Below, one piece after another: positions 1 through 64,000 of a DNA stretch of 64,000 bases. Numbering within the stretch: the first letter of the stretch is position 1; every line of letters starts with the position of its first letter. The DNA is from Adineta ricciae (Eukaryota; Rotifera; Eurotatoria; Adinetida; Adinetidae). The notes beneath the pieces were generated by a model that had not been told where the DNA came from, searched no databases, and worked only from the letters and a program-made list of their open reading frames with translations. Made by a program: the position numbers and the translations under genes. Location of the stretch: contig CAJNOJ010000019.1 in NCBI GenBank assembly GCA_905250025.1, forward strand, positions 434,001 to 498,000, in the 5' to 3' direction.

Positions 1-180
1 TATTATCTCAGCGAAAATCAATAGTCTCTTCCAGTTATTGATATCCAATTATGCTTAAATTCCACGACAATCGTATACTTACGCTGTCAATCTATCCACA
101 AGCATAGTCAATTCTGCTACTATGAGTAAAATAGTTCTTTTAATCGAATTTTTACATTTTAAAAAAGAGAATAGAAACAA

Positions 181-1781
181 CTAAAGATTTGTACTACTAG
201 TTTTCGAGTAATCGAATATCGATCCTCCTTGCCCATCGGATCGATTCATATTCCGATTTCCCGTTGCTGTCAACGAAACGGTCGCGCTAAGACCACCTGA
301 TATATTCTCAGGTGGTGCTGGCTTATCCGAACGTTGAAAATTTTTCCACAAATGAGTTAAAATATTCGATGTGACATCATCACCGACGTTTGAATGTATC
401 AATCGGAAGATGAAGAATCCGTCTTGTTGCAAATAATCGTGAATAAAGGCGTTCAAACCGGTTCGTACAGTTGTGATACTTTGTTGGATTTGAATCCGTT
501 GACTGAAAAATGAATAGCGTAGACGTGGAAGAAATAAAAACATCAGCCAAGAGACAAAATCGTAAATGGTTACAGCCAACACAAAATTCATCCAGATATA
601 TAAAACCGTAAATACTTGTTCGTTATACACATTGATAGTCAATACACCTAAAACAAATAAACAGCATAAGAGAAGAAGAAGAAGTTAATTAATAATAAAC
701 TGAACAAATAGATAAAATAAACATTCGAACTCCTCCTCGAGGCCACTATTCAACATCTGTACTACCAATGATAGATTATTTCAATTCTCTTCTTCTGCGT
801 CCTTGATGACATTCTACTTACATTGAACTGTATATTTATGCCCTTCGTCACTATTGGGCTCGATTATTCGAAAATCACACATGCTAATCTTCGGAAAATA
901 TTTCGATAATGGATTACTGCGCAAGACATCAGCAGTAAATATCTTCTGGAAACCTTTCCACGTTTGGTTGACCGTCCATTTTTCTTCGAGTAAGATTCTT
1001 ATCGCGTATAATTGAACAAACGCATTGAGTATAAATAGAAACTTGGTGACTAAGTAAAGTAGGAACAGATATGCACTAAACACGTTTGAACTGCCGAATA
1101 CACAGCTAATGAGACCTTCGATATACGTATTTATTCGATTATGTTGCTGTTTGGGTCGTTTGCGTGGATCGCCCGAGTATTGGTGTAAAACAGAAATGAG
1201 ATAAGCCATGATTGTCTTATGTTTATGAAAACGTTTGACACTTTTTAAATTCTGAGCAGCATCCATGATATTCCGGACATCGAGACCAGAATGACGACTA
1301 AACGAACGCCAAAACAATCGTGGTAGAACATAGAACAGAGCTTGTAATAGTAAAATAAATGGAACGAATTGGTAGTATCTCAAAACATATCGTTTTTCCC
1401 GTGCCCGTTGCATATTTGGTTCACTAATGTTAATATGGTACGTCTAATCACACCGTTCTCAACATTTCTTATCTGAATAGAAAAGTTTAGTCTTACATTG
1501 TGTATCCAACAATAGTTTGACACATAGATTTCATAGTTCCGAGTGAAGATGGCCGGTACCCAACTGAAAAGGATGACGACAGCATGAAGAAGATGCAACA
1601 ATGAGAATGTTTACCATTGAATTTGATCATTGGAAAACTGCTTTCCTGCGATGACAATTGAGAAGAAGATTAATAAACCTACAGTGTACTTATAATTCAA
1701 TCGATCAGCGAAATCATCGTCGCGTCGGACACCGAAATAACTGATAGTTGGCAAACGATGAAACGCATTGAGAAGATCCAT
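181..1781 (-). CDS. Innexin (gap-junction / hemichannel subunit)
   Basis: Four exons (1781-1615, 1563-1497, 1443-822, 647-181) join in frame to 440 codons, a usual innexin length. Family hallmarks appear in order: 'QCWVPAIFTRNYEIYVSNYC' with its cysteines in the first extracellular loop, then 'YYQFVPFILLLQALFYVLPR' entering the second membrane helix, a second extracellular loop ending 'CDF...YTVQC', and 'LTINVYNEQVFTVLY' leading into the fourth helix. Introns are 51-53 bp except the last (174 bp). Innexins oligomerise in the plasma membrane to form gap junctions or non-junctional channels in protostomes. The C-terminal tail after about residue 390 is short and Ser/Gly-rich. The start is the first Met before 'DLLNAFHRLPTISYFGVRRD', the normal N-terminal cytoplasmic segment. 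The subfamily is not assigned. Confidence 0.95.
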
Positions 1782-2671
1782 CTAATTAAAGAAATACAGA
1801 AGAGAATTTTGGTATGTTCGGCGTGCTTTTCTTTGAATTAACTATGCATTAAATGATAACAAGAATAACAATTGCTATTTGTCTAACAATGTCGAGCGAT
1901 AATAGAAACTAAACGGATTCTGTTCCGTCGATAGATTGAATCGACAAGGAAATAGATATAAATAAACGCATCTGTACAGTATCATCAGCAATACAACAAA
2001 TTCTTTTCTTCTTTTTTTGTTATTATCATTAGTATAAGTAGACATTAGTAAAGCAACTTATCATCATTCTTCCTTCTGTCTATCTTCTTTTTCTCTCCCT
2101 CTCTCGTCCTCTGCCAAACGAAACCGAGCAGCAATGTCATCGAAGATTGACATACGGAAGAAAGGAAGAAGAAGAAGAAGACTCATAATTCATCTTCGTT
2201 TGGGAAGAAGAACGATTCAATCATTAATCACGAAAAAAAAGTTGATGAGACTATCTGACAAACATCGATCTTCTGAACGACATAGTTACAACGTTTTGAT
2301 GATAAAATCTTCTCTGTGTGGAAACACAAGTATTCGGTTTACCTTGGAGAATTCTTCTCTGTTGAACTATTCGCAAGTAAGAACAAACGATTAATACCGA
2401 GAATAGTTGATTAGTCATTTGAGACAAACGTATGGCAAGATTACGATCTGCAATTTCTCTCTTTTGTTCATGTTTTATTGAAGACGTAAATGAAGATGAT
2501 CTTTGTTACAATTACGACAGTTTTATTCGTTAGTAAAATGTTGATACAAACATCAATGAACTGATTACACTGTTGTCAGTTGCAATTATTAATCAGATCC
2601 AGATAGAAGAGAAAGAAAGAAGGAAAGCAAAAAGATGGATGAGTGGAAGCAATTGTTTGTATAAGTTGTGT
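1782..2671. other. Intergenic region, no supported gene
   Basis: This stretch lies upstream of the innexin start and downstream of the EGF gene, so it probably holds the innexin promoter. It contains T-rich and GAAGAAGAA tracts. An 86-codon plus-strand ORF at 2134-2394 is basic and AGA-rich with no recognisable domain, and is not accepted as a gene. Confidence 0.5.
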
Positions 2672-4945
2672 TTATTCGTACATGTCCATTTCATCTTCAT
2701 CGATGGATAATGATTTTCCAGAGCCTACAAGAAGAGAAAGATTCGAGAAAGTTGCTGTTGTTGTTGTTTTTGACATACGAGATTCACATAAACGACCAGT
2801 TCGGCCTTTTGGACAACGACATTTAGGTGTGGATTTCACATAAACGCATGTACCACCGGCTTGGCAATCGAGTGGACAATATTTTGCATTACTTGATCGT
2901 TGGACTAGGATATGATCGAGATGACAATGCTTTTTATCAGATGAAACTGAACTTACTCTTTTCACATAAGACTCCGGAAGAGCCTTTTTGACAAACGCAT
3001 TGTGAACCGGATTTTGTTGTAACACATTTGGCTTTGTTCATACATGGATTTTTAGGTGAACATGATTTTGGTCGGTTGACTAAAATAAAATATAATAGAA
3101 CGATAGAATTAGACAATGTATCGAAACTGTACCTTTTTCACATCTTGCTCCATAGTATTCATTTGGACATGAACATCGAGCTTGTCCATTTAATTCATCG
3201 ATATAACATCGACCGCCATTTAAACATGTTTTGTTGCATGGTTTGGATATCAATGAACGAGCGCTACGACCTATGAGAGATTTCCATATGAAAATCGATG
3301 GGATATATGAAACTGTTTGCAACATACGAAATTGACAATAATAACCAGCATAGTAGTTAGAGCACCAACATTGGGCAGCGTTATTTTGAACCGAACAGCC
3401 ACCCATATTTTGACTAATCAGAGATATTCATAAACTAATATTGAAAGGATTGAATTACAAAACAAAAGGAAACTGACCATGGATTTGGCAAGCATGGATT
3501 TGTAACTATAACCACTGGACATGGCGTAACAATACATACACAACTTGGACATGATGGAGGACGTGTTGTAATTGTATTTGTGGTAGTGGTAGTGGTAGTT
3601 GTTGTACTTGTAGTTGTGGTTGTTGTCGTTGTCGTTATCACTAAAAAGTGAATACATGATCATGGTATCTATCGTCCATTGTTTTCCAAGGATCTGTTAA
3701 CATACTTTGTTGACAGTTAGTACCAGTAAATGGGTACGAGCATTGGCAAACATAACCGGTTGTTGTTTGTATGCAAGCGCCATTGTTAGAGCATGGATTT
3801 GGTATACAGTAATTTCGATATTCACATCGAGTACCGTAGTATCCATTCGGACATTGACAGAGATATGCTACGCAAAAAAAAAGAATCAATATTTTATTAA
3901 ATAAAGAAAAACAAGTAGAAGCAACACACTGGCGCCTGTAGGAATGCAGCGTCCGCCGTTTTGACACGGTGATTGCAAACACGGATCATACGGAGTGGTT
4001 GTGGTTATACGTGTTTCACAACATCGACCAATAAATGATGTTGGACATTGACACAGAAACGACATGCCTGATGGTATGCATGTGCCTCCGTTTTGACATG
4101 GATTTGGCTGACACGGTGTCGCAGCTAGGAAAATATACGTACGTAATCTAGATCTACTCGGAGAGAGTAGTACTAACCTGGTGCTTCGCAACGATTACCA
4201 GTAAATGTTGCCGGACAATTGCAAATGAATCCTGCACCATTGGAAACACACTGTCCGCCGTTCAAGCAAGGATTTACTGCACATGGATTTCTCGGTTGAA
4301 CTACAATTGAATAGATTCATTTTTATCAGAAAGATGAACATGTTTGACATATCATACTAGGTGTTGTTGCCGGTGCACACTGAATGGAGCCACAGAAGCA
4401 TTGAACTGTATTCACAACAATACCACAAGCTCCAGTAGAGCAGAATGAACATTGATACTGTTTAGGTGTTACAAGTGGTCCAAGAGCACGAGCTTCAGAC
4501 AATGTTCGGCCGATAGTCATGTTGTTCAATGCGTTTGGATCAGCTTCATACATTTCAATTCCATCGTCTTAAAAAAAGCAAACATAGATTTATCGAAGAA
4601 ATGAATCGCTTTGCATGTGAAGAACGTTGTTACCAAAATCGATTTGTTTAGCTTGTCGTTGTGCACCACACGATTCGACATATTCTTTCCAAACGCATGT
4701 TTTCAACGAATTTTCCCATGCTGTACCAGATGGGCAAGTAAATTTGATGCGTAAATTATGAAAACATCGTATAAATTTTGTACAATCTCCAGAATCTGCT
4801 GAATAATCTTGACATGAACCTACATATAATAAACGTGGTCCATACAAAACTCACACTGTACTCCCGATGACTTACTTTGTCCACTGACTACGATAAGAAC
4901 AGTACTTAGAAGGTATAGAACCACCGAATGCAATGCGAACATCAT
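2672..4945 (-). CDS. Secreted chitin-binding (CBM14) multi-EGF protein with Thr-rich linker
   Basis: The first exon (from 4945) codes a classic signal peptide, starting MMFALHSVVLYLLSTVL and ending VSGQ. The second carries a type-2 chitin-binding (peritrophin-A/CBM14) domain with 'CQDYSADSGDCTKFIRC', 'CPSGTAWENSLKTCV' and a final C. A cysteine-rich segment follows, then a string of EGF-like modules with the usual 'NPC.NGG.C......C.CP..F.G..C' spacing. At least six or seven are visible between 4300 and 2780. Between modules near 3550-3640 lies a run of Thr codons (ACN), a mucin-type linker likely to be O-glycosylated. The last EGF ends 'CRCPKGRTGRLCESR', followed by a short acidic tail ending in DMYE. 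No second membrane segment is clear, so the protein is probably secreted. Exon borders in the middle are approximate. A role in cuticle or gut-lining matrix is inference. Confidence 0.82.
3552..3641 (-). repeat. Thr-codon tract (mucin-like linker)
   Basis: An ACN-rich trinucleotide tract inside the EGF/CBM14 gene codes almost pure Thr with occasional Ser and Asn. It separates two cysteine-rich blocks and is the likely site of dense O-glycosylation. The opposite reading of this low-complexity DNA gives Tyr/His/Asn-rich shadow ORFs. Confidence 0.7.
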
Positions 4946-5166
4946 AGTTTTCGTAGAATTTTTGCCAATGAAACGAAATCTAAATAACATATCCTTTTCA
5001 AAGCTTTATTATATAGACCAACAATGTTTTCAAAAATTCGTGACGTGATAACAGCAAGCAAAAAAACATCCTTAGTCGATACGGGCATACACTGAGTTTT
5101 TCATCATCGAAAAGACCAAGTTTATTTAGTTTTGCGGTTGTTTTTCAAGTAAAACATGTAGGCGAT

Positions 5167-5673
5167 ATGATAATCTTCTTGTTAGTTATTTTCGTGTTTT
5201 TGCTAGAGATGACGGACGAATGTGACGGCTTTTTAGTGATCGTTTGTTGACATTTAGCAAAAGACGTCTCTGCCTACAACGGTAATCCTTTCTTTTACGA
5301 GAAAGCGAACGGAATATATTCGTGTTTCGTTTAATCATAGGACAGCTGTGTTGTTCAAGACCTTTGAATGGTATTATCTAATTGCTTGATATATTACTTC
5401 TTTTTCAAATCATTCGATAAGCTGAATAAGAAATAAAGTCAAATGATAGACGAATTTTTTTTCCTGCGACGTCATTAAAGTCTACCCAAAGTACTTTGAT
5501 ATTACAATCTACACCAAAGGAGCAAATGATCGTCATTTTCGAACCATTAGCACGAGGCAAACCTCGAACAACTGCATGAAAGTGTGATTTGTTTCGTTTC
5601 ACTAGTTGACTAGCAATGATACAGGCATAAAATTGTAATGAATAAAAAAAGAAGTTCAACAAGCGTGAAGTAA
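5167..5673 (+). CDS. Possible small secreted protein (weak call)
   Basis: A hydrophobic start, MIIFLLVIFVFLLEMTDE, could be a signal peptide. GT..AG splices of 36, 57, about 95 and 41 bp would join it to short exons reading 'SKDVSAYNGQLCCSRPLN', 'VYPKYFDITIYTKG', 'HFRTISTRQTSNNCMKV' and a basic tail ending in TAA at 5673. The first three introns are all phase 1, as is common for extracellular modules. The same DNA has a competing minus-strand ORF (5677-5405) with equally coding-like codons, so strand is unresolved. No family is recognised. Confidence 0.25.
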
Positions 5674-6391
5674 TCACCTATACTTGATTTAACTTGACAT
5701 GTGATCAAGTTCTTGCGTTATTTTATTCATGATTTTTCTTTTCTTAACTGGAAACGACACATACAATTCTCGCGGTAAATATATCTAGACTTAATCATCT
5801 CGTCGGGCACATTTTCTATGTTTGACTTCGTTGGACCAGTGCAAATCGTAGTTAAAAATTCTTTTCATCAGCAGTAAGAAAGGAGAGAGCCGAGCGAGAA
5901 ATGGACGACAATGCTGTGTTAATGATTTTGAAGGAAAAAAAGAACAGAAACAATAGTTAGCCGGTTCAAACGATTGAGATCGAAAGAAAGAAAGATTTAT
6001 TATGGCATTTTGACAGAAGTTCATCAGACATCAAAACGTGTTGTTGTTGATGATGAGGATGATAATGGCTACAGTATGTATAATGTGTGTAACAGTCGAC
6101 ATACGGCCTGATTACATCAATGCGAAAGGAATGTTTATTAATAGAAATAACTTGATTTAACTGGCTAGTAGTGAGATCATCCATAAGTGTAAGTAAGAAG
6201 AAGACGAAGGGAGCAAAGCAGAATGGACGACTGCTGTTTAGTTTATATAGTAATGCATGCACTCTGAGATAAATGAGGAAGAAGAAAGAAAGAAAATCAT
6301 TTCGGGCTCGTTCTTTCCCTACATCTCAATTACGTCATAACAAAAAAGGCGAGAAAAACGAGTATCATAATATATTGACTAACTCTTTAGA
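5674..6391. other. Unassigned interval, no supported gene
   Basis: It holds two overlapping minus-strand ORFs (6262-5966 and 6024-5791) without recognisable domains, and AAAG-rich tracts. The 5' exon or signal peptide of the LDLa gene that follows may lie here, but I could not identify it. A good splice acceptor (TTTAG) sits at 6387-6391. Confidence 0.4.
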
Positions 6392-7116
6392 TGCGAAGAC
6401 AGACACTATGATATTAACAACTGGTCATACTTGTGATGGTGGCAATCGAACTCTACGTTGGTCACAATTTTGTGATGGGATCATTGACTGTCATGATCGG
6501 TTCGATGAAGAAGGGAGTTTTTGCAGTAAGATGGAATTGATTGTTTGATTTAAATGACGAATGAATGATCTTTAGAACGTTGTATCAACAACCTATACTC
6601 ATGTTCGCCGAAAGATGACATCCGTTGTGATTTAGCTTGCAAAATGTTACACTATGTACCGTGTCAAACAATACAAGATCGTCGAGCATGTGCCGGATAT
6701 GCACAATACTGTAAGTCAAATCTTTAAGAGATGCATTGTGAACTAAAATCTGGGTCGTGCATAGTAGCTGATGAAAATGTGTTTTTTCAATGGTTCGAAC
6801 AATTCAAATACTACATTAGTAGGTCCTTTCTTTCTGTACATCTTTTGAGCTTCGAAAGATTGTTTTAGTAACTGCTGTGCTTGTCCTTCTTGTTAGCTTG
6901 AGCATAGTTATGCTATGCAAATATATTTGTCGATTACGTCAAGCGAAATCTTCGATCGAAACGAAACAATCTACAAATCTCTCTGACATATGTGATAATT
7001 CCGACGAATCTGATACGCTCTCAAGTCATATCTATGAGCAATGCTATGAACCACCGCCCTATGAAGTAGTACAAAAACATTCACTGATACGAACTTATTA
7101 TGAACATTCAGTATAA
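6392..7116 (+). CDS. Single-pass membrane protein with LDLa domain and PPPY tail (5' end missing)
   Basis: The exon from 6392 must be entered at phase 1. It codes an LDL-receptor class A module, 'TCDGGNRTLRWSQFCDGIID' continuing 'CHDRFDEEGSFC'. GTAAG..TTTAG splicing leads to a second cysteine-rich exon ('CSPKDDIRCDLACKMLHYVPC'), then a short exon 'LADENVFFQWFEQFKYYI', then a membrane helix 'TAVLVLLVSLSIVMLCKYIC' and a cytoplasmic tail of about 65 residues ending at TAA 7114-7116. The tail contains 'CYEPPPYEVV', a PPxY motif of the kind bound by WW domains such as Nedd4-type ligases. The short ectodomain suggests a cell-surface protein and not a lipoprotein receptor. No signal peptide exon was placed. 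Confidence 0.7.
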
Positions 7117-7502
7117 AAATCATAGAAAATTCTTTTCATATTCAATATCGTTCGTTTCAAACGCACAGATTGATTTTATCAAATAAATAATGCACGCGAG
7201 CGAATCTTCTTCTCCTATTGAAATGCGCTACTGTCCGTTCGAGTCGAATGAACCAATAAAAAACTATCGGTCTATGTTGATGATATACGGATGTTATACC
7301 GAATTTTTTCGGTAATCATTTAAGTGACATAAAAAAATGTTAATTAACAATTCGATTCATCACAAATTCATTGCAGAAGCAAAGGATCGTTCTAATGGAT
7401 CACTTGATTCTGATTGGTCAACTGACATCATTTGGTAATTTTTGGTTGTTTGCTTATTTCTTTTCATATACATTCATTACTTTTCATCAAAATCCTTTTC
7501 CA
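7117..7502 (+). other. Short intergenic / possible 5' exons of MGMT
   Basis: Coding-like fragments occur here: 7191 onward reads MHASESSSPIEMRYCPFE, and 7376-7438 reads AKDRSNGSLDSDWSTDII in one frame. I could not join them to MGMT in a consistent phase, so they are left as possible upstream exons or 5' UTR. Confidence 0.3.
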
Positions 7503-8109
7503 ATGTGTGAAGTTTTATCAGCAATCTGTACATCTCCCATCGGTCGATTAACAATATCCTATTGTCTCCAAGGTCTTCATTCGATTTCGCAAATCTCGAC
7601 AATCAACGATCGATCATTTCTACCACATGCTAAGTGAATATCCTAAAAAAATGACTGTTTTTCTTATCGTCGAACGATAATTTTGTACCTTTTTCAGTCA
7701 ATCGATTGAATACGAACTACCATGTGATATAGACGATCCAATTCTCGACTCCTGCCGCGAATGGCTTGACGATTATTTTCATGCTGGTGTCCATCCTATA
7801 AAAACGCCAAAGCTTTGTCCAACTGTGATTATGAAAGGAAATTCATTTCAAGAAAATGTTTGGTATACACTTTTAAAACGTGTTCCCTTCGGTCATGTGA
7901 TTACCTACGGTGAATTAGCGAAATTGGCTGGAAATACAGGAGCTGCGCGTGCTGTTGGTACAGCCATGCGTCGTAATCCTTTTCAGCTGATTGTTCCATG
8001 TCATCGAGTGATTTGCTCGAATGGCAAGAAAGGAAATTATGCAGGAGGTGAACGAAACAGTGTCAAAGTTTGGCTATTGAAACATGAACAAATCGAAAAT
8101 TGTAAATAA
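7503..8109 (+). CDS. MGMT: Methylated-DNA-protein-cysteine methyltransferase (O6-alkylguanine repair)
   Basis: Two exons (7503-7633 and 7698-8109) give 180 residues, close to other MGMT/Ogt proteins. The enzyme moves an alkyl group from O6-alkylguanine in DNA to its own cysteine and is used up in the process. The C-terminal half shows the family core: 'GNSFQENVWYTLLKRVPFGH' and 'TYGELAKLAGNTGAARAVG' (helix-turn-helix with the conserved Arg), then 'NPFQLIVPCHRVICSNG' with the acceptor Cys in PCHRV, then 'GNYAGG'. The N-terminal half is a short diverged ribonuclease-H-like domain beginning 'CTSPIGRLTIS'. The start is the first in-frame Met before that domain. AATAAA overlaps the stop codon and could serve as the poly(A) signal; the next gene begins 78 bp on. 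Confidence 0.93.
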
Positions 8110-8187
8110 ACTGTTCAATGAGTAACCTCGTTTCTTTTATTCTAGATAAAGTCTCTATCTAATTACGAACAGAAACTTATATAAAAA

Positions 8188-8726
8188 ATGGCCGCACGTG
8201 GTTCAGCACGAAATACCCGATTGAATAAGAAACCCAAGAAAACCAAATTACGTGGTATGTGCTATCCGTTGCTTATAGTCGAGCGGATTAGTTCGATGAG
8301 ATGAATGTGCTTTTAGGTAATGTGTCACATGGTCACGGTCGTATTGGTAAACATCGTAAACATCCTGGTGGTCGTGGTAACGCTGGTGGTCTTCATCATC
8401 ACCGTACTCTTTTCGATAAATACCACCCGGGTTACTTCGGTAAAGTTGGTCAACGTGAATTCCATAAATTGAAAAATCGCCGCTGGTGTCCATCTGTCAA
8501 CCTCGATCGTTTATGGTCACTTTTGAGCCAACGAACACAAGCAAAATATTCCGAAGGAGAAGCTGCCGTCACACCTGTCATCAACGTTGTCCGATCAGGT
8601 TATTTCAAGGTGTTAGGCAAAGGTGTTCTGCCAAAACAACCACTCATTGTTAAGGCCAAATTCTTCTCAAGATCAGCTGAAGAAAAAATCAAAGCTGCTG
8701 GTGGTGCTTGTGTATTAGTAGCATGA
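8188..8726 (+). CDS. RPL27A: 60S ribosomal protein L27a (uL15)
   Basis: Exons 8188-8254 and 8317-8726 give 158 residues. After 'KLRG' the protein follows eukaryotic uL15 closely: '[20 protein letters not shown]', '[20 protein letters not shown]', '[17 protein letters not shown]', and the family-typical end '[10 protein letters not shown]'. It is a large-subunit protein near the peptide-exit and GTPase-associated region. The N-terminus is about ten residues longer than in vertebrates because of a basic lead ([19 protein letters not shown]). The intron is 62 bp with GTATGT..TTTTAG. Confidence 0.97.
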
Positions 8727-9005
8727 GACATTCGTCACCATCACTTCTGTCTTTGCTTACCCAAAAAGAAAAAAATATGTTCACTATCATCATTGTTTTT
8801 TCTTTTCGTTTGTGATCGATACAATTGCTTGTTTGTTTTTTCTTTCTAAGCATATTAAAGACACGGAAACGAATGGAAATTAAATACATATGCATATAAG
8901 TATTTCCAAAAACCCATCGACTCATCTTTTTTCATACATATCGACCAATGACGAAGGGAGGACATAACTATTTGTTTTCTATATAGACTTCTTCGCTTTG
9001 CAGAT

Positions 9006-10721
9006 ATGTGTCAAATAAATGAAGAAGACGACGAAGCATTTCAAGCTTTGAAAGCTGCGGCTGCAAATAAGTAGGTGAAGATGATGAGAAAGAGCCTTTT
9101 CTAGGGAGATTTCACTGTTTGTAGAACAGCGATCAGCCGAAAATGTATGAGTTGTGATCAAGATGCGTGTGTGGTTGTTCGAATTGCTGATCCAATGTGT
9201 CGGTGAGTGGAGAATTGCAATTTCTGACTGGCTAATAGACGAAGTTTTCGCGTGTAGGAAATGTTTCGAAGAGTTTTTCATTCATAAATTTCGTTCGACA
9301 TTATCGAAGTCGAATGTCTTTGGGCGCGGTGAACGCGTTTTGATTGCATATTCCGGTGGACCGTCTTCAACAGCTCTTCTTCATTTGATTGCTGATGGAT
9401 TGAGTGTGAACGCACGGAGACGCTTACAATTCCAAGCACACGTTGCTTATATTGATGGTAAATTCGTAGATTGAAAATCTTATCTTCAAGTTACCCCCCA
9501 TTGATTTCTAGAATCTTCGTTATATCCGGAATCAACTGATATTCGTGATAAAGTGACAGATTTGATCACAAATCGATTGCAACATCCTTTGCATATTGTT
9601 TCAATTGATGATGTATGAAACTTGTCATGTTTTTGATCTAGAGAGACAATTTTTCTCGAATAGAATTTGGATAAAGATCATGATTTTCAGCAAATTCTAA
9701 CAGAACGCACAAAATCGCTAACAGCACGCGAGGAACTCGTTCGACGACGAAAGTAATATACTTTTTCATTGATGTCCAGTCTTATGAATAAATCTGTGTG
9801 TAGATTGAAACTGTTATTCGACATTGCCATTCGAGAGAACTGTACGAAATTAATCACCGGTGATAATTGTACTAAACTAGCCGCACAAATTCTCTCCGAT
9901 ATGGCTCAAGGCAAAGGTGCACACGTTGCATTGGAATGCGTTCGTATACATTCGATGATTTGACAACCAATATATGAATATTCATTTAGAATTTGACAGA
10001 TACAAGAAATGATTCAGTGACGATTGTCCGACCATTCCGGTAAGACATCATGTCTATCTTCTTCTCGTTCGCCATGGAAATCTTTTAGTGAAATAATGTC
10101 CAAGGAAATAGCGATGTACAATCGATTGAACTCTATTGAATCTCTACAAAATGCTGATATATCAACAATGGTATGTACCATCATTTATTTATCTTCGAGC
10201 ACCGTGATATTCATTTTCAAATAGACTGGTCCGCAATCATCCATCTTCCAATTAACAGAAACACTCGTTAATGACCTGCAGCGACAATTTCCTTCGACTG
10301 TCAGTACTATATTTCGGTAAGCAACACATCTGGTGGTGTCCTTGCGTTTTCATACCGATTATTTCTTGCTTTCTTTTTTCGAGAACATCTGATAAATTGG
10401 AGAAAAATCTTCAACCACACCGATGTGATCTATGCTGTTGTCCGCTCGATCTCAGCGAAGATCAATCATTGGTATCCGATGAAGAGAGAATCAAACTTAT
10501 TCAGCAACTATTCAGCCCCACATCTCAAAAGTAAACTCATCTTCAGTTGTCAAGATCATTCCGTCAATGTGACACTCCTTTTTTCAGCATGGATTCAGTT
10601 CATGTTTGCTATGCATGTCGACGGTTGCTTCGAGACGTACAAGTAAGTCTACATGTGTCGGTTCGACTCATTTGCACGCCAATGATTCATTTAGCCGATT
10701 TCTCACTCGCGTCAGAAATAA
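9006..10721 (+). CDS. CTU2: Cytosolic thiouridylase subunit 2 (tRNA wobble U34 2-thiolation)
   Basis: The spliced product begins MCQINEEDDEAFQALK. It carries the N-terminal zinc-type 'CMSCD...C' and 'MCRKCFEEFFIHKFRSTL', then the degenerate PP-loop 'VLIAYSGGPSSTALLHLIAD' typical of the Ctu2/Ncs2 partner (SGGPSS where Ctu1 has SGG.DS). 'KLITGDNCTKLAAQILSDMA' and 'GKGAHVALEC' follow, then C-terminal cysteine pairs 'CDLCCCPLD' and 'CYACRRLL'. Ctu1-Ctu2 thiolates U34 of Lys, Glu and Gln tRNAs, taking sulfur from Urm1. At least eight exons are seen, with introns of about 50-60 bp. The last splice (donor after ...RRLLRDVQ) gives the ending PISHSRQK with TAA at 10719-10721; a readthrough alternative is longer, so the very C-terminus is less sure. 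Confidence 0.9.
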
Positions 10722-11998
10722 GACGCACTACTGACGAACAAGTTGGCCATCAGGATTTTTTATTTTCCGTATCAATAATCGTGAAACAAGATATTTTGTT
10801 GTTAACGTTAAATAAAAAATAATTTACCGTTGGAACATGACTCGTCTCTACTTTTCCTCACCCAACTCCAACAATCCAAAAGAAGAGCACTTCTCTTCTA
10901 ATTCTTTTTCTAGCAGCACGCTAGTATGTTAAATAAATCGTATGTTTAATGTATATCAGATAGTTATTTTTGTTAATAAGTACTTACATCGAGCGATGTA
11001 CTTTGAGCGCAAGCGGCAATTCTTGAGAGAGCAAACATCTTCAATCAAATTATTCATGAATTTCACCATGATCAAGTCGACAGGATAATGCTTTCTAATT
11101 GTGGATTCTTTTTTTATTAGCATTCAGTTTTCTATGCACCTTGCTTTGCTTCCATTATAAAATTACGTTGAGCATCGAACTGAAAATATTTTTACGAGAA
11201 GAAAAACTAATTCCTAAAGCCAGCTACAACAAATATATTCAATGCTCTTGTACCACGAGAGCAACTTTCCTGTTTATAATGAATGCCACTGCATTGTTTC
11301 TGGGCTTGCTAATTCTATTAATTAACCCTCAAGCAGATTTATGAATCTGATCAAGGAAGTCCGTTGCCATCAAATATGATAGACATTTGCTGCATACCTT
11401 GAAAACTATATTCATCTGCTTACACCGATAAGCAGATTACTAGCCTACGCAGGACAGAAATATGATTAGTAGTATCCAGGAAGCACCTCGATAGATACAT
11501 ACAATTAGATTTTCAATTTTCAAAAGGAAAACATCATATAGATTGAAGTGATTTACATTTATTTCTCATAACTAATAACATATAAACATAAAATATTAAT
11601 TTTCCTAAACATCAATCGTTGACGGTGTTTCCTTTCATTCATAATCAACAATCGTTGGCTAAATACATGCTTGTATATGTGAAACAGAGCGAGGAGAACG
11701 AATACATCATAAAATTAACCTATATTACAAATCGTTGAAACTGCTGCGGCAATAAATAGCGTAACACAATACGAACGACGGCGACAACAAAAAAGACGAA
11801 GAAGAAGAAGAAGAGTGAACATTGAATTCTAGCATGAAGCTTGATCTGTTATACGAGAAATAGAGCAAGCAAAACGAAATCAAGCTCATTTACTATTATA
11901 TATGCCAGAAGAAACACAATGACCTAGATACGTTTCAATGTTGCTTGAAATCAAACACTTTCACATAGGAGATGAAATAACGCGTTCAACCATAATAC
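10722..11998. other. Intergenic, no supported gene
   Basis: AT-rich DNA between convergent genes (CTU2 plus, the next gene minus). An 81-codon plus-strand ORF at 11099-11344 has two hydrophobic stretches but no family match and poor codon quality, so it is not called. A GAAGAAGAAGAAG tract lies near 11795. Confidence 0.45.
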
Positions 11999-12817
11999 TT
12001 ATTTGATAGGGAAAATTGATGGCTTTTTTAAAAGAAGATTATCTTTCGATGCAGAGGAGATATTCTCATTCATATATCTTTCAACCAGACACTTAGTTGG
12101 AGATTGTTGAGTATAATCAGGTTTAAATCGCTTCTTCGATGACATATTTGGATATTCTGTGATAGCGATAATCAAATCTCCACATTCTAATTGTCGACAA
12201 TTCAATCCGCAAAGAAGATGTGTATGTTTAGGTGACACCGATGACCAACAAGAGTATTGATAAACGAAAAACGGCATTTCTTGTAGGACATGGTATGATA
12301 TCTATTTAAGAACAAGAGATTCTCTTCTCGAACATCAATCGGTTGCAGTAATTACCGTTTTTTGAAGTTCATTGATATAGAATTTCAATTCCACCTTACC
12401 CGTTGATTTATCTATCGAACCAATGTAATCCACACGCGCTAGCAGACTAGAACGCGAAAAGATATGACATGACATGACATAACATAACAAGCATTTAACG
12501 ATGGTTATGACAAAAGTTATTCTTTTTCATCCCTCCTTCTTGTTCTATTCATACCTCGAGTATTGTTGACTTTGTTTGCTACTGATTAGAAAATCGTTGC
12601 TTGTCATATGCTGAATATTCTTCGCTTCTCCTGTTTCTAATTTGACTTGTGTATCGCAATGAAACTTGTCCAGAAGAATTTCATCATTCGTTGACTTTTG
12701 CGCGGCGTAAGGATTAGTTCGATGATATAGACCAGTATGTTCAGCTGGCCATGTCCGACAGGAATTCATAGTTTTCAACGGTAATGTGAAGTCATGACTT
12801 GAACCAATTGAATGCAT
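11999..12817 (-). CDS. Unrecognised protein, at least three exons
   Basis: Three exons join in frame on the minus strand. The first is 12817 to about 12555, donor GTATGA. The second starts near 12447 and reads 'LLARVDYIGSIDKSTGKVEL' then 'KFYINELQK'. The last reads 'TISYHVLQEMPFFVYQYSCW' and ends PSIFPIK at TGA/TAA near 11999. Codons are typical of neighbouring genes and splice sites are good, so I take it as real. Predicted features are a polar N-terminal half and a beta-rich C-terminal half with several cysteines ('LLCGLNCRQLECGDLIIAI'). An upstream exon is possible because the exon containing the chosen Met starts after a good acceptor (TGTCTAG) and stays open for 11 codons before it. I do not recognise the family and propose no function. 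Confidence 0.6.
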
Positions 12818-13754
12818 GTCTGCAGACAAGAGATCACGCTGGGATCTAGACAAACAAGAAAATTACAGTCACATATACTGACGACTGCCTGTCGACGAGT
12901 TTTAATCATGATTATTGTTGAGTGTGCCTCGAGATTGTGTTCGTCATATCTGAGTTGGACGACAACGAAAAGGAACTCTTTCCCTATTGATGCACTTCGA
13001 GCGGAGAACTGCGAACGACAAAAAATAGAAGAAAGAAAGAAAGAAAGGGAGGGAACAAAACTGGGAGGCATATATATAATTTTTCTCGACTTCAGACTAG
13101 TGTACTTTTTTGTCACGCACGCAGTCAACACATGTTCTGTCAAACCTATAATCATGAAAACCTGGCCTGACTCAGTTAGAAATGATATAATTCTAATCTG
13201 TTAATAACTTTGTAAGCGCGCTAGATGAACTAAAGAACTTTCCTTCACTCTCTTTCGAAAAAGCCTAAAATATTATTGCATAAATTAAACTGAGGAGCTT
13301 TTTTGACAGTTGATTGTTACTTACAGTGATATTTTTAGTACTTTGTGAAAGAAGAAAAGGTCGTCAACCCTATATTTTTCTCTGTATGTGTGTGTGTGTG
13401 TTTCTTCGCTTCTCTCTTGTTCGCATTCCTTTTTTTGCTTATATCAATATAATTCTGTCCTTTTCCAGCAAAACATATACGACGCTAGGCACAATTTGCT
13501 CTGAGTATTTCTTTTTCTTACCCATTAATCCTCTTCGCGTTCCAACCCAGAAGGAAAAACAAAATATGATCAGCTGCTAAACAGATGAGAAAATAAAAAT
13601 ACCAGAACTTTGTTCATCGGGTTCTCTTTCCACCCATTCGTGTTGACATTGCACGTTATAGATTTTTATTGTTCATAGCGGAAAAAGTACAAAGAAGGGA
13701 GAAAAAAGAAAAGAACTAAGCGATTGCGTTTCTTGTTTTGATGTTGTTGTTTTT
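12818..13754. other. Intergenic, simple repeats only
   Basis: The region contains a GAAAGAAAGAAAG tract near 13030 and a (TG)n run near 13386-13400. Open frames on both strands here show no domain and low-complexity codons. The 3' end of IFT88 lies at its right edge, and the promoter of the preceding minus-strand gene probably lies at its left. Confidence 0.45.
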
Positions 13755-16700
13755 TTAATCTGGTAGAAGTTCAGCCGCATCATCATCGTCATCGAATACG
13801 ATTGTATTTGCTTCTTTTTTGCTGATAGCGGTTTTTGGTCTCTCGCCGGCCATATGTTTAGGAAATTGATCGATATACGGACGGACAGAAACATGTTCTA
13901 CAAAGAAAAATCAATATTTGAGTACGCAGACATAGTGCACAAGTAAAACAATACCTGGTGGAGAAAACACGCCCTCTGTATTATCGAGGTCGATGGGTGT
14001 TCGTTTCTGGCGTTCGTCAGTGACTGGCAGTCGAGCGTTCAGCGAGACTAGAAATAAAATGAGGAAAGATTATATTTCGAGAAGACTTTGTTTCGTATCG
14101 TACCGTCACGTTCGGTGGACGTTACTTTTCGTCCGTGAATTATGTTGCGACTTTTCTCTGCACTTGTTTTGCGCTAAGAGGGAAAAGCGGAAGTTTTACA
14201 TTAGAACTGTCATTATTTTTGTTTTACTTGTTGTTGGACGTCTTTTCTCTTATTGACTTTCTTTAATTCATTTTCATAGAGTTCACGATCAGGTAAACTG
14301 AGATCGGTGGCGATTTTAATTAAAAATTGAATACCTAGAAGAAAAAATATATCAAATGTCACCGTTGCTTGAGGACGTCACCAAAAACAACGTAAAGCTA
14401 TTTCAAACTACACTATTAATAAAAATATCGAGTCTTTTTCTATTAAAAACACAGAACCCTAGTCAGCGTTGATATTTGACATCATATACGGTTTATTCAA
14501 GTAGACAACAGTGTCACACACAGTGAAATTCGAGAGGTACTTCTAAGAGATATTTATATCCTACAGAATAGCTGAATAAACATCGTCAAAGTTAATCTCA
14601 AAGTTCTATTATGTCAGGCATTTGCTAATTATTCGTTTTTGCAGTTGACTGCCCAATTAACTTAAAAATTTCTCATGGAAAACAGCAGATAGACTCTTTT
14701 GACCTTGAATACGTTAAAATTGTACCCGGGATGTTGCAGGAATGTACTGAAATTCTTTCAATTAAAATATTCCTATCAAACACCGAATAAAGCTTATTAT
14801 TCAACATACTCCGACAAAGATTAGTAGATTAAGATAGCAGGAATCAAGTTTGTCTCTACGTTAACAAAACACGAGTTGTCTTACAATCGGTATCATCAGG
14901 GAAATGTTGATGAATCCATTTGTATTTTTCTAATGCAGCTGTATAATCACCAACACGACGATAGCATGAAGCTACCATTAGATGCCATTTGATTTCACCA
15001 GGTCTATTCATTTCATATTGCACTCCGACGAGAAAAGAGAAAAGATATATTTACTTCACTAAGGCTGCCTGAGCACAGAATTCAACGGCTTTGCCAGGAA
15101 ATTGCGCTTCAATATAGTACGATGCAAGCCATTGTAATGTTTCCATGTCACATGGGTTATGACGATATGCCTGAATGAAAATCAGACGACAGAGTTGATA
15201 GTTCGAATGGAAATCAGGGTTGAGCGAACTTACATCAAAATAATATTGCAAAGCATCTGCTTTATCTCCTTGATTGTCGAGCAATTCACCAATATGTCTG
15301 TGTAAATAACCATCGGTTCGATGAGTACTTAACGCTTGTAAATACCTGCAAAAAAAGTCGAATATCTCGATCTTTTGAAACGAATTTCTGCTGACCAGCT
15401 TTTCGCATGATCTATATCGTTTGTTTGTTGTAATACTTGGCCCATTAAACAAAACACTTGACTATTATCTGGTTGAATAGTCATGTATTTGTGTAAATAG
15501 TCTTTGACACGTTGATATTGATTGGATTTAATCAAAGTGAGAACTAAGAGAACCTTTTCATAAGCTATTATTCAACATGCTGAAACTCACTGAGATTGTG
15601 GAGAGCTTCGACTGAACCAGCATCGATGTTGAGTGCTTCTTCGTAGTAGTATCGAGCTTTGTCATAGTCATCCTGGGCGAAACAACAATTTCCTTTATTG
15701 ATCAGAGCTAATTTCAAAGGAAAATATCGAGATTGTGGATAATAGAATTATTCAATGAGACATACAAGATGGGTTAAATTTGTCGGATCTCAGCGCTAAG
15801 TCGGCATATTTATGCGCATTATTCAAGTCTTTTTCCTAAATTTAATAAGGTCAAATAGATTAAATAATCATCGAAATCTTACCAGAAAATATAAGAATGA
15901 TAAATTAGTCGAAGCTAAAAAAGGAGAATCAATTGACATCAATATCTTCATATATCAGAAGCTCTGACAAACCTGCCCCAGCTAATCTCGCTTCAGCTTT
16001 TTCAAATTCTTTCAATGTTGCAATAGCCTAAAAGATTTCTTTTGAATCATTCACTTCGTTGGATCACATTCGTATACCTTAGAAAAATTGTCGTCACGTA
16101 AATAAGCAATAGCCTTTTGAATCTCCAGGCCGCTAGCCAGTTCCAAATAAGACGAGGCTCGTACTTGTTCAATACACCATTCATATCCTCCAACGAAATC
16201 TCCGTCTGCACTACTGCCAATCAGTTTCGCAGCAGTGATAATGACATGCTCCGCAAAACGACGTCTTGAAGAATGAATAGATGGAAACTGTCTCATGTGA
16301 AAGGTGATTCTTACCGCTTTCGCTCGTACTGTCTCAAACGATCATCACGTATTGCTTCCGATACCAGACTAGTCTGCTTGTTTTCTTTACCTATCTGCAA
16401 TTATCCAAGAGAAAATCAGTGGTCATATACGAATAATAGATCCGTCTTACTGAAATCATTGGCTCATCTTCTGACTTGACAAAAGGTATCTTCAATAATT
16501 CACTAAATGCAGCTCGTGCCTTGTCACGTTGTCCTAACGTATAGTAACACAGGAAAAGATTGAAACAACTACGATAATTTGGACGTTCTTGCGCGATCGA
16601 TTCATAAGCTTGTGTTGCTTCTGCATATTGTCCCGTAATGATATGTGTTGCTGCGATATTTTCACGAATTTTAAATCTTGAAAATGACAACAATGAATAA

Positions 16701-17938
16701 TCTTGTTTAGAGAAATTCATACTTTAAATCAGCATTCTGATCGGAGATCTGATCCAATGCCATTCGATACATTTTCAATGCTTTCACATATTGCTTGGAA
16801 TGAAGGAAAATATTGCCAATATTTAGTCGTCTATAATGAACATTCTTCTTTGAGAATTTCAACATTTTCCATAACTCACATTCGATTATGTACAGGGATT
16901 AATTTATTTTTCAGTATAACATTGTATTGGTTTAATGCTTCAGTATTCATACCACATTTTGTATACATATTTGCACAATGCAGGATCACCTAGAATTTTG
17001 TAGAAATAGTTTATAAATATGTATGATAGTCTAATGATACATACGCATCCTGTTAGGTTCAAATCTGATTCGTTCATATTTTGTTCTTCACGGTAACGGC
17101 CAAGACTCTTGTCAGTTTGCATTGCTTCTTCAGCTTTTTCAAGTGCCTAAAACAACCCTTCACCAATGAAGACTTTATATATAGTCGTCTTTTCTTACAA
17201 GTTTACTATCATTTCGTTCGTATGCCAAACAACTTTCATCCACGAGATCGATGATATGTTTTTCCATTTTACGCGCTTTGTCTTCATTACTGCGGGAGAA
17301 AGAATGCGCATAATGGATATTCAAACTATTAGAGTAGTTTCTTATACCTTTCTTCTTTCTTTTCGAATTGATTTGGTCCGGCCGTTGCAACATGACTACC
17401 AAATGCTCCGACTCCTGCCATAAAACCAGCGCCCTGTATAGCAGTTGTTGGTCGCTTCTGCGCTGTAGTTGGACGACGTGCTGTTGAGCCAAGTGGCGCG
17501 TTTCCCAAGGCATTTTGTTGCTGTTGTAGAGCAGCTTTCGATGCAGTACCTAATCGACCAGTTGCATTGGTTGTCGATACAGGCACGTCAGAATTCTTCT
17601 GTCGGGTGAATACATTTTTCATTTTCGACAAAAACCCACCCTGGGATTCAACGATCAACATGGAATTATTAGAAAAAAAAGAATATTTACCTTTTGACTA
17701 GTCTAAAATACGAGAACAGATGATAATAACGATTAAAAAAAGTGAATTAAAACCTTACTGGCGGTGCACGTCGTCCGTGACTAGTTTTCAACACGGCTTG
17801 TTGTAAATCAGTATCATATTTTAACCCCTACGAATAGTCCGGTAAACAGATTGTCTCGTCATTAATTATGCTCACTTCTGCATCTAGTAAAGGGTTATAG
17901 TCATTGAAACCTGCATAAGAATCGGGTTTATTCGTCAT
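13755..17938 (-). CDS. IFT88: Intraflagellar transport protein 88 (TPR protein, IFT-B)
   Basis: Many short exons code the whole protein. The N-terminus 'YAGFNDYNPLLDAE' and 'LQQAVLKTSHGRRAPP' match the IFT88 start (DDLYGGYNDYNPIFD / SHGRRPP), followed by a Gly/Ala/Thr-rich linker with 'RRPTTAQKRPTTAIQGAGF'. Tetratricopeptide repeats fill 17200-14880, including 'GGYEWCIEQVRASSYLELAS' and 'LEIQKAIAYLRDDNFSKAI', the family's central signature. The last TPR part 'VASCYRRVGDYTAALEKYKW' is followed by 'CIQFLIKIATDLSLPD'. The C-terminus 'GERPKTA' and 'DDDDDAAELLPD' matches the acidic LLPE end of the family. IFT88 is a core IFT-B subunit needed to build cilia. Most introns are 45-60 bp, but the one after '...DDTDC' (14334-14879) is about 545 bp. 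The start at 17938 lies 75 bp downstream of the stop of the next minus-strand gene. Confidence 0.95.
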
Positions 17939-18012
17939 CTAGAAAAATATATAAGTATCAATCTCAAAATCGGTGTAAGAAAAAAGGCAAATAGAAAAAT
18001 AAATCATTCGGA

Positions 18013-20157
18013 TTAAGATGTGTCCTTTCGACGAATGCCAATGGTTGGTTTACTCGGTTCGGGAGGATGATCACGACGATACTGGTCAACATCGGTAATC
18101 AACTAACAAATAGAATGAAATTCAGTTTGCAAATTCAAGGTAAGTAACACATGATTTACTTTCGGTAAACGAGGAACTTTTCTGTCTACAAGATAATCTT
18201 TGAATGCATCAACACCACGCATTGGAGCAAGATAAGCATTCTACGAAGAGAACAGTTTTTGTAAAGTATTTCGAAGGGAATGAAAGAATCGATTGGTTTA
18301 CTGTTTCTTCTTCTCGTACACGCGTCGCATCCTCTCGTTCAGCTTTGAGTTTCTTTGGATCTTTAAGTGATTCGGTTACTAACGATCGTTGCCATAAATT
18401 CGTAGGCAAATACCAAGCACCATAACGATATTTACGAGGTTGTGCTGTGTCGAACGATTGAGACGTTAACTTTTTCGATGCCGACAACTTCGAACTTGCA
18501 TACTACAAAGAATAGTCAAATTTATAGACAAAGGCGGTCTTCAATGACAAATGGGCAATTTTAGCCTTTCTAAATTTGAGATAGGAAAGCGTTTCGTGGA
18601 ATTAATTAACGAATAGCTCTGAAATATTGGCTTCTAGAGAAAAAAATAATTACCGATTTTGCAAATGTTGGCGTTCTTTCATCCGGTTCAGCAAGCATTG
18701 TTTCCTTTGTACCTTCTCGCAAGTCTACCGGAAGCTGCATTAAGAAGAAAAACAGAGTCAAACTTTATGATCGAGCGAACAAAAATTTATGGAATTTACT
18801 CTTGTCATCTGTACTATTTTGATCGGTACATCCAACGATGGTTTGGTATCGTAAGCAGTCGAAAACAGGTTCCGAACAACGGCTGGATCAATATCGAAGT
18901 TTGTTTCGCCACCGAGACTGTATAACCAGCTGCAGAAGTGTTCGGCAACTTTTCGCAGATGCGATTCCTGTATGAAGCGAATAGGTGTCAAAATAAGGAA
19001 AGAATCGAGATTGATAAAAGTCTACCATAGCGGAAATGGCGATCTCTTCCCGTGTAGGACCTTTGTACGTCTGCATTCGCTTTTGATTTTCAATAAACCA
19101 ACGATACGGATTCTTCAGTTTCTTTTCGTATTCGACTGAGTCCCATGCTTTTCCTGAGTCATCGTAAACAATTGTAGTTAAACCAGGTCGTCTTGTTTCC
19201 TTCTTCACTTCAACTTCCTCAGATGCTCCTGAATTCGTTTCTTCACCGGGCTTTTCTGATGCCGTTCGACCCTGATCGCTATTATCAAAGGCAGTTGCAG
19301 GAAGACTGGTTGAAGCCGAAAAAAAATCTTGACTGTCAACGGCGAAAAACTCTTGCTCTTCCTCAATCACTCGGGATAATTCACCTTCTAGCAAGCTTCT
19401 GACTTGTTCATACATCTAGACGAATCGAAAACATTTCAAATGCATACGTCTTAATTTTCTTACATTCGGAGATAGGATCTGTTGAAAATGTGGAAAGAAT
19501 GCCATCGGACGATCAAGTAAATTTGCAATATAATAATCAATTAATTGGCGACGTTTCTCCACTGTTGGTAACATTCGACTGAAAAATAATTGCCGATCTT
19601 CGAGTCGATTACGAGGATTGCACACAGATGCTTTCACTCGACGTTTTTGAGAAAATATCACCGGACCTGGACCTTTCTCTGGCTATTGAAATGAAGAAGA
19701 AAATCAAGTCTATCTCAAGGGAAGCCATCATTTGTATTTACTTCTAACATGATGTCATCATGCGGTGGTGGTAAGCCATCACGAAAGTCATCTAGACCAT
19801 CCTTGACAAATCTCCAATTTTTGGTATTCATATGACATGGATATTTCATTTTGAAACGTTCTCGATACCTAATACGCAATGAAAAGAAAGAAAGACGTAG
19901 CTCTGCGTGTCTCCATGGTAAACGATGAGCAAAAGGCAAAGAATAGAAAGCAGCGAATGAGGATTGTAATTTCTCACTTGGAATTCTTTATTGGCCTAAA
20001 GATTTTATGTTAGACTAAGTTTGAGAAAAACACAATTGATTCATCTAGGGAGCAATCATAAATACCATGGCTGAAATTTCGGTTCACGACGATGAGTTTC
20101 CACTGTAGGCAAGAGAATATATTTAAGATCGTTGCTCGCATTGCTTTTAGTTGACAT
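18013..20157 (-). CDS. FAM47-like protein
   Basis: Spliced from Met at 20157 (MSTKSNASNDLKYILLP). The N-terminal block 'CHMNTKNWRFVKDGLDDFRD', continuing 'GLPPPHDDIMLE', closely matches the N-terminus of FAM47 proteins (M.T.NW.FVK.G.DDFR). The middle is Glu/Ser-rich and probably disordered, with 'KNPYRWFIENQKRMQTYKGP'. The C-terminal part has 'KYRYGAWYLPTNLWQRSLV', which fits the 'YGAWYL.P..W' block of the family. It ends at TAA 18013-18015 after 'PTIGIRRKDTS'. Vertebrate FAM47 genes are linked to testis and nuclear functions, but the role here is unknown. It sits head-to-tail with IFT88 at only 75 bp, which may mean shared or read-through control regions. Confidence 0.8.
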
Positions 20158-20296
20158 ATCGTGATGTGATATTAGCAGTATAACTATCAAAACTCATGAC
20201 ACTTTTCCATTTCAACAATTACTATGGTTACTTACGAGTTTACATGAACAAAACTACATTTGATCGAACTGAGCTTCTTTCTCTCAGCAAGCCATA

Positions 20297-20641
20297 TTGT
20301 TCATAGACTCTAGTCCATTTTCTAAGGATCAATATCTTAGAAAACTAACACATAGATGGCAGCAGTTGTTCAACGACATTTCTGTAGTGTTTAAATCCGT
20401 GCTCGGAAAAGAAGATCATCAATTAGACATTCACTCAGTTTCAAAGGCATATATAGAAAAATCATTAAATGTCATTCTTCATTGTCATAAAAAAAGGATG
20501 CATTTGAGGCGCACCGCATCGAAGGAACTACTCATGGATTATTGTATCTTCCAGTCTATTGCATTAACTTTCATCTTTTATAGAATGTCAAAAAAATGTT
20601 TTAGCAAAAAGAAGAGAAAAAAAGGCACAATGTATGAATAA
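20297..20641 (+). CDS. Hypothetical protein (weak call)
   Basis: An open frame of 114 codons reads 'FSKDQYLRKLTHRWQQLFND' and later 'SVSKAYIEKSLNVILHCHKK', with codon use like real exons here. A nearby Met at 20246 (MNKTTFDRTELLSLSKPYC) is in another frame and could belong to the same gene by splicing or frameshift. It lies in the gap between the divergent start of the FAM47-like gene and the SoxD 3' end. No domain is recognised, and the lysine-rich end may be 3' UTR read as protein. Confidence 0.3.
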   Translation: MFIDSSPFSKDQYLRKLTHRWQQLFNDISVVFKSVLGKEDHQLDIHSVSKAYIEKSLNVILHCHKKRMHLRRTASKELLMDYCIFQSIALTFIFYRMSKKCFSKKKRKKGTMYE

Positions 20642-20939
20642 TATACATAAAAAGAATAGCATATGAATAATGAACATAAAATACAAAGAAAAAGAAGGAT
20701 AAGAAATGAGATAGATTGCGCACCGGGATTAAAACCATGCGCATAAATACAAAAAGAAAATTTGTGTACATTGAACAAAGAACAAGGCTGTTGAACATCC
20801 AATGAGATTCGCTGTATTTATTTATACATGCTTGAAAAAAACGAAGAAGAAGAGGTAACTGTCACGCACACCTGACCGGACATGAGAGAATACTGTTTAA
20901 AGCACTTCCTCTGTCTCGATAACACATCACATTGATGAA
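20642..20939. other. SoxD 3' flank, no gene
   Basis: AT-rich sequence with AAAGAAAAAGAAGG tracts and several AATAAA-like hexamers in both directions. It probably holds the 3' UTR of the SoxD gene. Confidence 0.4.
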
Positions 20940-23084
20940 TTAATCAGTAAAAATAAGATCTTTTTGTGAAGTATTACTACCATCTGAACTGCATTCATCA
21001 TTATCTAAATCAAAACGGTATTCGAATGTTTCAGACGGAAGGAAAGTCCTTACTTAAATAATGACTTCCATCAGGCGAAGATTGTTCGTCGAAAGGGCCA
21101 ATTTTTTGTTGTTTTAGCATCTGCTTGTACTCTGACCTAATTGAACACAAAACGACAGGTGAACTCGACCTTTTTCAAGATTGAAAGTCTCTTACCAACG
21201 TATTTTCTTTCCGTCAATAACGCACGTTCGTTTCGGCCGTGGTCGATAACGATAATCGGGATACTTTTCCATATGAATTTTGCTAAGCCGTGATTGTTCT
21301 TCGTAGTACGGTTGTTTTTCTTCATTACTCATCGCTTTCCAGCGGGTGCCTAAGATTTTGCTTATACTCGAATTGTGCATATCGGGACAAGCTTTGAGAA
21401 TCTTTCGTCGTTCCTCTCGTGCCCAAACCATAAATGCATTCATTGGCCGTTTAATATGATCATTTGATGATAAACTCTCATGATTTCCATTAGACGATGA
21501 TGATGATGATGTTGATAACGATAGATTATTCGATGCGATTGATTGATTTCGTTCTTTTCGATTTGTTGCGATTTGTCGAGCTAGATGAAGGAGAAAATAA
21601 AAAAGTCTTTTAGATTTCAATCTTCATGAACACATGTTCATTCGTATTGACACCGAATGTTTTCGTTAAATTGATAGTGTTCTTGTATTAATTAGCATGT
21701 AATTGACTTTGACTGTCCTAATGAATTCACTTCTTATTCGATAAACGCAAATTGATTTACATGTAACATAGTATGTCAAATATTATTCTGACATTATGAA
21801 AGAAAACAACATGTCTTTTGTTTGACGATACCCGAAGACAAAACAAATGAATATCGAATTTATCTACCTATCGATCATTTATTCATTGTTGAATAAGTAA
21901 TGTCTTTTTTTTTCTTTCATTAACATACTGTTTCGAAAAATATCTCGTTTCGTTCGTTGTATGCATGTATGATTTGGTTGAATGGTTAGTTTTCTGTCTT
22001 TATTCGATAATCATCGGTCAATATTTGAACTTACCTAACGACAACTCTTTGTCAATAGACGATTCACGATGATGATGATGATGATGATGATTGTTATTGT
22101 TGTGATTTGCATTTATTGTTTCAACTGACGACGATGATTTGACGTTTAATGGATGATGCGCAAGATGACTTGACGAAGGAGGAAACGCGAACATATTTAG
22201 ACCAGCTAGAAATGGAGACTGTAATGAAGGTCTTGAATTTCGATTATCGCTATTTTTGAGATTCTAAAGAAACAACGGTAATGGGAGCGTGAGTACCGGA
22301 TATCAACATACGATTGAATCGTTGAGAACAGATGCAGCGGATAGTTTGAGATAGTTTTGTAGATGAGTCATATTTGCAACTAAAAACAAAACCTTGGAAT
22401 GCGAAAGTTTGGCGGAGAGAGGAAAGTTTTACCAGAAAATGGTGGAAAAAATGGTTGTGAAGGGAAGAGCGCTGATGATAGCGGGAGATTCGGTGATGCT
22501 GCTGCTGAGTTCATTTCGTCGTGTGTGTTTTGTTTAACTTTTGGTTTGGTCAGATTCAATGGATGTGTATCGTCATGATTAATCGTTTTGATTTTCTCAC
22601 GTAGATGTTTTAAACTACTAATTAGACAATCGATTGTAACGAGAAGATTTTCATCGTTGTTATCAAATTGTTTCTCATCGACTAACGAATCAATTAGATT
22701 GAGAATCATTGGAATTGTTACTGATGACGAGGATACAGATGAAGCCGCAGAAGTAGATGAAGAGGAATTATTCTGCGGGAGTTTCGACTGAGAAGGATTC
22801 TTTCGACGATTTCGTTGTGGAGCTGTTATTTTAACTTCTTCGGTGGGAGATTCAGTTGACAAATGAGGAGATGTTGAATACTTCTCGTCCGAGTCATCTA
22901 TTCGAACAAAGAAAACTAAAATACATTCGAAATTCTTGCGACACTTACGTTCGTGAGCCGTTGGGGAATCATTATTGAAAATGTCCTCTGTTCTAATACA
23001 CTTCCTGATCGCTGACTCTTCTTTTGTGCATGAAGTTGAAGATGAGTCGAGTTGATCAAAGCTACACTTTCGTTTAAGCGACAT
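20940..23084 (-). CDS. SoxD-group HMG-box transcription factor (Sox5/6/13-like)
   Basis: The HMG box is plain: '[20 protein letters not shown]', '[20 protein letters not shown]', '[20 protein letters not shown]', then '[20 protein letters not shown]'. The PDMHNS.ISKILG.RWKAM and RPKRTC.(V/I)DGKK motifs are diagnostic of group D. Upstream, '[12 protein letters not shown]' gives the PLNLTK short motif found in Sox5/6 as a CtBP corepressor site. A His run (22071-22094) and Ser runs mark disordered linkers. The C-terminal exons read '[20 protein letters not shown]' and end '...SQKDLIFTD' after a 49-bp intron. The long N-terminal leucine zipper and Q-box of vertebrate SoxD are not evident; only a short possible helix near '[15 protein letters not shown]' is seen. 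The protein binds DNA in the nucleus and probably represses transcription. An intron of about 440 bp precedes the box exon. Confidence 0.93.
22071..22094 (-). repeat. CAT/ATG trinucleotide run coding poly-His in SoxD
   Basis: Eight consecutive GAT/ATC-type triplets on the plus strand read as a His run in the SoxD frame, flanked by Asn-rich sequence. Such runs are prone to length variation. Confidence 0.75.
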
Positions 23085-23532
23085 TATATATGATAATCTA
23101 AAAGAAAATCGCACTTCGAAGGTATACTTAGAGTCTCGACAAAGTTTCTCTCTTAATCGTGTCTATATTGTGTGCTACCAGTGGAAAGACAGAGAACAAT
23201 GGAAAACGCGAAGAGAAAGTAATGAGCAAAAAAAAAATCTTCTTTTCAATGTTAATCGATGTGTTCAAGTGTCATCTTGATCTACATCGATGTGAAGCCA
23301 AATAAAGGCATACATATCGTTTATAGCAAATACAATTCTGACTATTACTCTTGTTGTTTCTTTCTTCTTATTCTTCTCAATTGAAATCATTAGATTTGTT
23401 CGGTTGTTCGGACGAATAATTTATAATATGTGAGAACCACTTTTACGAGTATAAAGAGAAAAAGAAGAGAAAAAAAATCTTATATATATATGTGTGTTCT
23501 CTCTTAATTCATCTAAAAAGAAATATATATAT

Positions 23533-23638
23533 AAAAAAAAAAGAAAAAAAGAAGAAGAAGAATAAGAATAAGGAAAGAAATGGCATTGCACTTCATATTA
23601 TAATACTAAGCAAGAATCACCAGGTGATGACAGGAGAC
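23533..23638 (+). repeat. Left arm of perfect 106-bp inverted repeat
   Basis: Starts with ten A, then an A/G-rich tract, then unique sequence containing ATCACCAGGTGAT, and ends in GACAGGAGAC. Its exact reverse complement is at 24437-24542. The arms are separated by 798 bp of unrelated sequence. Confidence 0.9.
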
Positions 23639-24436
23639 ATAACAAAGTGACGATACGTGTGTATGTGAATAAGACATGTGAGCTAACATTCAAGAACAAC
23701 AATCATAGGTGAAAAACTGAAGTGATCATATATCTACCTAGAACATATATATATGTAAAATTGAATCATCATTATCATCATCCGAGTTTTATATGAACGT
23801 GTAGATATGTACGCCTTTCGAGTTGTCCTTGCATGTTTGTTAAACGATTTCAATCTTTTTCTCTCCTTCTGTATCTCGTTCTCTCTAATTACCTGTGTCC
23901 ACCATCTATTTAATAGGAATAGGGAGAAAAAAGTCGATTTAGAACTATTATATTGATCTTCTTTCTACATAATATAAGGCCGATCATGTGAAACAAATCT
24001 AGTGAAGCGAATAACGAAGAAAAAGCGAGTAGAAGACACACACACACAGAAACTTTTCACACATCTAATGCACACTTTTATTAAATATACATATTACGTT
24101 ATAAGGCAAGAACATATAATGTAAAAATAACATTCTGTACATTTTAATACTTCGTTTGCCATTCATATAGAGTAACGACAATGTGTATTGATTATTTACA
24201 CGAGAAGTGAAACCTTATGTCAAATAATACTACTCGCCAAGGGACAAAAAGAAAAGAAACACTAGAAATAATAATAATAAAGTTGTTGCAATTAAGTGGA
24301 GATATGTGACGAAGAAGGGGGTGAGAGAGACAGAGGAAAAAAGGAAGCAAAACTAACAATCATACAGAATAAATTATATGGATAGGTAAGAATATGTTTA
24401 TACATACAGACATACGCGTACGTACAAACACAAATC

Positions 24437-24542
24437 GTCTCCTGTCATCACCTGGTGATTCTTGCTTAGTATTATAATATGAAGTGCAATGCCATTTCTT
24501 TCCTTATTCTTATTCTTCTTCTTCTTTTTTTCTTTTTTTTTT
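24437..24542 (-). repeat. Right arm of perfect 106-bp inverted repeat
   Basis: Reverse complement of 23533-23638 with no mismatch found by eye. It ends exactly against the single N at 24543, which suggests an assembly join. Confidence 0.9.
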
Positions 24543-24543
24543 N
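24543..24543. other. Single undetermined base (assembly join)
   Basis: The only N in the window. It directly follows a run of ten T that closes the right inverted-repeat arm, and the sequence to its right does not continue the repeat. Confidence 0.9.
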
Positions 24544-25810
24544 GAAATCAACTAGCTGACTAACCAAGAATTCTATTGTAGTCTCTAACGACAGGAGATT
24601 ATGACGAGGTCGATAAAAAGATAACATCAGATCCGTCGATTAGGCAATATCGCTTTCAGTCCGGAAATTCTTCTTTCCATTATCGTTTTTGACAATGATG
24701 TTAATGACAAAAGGATAAGAAACACTCTCGAACCTGTTATCATTCATCCAGAGAAGACATACATAAATATCTATCTAGCAGAGAAATGTCTCATTAACAG
24801 AGCATGAAACATCTTGTCAACAACGGCAAATTTCAATAGGAAACAATAAGGACAACTATTATTTCCGTTAACTTGTCAATTCAATTTGAAAGATAAGAAA
24901 AATATCGGAATTAACAGGACAATAATCGTTTTTATTATCGAATTTCTCTAATAGCGAACATTACATTTCATCCTCAAAGATCCTTTACAAAACTTGGCTA
25001 CGAAGACAATGATATAAATTCTCTAATATCCGTATCTATTTCTATACGTTAAATACATTATTGCTGTAAACATTAGACAAAAGAGCAATAATGTCAGTAA
25101 ACGACTGTAAGTAAGATGACTAATGGTAGAAAAACAATAGCACCTAATTACCTATTATCATCGGCTCGAGAATTATGACGGCAATGGTGGTGGTGGTGGG
25201 AGCAGCGAAGACAACTGCTGTTGTTGTTATTATTGTCAACTGAATAGACGAAAGCGATTGTACAGACAGTGAGAGTGAAGAAGGCAGAAATGCGATGGTA
25301 CAGTGCTTATAATAATCAGAGAGGTTATTTCTTTCAGAGCTTTTTATACTCTATCGAGAAAGAGAACATTGATGATGATTGTTGTCATTTGACCGAGAAA
25401 GAGAAGGCAAGAAAAGGAGGAAAGAAGCATTGAAAGCGAAAGAGACACATAGACAGTGAGAAAGAACATCATTTAACGATCGATGTGCCATCATTGTCTT
25501 ACCTAGAAATCGGACAAAACTGTAATCTCATTTGTATACATATACTTGATAATTAACTCGATTTAGTCAACTTATCGATGTTAGTGTTCATGTTCATGTA
25601 GGATGGGACGATGAAGTTCGCCAGTTGACTCATTTCTACTTACATGTCGTCGTTTCGATATTAATAAGTCGAGTAATACCATCACAGCTGTTACTTTCAC
25701 TTTCTTTTCGTGCTCTTCAAATTGACAGTTGTCACGTCTTCTAACGAACCACGACTAACGAGAAAGAGAATCGAGAGAACTTGATCCAAAATCACCACAA
25801 TGTTTACTTA

Positions 25811-25831
25811 ATATATATATATATATATATT
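25811..25831. repeat. (AT)n microsatellite
   Basis: About ten AT dinucleotides in the gene-free region upstream of SoxD. Confidence 0.8.
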
Positions 25832-27045
25832 CTATTGATAAACATTTTCTTGCATACACAATCAGCTATTGTCAGATAAAGAACTAAGCTCTCAACTGCG
25901 ATTGCAGGCAAGAATGAAAAAGAGCAAGTGTTGCTCTCATTATCCGTCCTATCGATTACAGATCTTCTTAAAGGCATATTTTAGCCAGTCTTATCCTTCA
26001 TGCCATCGTGAATTCTTCTTTCTTTTTCTCTTCTTGTTATCTCATTGTACAGGAAAAGAGGAGAAAGAGAGAGAGAGCGGTGTCAAGAGCCTTGAGGCTA
26101 AATGCACACTGCCATGCATGATGCTGTATACTGCTTAGAATATTCCTAGAGGCACTTCTGCTTATGCAATTTGATCTTTCGAAAGTCAGTTTTCATATTT
26201 GAGCTGGTGTATATAAACATCGCTGATCAAATGATAAATCCATATGTATTTCTGTAAAAGCATCTTTCAACGAACGAAGAAGATACCTGATGTTTGTTAT
26301 TTGTTTGTCCCTGTCTTCTTTCTCCATTTTTTTCTATGGACAAATAAGCACATTAATGAAGAAAACGATTATATTACATATTAGTTTGTTCTCATAATTA
26401 TTCTCATGTCACACACATATTTCTTCTTCAATAGACGAAGACATATTGTTTTAACGCAAGATAAATGTAGAAAATGAATTTTTCGAAGTTATCTCGATCT
26501 ATGATATGAATCACAGATTTACTTGAACAGTTGTGCTGATGTGTGTGCGTGTGTATATATATATACAAAATCGGACTTTTCTTTTTCATCCGATAGTCTT
26601 ATACTAATTTGTGCCACTCAAAATTTGCGCGTGCACAATGACAATCAATTCAACCTTTCGACTACAAACACAGAGCCGTCATTTGATATATCTGTGTGTG
26701 TGTTTGTGCTCATTAGCTATCTGTCAATGAGTGACATAATGGCAACGAGAAAGTCAGATAGGGAAAAAGAGTGTTGTTCTTATCGCGAGACACTTTAGAT
26801 ACGATAGTCGACGAATGGAACAAAGGCGATCGCATTTCCACTCTCAATTAGATTTGTATATATATGAGATCTAATCTGTATATCCCAAGTGAATGAGAAA
26901 AGAAAACCCGAAGAAAGATAAAACAATAATAATAACAGCATTGGTTAGGATTAAACGAGATTCGAGAGCTTTTCGATTGCTAGACTAGATATTCAGAAGT
27001 ATTTACAAATTTATTTCATTTTTCATCTTGGAAAACGACAAGATA

Positions 27046-28936
27046 TTAGCTGGATACTTTATGTGTCGGTAATAAAGCTACTGGGTCTCGACGCTGTGAA
27101 CGGAATAGTTTGCCCGGAAGAAAACTATTTGCAAATGGCGTTGGTGAACGTCTTATCTGTGATGCAACATCGAACGAGGGTGCCAGAACTACGGGATTGA
27201 CTGGCTTCACTTGCTCTGATTTTGATTTCGTTTCACGCGAGACCTGTTGTGTCGTACGAGGACGGGAATGAATAGACGCAGTTCGCGCTGAGCGAGACAG
27301 AAGTTTTCGGTGCGCTTGATCGCGTATGTTCGGTGATGGAGAAGATGAATGGCCGGTACAAGTGCCTGCGCAAAGAAAGCGTTTACATTCATTGCAACGT
27401 AAATCATGTTTCATTTCCGTGCTATCGGGCAGATCTTTTTCATTACAAGTAGTTTTCGATGACGTATTACTACTTAAACTTAACGTCGTAGTACGATCTG
27501 ATGCAGCAGATTTTATCGAACGATTGTATGTGCCTTCAATAGGACGACGACGCTGTTCCCACTTAATTGTAACGGCTTGCAGCCTGAAAGAAAGAGCAAA
27601 GTAATCATCAAAGTTTGTGGTATGATGTATTTGTTTTCTTGTTCGTAATTAATATGTAACTATGTATATCGAAGTACTTTGCTTAATTAAAACTGATTTC
27701 CACAAGAAGCAATAAACAATAATAAAATAATATTACCTAGCAAGTTTCAGACATTTTTCGAAGACTTCTTTGGTATTTGTGTCCGGTTCGAATTGTGTTT
27801 TGACATCGCGATAGAAATCTTTCAGACTCCAGTCATTAGGATTGTTACTGGTTGCTAAATGTGCTTGCAAGAGAATAGCTTGGTCGTATTCTTTTGTAAA
27901 TACACTTTTGTATCCATAATCATCTGTCGGTGTTGTTAATACTTGTGGATCGGTGTTTGTAGTCAAACGTTCTGTGTCTTGTTCAATCTCCTTGAACTTC
28001 TTTGCTGATTTCAACTGGCGAGTTTTGGCATGGCGTTGAGGAGTATTTGTCTAAAAGCAAATGTTTACAAAGTGCAATCAAAGAAATGATGATTTACATT
28101 CGGTTGACATTTCTTAGGTTCACCTTGCTCAGTTATCGTTGTTTCCACCGATACACTGGTTCTCGGAGTAACATTACATTGAGTTAAGTTGAATGTATCA
28201 ATGACTTTCGACGATTGAACAATGTGCTGTTCACTATTGAAGATCAACGATTCCAATTGGAAACATGATGTTGTTCGTAATGGTACTGGCGAAGGAGAAA
28301 CGACCGTAGATCGAATATTGGATGCAATTGTTCTCCGAATCGTTTCTTCCAGCAAAACTGACGTCGTCATAGGCTTGCAAGTATCGGCGAGAGATGAAAG
28401 GGACGATGTAATAGAAATCTCCAATCGAGTTGATAGTGGCCTACCATCTTGTCGCGCGAACGATTTGGAAAACTAGAGAGAGAGAGAGAGAAAAATAAAT
28501 CAGATGTTTCCTTTCGTCAGAGCTCTTTTTTTTTAAATCACTCTGTAATCTCGCTACTAAGCAGTTTAAACAATCGCATTGTTTTTTTTCTTTCTAATTG
28601 CACTCGTTTGTGTTCGGTTGAGTATATAAAAAAAAGTAGTTGATGCGTTAAGTTGACTTGTTTTGTTTTAAAGACTGACACTTACTGTCGTCAGAGTATT
28701 TCCATGTTCGGACACAAGTTCTGTTGGTTGTTGATTCTCGTCCATTGACTTCTAAAATTGTCATTCGAATGAGTGAAAGACATTGGTTCTCCGAGCAAAA
28801 AAATGTTTTACTAGACTTCCGTATAATGTTGTTTTTTTTCCTCACAGCTGCAGTTATGATGGTAGTTGGAACTAAATCTGACTGACTAGTTTCAACGATA
28901 TTAAGTTTGTCGGCGACTTTTGCACGAAGATGTTCG
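27046..28936 (-). CDS. Unrecognised multi-exon protein, 5' end uncertain
   Basis: Consistent exons on the minus strand read, in order: 'EHLRAKVADKLNIVETSQSD', 'SMDENQQPTELVSEHGNTLT', 'SFARQDGRPLSTRLEISITS', then 'KSAKKFKEIEQDTERL', then 'KEYDQAILLQAHLATSNNPN' with 'DWSLKDFYRDVKTQFEPDTN', 'TKEVFEKCLKLAR', 'LQAVTIKWEQRRRPIEGTYN', and a last exon with 'LRCNECKRFLCAGTCTGH' and a basic Ser/Pro-rich tail ending THKVSS. The 'WSLKDFYRDVK...' block looks like a small helical domain, and the last exon has closely spaced cysteines that could bind metal. The upstream limit is unclear: the first exon is open only back to a TAA near 28944 and no ATG or clean acceptor was found, while a further coding-like segment lies at 29170-29110 ('NADALQRKYEEICGIPT'). 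I do not recognise the family. Confidence 0.6.
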
Positions 28937-29336
28937 CATTATGTGTAGAAGATCTGTATTAGATGTTTCTTCTTGTTCCACGAAAAGTATGCAACTGGGA
29001 AAAGTGTGTTTTTTTTCTGTATTTTCACCCCACTTAGCAAGAGCAATAAGAAAAGAAGAAACAACTTTAATAATTGAACATGCAATTTCCTTTTTTTTTC
29101 TCGACTTTGTAGGTATACCGCATATTTCCTCGTACTTTCTCTGCAAGGCATCTGCATTTTGTTTCTTTTTATTCAAATTTTAACAAAAGAGTGATAGCGA
29201 ATAGAAGAAAGAAAGTATCGATTTGATTAAAAATAGCTAACTTTAGATTTATTTCTATGTCAATGGTTGTTATGATACAAAATAGTTGTTTTTCAGGACG
29301 ATGTTTTAAAAATAGGTCACTTTGTCTTCAGGTGAT
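28937..29336. other. Short interval with a possible upstream exon
   Basis: It includes the minus-strand segment 'NADALQRKYEEICGIPT' near 29170-29110, which looks like an exon of the preceding gene, and low-complexity T/A runs. The 3' end of the giant transglutaminase-like gene lies immediately to the right. Confidence 0.35.
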
Positions 29337-32300
29337 TCATTGGAATTCGTTGCCTGTTAAAGTATCATCGCGTTTTAATCTACGAGTCTTTGAATTTTTC
29401 CTGGTGCTATCATCGCGAGGCATAAACATGTTTTTTGAACGACTTCCATCGAGTAACGTTGGCGTGCGCTCTGCTTGGGTATCGTCATCTAGATTGAACG
29501 ATTGTTTTGGTTGGATTTTATTGGAGTATATAACAGATTCGATCAATTGATGAGATAAGCTGTCAGCGTATAAAATAATGCCGTCCGAAAATATTTGAAA
29601 TTCGTCATCTTCATCTTCATCGTCCTCTATGTCACTTATGATGCCGTCTGTAAACGACAGAAAATCTGCTGATGTAGACGCCGTATCGCTTTCTATATCT
29701 CTCGATTCGACCATTGAATCATATGCCGTATGGAATGTTAAGTCATCACTACTCGATGAAATATCACTAGCAGACATTGAAGTTAACATAGATGGATTAC
29801 TGAATACGGAATCGATGTCGCTCAGTGCACGGGAATATATACGATTCGCGATGATTTGTCCGAATAATTTCGTTGTTTGTAGTTCGTACGAAGATGGTGC
29901 TGTTTTTGTCGTTTGAGGGATATTCAGACTTTGAAATATCTCCCTGAGTAAAGATTCACTGTAATTCGTATAAATTTGTATTAGCTTCTCGTCAGCAGTT
30001 TCGTCGAGTACATTTCTTTGGATGTCTTCAGTCACTGATGTTACGGATGACCGTCGAGTTGTCGATTCATGTAAAACTTGTGACACATTGTCTTCGCCAT
30101 ATGAATTCTCCCTGGATTTGAGATTGTGTTCTATAGCTGTTGTAGACGCTAACACTGTCTTAACTATAATAGAATTGTCATGGGATAAAACTGGAAAGTT
30201 CTTACCTGTGGCCACCGTCAATATGCGATCGACAAGATTGTCTAACCATAGCTGAACATTTTCATCCAGTTCAACACCTTCCAAGTCACTCTCTAAATTA
30301 GTTGTACGATCGCTGGAAAGATGATTATTAATTTGTGACAACATACTTTCACAGGGTACATCATCGATCAGCGCTATTTGACCTTCGTCCGACGTTTCTA
30401 AAAGTAGTTGATCGGTTGATCTTTCATCTCTTTCAGACAATTTGCTTGATTCCGATAGTACAATTTGACGGAGTAAATGATTTAACCAAGTTCTTAGATC
30501 TTCATCATCATCATCTATGTTAGGTTGTTTAGATAGTGAGAGTTCGTTTAACACGTGGCTAATCCAAGCTTTTAGTTCACTATCTGCAGTTTCTGAACCT
30601 GCAGCATCTACTTCGGAAGATACAGTAATTTGCCGCAGTAGACGGTTCAACCAACTTCTAAGATCGTCGTCTGTCGGTTCTGAAGTCTCTCTACCATCTA
30701 TTTCAGGTTTTTTGAATAATGAGATTTCATTCAATACGTAATCTATCCAATTGCGAAGATCTTGATCTTCGCGTTCTACATCTTCAACCAATAATCTTTC
30801 TGAAGCTGTTTCGGGTGTGGGTTTCTCAGATAAAGAGATTTGACTGAGTAAACACTTCAACCAACTTGTTAGGTCGTCATCCGTTGGTTCTGAATCAGCT
30901 TCATCTTCATCGTCTATCTCAGGTTGCTTTGATAGTGAAATGTCGTTCAGAAGGTAATCAATCCAGTTGCGAAGATCTTGGTCTTCATGTTCAATATTTT
31001 CATCTAACAATCTGTCTGCGACCGGCGTATTCACTTTAGAAGTTGTTCCCGAGCTTGGTTCAAGAGATAAAGAAAGTTGACGGAGAAGATGATTCAACCA
31101 ACTTCTAAGATCATCATCATTATATGTGTCGGATTGCTTGGATAGTGAGATATGACGAAGTTCGTAATCGATCCAATCCTTGAGCTCTTGGTCTGAAGGT
31201 TCTGAATCTTCAATGACCACTTTTTCGGATGTTGCTGTAGTCGGTTCGAGAGATGAAGACAGTTGATGCATTAGATGATGCAGCCAACTTCTCAGATCAT
31301 CATCATTGGCATCCAAATCGTTTTCCAGTTGGATTTCTTTGGTATCACTCATTTGTTCAGTGGATAAAAGTGATAGATGATCTTTTTCATGTACATCAGC
31401 TTGCTTCGAATGGGAAATTGTGTTCAAAATATGATCGATCCACTCTTTAAGATCCTCATCACTTGGTTCTATGTCTTCAACTGATGATATCTCTGCAGTC
31501 GCTGAATGCACTTCATGAATTGCTTCAGATTTTGGTTCGTGAGAGACAGAGATTTGTTGCAATGGGTTATATAGTTCATTCTCTAGATCATCGTCAACAT
31601 TGGGTTGCTTTGATAATGAAATCTGCTGGAGCACATGATCAATCCACCCTTTGAGGTCTTCATCCCTAGAATTTGCTTCTGCAATCGGCGATGGTTCTTC
31701 GATTGCTATCTGATTCTCACGGTTTATGTCATGTAGTGGTTCGTGAGATATCGAGGTTTGATGCAACAACTCGTGTATCCACTCTCTTAAATCATCATCC
31801 GTTTGTTGAGTTTCACCATGTTGGTCATTCAATGACGGCGACGAAAGTACTAGAGTATCGGTTGGATTGAGTGCATTGTCACAATTACCTTCCTCAACGT
31901 TTGCACTTAACTCATCAATAATATCGATGGCAGCGGACGGGATAATATCTTGCACCGTATTCTCGCAGTAGTGTTCGAATCGGTCCGATACAAACCCATC
32001 GGATTGATTTTTCACAATGTTCGATAGCATGGATGTTGCGTTTTCGGATAAATTTGGTGATTTAACATCGAGTACAGTTTCATGGGAGGGTGTTGTGACT
32101 GTACAGTCATTATCCATTTCACCTACTAAATCAATAACAAAGTTTGGTAAAGCGTGACGAGCTGCGGCCATAACCGTATCATCATTAGACGAATCGTCAA
32201 TATGATGTAAAATATCACCTGTATCATCGTTGGCTTCCTTCGTCTTCCAATCTGATTCTAACTCCGACAAATACGTTTCTACATTACTCGGTTTACGAAC

Positions 32301-35300
32301 GAAATTTCCTTCATCTGTGGTAAGTATTCGATCTAATAAGTGGTCGAGCCAAATTTTCATATCTTCTTCGAGAGTAGAAATCGGTGCCACGGAAGCATCA
32401 TTTACGCTGTTCACAATGTTTTGTGACACAGATGTACTAACAGCTGGTTTGACCAGTTGAGTAGCATCTTTTCGATCTTCAACTGAATTGAGTACAACTT
32501 CTTCGTTGTGTACGTTTGCTAGACCTGATAAACAAATCTGGTGCAGCAAATCATGAATCCAATCTCTTAAATCATTATTTATAATCTCCAAATCGTCTTC
32601 CGCTCCAGTGTGTTCAATTCTTTCAACCGGTGAGTACTGATCTGACGAAGCAGAGTTTTCTTGATCGATAAATTCTGTCGATATAGACTCTACAGCTCTT
32701 GTTTGCAACTGAACGTCATCTTCTACCTCAAGCACTCTGAATTGTTGGGTTAGTACAAGTTCGCGAAGTATATCATGAATCCAATCTCTTAAATCATCAT
32801 CCGTCGAATGCACATTTTCTGCTTCGTATGGGATGGTTGCTGTAGATGCAGTTGTTAGATAGGTAGATTTTGTAGCGTCATGATTTTGATTCTCATGTGG
32901 TAAAGAACTATCCTCTTTCTTTTGTAGTTGTAATAAGTTTATCTGTACTACTTCATGAAGTAGAACATAGATCCAATTTCTTAGATGACCATCATTTGGT
33001 TCTTCGAGTACGTTCATACACGACTCTTTTTCCTGCTCTTCGTTCTCTTTTACTTCTTTGCTGGTTTCAACTGAGCTCGACTGCTCCATGGTTAACGTCG
33101 GAGAGGGTAACTTTTCAATATCAACCTCTCGATCAACCGAAGAATGTGGTGTATCTACGTTCTCGTGTAGTTTTGATTGAATGGACTGCGAGATAAAACG
33201 TAATAATTCATTGACCCAATCCTCTAAACCATTGTCGGCCGTTTGCATATCTTCGTTTTCAGTAACTATCATTTTAACAGGTTCATCCACTTTCGTCACT
33301 TTTTCGTGCTCCATGCTGTCATCAGGCGCATCTTTTACTTTCAAGTTTACTGTAACGTCTCGTAAAACATCATCGATCCAAAGTTTTAATGCGTCATCCG
33401 TCGTTCCTTCATCATTAGAAATAGCTTCAGTTGGGTTGTACGATCCATCAGAAGATTTTCCATAGGATTTCTCTTCCAGATTATCTCCAACTTCCAAGTT
33501 TCTTTCGCCAATAGGCACTGATTCGTCCATAAGATTGGTTTCCATTAGTGGCATAGCCGATAACGCACTCTTCATTTCCAACGCATCTGTCGTGTTTAGC
33601 AGGTGATCTACTGGCAGTGCATTGTAGACTTGTTCCACAATGGCACTTAATGATTCAGTCGGCTTCGTTGCCTCCAACACACAATCATCTTCATTTACAG
33701 TAGTTTCTTGTATTTCATCAGAGGATGACGGAGCACTTATCTCCAGATTTGCGTTGGTTTCTTCACCAGTAATTGTGACGTCTGACAGTCTATCAATTAC
33801 TGGTGAATTTACTGTCAATGGAAGTGTATTGGATTGTACTTGATATTCATTGTTGTTGTCATGTACCACTCTATCATCAGATGATCCATCGGTGGACGAT
33901 GGAATGTTGGACTGAAACTGATTTGCTTTCTCATCGTTATTTGATGCTGTGTTGTCCAAAATCAAATCATCATTTGCTTTTTGTTGCTCAAAAGTCATGG
34001 TTTCTTTCGGGGATTTGTTCAGTAGTGGGATAGTATCTTGTTTTTTCATCTGATCCGGAGTATCTAAAATAGTAAATGATTGGTTATAGGATAGTGTAAC
34101 TTCAGTTTCGATATTATCACCTTCTATAATCGGAGAATTAATCTGATGTTCACCATTACCAACATCTGCTATTGCGAAGTTCAACTTAGCATCATCATTC
34201 TCTTTTTCTTTCATAACAAATGCTATATCGTGCAGAGTATTACCGTCAAGTTCAATTTGAGCTTCTTTCTTTTCGTTCTGTTGAACCGTATCATTCACAG
34301 ATAGTTCATCGGACGATGTTCCTTCTGTAGTTTGTTTTTCTTCGACACTTGTAACCAACTGCTTGTCAACGATTGTGATGTCCGAATCTTTGCTACTGTT
34401 TTCCTCTGATGGCTTATCACGTGACAGATTGACCATCTGGCTTAGGTCAACTTCATTGTTCGGACTCGGTAGAGCAACGGCATTCAATGATTTCGGAGTT
34501 GGTGATTCAGTAGTCAGATCCACGTCGTCATGTGGCGCTCCTTCATCAGCGACTTTAATTCCAGCTGGCTTCTCATTGACAGCCGTATCTATTGATTTTG
34601 CCACTAATAGTGCATCAAGATGTTCAGTATCATCTGTCTTCTGTTCTTGTACAGTTTCATAATCTACAGGATTTTCACGAGATGTCGCTGTTTCTAAGTT
34701 GGCTTGGTTCTCTTTGTTCACTTCTTCTTCAGCCCGTTCCTCTGGTTTCGCATTGCTGTCTAAAAATGTGTTCACTGGTGGCTCGACCTCATATGTGACA
34801 TTGTCAACTTTCTTTTCTTGCACAGTATCTGTAATGTCCAGTGGGAGATTTGTGGAGTCTTTACCATTTTGTTCTTTGTTGGTGTCATGGTGCTCTTCTT
34901 TTTCCATCTTGTGAGATAATGGTGTATCCAATATTTTGTCGACGAACGAGTCAGTCGTCTCGTTCTTCACACCAACTTCTTTCTTCGCTTCTTGTGTAAA
35001 GATTGTGTCTACTGGTACATTATTGACTATATTATCTGAGTGGGCATCTGTAACATTCAGCTTATCTTCAGCTGATGGTTTAGCATTGAGTTCGACACGC
35101 TCATCCTTCTTCTCATCTTCATAAGGTATACTCTCTGTGGATGTGTCAGTTGATAGCGTTTCCTCTATTTCGACGACATCTTCTTTATTTATCGAATCTG
35201 GTTCTTTGTCGACGATGACTGTTGTCTGCAATGGCTTGTCAACAGATGTGACAGCGACCAGTGTCGTATCATTCGCCGTGTTCTCTTCATTGTTAGTTGA

Positions 35301-38300
35301 GATGGCCAACGATTCTTCTACCAACGGTATTGCCTTGGGTGCGGCAGTTCTTTCCAATTGTTTCTCGAGTAATTCTGTATTATTTGATGTGTCAATATCG
35401 TCTCCATTTTTCACTTCGTCTTTCACAACTATGATCGATAATGCACCAAGCGATGATGTAGCTCCGAGTTTTACTTCTTGTTCATCCTTTTCTGCATCAC
35501 CAACCGTTTTTTCTACAGAATGCTCAAGAGCTATTGTGGTATCCAACGGATTTCCAAGTAAAGATGGAACGTCCGCCGTGGAATTGTCGTACTTTGTTTC
35601 TTCCTGAAGTATTTTAATGTCGGTGGGTATATGGCTTGGTGATCTTGCGTCTAACTTTACACCATCCTCTTCCTTTTTAATGTTGTCTATTATCGTTTCG
35701 TGCATGAGTATCGTCTCAATCACTGTTTCAGATGGCGTGGTAGTCTCCACTTTGATCACATCTGCTTTATCACTATTTATCTTTGTAGAGTCTAATTTCG
35801 AATCAGCTTGTGGCTCTTCTTCAGTGACAATCTTATCGTCATGCGATCTGTCTGCTGATAGCGCAGCTTCCAGTTCGGTCTTCTCTCCGGTTTCGTCATT
35901 CTGCTGAGTAGCGTTGTTCACAGGCGCTTTGATATCATCTTGGTTTTTTAAGGCTTCGTCAGCAGTTGTATTCAGTTGTATATCAGACAACGTTGCATCA
36001 CATACTTCATTGCTATTCAATTTCTGATGTTCTGCGTTGGTAACATTGTCTTGTACTCGGTCAGTCGTTGCATCAGGAGACTGTACGCTGATGAACTCAC
36101 CATCATGTTCTTTCTGTCGTTCATCAGAGGCTATTTTATCCAAAGATTGATCGAGTGATGTGGCAGTCTGTGATTTTGCGTCATTTTCTTTCTTCTCCTC
36201 CTCTTTAATCACCGTTTTATCCAATATTGTATCAGATAATACTAGAGCATCTCTTTTTTCAGTATCGTCAATCTTCAGCTCTTCGTCACTGATGTCTAAC
36301 AAATCTTCAGTTGAAGGTGCACCGTTGACATTAGCATTATCGACTTTTTCTTCTGCACGCGTCGTTGCGGTACTTGCAAATGAACCAGTTGATGGTATTT
36401 TCCCTAAATTCCCATATTTATTTTGCGTCAGCTCGCCTGTCACAGTGGTATCCAGAGTTGCACCAACAGGCGATGTACTTTCTAATTTATCTTCCTCTTC
36501 CTTTTTTTCTTCCTGAATGATTGTCATATCGGTTGCTATATCAGGTAATACGTTATTATTCAATTTCGAATCATCCGTTGTGACTGATGACTCGAAATCA
36601 ACTTTCAATTGACTTTCATTTTGATTGTCTTGATGAACCGTTCTGTCTGTAGATGTTTCCGGTGCTATGGTGTCCTCTTGTTTCTTCGTGTCTCGTCTGA
36701 CATTTGTCTGTGGCTCGGTTATCTGTGCTATCTCAACGACTTCGATGTTCACAACTTCATCGATTGATGTAGCCGGTGTCATGTCGTCTACTTTCTTCTC
36801 ATTGTCAGAAACTGCACCTTCCGATCGCTGGTCAAGTAGTGGATTAACATTCACGGTTAGATCACGTTCTTTTTCTTTGTGGTTTAAAAATATAGTTTCA
36901 TCTAGCTTTTCAAACGATGAGGTACATTCGTCATTCGGGGCTGTCGTCTCTCCTGATTGGTGAACTAATGATGGAGTTCCTTGAGGGTGGACATCATCCT
37001 CTGGATAATCTTCTTCTTTTGTAGGTGTTTCTGACGATGAATCGACGTTTTGTTGCACACTCTTTTCATGAACGACTATCGTACTCAATGGCTTATCAAG
37101 TGATGATGTTGTTTCCACGTTCACTTCACTATCTGCTTTCGTTCCAGCTGAAATACCTGCATCATACGACTGGAAGGCTTTCGAGGGAGTCCCTAACTGC
37201 ATGTTTTCTTCCGTTTCTGCTTCCTTACTCGTGACGATCTCTGCTGATTTGCCAGAAGATGGTATATTCTCTATGTGGACCTCATCTTCCGTGATGATCA
37301 CTACTTCACTCTCATCGTTCTTTCCTTCGTCTTCATTTACAGCGCGATTGCGAATTTGAGCATCATTGTCTTGCTTTTGATAAAAAATGACGACGGAATC
37401 GGATGTTATCTGATCTGTAGTGTCCAGTGGGTTATCTGATGGTGTATTGGTTTCTAATATCGCACTATCAGCCATTTTTGTCTCTTCGTTTTTTATAATG
37501 TCCTCGGATTTAGTGGGTGACGTTACAGTCGTCTTTGCTACTGCTTCTTCTCGGCTATCCGTCGGATTCAGCGATTTTTCAGCTGATTCTGTAGTCTTCA
37601 AGTTGAGCTCATCTTTATTTGTAATCTCAGCTGATTGTTGTAAGTCCGGTTCGACATATTCTTCTTTGTTCCCGTCTTCTAATACGGAGGCGTCATGTGG
37701 TTGTTTCATTAATGTTTCACGTTCTAGTTGAGACTCATCCTTTTCGTTCTCCTTATCTCTGTTTGCGGTGTCTAGTGGTTCATCAAATGACTGTACTATC
37801 GAAATTTCAACTTCTTTTTCTCGTTCACTTAAAGATGTAGGGTGCAACCGTACACCAAGTGCTGGCTCAGTCTCCAAGTTTAGAGCATCTTCGGATGCAA
37901 TCGTATCGACTGGTTTTGTGGTTGACGGTATCGTATTGATATTTACACTACTGTCGTCATGTCCATTCGAGGCGGCCTCACTCTCCAGATGTTCGATATG
38001 TGGTGGAGACATACCTGGCTTGTCCTGAACTTCTTTATCCGCATCTCTTCCGTCATTGGTATGCTGCGTTGCAAGAGTTGTTGACGTGCTCGAGAGTTGA
38101 ACGTTCTCTTGTCTGTTGGCTTCTTCTTTCGATGTAGTATTCAGTGGTTCATCAACAGTTGGTGTACTTTCTACTTTTGAATGATCATTCGCTATCGCTG
38201 CATCTGGCTGTGTATAAAGTAATAATACATCTTCATTTAGCTTATTTTCGTCTTTGTTAATCTCCTCTTGTGTTGTAACGTACAATTTTGCTGGAATCGC

Positions 38301-41300
38301 GTGTGTTTCGATGAGTTTCTCTTCGGAGACGGTATCTGCTGGTACCTGAGTATCTGATGATATAAAACTCTGCGATTCCTGGCCACTTAAAGTTTGTACG
38401 AGTGAGCTTTCATTGATAGTCTTCTCCATCTCGGCCTGCTCCATGTTTTTTACTGATTTTAATGCTGACTCAGTTGGTGTAAGCTGAAATTGATTTGTCT
38501 GTAGAACCATCGTTGATTCGGGTAAGGTGGAACTCTCTATCTGACTATCAGTTTTCAGTTTTACCAGCTCACTTCCTACTGTTACGGCACTGGTTGTTCC
38601 AACCTCTTTGTCAACTGATAAGCTTCGATGCAGTTGTTGGTGGTTTGGGTAGACTACCGGTGAAGGCATTTCAACATTTTCACTAGTTAAAGATGCAACT
38701 GTGAACGTGGGCGAGGATGGAATATTGCTAACATCAATGAGATCAGTACCATTTTGAATTTCAGGCAATGTTGTTGTTGGAGTGCTGTCTCGTGTTTCAG
38801 ATTTCTCGAGCTCAGTCGTCTTTGATGTTACCTCGATGCTTGACGATGCGTCACGTTGCTCAGCATCAGCAGTTGCAATAGTAGTGACGTTCTCTGGTGT
38901 AACCAATTTTTCATTATCAACTGGTGCTGGTGGTGTTACAAGACTTTCTGCTAAGACTGGCTTTTCAGTGTCGACTGCTACTGCTTTCGGACTGTTTTCT
39001 ATGGTGACCGATTGCTCAACACTAGTTTCTGTTTTGGCAATGTTACTTTCTGGTATAACAGATTCCTGGACTTCAATCTTCAGGATGGGTGCTGGTGTGT
39101 TCATTACTTCTATTGCTGATGTACCTTTTCTTGTATCGGCTTTCTCAACTTCATCAGATGTTGTGACTGGCATTGAAGTATTTTCCGATGCTTTCAGTTT
39201 TTCTATATCAACTATCACTGCTCCGGAATTGCTGTCTGCTATGCTTGGGGATCTAACGAGTTCGTTTGCGTCGACTTTCTCAGCTTCAATCGTTATGTTG
39301 ATCGGCATTACGATGTCTTCTGCTTTTGCATGCTTTTCATTATCAGTTGTTCTAGAAGATTCTTCCACATCGACAGCTGCTGTAGTTGACGGTTCAGTAT
39401 GACTGTCAGTATCAACTGCTTGTGCTACCGGTGTATCGATTGTTGTAACAGTTTCCTCAATATCAGTTGTGGTTTTGATGGTGGTGGTTTCTGGTACAAC
39501 AGATTCCTCATTATCAGCCGGTAGGAGATGCGTTACGATTTTTTCCGATGGAACAAGTCTGTCAGTTTCTACTACATCCACTATCGGAGTACTTTCTGTT
39601 GTAACAGGTTCCTCCACATTTATTGATGATGTGCTTTGTGTTGCAGAAGATTTCTCAGTGTGCACTGCGTCTGTCATTGCGTTACTTTCTGTTGGTATCG
39701 ATTTTTCGATATCAGTGGGTATTGTAGTAGTAACGCTTTCTGGCATAGCAGCTGCCTTAGTGTCGATCAATGGTGGCGGTGGTGCTGTATTTTTGTTCGA
39801 TAAGGTGGTTTCTGATGTTGTGGACTTGTCAATATTAATTGTTGCTGTGCTTTGCGACGCGGTAAGATTTCCAGTGTCCACGACTACCATTTTCGAGGCG
39901 TCTTCTGTGGCAAGTTCATTCACACCGAGGTCTATCGTAATTTCCGGTGCGTTAGATTTCTCAATATTAACTAATGATTCTGCTGGACTAGTTTCTGTTG
40001 TAGCAGGTTTCTCAACATCAGTAGTTGTTACTGCTATAGTGACGCCTTCCATTCCATCAGACTTCTTCACACTAGTCGGTGAACTTTCACTGCTTTCTAA
40101 AGCGGCAGACTCTTCGATGTCAGCCGGATCTCCCGTTGAAATGTCTTCTGATGTAATCACTTTCGCTGTATCAGTTGTTGTTGTACTTGATGGTGTAGTA
40201 TGTTTTCCGTTGTCAATTAGTGATTCTGTTGTAACGGATCCCTCAACATCATAAGCTGTTTCTGAAGTGGCATCCTCTGATACATCTGATTTCTTAGTAT
40301 CAGGTTCTCCTGGCAATGGTGTTGTAGTCTGTTCTGGTGTAGCAGGTCTTTCGCTGTCAACTGTTCCCTTTGTCGGTGTGCTTTCTGATAATAGAGTTTC
40401 TTCCACATCGAGTTTCGTTGCAGTTGGTGACGCGACAAGTGTCTCAGAGCCAACTGATGATCCTCCTGGGTTACTTTCTGTTACAACAGATCTGTCTGTA
40501 TCAGTTGGTGATGTTTCATTGCTTCCCAATGCAATAGATTTTTCTTTGTCAGTTAGATCCACTGTTTGCATGTCTTCTGGTGTAATGACTTTCTCAGCAT
40601 CTGTTTTTACAGTATTTAGTGATGTGGTAAGTTTTTTACTGTCAATTGATGGTTCTGTTGTTGAAGCAGTAATGTCTGGTGCAACTGATTCGTCAGCGTC
40701 AAGTACTGTGGATGAGAGTGTTGCCGGTTTCTCGTTGTCAATTTTAACGTCTGTCGACGTGCTTTCAAATAATCGAGTTCCTTCCGCGTCGAAGTTTGTT
40801 GTGATTGGTAATGCAATAGGTTTGCCAGGGTGAATTGATGATTCCTTTGGAGTAATTTCTATCGCAACGTGTTTTTCAGCATCATTAGTTGCTCCCATAG
40901 CGGTGCTTCCGATCATGACAGATTTATCTGCGCTAGCTGATGACGTTTCACTGCTTTCTAATGTAACAGGCTTTTCGGTATCAGTTAGACCTGCCGCTGG
41001 AATGCTTTCCAATGTAATGAACTTCTCAGTATCAGTTGTTGCTGTGTTTGATGGTGTGATAGGTTTCTCCGCAATGACAGCTGATGGTGAAGTACATTGA
41101 TCAGTAATAATAGTTGGTGTTTCATTGCTTTCTGCTGCACCAGACTTACGAACATCAGTTGTTGGCGATGTATCGATTCTCTTCGGTATATCAGACTTGC
41201 CAATGACGGTTGTTGCTGGTGACAGTGTTACAGTGTTTACTATTGTTTTTGGCTGAGTGTTTGTTGTTGTGGCATTGTTCGCACTTGTCGATGGTTGTGT

Positions 41301-44300
41301 AGTACGGAGAGAATAGACAACATTTGAAGTTGGACGTACGAGAGAAGCATTGCTGATATTAGTAGAATCGACGCGCACTGGCTCGCTTTTAACAGGTGTG
41401 AATGGATGTTCCGTGTTTGCTTCAGACTGATGATTAGGAATAACATTTGCTCCTGCTGTTAAATTAGTAGTTTGATTGACAGCTACATCAACTTTAACAG
41501 TATTGCCTGTTTTGTTTTTATCACTCCTAATAGAAATAGCAGGCTGCATGATATCCGCCGCACTCGTGCTGAGCAATAGTGCTTGATTATCGATGTGTCG
41601 CTGCGTTTGCTCAGCTTGTGACTCAATGTTTGATGCAATCGATGTTATAGGTTCGTCGATCAGAGCTTTTGTCTGTTCAACGCTCTGAATAGTCTGTGTT
41701 GTGATTTTCTTCTGTTTAGATTTGGTTTGCAACGCTTCTAACAAAACAGATACTGGCGGAAGACGTAAGTAGTCCGTGGAAAAGGTAACATATAATCGAC
41801 CAACGCCTAGCCGATAAGTTGCAAAATCAACAGGAATATTCACCGTTTGTTTTGGTTCTATCGACATACTATTTCAAATTGAGTACATCGGTTTCGTGAA
41901 TAAAAAAAAAAGAATATTTATTTTTCTTACTTTGTATGAAAGGATTTTATTGCTGCAAGACCATCTACTGCTATACGTCCATTGATCACTGGTTTCGACG
42001 ATGAATTCGTTATTTGTACATTAAGCCTAACAGCTCGTCCAACTTCTGTCACATTAGGATGCAAAAACTGAAAAGAAAACGAACATTAAAACATAATCAA
42101 GTACAACTACGACCGATCATACTAATTTCATTGAAACAGGTTCTTCATACAAAACATACTTGTCCACTCGATACTTTTGATTCGTTTCATTGACAGTTGC
42201 AAGAACAAACAATTTAAATAAACTGTCAAAGCATCGCTTCGATATCCCTTGCATATCACTCATCTTTATCCGTATGGGTTGCTCTACAAAACATAAAGCA
42301 AAGCTTATCTGAAGTACACTCAATCATACTTACCTTGTCGACGATTCAGCTGGTAAGTGTATGTCAAAATTCGATTCGACTTTTGTGAATTTGGGACGTG
42401 AGAGTGATCAATACAATTCACCTCTACTACAGTTAATTTAACCGTGAGTGTTCTCGTGGCATCTGATCGATTATTGGTGATAAGCAACAAATTGAGATCA
42501 TTACCATTCTAAACAGTTTATTTATTATTTAAAAGCTGAAAAGAAAGCTTACTTGGATGCTATGAGGTGTTTTGATTTCGATATCAACATCTCCTGTCGT
42601 CGCAGTTTTAGTCGGTTCTATAGGAAATACTTTGAGATAATATCAGTTCTTTTTCTCCTGAATTGTATACTTTTAATTGATATGTAGTTGTCAGTAAGAT
42701 CTTCGTACTCTCCTTCCTTTTCCAACGATTGAGTAATAATTTTAAAATTTATCGGATTGTCTTCAGTTTCTATGAAATACAATAAAAATTACATCATCTC
42801 TCTAAATATCGAAATAATATTTACTGATCAGTTCTCGATTTCCATTCGAATGAATCAGCCAATAGGTTCTATTTCCATTTAGTCGACTGTGAATTTCCCT
42901 CGTATCCCATCTCAAATCCAATGAATGACATTTCAATGCTGCCACTGAACATGGACCAACGCATCGAATCGCTAAATCAGAGAGAAAAGACATCAGTTTT
43001 CTAGCAAATTATCTCCATTGACAGCCATTTACGTTTGCCACATCGAATAAACGATGAATCAACTACTTGCCAACCACTAAAATTTCGTGGAAGATCATCT
43101 CGACGTAGCCAACATTCATTCCATAAATACCACGGTCTTGAAAACCACCGAATGAACAAGAACGTCACACAATATCAAAACTCCCTTACCGAGTCATTTT
43201 CGATAGAACAACTACCGTTGATTGTTGTTCTTGCGGTACGTTCGGACGCGTATCACTCGTTATTCTTTCTTGAACTTGACCAGTGGCATTGTAAATAGTA
43301 ACAATCCGACAAGCGATACCCAACGACCGACATAGACTACAAAACACTGCTGCATGTTGCCAATTATTACCACTATCTCGCTGCATCGATTGAGTATTCG
43401 GTTGACGAGACAATCTCAAAATCGCTGGACTACTAGTGTAGTTATTATCTGGACAGGAAGCTGAACCCTCACCAAAAACAGACGGAAATATGCCATTAGT
43501 TGTTCCTATTTCCGAACAGATTTTTGATGCAAGCATACGAAGAACGACGGATGTATCGATCGAATATGGAACGGAAACTTGTATTTTACGAAGAAGTTCG
43601 AGAGCGGTCAATAATACAATACTTTCGAATTGTCCAAAGTACCATGGAATAGATCGAGGTATATCAGATAGACCAAGAAAAATTTGTCCATGTTCATTCA
43701 TAACATATTCCCTAATTTGCTCGGACGAATTCAAACTACAAGGATCATTTTTTTGCCAAGGATTAAAGAGGAAATAAATGTCTATTTCGAATTGAAAAAT
43801 AGTCAACGTTCGTTTATCGAGACAACCTTTTTCCATCATACAACAGGTTTCTAAGAATAACTATTAAAACACACCGTATGAATATCAAAAATTACAAGGA
43901 ACTAGCGCTTCATTCTTACAGAATATTTGCCAATAAGAGCATGACAAGGAGAATGGATTTGAAAATGAATTCGTTTCTTGTCTTCATTTTCCGTATCTAT
44001 TCTCCTTACTGACCAGTCATTCGATGAACCATTTAATGGTATTTTTATTGCTAAACTATTCAACCATGTATGACATTTGAAAATAAACGACAGGTGATGT
44101 TTGTCGATGTCGAATTCATGATCAAGTGTAAGAATAAAAGAAAATGCTTGACCTCGTCGAAGAATAAGTCCTTCGACATCATAGTAAATTGTCGCATGTT
44201 CTTCCATATTTTTCTTCTTACACAGATCGATATGAGTAGGTCTCAATCGAGATACTAAAAACAAAATTTATTCCCGTACAAACTCTGTATCTCTTACTAG

Positions 44301-44488
44301 TATCAGATGCACTATTTTGGTGTCGCATGATGATTGTTCTAAAAACGAAGATTTTCATTGACTGCTGCTGAGCCGCATGCGAAAATTACTCACGTTGGAT
44401 TGTTGTTCATGGGAATTTTTGAAGATGAGGAAAAAATACTACTCGAAGAATCGATCACAGATCGTGTTTGATTTTTCTCAGGTTGCAT
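29337..44488 (-). CDS. Giant protein: inactive transglutaminase fold fused to about 4,000-residue repetitive extension
   Basis: About a dozen small exons (44488-41945) code a transglutaminase. The N-terminal beta domain has 'EGLILRRGQAFSFILTLDHE'. The core has 'FLFNPWQKNDPCSLNSSEQI', 'EYVMNEHGQIFLG', 'IPWYFGQFESIVLLTALELL', 'AAVFCSLCRSLGIACRIVTI' and 'LWNECWLRRDDLPRNFSGWQ' with 'VVDSS'. C-terminal Ig-like domains follow. In the family the active Cys lies in YGQCW and the His in FH.W. Here these read SGNNW and WYLW, so Cys is Asn and His is Tyr, while the Asp is kept; cross-linking is not expected. The frame then runs through GTAAG..AAATAG into one exon of 12.5 kb (41868-29337) of about 4,177 codons. 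It finishes the last beta domain ('VDFATYRLGVGRLYVTF') and continues as Thr/Ser/Glu/Asp-rich repeats, then Trp-motif repeats, then an acidic patch and a basic end. No signal peptide is seen. The start is the first Met of the 5'-most coding exon found. Confidence 0.85.
30219..33405 (-). repeat. Zone 3 of giant exon: 19 Trp-centred amphipathic helix repeats
   Basis: I count 19 copies of a motif of the form D-x-[DE]-L-[RK]-x-W-[LI]-x-x-[LV]-L-x-x-[IL]-[ST]-x-S. Examples are 'DDDLRSWLNHLLRQLSLS', 'DQDLRNWIDYLLNDISLS' and 'DEDLKEWIDHILNTISHS'. The Trp and the following hydrophobic positions are nearly invariant, while spacers vary from about 20 to over 100 residues. In the densest part two sub-types alternate (W-L-N-H and W-I-D-Y). 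The i, i+3/4 hydrophobic pattern predicts a short amphipathic helix. Confidence 0.85.
33600..38300 (-). repeat. Zone 2 of giant exon: roughly 25-40-residue acidic repeats
   Basis: Units carry a 'D(K/E)PLDTT' type core, a charged E/K/D stretch and a hydrophobic 'NV.L' step. Examples are 'DEPLNTTSKEEANRQENVQL' and 'DQSLDKIASDERQKEHDGEF'. The copies are strongly diverged. The composition predicts an acidic, disordered filament-like region. Confidence 0.65.
38800..41250 (-). repeat. Zone 1 of giant exon: about 17-residue Thr/Ser/Glu repeats
   Basis: The coding sequence repeats degenerate units built like 'TDTEKPVTLESSETSS': a T/V-D-x-E-K-P/S core, a short hydrophobic pair and then a Ser/Thr run. 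Dozens of copies can be read. Their DNA is similarly repetitive, which is why long antisense frames stay open. Confidence 0.75.
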
Positions 44489-45081
44489 CAGTACGTCTAA
44501 AGTAAATATGAGGGGGTTCTTTTCATATTACTAAAACAAGCATATTGCTGAAATGATTCTCTTTCTTGTGGTGTCATGCGTAACGACGAAATATTTTACT
44601 TAGCCCACAAGAGAAAAAATATGTGCAAAATAAGCCATATCAATATATCAATATGTAATGTTGACATCTGCTTTTCTCTTAATTGTCATTGTTCACCTTA
44701 GGAATAGTCATTTACATGTAAATATAGTTGTTCGAGATAAACTGCATGTTTGAATAAACTTTCCGGGCAATGTCGTATCAATCATCAAAGTATGAGCGGG
44801 ACAGGAGAACGATATTGTCTAGGCTATGACGTCAGAAGATTCGATTTTGTTCGTATTCTCGAGAAAAACAAAGTATGTTGTCGTTAGATTTTCTATTCTA
44901 TTTACGTTTTAACATGATGACATACACCACGATCACATTAATCGAACCAAACCGATATGCATATGTCGATTTACCTTGAATTACATCGTCACAGTTATAA
45001 TACAATAAATGAAAGAAAAAACAACAACAACAATACGAGGATGATTGTGTCGATTTGCCTGTATACCGAAACGTCGAGAAA
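44489..45081. other. Intergenic region, likely promoter of the giant gene
   Basis: No coding potential seen. A CTTTAG acceptor just upstream of the first coding Met suggests a non-coding 5' exon somewhere in this interval. The rest is AT-rich with no repeat of note. Confidence 0.4.
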
Positions 45082-45573
45082 TTAGAAATCTGTAGATGAT
45101 TTATTGATCAATAGTGCAAGCATTGTAACAAGAAAACTAATACCTACAATTGACGTACAGATATTCATCAACAAGGTCCGCTGCGAGATCTTTAACGTTG
45201 ATTCATAGTCCTTAGTTCGTTTATGTTCTCGCACACGCATAGAGAGAATGATACAAACAATGCCAAATACAAAGAAAAGAAAAAAGTTGCCGATCGACCA
45301 AAATAGATAATCAGATATGCTCGTAAGCTCACGTTTATTTTCGGCAATTTTCAAATTTATATGATCGATCTCAGATTGATAATAATCAGTATTACTCTGA
45401 GGTAACCACGTAAAACCGTTTCGTTTTTCTAAATACGGTTCGAGTTCGTCGATTTCACGTTTTTCCATTCGTCCGACGCCACTAAAAGACGAAACAAAAT
45501 CATTAAATAAATTGAAATATTTCGATTTCTACTTCACAGGTCGATAACCAGTCAACAGACGTTCGTTACGCAT
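45082..45573 (-). CDS. CD225/dispanin-like two-helix membrane protein
   Basis: Two exons: MRNERLLTGYRPV joined through a GTAGAA..TTTTAG intron to 'NGVGRMEKREIDELEPY' and the rest, about 145 residues ending at TAG/TAA 45082. The C-terminal half fits the CD225 (dispanin/IFITM-related) layout: a helix 'DYLFWSIGNFFLFFVFGIVC', a small basic loop with S..VR...R..DYE, then 'TLLMNICTSIVGISFLVTML'. Family members sit in plasma or endosomal membranes with the first helix re-entrant. Vertebrate relatives include antiviral IFITMs, but most invertebrate members have unknown roles. The usual double cysteine of the first helix is replaced by Phe, so palmitoylation there is unlikely. Confidence 0.6.
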
Positions 45574-46214
45574 TTTCAAGGTTAGAAGATGAAAAATGAT
45601 GCGCGAAGAGTATTGTGTGTATGTCTATAGTTCTCATTCTTTTTTTTCCTTTCGTGTTCTTCGTATTTTATGTTGAGAGATTGTCATTATGATAGTACTA
45701 TATTTGTTTGTCTTGAAAGAACACAAAAAAACCAAAAAATATGTCATGTTTTTTATTGATATATGTCATTGCCTTCACCAAATAATGATCTTCTCAATCG
45801 TTTCTGTTTTGAATACAATTCGAATTGAAAAACAACAACAGTCAATGTCGAATGTAGCCTTACCTGAGCGATTGAACTTGAATCGTTTATGATACAGAAT
45901 GAATTTCTTCTCTTTCGATTGCATTTGTTCATGATTGAAGAGATTGGTCGACATTTGGCTCAAAGATAAAACGAAAGAGTCAATCTTTTTCTCCTTCTTC
46001 CTTTGCTAATAGAAATAGAAAAGATAAGACAGTTCGAGTGTTAAACATCGTCTTATTCAATCAATAGAATAAAAAGTTTCGTTCTTATCCGTTGTATTTT
46101 TTGCTTCTATAAAACCGTTAATGTTAACATTTTTTATGGCATAACAACGAACACACAAACAACATGCTTTCGAGAACAGTAAGAAAAATAAAACGAAAAT
46201 TTGCATGCTGCAAA
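45574..46214. other. Intergenic between dispanin-like and TyrRS genes
   Basis: AT-rich, with short open frames only. There is no coding trace of the EMAP-II domain that follows the catalytic part in human and insect TyrRS, so the TyrRS gene really appears to stop at 46215. Confidence 0.5.
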
Positions 46215-47821
<1,607 letters not shown>

Positions 47822-47960
47822 TATTCGATTTAGTCGAGTGAAATCTGAAACAAGTCGAACACTTCTTTTTATCGAAGTCTCACGTAATGCCATTGCATCA
47901 TGTGCAGAAGAAAGAAGGAAAGTCGGCATATATGACTCAATTTATCAAACAGAAAATATC

Positions 47961-50042
47961 CTATCCAATAGAAAATTTCTGAAGTAATATTAACAAATTT
48001 TTACACTCAACGTGATGTTTCAAATCTTCTCGTCCACATCGAGCCACTGCAATAGACAATGTGTGCCATATACTTTCTGACATTGCTTCGTTGCTAACGC
48101 CATTAGTTTGTTGTTTAAGTGCAATTAGAAGATGTTCGATAGCTTGTTCATATGCATGAAGATTCAAACAGCTTATTCCAAGATTATACCGTGCGCGCGT
48201 ATAGCCTGGTGATGAAGTCAATGCATGATAATAGGCCTCAACCGCTTGTTCATTTCGACCGCTGTGTGCTATGGATGCACCTAGTTTATTCCACAATAGG
48301 GCATCCTAGAATCAAAAAGAAATTTCGATGAGTTTTTATTAGTGGAACAGAAGTATAAGTTTACGTTGGGTTTAGAAAGCACAGCTACTTGGAAGCATTC
48401 GGCTGCTTTCGTATAATCTTCATACAAATAGAATAAGATTCCCAGACATACTTGAAGATTGAAATCGATATCGCTCGATGTATTGGATAATGAAACAGCT
48501 TGAAAAAACAAGTCTTTCAAACTTTTGAACGTTAATCTCGAATTTCGCTCTTTGTTATCATGAGAAAGAAGATGGCAATATCTCTCGTGATTTTCCAACC
48601 ATCGATAAAGACAGTCGAGTGCATCTTTTCTTAGCACTTCGTTTGTGTAACACGTTGCTAATGTTATATATGCTTGTAAATTTTTCGGATCAAGTTCAAT
48701 GCATCTGTTGATTAAATAGTTAATCAGACAATGAGAAGAACTGGAAGAAAAATTTACTTTTTCAATGCACAAATAGCTCGACTATCCTGCTCGTTCGTAT
48801 GTTGAGTTATACCGAGTTGCATCCATGCCTGAAATAAATTTAATCAGACTAGTTCTTTGTTACTATACCATCATTATCGATTATGTATCATTGAACTTTG
48901 ATGTAAAAGTCATTATCTATTTGCTCTATCATCGAAGGTTATAAACACAATAACGAGAACAAAAAAAGCTCGCCGATTGCAAACGGTGAATGCGCAAGGG
49001 CAGGTAAGTCGAAGATTTCTACTGAACTTACATCTACATGATCAGGTTTCTTTTGAACGGCTGCTTCAAAGCATAGAATTGCATTAATAATGTCGTGAAC
49101 TTCTAAGCGTTTAAGTCCTTCACCATACGCATCAATCAAATCCCAAAATGGATTCTGTTGATCAAACTTGTACTCGATATAATGACTCATATGACTATTC
49201 GACTCTTCACAAAACGATCGTGGGGGTTGTAGTTGACTAAATATAATGTCTTTGTCTATGATGTGGGTCTTAGTGCGTCTTCGTTACTTGTTCTCTCTAG
49301 GCAGGTTCTCCGCATTGGATTGTTTTATCTCATTCATCTCGATTGGCGGCAATACATCGTCCTGAAATAAAGTTTGATCGTTAAGCTAAGATCTCCCTTT
49401 GTATACGATTTACTTCGATCTTAGCTGCAAATTGGTTGTCTCCGAGAAAAGAAAGAATAACATTTGCAGCACTTGCTGCATCGTTGGCAAATTCTGTCTG
49501 AGGAGGAAACAGTTGTTGATCAAGAAAGACCGGATGAGAGTAAAGAATAGGAGGCGAAAATGATGGACTATATAAAGACACATCTCGTGATATTTTCATT
49601 TGAATTCAATAGAACCGTAATCGAATACATATGTTCATTGAAATCAGATGTTTACTTATACTTACAGATAACTTTGTTCGTGTTCGAATAGTTGCTGTTG
49701 AAATTGAGATGTTGTTGTTCGATTCGAATTGAAATATGGATCCAGAAATTCTTGAGCCCATTCACATCCTACGTAAAATACAAAAGTATTGAGAAAATAA
49801 ATTTCAAGTTATCTTCTGTTACCCTGATTGTCACATGAAGATAAACTTGTCAAGAGATCTTGTAGTTGAAATGTACTCGGTGCAGCAGAACTCGAACTGT
49901 GGTATTCATTGACGAATTCATCAACTGCAGTATCACCATGAATATTCGAATTGACATTCTAGAAAACAAATTAGTTAAGTTTTCGAGAGTCATGGACGCC
50001 GTACTGCTGAGTTGATTGATGATGAACGATTGATTAAACCAT
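47961..50042 (-). CDS. PEX5: Peroxisomal targeting signal 1 receptor
   Basis: The C-terminal half is a TPR domain reading 'YKFDQQNPFWDLIDAYGEGL', 'INAILCFEAAVQKKPDHVD', 'LWNKLGASIAHSGRNEQAVE', 'YTRARYNLGISCLNLHAYEQ' and 'MSESIWHTLSIAVARCG', matching PEX5 block by block. It binds the SKL-type tail of matrix enzymes in the cytosol and docks at the peroxisome. The N-terminal half holds one clear WxxxF motif in 'GCEWAQEFLDPYF', the PEX14-docking type, and 'FANDAASAANVILSFL'. The first coding exon is tentative: a lone ATG at 50042 joined by GTTTAA..TTCTAG to 'NVNSNIHGDTAVDEF'. The conserved N-terminal Cys used for receptor recycling is not seen in this model. Stop at 47961-47963. Confidence 0.9.
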
Positions 50043-51283
50043 CCTAGCGAATACGCATTTGTTTACAACTGAGCAAAGATCCAATGAATTACTTGTGTCA
50101 CGAGTGTTTTGTCATGTTTATGAAATTCAGTTAGTTTGATCAATGGATTTGTCGTACCGCACTCTGGTTGAAGAAGAGTTCTCGACGTTGTCATATCTTT
50201 TCGTCTGTTTTTGTGCAAAGTCAGATAACGAAAACGTAAATATAGACGAAGTCATCTCAGTTGTATATTTGGCTCAAATCCAATATCATTGCATTGCATT
50301 GCAAAGCCCCACCTCCACTTTTTTTTCTCTTCTGTGATTGGTAAATCATGGATAGCCAATGATTAGATTCGAGTCAGATGGGCGACAAATAACAGAAAAT
50401 AAACTCGTTTTTCGTCGAGAAAATTATGTTAAAAACAGTTCATTTCGTCAAAGATAACTAAAAACAGCATTTTAGCCGGTTGCGAAATATTTTTCTGTTC
50501 GTTGTCTAACAAGAAATAAACACATTCCGTGTGTTTGTTTGTTTCGATGTGCATACGACCGCGCTCAACCACGGTTTCCAAGTCGTGTGTGTGTATGTTC
50601 GATTCTTTTTTTTTTTGTATTCTGATACGTTACATCGTACCCGTATTTAAATATATAAATGCAAAACGAGGGTGAATACAATCGACCGCGAGAGAGAGAG
50701 AGAGAGTGACGAAGAAGAAATCGAATACATCGACTAAACCAAGGTCTCTTTCTCTTTGTGCATATACGTGTATTTCTTTCACTATTCTACCTCGCCTGAT
50801 TTATTCTTTATCGTTATCATTTATATATTATGGACGAATAGTGAAATACACGAATTACCATGAACGAGTGCAATCTTATCTCGTCTACACTAGCGAATTA
50901 GTAGATCTTAGAAAATAGCAAGAGAGATAGAGAGGAAAATGTGGAGGTGATGGTATAACATGTGCAATCCAGGGGAACAGCTGAGAATATAAATAGTGAA
51001 GAATCTTCACTTTGTCTGCTTCCGTGTTTTAGTTTTATTTATTTTAATACATATCTATCAGACATGTGTGTCTTTAGTCCATGCCTTCTTTAGATTTAAC
51101 AGCATATTTTTGACTGAAATCGATTGGCTTTGCAGAATGTTTTCTCTTACCGCATCGTCGCTATCGATAAACAAAACATCGAAATAAATAAATACGTTTG
51201 CGTGTTTTTTTTCTCTTCTAGATATTGAGTGAGTAAAGGTGTAAATTGGCCAACCTTCTCACCAAAACGGAAGTCGGAACATC
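50043..51283. other. Divergent intergenic region / 5' leader of CELF-like gene
   Basis: Between the PEX5 start (minus) and the CELF-like start (plus). It contains a GAGAGAGAGAGAG run near 50692-50706, T-runs and TATATAAAT near 50651. An in-frame TAA at 51242-51244 upstream of the next ATG argues against an unspliced N-terminal extension. No gene seen. Confidence 0.5.
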
Positions 51284-52576
51284 ATGTCCGCAATGACAGT
51301 GACAAATAGTGGCAGTAATACAACCAACCCAACCGGAGTTAATGATCCACTTGATAGTTTCAATTTGTTTCATAGTCGACCACCTATTTGGTCCACATCG
51401 AATCAACCAGGACTAGATCATCAGTGGAATGAATCATTATTTTCACCATCACATCGTCCATGGCCATCGGAGCCGTTTGGCAGTGATGTTGGCAGCGATG
51501 AATTACCATATCCAAGACAATTAAATCATCATCAAACTCATGATTTCAGTCCATTACCATCATCGCCAGCGAATCTTTTAAATGGCAACAATCATCAAAT
51601 AAGTCAATCAGGACGTTTTCAATTTCTTAACGATGCATCATCATCGCCGTACTGTTCCCAACAATTACCTCTCATATCGTCATGTTTCAATGAATCATTA
51701 TATGATCCATCACCATCATCAACACTATTTTCAAATGATATCGACCGACGTTCACTAAATAATCCTGTTACAAACACAAACTTGCTTGATTCGCGTCAAA
51801 CATTAGATAATCAAAAACTAAGTTTAGATCAAATTGTTAATCGTTTCAATGATCTACAATTACAACCACCAACAGCATCAACGCCAACAACATCGTCCTA
51901 TCAAAATTCATTTTTACCTCAAACAAACGATCAACAGCAAGCACTTTCATCATTCTACTATCAACCATCATCACCATTTACAAATCATCTGTATATGAAT
52001 TCACCAAGCCAATATCAACAAAATGGTCCGACAACATCCAACCTATTTAACGACCGGTTCGAACGAAATGATGGCTATTTGCCATTTTCGAATAATTCAC
52101 CATATTTATCCGCCATGCGCTTTTCACCGAATCAAGCCTATCGTACAACAAAAAGTGGTAAACAACAAATCGGACCGGAAAATTCTAACTTATTCATATG
52201 TCATCTACCCCAAGAAACAACAGACCAAACATTGATGAATTTATTCTCACAATTCGGGACAGTTTTATCAGCAAAAGTACGTGTGTCCATCGATATTCGA
52301 TGAATACATCGAGTTGACTTTTCTTTTCAAAGGTATTTGTTGATAAAAAAACCAACCAATCGAAATGTTTTGGTTTTGTTTCATATGATAATCCTTCGTC
52401 AGCACAACAAGGTAATTAATTATTAATACGTTTATTCCTTTTGAATAATTGATGAGATAGAAGTGTTCGATATACGTTTTTTCCTCTTTGTTTCAGCTAT
52501 ATCAAGTATGGATGGATTTAGCGTCGGTCCCAAACGGCTGAAAGTCGAATTAAAAAAACCGCGTCGTAATTCATAA
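51284..52576 (+). CDS. CELF/Bruno-like RNA-binding protein with a single (third) RRM
   Basis: Three exons (51284-52276, 52333 to about 52412, about 52498-52576) give roughly 385 residues. The first 300 are Ser/Asn/Pro/Gln/His-rich and disordered. The C-terminus is an RRM almost identical in plan to RRM3 of CELF proteins: '[20 protein letters not shown]', '[15 protein letters not shown]', '[20 protein letters not shown]' (RNP1 = KCFGFVSY) and '[20 protein letters not shown]'. CELF proteins normally carry two further RRMs before a linker, but none is present and a stop precedes the start, so this is a shortened paralogue. The probable role is binding of U/GU-rich RNA in splicing or mRNA stability. 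Confidence 0.88.
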
Positions 52577-53390
52577 TGTGACAAATAATTTTCTGAAAGA
52601 ACAGTAAGATCATCGTGTTATTTCTCGTTTTGCCCAAAGATCTGTTCATGTGAGTATATGTTTTAACTGTCTATTTCTCGTTTCCTTGTTTTCTCTCTTT
52701 CATTCTTGTTTGTTTTGTTTCTCTCCGGAAAAAAAAACAAAACAAAACAAATCGAACCTATTTACTTTTCGTGTTGTGTGTTTATTTCTCCAAGAGATTT
52801 GTTCGATATATGTTTAGTAAAAAAAAAGCAGAAACGGAAGAATAAAGAAGATGGAATTCCCTGTGTGTCTATGCTTTCGAATTATCTGTCGACTTTTTCT
52901 TTCACTTTCTTTTGTGAGTTCATGCTGTGTTCTTTTCTTTTTATGCTGCCGTCTATTTCCCTATTTATTTATTAAGCGATTGTTCGTGTGTGCGTGTGTG
53001 TATCAGCTTTTATTATCTACCGTGTGTTTTGCGCATAGTTCATTCATTTTATTTTGTTTTTTCAGCTCTCGTTTATCAGACTCCCTAATTTATTCACAAC
53101 CAAAAGGAAAAAACGGTTTTTTTTTGTGTGCGTGTGTGTACTTCTATCTCTACACGGTTGTTGTGTGTATTTCATTAAGTTTTTCGTTGGGTTCTGGATG
53201 GCTATATGTTTTTTTTCTTTATATATTTGTGTGTGTGTGTGTATGTTTGTTGTATGCTTATCATTGCCACCGAGAAAAAAAAACAAACAACAAAAAGATT
53301 TTCTTTTCCTTCTTCTTTTTTGCACAAGAGAAAAAAAATGGAAACGATACAAGAGATTTATGTTTAGTTCATGAGCTTGCTTGAATTAGA
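52577..53390. other. 3' flanks of convergent genes, low complexity
   Basis: T-rich and (TG)n tracts (for example 53230-53243) dominate. Long open frames here are products of TTT/TGT repeats and are not called. It probably contains the 3' UTRs of the CELF-like and tubulin genes. Confidence 0.5.
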
Positions 53391-55381
<1,991 letters not shown>

Positions 55382-55932
55382 GCTTATTGCTCGGTTGCTC
55401 TCGAATGAATAAGATAGATAATACAAATACTCGTCATTACTGATGGTTGTCGATGCTTTATGTACATTTTTTCTTTCTAACCACCTACATATTTTTGCTT
55501 GGCTGAATTTCATTCGTTTTTTTTTTTGTTAGGCGAAGATTTTCATTCCTCTCTTCCTCTTATCTCGTCCATTTTCATACGTAGTAAGAAAAAAAACCGT
55601 CGGATAAAACGACATTTCGTATCTGTCTTGTATAAGATTTTTCTTTTAAACATCGCATATTCAACAGACCGAAAAAAGGACGTTGCTTGTTAAAAAAACA
55701 CACGCACACACACGATAGATATACACGTAAAAAAGAAGAAGAGAACAACCGAATAAGGTGACAGAGAGTATAACAAACAACATTCAAAAAAGAAAGAAAT
55801 AATGACAATAAAGTCAGTGTACACAAGAAAGAGAGTAAGAACATCAATGAACAAAAAGAATATGACCAGATCTAGAGAAGAAATTCATGTCATCAACCTC
55901 TCTTTCTATCTTCAGTAAGCATATGTATAAAT
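55382..55932. other. Intergenic, low complexity
   Basis: Upstream of alpha-tubulin and downstream of CNOT3, both minus strand. It has A-rich and (AC)n tracts near 55700. No coding potential is accepted, and the tubulin promoter is expected here. Confidence 0.45.
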
Positions 55933-58900
55933 TCAAAATTCTCGATCTTCCAAAAACTTGTATTCGAATATGAAATTGTCACGTTTACGTGTTTGCCATC
56001 GTTCGTAGTCGAAAAATATGTATGTACCCTAAAACAGCCAATCAGTATGATTCCGTTATCAACGGAGTTTACCTGTTCATAGTCATCAGTGATTGTTTTT
56101 GGTTCTTCGTGTCTTTGAAACCACATCATATGTTTGGTATGAAAACGCCACGATTGACGTTTCAAGGCTTTTGCTGCTAAATATTGTGCACGTGTTCCCT
56201 AGAAGAATGTTATCAAAGAAATGAAACATGTTTTCCTTGAAGTTTTTCAAATACCTCCATGTAATAAAAGACGAAGAAGAGTGTATCAGGCGCTAAGCGA
56301 TAGTAGAATTCAGGTGTATCACTGCCCGCTGGTGGTGTTTGAGGATAGTATGGAATAGTTTGCGATTGACTGAGTGAACCTCGACCATAAATTCGATTGG
56401 CATTTGTTCTGAAAAAAGAAAACGAGAAACTTGCAATACTTAAGAAAAAACATATCATATGAACCATACCTTTGTCGCTCTGATTCGAGTAGAGATGGCA
56501 ATTTTGCGTATGCTGAGTTCAGTCGATTGAGCATACGCATTTCTGCCTGTGTTAATGGCACACGACCTGCTGATATTGATTGCTGTTGAAGAATATTCAA
56601 CGATGTCGACTGTAAACTATAACGATGCGAATGATGCTCAGGATTGATTGGTATACCACTTGCTAATTGACCAATAACACCGCCATTAGTGGCTGGAATC
56701 TCGGCAATGTTTGTATTGTTGTTCGATAAGAAAGACGATTGAACATTTGGAAAGGTATTATCTAATAATGAATGTCCATCTGAAGAGCCATTGCTCATAA
56801 CCGTCGAGCGATCATTCTCACTGATCGGCCGTGATAAAATTGATGGCTGTTGGGAAACGATTGCTGGGTCGATAATATTTGCCGATGACGGAGATGTATC
56901 AAGAGGAATGTTTGAATTTGATAGACCTGAGCTTGTACTTGAGTATAACGACGATGGAATTACTGGTGCTGTTGATGATGGTGTATTCATTTGAGATGAA
57001 ATGTTGTTGAGAATATGCTGAGGTAAGATTCCTTTGAAGAAAAAAGATTATTCTACATATAGAACTATATTCGACAGATACCTGATCGATCATTTGCTGT
57101 CGATAATAGTGAGGGTGGATGAGACGTATTAGATGAATTTGTAACCGTTGTTGTAACTGATGATATCGGCAAAGTTGATGATGTCGTTACTATCGAATCA
57201 TTGAGAATCGAGATTGCTCCAGATCCATTGAGTAATTGCCTTGATTGCTGTTGTTGTTGTTGCTTTGCTGGTGGCGAGAGTACATGTTGTTGTTGTTGCT
57301 GTTTAGATGTATTTGTGTTGCTACTTGTAGTAGTAGTTGACGTGGATGGTACAGTATTCTGTGAAACAATGGCTGAATATTGCAGAACAGGTAATGCTGA
57401 AGTTGTAGATGTTGCTGTGGTTGTGGTTGCTGCTGGATATGCGAAATGTGGTGGTGCACTTGTCGACAATGCTGACGCAGGAGTTGAAACTGTAGGTAAC
57501 GTAGATTTAGTTGTTGTTGATACGCTAGGTGACTGTTGCTGTAATTGCAAAGAAGTTTTCGGCGATGATACGTAGGTTGTTGTCGAATGGTTTGCACCCG
57601 AATTTGTTCTATCAGAAATCATAGCCGTTGAAAGAGAACATGAACAAAGATGTCAATTACCTATGTCGTTGAGATTGGTTATCTTCAGATTCAGATTTAT
57701 TTCGTTTTCGATCCTCTGTTAATGATAATGCTGGACTAGCACTGGGCGAACTTGCTTGCGTTGATGATGGTGTCGTCAAACCCATCAATGATTCGTTATC
57801 ACCGTGATTCGAATTAGTTGTTGCACTTGTTGCTGTCACACGATCCGATCTAAAGACAAACGATTCTACTAGTTCATCAGATAAACGACATTTCCTCTTA
57901 CCCATGATTGGATGACGAACTAATATCGATATGATTGGAATTTAAACTACTACTGATGCCATTCGACAACGATGGTGGGTGAGATTGCGTGATCGGCACA
58001 GCAAGAACTGGCGCCATCAATGTGATTAAATCGTCCATGTCAATTTCTTCATACATTAACTCATTTTCTTTAAAATCTGATTCTTGATTTGATTCCACAT
58101 AATATTCAATATCAGCTCGTAAGCTATGAATGGTTTTCGGATCTAATGCGTCATTGTTAATTGCACGAAGAATTTTTTCCAGAGATTCAATATGAAATTT
58201 ATGACGTTCTAACGAATGTTTAGTTTCTTCTAAACGTTCTTGTTTCTAAATAGTTCAAACAGTCATTCACAAATGAGTAGTGAAGATCATTTTATTATTT
58301 ACATCTTTATCCGACTTCTTCTTCTTGAGTGATGCTGACAACGCGTCGATATCGGCTTCGAATTTATCAATTTGAATATTCAATTCATGAATGGCTTCCT
58401 ACACGTTCAATTTGATTCCATAGGACTCAAAAAAAAACTCATCGACTTCTTACCGCAATCCATTGATTACATTCCTCTTTCTCTTTTTCTTGTGGATCGA
58501 GTTTTTGTCCAGCTCCTAAACCTTCTTTACTATATGCTTTCGTTTTTGTTTCTCTTTCTACCACTTTGAATCTTTCCATTTGCTAGAATAATCAAACAAG
58601 TCACATGAATCGACCGAATGACAGAGTTTACGCACTAGTTCGATATTTTTCCTTGCTTCTTGCAGCTGTTTTTTGTCTTTGATTTCTGTCGATGATATCC
58701 ATGCTTTTATTTGATCTCTCAAACGTTGTAATTTCTTAATTTCTTTCTTCAGTTCTTGCTCATATTTATCTTTTTGGTTGTGATTTGGCGCTGAGTGTAC
58801 CTGATGAATGTCAAAACAGAAAATTGTATCATGATTGACAAAATGAGTCGTTACGATTACTTTTTGCCAGATATCCTCGAATGTTTCCACACCTTCCGTC

Positions 58901-59005
58901 ACTTTTTTCAAACAACGGTCGATTTCACCTAAGAACAATGTCTGAGATGCATTGAAATCGAACAAAGAATAAGTTTTTACCCTGTAATTTTCTCCTATCA
59001 CCCAT
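55933..59005 (-). CDS. CNOT3: CCR4-NOT complex subunit 3
   Basis: The N-terminus [20 protein letters not shown], continuing '[12 protein letters not shown]', then '[20 protein letters not shown]' and '[20 protein letters not shown]', is the conserved Not3/5 coiled-coil domain. The middle (about 58000-56700) is Ser/Thr/Gln/Asn-rich and disordered. The C-terminal NOT box gives '[20 protein letters not shown]', '[18 protein letters not shown]', '[19 protein letters not shown]' and ends '[11 protein letters not shown]' with TGA at 55933-55935. CNOT3 is a scaffold of the CCR4-NOT deadenylase, binding CNOT2 and CNOT1 through this C-terminal part, and controls mRNA decay. The spliced ends match the family well. 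It is about 750-800 residues long. Confidence 0.95.
57230..57310 (-). repeat. CAA/CAG runs coding poly-Gln in CNOT3
   Basis: Two interrupted Gln runs (KQQQQQ and KQQQQQQ) are coded by CAA/CAG triplets, next to Thr/Ser-rich segments. A likely site of length polymorphism. Confidence 0.8.
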
Positions 59006-59414
59006 CTAGAATCGTCTTGTTGAGTTCGTTGTCAATAGGAAACAATGAAACATAGACAGAATGAATCAAGTTTTTTTGTTAATAAGTCAAGAAGAAATGT
59101 CTTTGGATCGATTTTGAATATTTTTATCTTGAATAAACAAAAAAGGTTTTCAAATTTACTTTTAGATATTCATGAAATAAACAAATAAATTACGTGTAAA
59201 GATATGCGCACAATGATTGTGGTCGGTTGGTCGACCGACGGACGGATCGGTCTAGTGATTAAATGAGTCATATACAAACTACGACAGCACTTCACAAATT
59301 GGAAACTGAAAACATAGAGGTCGCCGAAGGCTATCAGAAAGAAGAACAGCGTTTTCCATGATCATTAGATTTTGTTTATTGAGAAGAAAAAAATGAAGAT
59401 GAGAAAAGATTCGT
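59006..59414. other. Intergenic, no gene seen
   Basis: AT-rich sequence between two minus-strand genes. It probably includes the CNOT3 promoter and the 3' UTR of the next gene. Nothing else is recognised. Confidence 0.45.
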
Positions 59415-60579
59415 TTACATATATTTTGCGATGAGGCTATCCATACTGCTGTGTCGTGGTTGTACAAATGAAGTCGCACGTCGAAGTGCTGGTGGTACCT
59501 TTACAGTAACATATTCTGGTAATGGAGTTATATCGAAAGTTGCTCGTTCGATATTTTTGAAAGCCGGCATAGATTCGCTGTGGTATGGATTGATTTGATT
59601 CTGGCTTGTTTCAATCGACGAAGTAATACGAGTTTGTTTGGCAACCGGTGCATCAGCATTGATCGATTTTTCAGTCTTTTTCGCTGTTGTTGTTATTGTT
59701 GGAGGATCACAATCTACACTGCTCCAAGCTAGACATGTAGCTACGTCTGTACTTCGATCAATGTGCCTGATTTGCGCGCGACGTATCGCAGTACCAGCAT
59801 ACCGTTGAAATGTTTCTTCGCGAATCTTTTTCGAATGCGTTGCATCGGGTTGGCCATGACTAAAACCAATTTGATAGATACTGAATTCTTTCGCAGTCGA
59901 TGGTTTCACTGGTTGAATATCAGGTAATGATTTCGACAGTGTTGGATTCAATAACGATGGATCGAATGAGATGGGTGGTGGCAACGAATCATGGCTGTAG
60001 TCATCGGCGTAAGAGCTGACTTTAATTTCGTCGACGTACGTTTTGCGATCAGCATTTTTCGGAAGCCAACTGACCAGAAACGGATCGAATTCACCGGCTG
60101 CACGAGATTTTGTTCTACGTCTACCAATACCCTTTTCAATGATGAAGATGGATAGTAATGAAAAACATGAACAGAATAAATAGTATCCGTGCTCTTACTT
60201 TTTGAGCACCTCGAATGAGCGGATCAGCCTCGTATCTATGACGGTTATCGTGATCGGAAAACTGGTGCGTTGTTGCTGCTGACTAAAAGCAAATGCCAAC
60301 TAATTCGCTCGAGAACGCGATCAAGAGAAATGTTTTACCGTTTGTCGTTCAATGAATATCTTCGGTGGATTAGGACGAGCAAGTTGTCGGAACGAATTAC
60401 TTAAATCAATTCTCGGTTTCGCTCTGAAATGTCCATAATAACCAGTTGGAAACTATGAAACAAGAAAACAGACAAATCAAATGAACGTTTCTTCGTCAAT
60501 CATTTACCCATGCACCTGCCGTTCGTTCAGGACTTAACGAAGGTGTGATTGGTACTTGTCTAATCTGGACTTGATTCAT
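59415..60579 (-). CDS. Unrecognised Pro/Ser-rich protein
   Basis: Four or so exons with short introns run from Met 60579 (MNQVQIRQVPITPSLSPERT, then 'AGAW'). Next are 'FPTGYYGHFRAKPRIDLSNS', 'FRQLARPNPPKIFIERQT', 'HDNRHRYEADPLIRGAQKG' and 'RAAGEFDPFLVSWLPKNADR'. A long last exon includes 'KEFSIYQIGFSHGQPDATHS' and ends 'HSSMDSLIAKYM' at TAA 59415-59417. It is about 340 residues, basic, with no membrane segment or signal peptide and little predicted fold. Short aromatic-Pro-Gly blocks like 'GYYGHF' resemble those of small axonemal microtubule-associated proteins, but I have no firm match, so this is only a suggestion. Confidence 0.65.
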
Positions 60580-60819
60580 AGTCTCTCTATTGTACTTCTG
60601 CGTGAGCCGTTAGTTTTTTTTTGTTAAATAATACGTGTGAGTTCGTGATGTTTGTGTTGTTAACAACGACAAGCAAAACGAAAATACCATTGAAAAACAA
60701 AAACGAAATAGCGACGAAAAATACGAAAGAAAAGAAACTCTTGAAAAATGGCTCGAGAGTGTTACAGAAGCAATTATTTCATTTTGGTATTCAATTGAAA
60801 CAAACAGTGAAACTAATTA

Positions 60820-61346
60820 TTAAATCAAGCTTTGTTCTTCAAGGTTGGCAGCAATTATTCTGTCAATATTTTCGTTTGGAATGGCTTGTTTGTGACAAAC
60901 AGGCACGGACGGTAGACGTTTTGCAACGTCAGGATAAAGTACTTGAACTGTATTAGTTTCGATTCGAACAGCTGGATGATTATTATTCGACGCACGACAC
61001 TGATCATCGACATGAATGTTTATAGTCAAATTGCTGATCTTGTTAGCATTCATAGGAAAATAAATATACGAACAGAAAATGATTTTTTTGGCGCATATTG
61101 AAATATTCGTTGTTATTCGAGTGTTATCTCTTTCGAATAGGATGAGAGTACATTGTTGGGACTTAAATTGGTATCTGATGAATTCGAATGGTCAAGACTA
61201 GATTTCTGAATAGAGTTGGTTCCTCGCTGAGGAACCGTTGGTACTGATGGGCTACAGAGTCGCTTTTTAATCGATGATGTTGAAGAACGCACATGTGATC
61301 GGTGGAGATCATCGTCAAAGAAACAACGTTTAGTAGATGTCGACAT
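60820..61346 (-). CDS. Unrecognised small protein, two exons
   Basis: Exon 1 starts MSTSTKRCFFDDDLHRSHVR and has the basic 'SSIKKRLCSPSVP', which could be a nuclear signal. A GTACTC donor after 'LSPNN' and a CAAG acceptor join it in frame to 'ISNLTINIHVDDQCRASNNN', 'HPAVRIETNTVQVLYPDVAK' and the end '...IIAANLEEQSLI' with TAA at 60820-60822. It is about 145 residues, Ser-rich first and more structured later. If the splice is wrong these are two short ORFs of 77 codons each. Codon quality of both is good. No family is recognised. Confidence 0.5.
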
Positions 61347-62368
61347 GAAAGAGAAGAGGAAAAAAGCTTGAGAAAAAAATCAAGAAAGTTCAACAATGTA
61401 CGAAAAGCGCTTCAAAGTTTCGTTTTAGTGTTGTCATGGGTTTCGTTTTGCAAACTCATAGCACATGAGAAGAATTGAGTCTAGTTATTTCGACATATTT
61501 GATGATGCGATAAAGTATCGAGACATGCTTGAAGGTCAAATTGACTGAATCTAGTTGAAGAACTAATCGAGTTGGTGCTGTTTCTTCTTTCCACCAATCA
61601 AACATTAGATACGATTGATGATGAAGAGAGGGAGAGACAGAAAAAAAAGAAAATCACAAGGGAGCCAATTTGTGTCGTCGTTTTGGCTAATGATTAAACT
61701 TTCGTATGTAGTAGGATTGTCAATGATTTGAGTGTCGTCAAGTGGTGATGAGGCAAAGCAAAAGATCCTATTAAAACAGTGTTTAAAAAGAAAGAAAAGA
61801 ATGTCGGATGAATATACAAGATGGAACTGATTTCTTTTCTCTTGTCGAGTTTGAGTACTCTTGACCGGCGACAGTAAAGAACAAGAGAAGAGAAGAGAAA
61901 AAAAACGGATGATTATTTATCGTGGTGATTGTCGTGTATACACGGCAGGATTCCGAACGAAGCGACAAGTGGTTAACAGCTTCTTTCTTCCGATAAATAA
62001 TCATTTTACGAAAAAAAAGAGAAATAAATTCAATTCAGCTTTCGGAATAAACTCCAAGCAATTGATTGAAATATATGTAAATCGAGCCCACACATCCTGT
62101 CAGCTTTGTTTTATGTCTTTTTCTCCAAACTAAACGGATATACATGTTCCCGCCGGGCGTCTTTCTCGTAGATTTGACGATTAGAGCAAAACATATGCAT
62201 TTAACCGTTTCGGTTTCCTTCTTAGCTGAAATGAAATCCTCATCATTGATGTCATCCATCGCATGTTCATCAAATGTGCTTTCAATTACTAAACACGCAA
62301 AAAAATATTTATTTTTTCTCGTTAAATACACATACAGAAATAAAAGCAAAATGTAGAACAAAAATTTG
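61347..62368. other. Intergenic region with a possible last exon of the zinc-finger gene
   Basis: Most of it shows nothing. At 62287-62215 the minus strand reads a coding-like acidic stretch 'DEHAMDDINDEDFISAKK' after a TTTAG acceptor, which may be a terminal exon of the Fez-family gene. The phase with the preceding exon fails by one base in my reading. Confidence 0.4.
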
Positions 62369-63713
<1,345 letters not shown>

Positions 63714-64000
63714 GATGATGATGATGATATTCCAAGAAGACAAGTACCCGAAAGAATGGCGTCTGTTTGTACTACACCTGTATCTTACTTCTCTGCGTAG
63801 TAGAGAGCTCTCTTCTGTAGGAGGAGGAAAGAAAAAGAATATTCATTGATTTTTGATTGGCGAATTTTCTTTTCTGCGACTATTTTCAGCTATGTTTTTT
63901 TTTCATCTTTTTATCCAATCAGTGCCGATGATGTCTAAAAATATACATATGAGCGATTCACTTGGCCGAAAGAGAGAAGAAAAAAGAGAAACACAGGATG
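63714..64000. other. 5' flank of the Fez-family gene
   Basis: T-rich stretch at the window edge. A GATGATGATGAT run lies right at the gene start. No other feature seen. Confidence 0.4.

Follow-up and report, generated by a model that had tools for sequence, protein, structure and literature searches.

A predicted rotifer protein of 4,853 residues that joins an apparently dead transglutaminase to a giant tail with Trp-centred helix motifs

The window analysed here, a stretch of 64,000 nucleotides from the rotifer Adineta ricciae (contig CAJNOJ010000019.1), carries on its minus strand a 12-exon gene that runs from position 44488 to 29337 (Table 1). All 11 introns have GT-AG borders and the phase is unbroken throughout, giving a coding sequence of 14,562 nt (4,853 amino acids) from the ATG at 44488 to a TGA at 29339-29337, free of internal stops. 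The last exon belongs to a giant stop-free frame of 4,178 codons (29337-41873(-)); in the whole window, the only other stop-to-stop frame of at least 300 codons is 51245-52303(+).

A Pfam scan of twenty frames in the window gave matches at E 0.001 for 12 of them. Innexin, MGMT-type DNA_binding_1, RPL27A, HMG box, tRNA-synt_1b, Not3, CD225, Tubulin and RRM scored above their cut-offs, and Tubulin_C and two TPR_17 matches fell under them. The innexin match (817-1443(-), E 2.4e-29) marks the window as animal, since innexins are animal proteins. A CD225 (interferon-induced transmembrane protein) frame at 45085-45528(-), E 9e-12, lies just upstream of the transglutaminase gene on the same strand. 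EGF-like cysteine patterns and one chitin-binding-like cysteine pattern were seen by eye at 2675-4850(-), which is possibly an extracellular gene.

Table 1 Features of the transglutaminase-tail gene, in positions of the window
Feature	Position	Strand	Basis or remark
Exon 1	44394..44488	-	candidate start ATG 44488; open frame, donor GTGAGT
Exon 2	44298..44338	-	GT-AG, phase kept
Exon 3, most of Transglut_N	43920..44254	-	PF00868, residues 53-162, E 4e-19
Exon 4, core domain, putatively dead Cys site and Phe282 (Trp position)	43190..43860	-	alignments
Exon 5, Tyr384 (His position), Asp407 kept	43033..43136	-	alignments
Exon 6, later core domain	42825..42971	-	splice model, alignment
Exon 7	42671..42769	-	acidic loop of 1g0d/FXIII absent at exon 8 join
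Exon 8, towards beta-barrel 1	42553..42617	-	splice model, alignment
Exon 9, beta-barrel 1	42334..42508	-	splice model, alignment
Exon 10, beta-barrel 1	42123..42283	-	splice model, alignment
Exon 11, beta-barrel 2	41931..42067	-	splice model, Pfam
Exon 12, last, giant (12,532 nt): residues 677-712 finish beta-barrel 2, then tail and stop	29337..41868	-	
Tail zone 1, Ser/Thr-rich, residues 948-1680	38859..41057	-	18 degenerate copies
Tail zone 2, acidic, residues 1982-3095	34614..37955	-	10 degenerate copies, ~33 aa
Tail zone 3, residues 3497-4567, with 19 amphipathic helix motifs centred on Trp	30198..33410	-	
C-terminal 286 residues (4568-4853), acidic stretch and basic end	29340..30197	-	below Pfam cut-offs
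Candidate poly(A) signals AATAAA	29168..29253, first bases 29253 and 29173	-	word search

The head of the predicted protein belongs to the animal transglutaminase family by fold: residues 53-712 hold the N, core and C domains in the right order, all three above their Pfam cut-offs. With a 723-residue head as query, Transglut_N matched at E 4e-19 (69.5 bits against a cut-off of 27) and Transglut_core at E 1.6e-9 (38.5 bits, cut-off 23), and Transglut_C covered residues 638-709 at E 2e-6 (28.3 bits, cut-off 26.6). At E 0.001 or better, the head matches 18 distinct sequences of solved structure, each a transglutaminase, factor XIII or protein 4.2. Of these, the fish enzyme 1g0d matches best (E 1.4e-51, residues 61-712), and it again came first, and protein 4.2 last, among the 18 sequences found at E 1 with the catalytic part alone as query. 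No obvious signal peptide was seen in the protein by eye and, on that judgement, an intracellular location is presumed.

The residues that active transglutaminases use for catalysis are largely replaced. Ten alignments were compared, representing nine distinct sequences (1g0d twice, four of FXIII and four of TGM2), and in all ten the YGQCW motif faces SGNNW, so that the catalytic Cys is Asn323 (codon AAT, 43365-43363). The His of FHCW is aligned with Tyr384 (TAT, 43129-43127), while the Asp of the triad is retained as Asp407 (43060-43058), aligned with GWQ-x-x-D. In the 1g0d alignment, Phe282 (43488-43486) faces the Trp of GRWEE, which we take to be the transition-state Trp (W241 of TGM2, W279 of FXIII). 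The 1g0d segment SAHDVDGNL aligns with ATGQVQERI in the head, and at residues 487-501 the head lacks an acidic loop found in 1g0d and FXIII; both segments are presumably calcium sites. Two of the three triad residues, the presumed transition-state Trp and acidic residues at the presumed calcium sites are thus missing, and the loss therefore exceeds a single residue. A first-pass annotation of the locus had read a full transglutaminase layout from the 5' exons, with SGNNW at the Cys position and Tyr at the His position, and had called for a profile search and a triad alignment; the three Pfam domains bear out the layout and the alignments bear out both replacements. In none of the alignments to the nine distinct sequences does the head have a Cys and a His at the active site, the other 13 sequences matched by the full head, protein 4.2 included, lying outside the alignments compared. 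Together, these replacements support the reading that the transglutaminase head is catalytically dead, as far as this can be judged from residues.

The loss of the active site could also be expected of a decaying pseudogene, and a long open frame could in principle arise by chance. Either explanation is barely credible here, given 11 intact introns, 4,853 codons without an internal stop and, in the tail, motif copies that are constrained at the protein level (see below). Base composition would predict ~265 stops across the 4,177 codons of the giant exon, where none occurs (ln P about -274), and the 4,141 residues that follow residue 712 are uninterrupted. Codon usage in the tail resembles that of the head and core when read in frame (rho 0.75); the two alternative frames give far lower correlations (0.20 and 0.28).

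The joining of head and tail was claimed earlier on the strength of splice phase and of the end of a beta domain at the start of the exon. The normal splice into the 4,177-codon exon (CAT ACA AA/T ATG TCG) was confirmed and its phases agree, and the homology takes the claim further. Exon 12 starts within codon 677 and the transglutaminase homology extends 36 residues inside it (677-712), which places this exon in the transglutaminase gene; the Transglut_C match spans the last splice, in agreement with the beta-domain observation. Since beta-barrel 2 is completed only within exon 12, a transglutaminase transcript must enter that exon. With homology over residues 61-712, the triad loss and the crossing into exon 12 all on the same model, the claim of a dead transglutaminase fused to a giant tail in one reading frame is supported at the level of the predicted gene. 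It is unlikely that the locus makes two products, with a tail that is translated, additionally or exclusively, from an independent transcript or from one trans-spliced into exon 12, and a head that ends early through polyadenylation or an alternative donor in that exon. Exon 12 does contain words that such processing could use, namely the donor words GTAAG (3), GTGAG (4) and GTATG (5) and the poly(A) words AATAAA (5) and ATTAAA (7), but most of the eight words counted are no more frequent than in codon shuffles: AATAAA 5 against 10.0, ATTAAA 7 against 8.3, GTAAG 3 against 5.7 and GTGAG 4 against 6.4, with GTAAGT and AGGTRAGT also at or below the shuffle means. GTATG (5 against 4.0) and AGGTAAG (1 against 0.4) lie slightly over them. 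Two products are further opposed by the passage from head to tail without a stop between, by the completion of the head's last domain only in exon 12 and by AATAAA words just past the stop of the giant exon, 84 and 164 bases downstream.

The tail comprises ~4,130 residues and is mostly acidic, 20 of its 21 blocks of 200 residues having a net negative charge, the first block excepted. Pfam searches with the whole exon and with five tail stretches gave no family above its cut-off for the tail; DUF2310 (E 0.015) and other weak matches, the best being AraC_binding at E 0.0032, remained below theirs and were taken as chance. No solved structure matched the tail at E 0.1, and a profile of the repeats gave three weak matches to solved structures, the best at E 0.34. 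The first-pass annotation had called the tail giant and repetitive, and this holds for the protein, where three zones of degenerate repeats can be delimited, but not for the DNA: the two rows that Tandem Repeats Finder reported for the window both lie near 3.6 kb and the giant exon has none, which means that the tail repeats are diverged. Zone 1 is built of a unit of ~20 residues, T-D-x-E-K-x-x-T-x-E. The copies and borders of the repeats had been found beforehand with a pattern and models of the same repeats, so that leave-one-out scoring is not fully independent; with this limit, each of the 18 copies of zone 1 and of the 19 copies of zone 3 was equalled or outscored by at most one of its own 200 shuffled versions, and 8 of the 10 copies of zone 2 by at most two, the remaining two falling short (4 and 5 of 200).

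The repeat of zone 3 is a motif of ~18 residues with the consensus DDDLRxWIxxLLxQISLS, the position after Trp being Ile or Leu. Trp is invariant in the 19 copies, Asp at -6, Leu at -3 and Leu at +5 are each present in 17 of 19, and 19 of the 20 Trp residues of the tail fall within the motif. The copies of W-I and W-L type alternate strictly over ten copies, forming five dyads (residues 4153-4471; 31463-30453). A twentieth, degenerate copy at residues 4102-4123 (about 31595-31530, minus strand) has lost its Trp, scores 7.8 bits and was not counted.

Between copies, columns -6 to +8 differ at most synonymous sites (pS 0.78) and at far fewer nonsynonymous ones (pN 0.34), while the motif flanks give pS of 0.67 and 0.63 and pN of 0.62 and 0.60. 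As the copies had been picked by a pattern, the count was repeated on the 12 columns outside it, with pS 0.72 and pN 0.42. Random anchors in the same zone (50 sets) gave a mean pS of 0.73 and a mean pN of 0.71, with a minimum pN of 0.69. With pS at the level of the random anchors and pN well below it, synonymous differences are at the chance level, unlike those of the protein; the Trp-helix motif is constrained at the protein level and its synonymous sites are saturated. Among the W-I copies, the right flanks resemble one another at synonymous sites as well (pN 0.34, pS 0.30), and part of the likeness among W-I copies is therefore due to recent copying.

The motif has the properties of an amphipathic helix, with a mean hydrophobic moment of 0.53 against 0.27 for shuffled sequences. 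A single-sequence structure model of nine copies contains nine helices by manual count, one per Trp, at low confidence (mean pLDDT 39, pTM 0.20). A model from the alignment of the five dyads has two helices, residues 2-19 and 36-52 (mean pLDDT 76, pTM 0.49), with block pLDDT values of 88 and 83 in helix 1, of 69, 89 and 74 in helix 2 and of 52 in the linker. In a Foldseek search with the dyad model, 47 solved structures were listed at E 10, none of them at E 0.001. Among short motifs of known type, the paxillin LD motif (LDxLLxxL) is matched by only 6 of 19 copies, and no Pfam ubiquitin-interacting motif was found at E 1 in the whole exon or at E 10 in the five tail stretches.

Helices of this kind raise the comparison with A-kinase anchoring proteins (AKAPs), which a passage of one source describes as disordered scaffolds that dock their partners through an amphipathic helix of 14-18 residues (PMC4516873). 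The tail resembles AKAPs and paxillin LD motifs in its short amphipathic helices along a disordered-looking chain and in the spacing of their hydrophobic residues; it differs from them in the invariant Trp, the 19 copies and the two alternating types. That the Trp-helices dock the RII dimer of protein kinase A, making the protein a multivalent A-kinase anchor, is very unlikely. In zone 3, the pattern of hydrophobic residues at positions 1, 4, 5, 8, 9 and 12 is indeed found 23 times, where shuffles average 1.0 and reach 5 at most, and it is absent from the rest of the tail, but every copy has a Trp where the RII consensus has none, and no RII-binding family is among the Pfam matches of the tail. 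The strict consensus is matched 8 times in the tail, where shuffling gives 5.5 on average; two of the 8 matches (4472 and 4552) overlap Trp-helix copies, with the Trp itself outside the consensus. Because the strict consensus is not enriched, the protein was not classed as an AKAP.

It is also quite unlikely that the tail is a cross-linking substrate, an involucrin-like sheath protein that the dead head would bring to active transglutaminases. The transglutaminase domains of the head and the 165 Gln and 237 Lys residues of the tail would fit such a role, but Gln makes up just 4.0% of the tail, and what is best conserved there is a hydrophobic helix, not a Gln site.

To our knowledge, the best-known inactive animal transglutaminase is a single vertebrate protein, protein 4.2, which binds band 3 and ankyrin and whose inactivating change is Cys to Ala. 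The head resembles protein 4.2 (EPB42, 7tvz_E; match E 3.6e-29) in having the transglutaminase fold without the catalytic Cys. The two differ in the replacements, Asn and Tyr in the head against that Ala, and in length, the solved chain of protein 4.2 having 691 residues and thus no giant tail. Nor is protein 4.2 the closest relative of the head, as it came last of 18 in both searches and 1g0d and FXIII are nearer by E-value. One passage of the literature describes it as homologous to transglutaminases and deficient in enzymatic activity (PMC11048792). With the active enzymes (TGM2, TGM3, FXIII-A, 1g0d), the head shares the order of N domain, core and beta-barrels, the triad Asp and GWQ-x-x-D, whereas the Cys, the His and one Trp are replaced, the acidic segments are lost and a tail of 4,130 residues is added.

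On balance, we favour the reading that one gene encodes a pseudo-transglutaminase scaffold of 4,853 residues that carries a multivalent array of Trp-helices. The head, which keeps its transglutaminase domains without catalysis, most likely binds something, and it could serve as a binding platform at one place, like the supposed role of protein 4.2. The middle of the tail (~2,500 residues) may form a long, flexible, disordered spacer, and the Trp-helices would then form a multivalent array for docking or cross-bridging, in which each helix folds on the groove of a partner or pairs with its neighbour. A scaffold mechanism of this kind is likely but unproven, and the best reading by analogy is a scaffold that may be comparable in principle to protein 4.2 and to AKAP-type scaffolds. 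The scaffold role suggested for this locus earlier thus keeps its conjectural standing, but it now has something concrete to rest on in the 19 constrained helix motifs of the tail. More tentatively, and with somewhat less than an even chance in our estimate, the loss of catalysis may have freed the head as an anchor, the last exon may have grown after the old stop was lost and repeats expanded, and the 19 Trp-helices may represent an undescribed docking motif whose alternating pairs cross-bridge.

An inactive transglutaminase is a known kind of protein; for the tail, no precedent was found in the open-licence literature or in collections of viral and prokaryotic contigs. Among the matches listed for transglutaminases and giant rotifer proteins, no such fusion appears in titles or abstract openings. 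The exon-4 protein had no pattern match in viral contigs, and the repeat region had 11 and 38 pattern matches in viral and genome contigs, none of which was confirmed; as these collections consist of viruses and prokaryotes, missing relatives there say little. If the reading is correct, this would be a case that arose separately from protein 4.2 and in which a dead enzyme was turned into the head of a giant protein, and it would show a terminal exon growing into a multivalent scaffold. The Trp-helix would also offer a short, testable motif, and a peptide of it could be used to fish out the partner.

Among solved structures, the C-terminal 286 residues (30197-29340(-)) matched ten armadillo-type or designed proteins at E 0.16 or worse. 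By eye, these residues seem to contain further helix-like stretches. One of them, SESLLREIFQSL at residue 4647, agrees with the RII-binding consensus, but so does at least one site in 18% of shuffled sequences. On the opposite strand, a 283-codon open frame (39403-40251(+)) runs antisense to tail zone 1 and is most likely a by-product of the composition of the sense strand.
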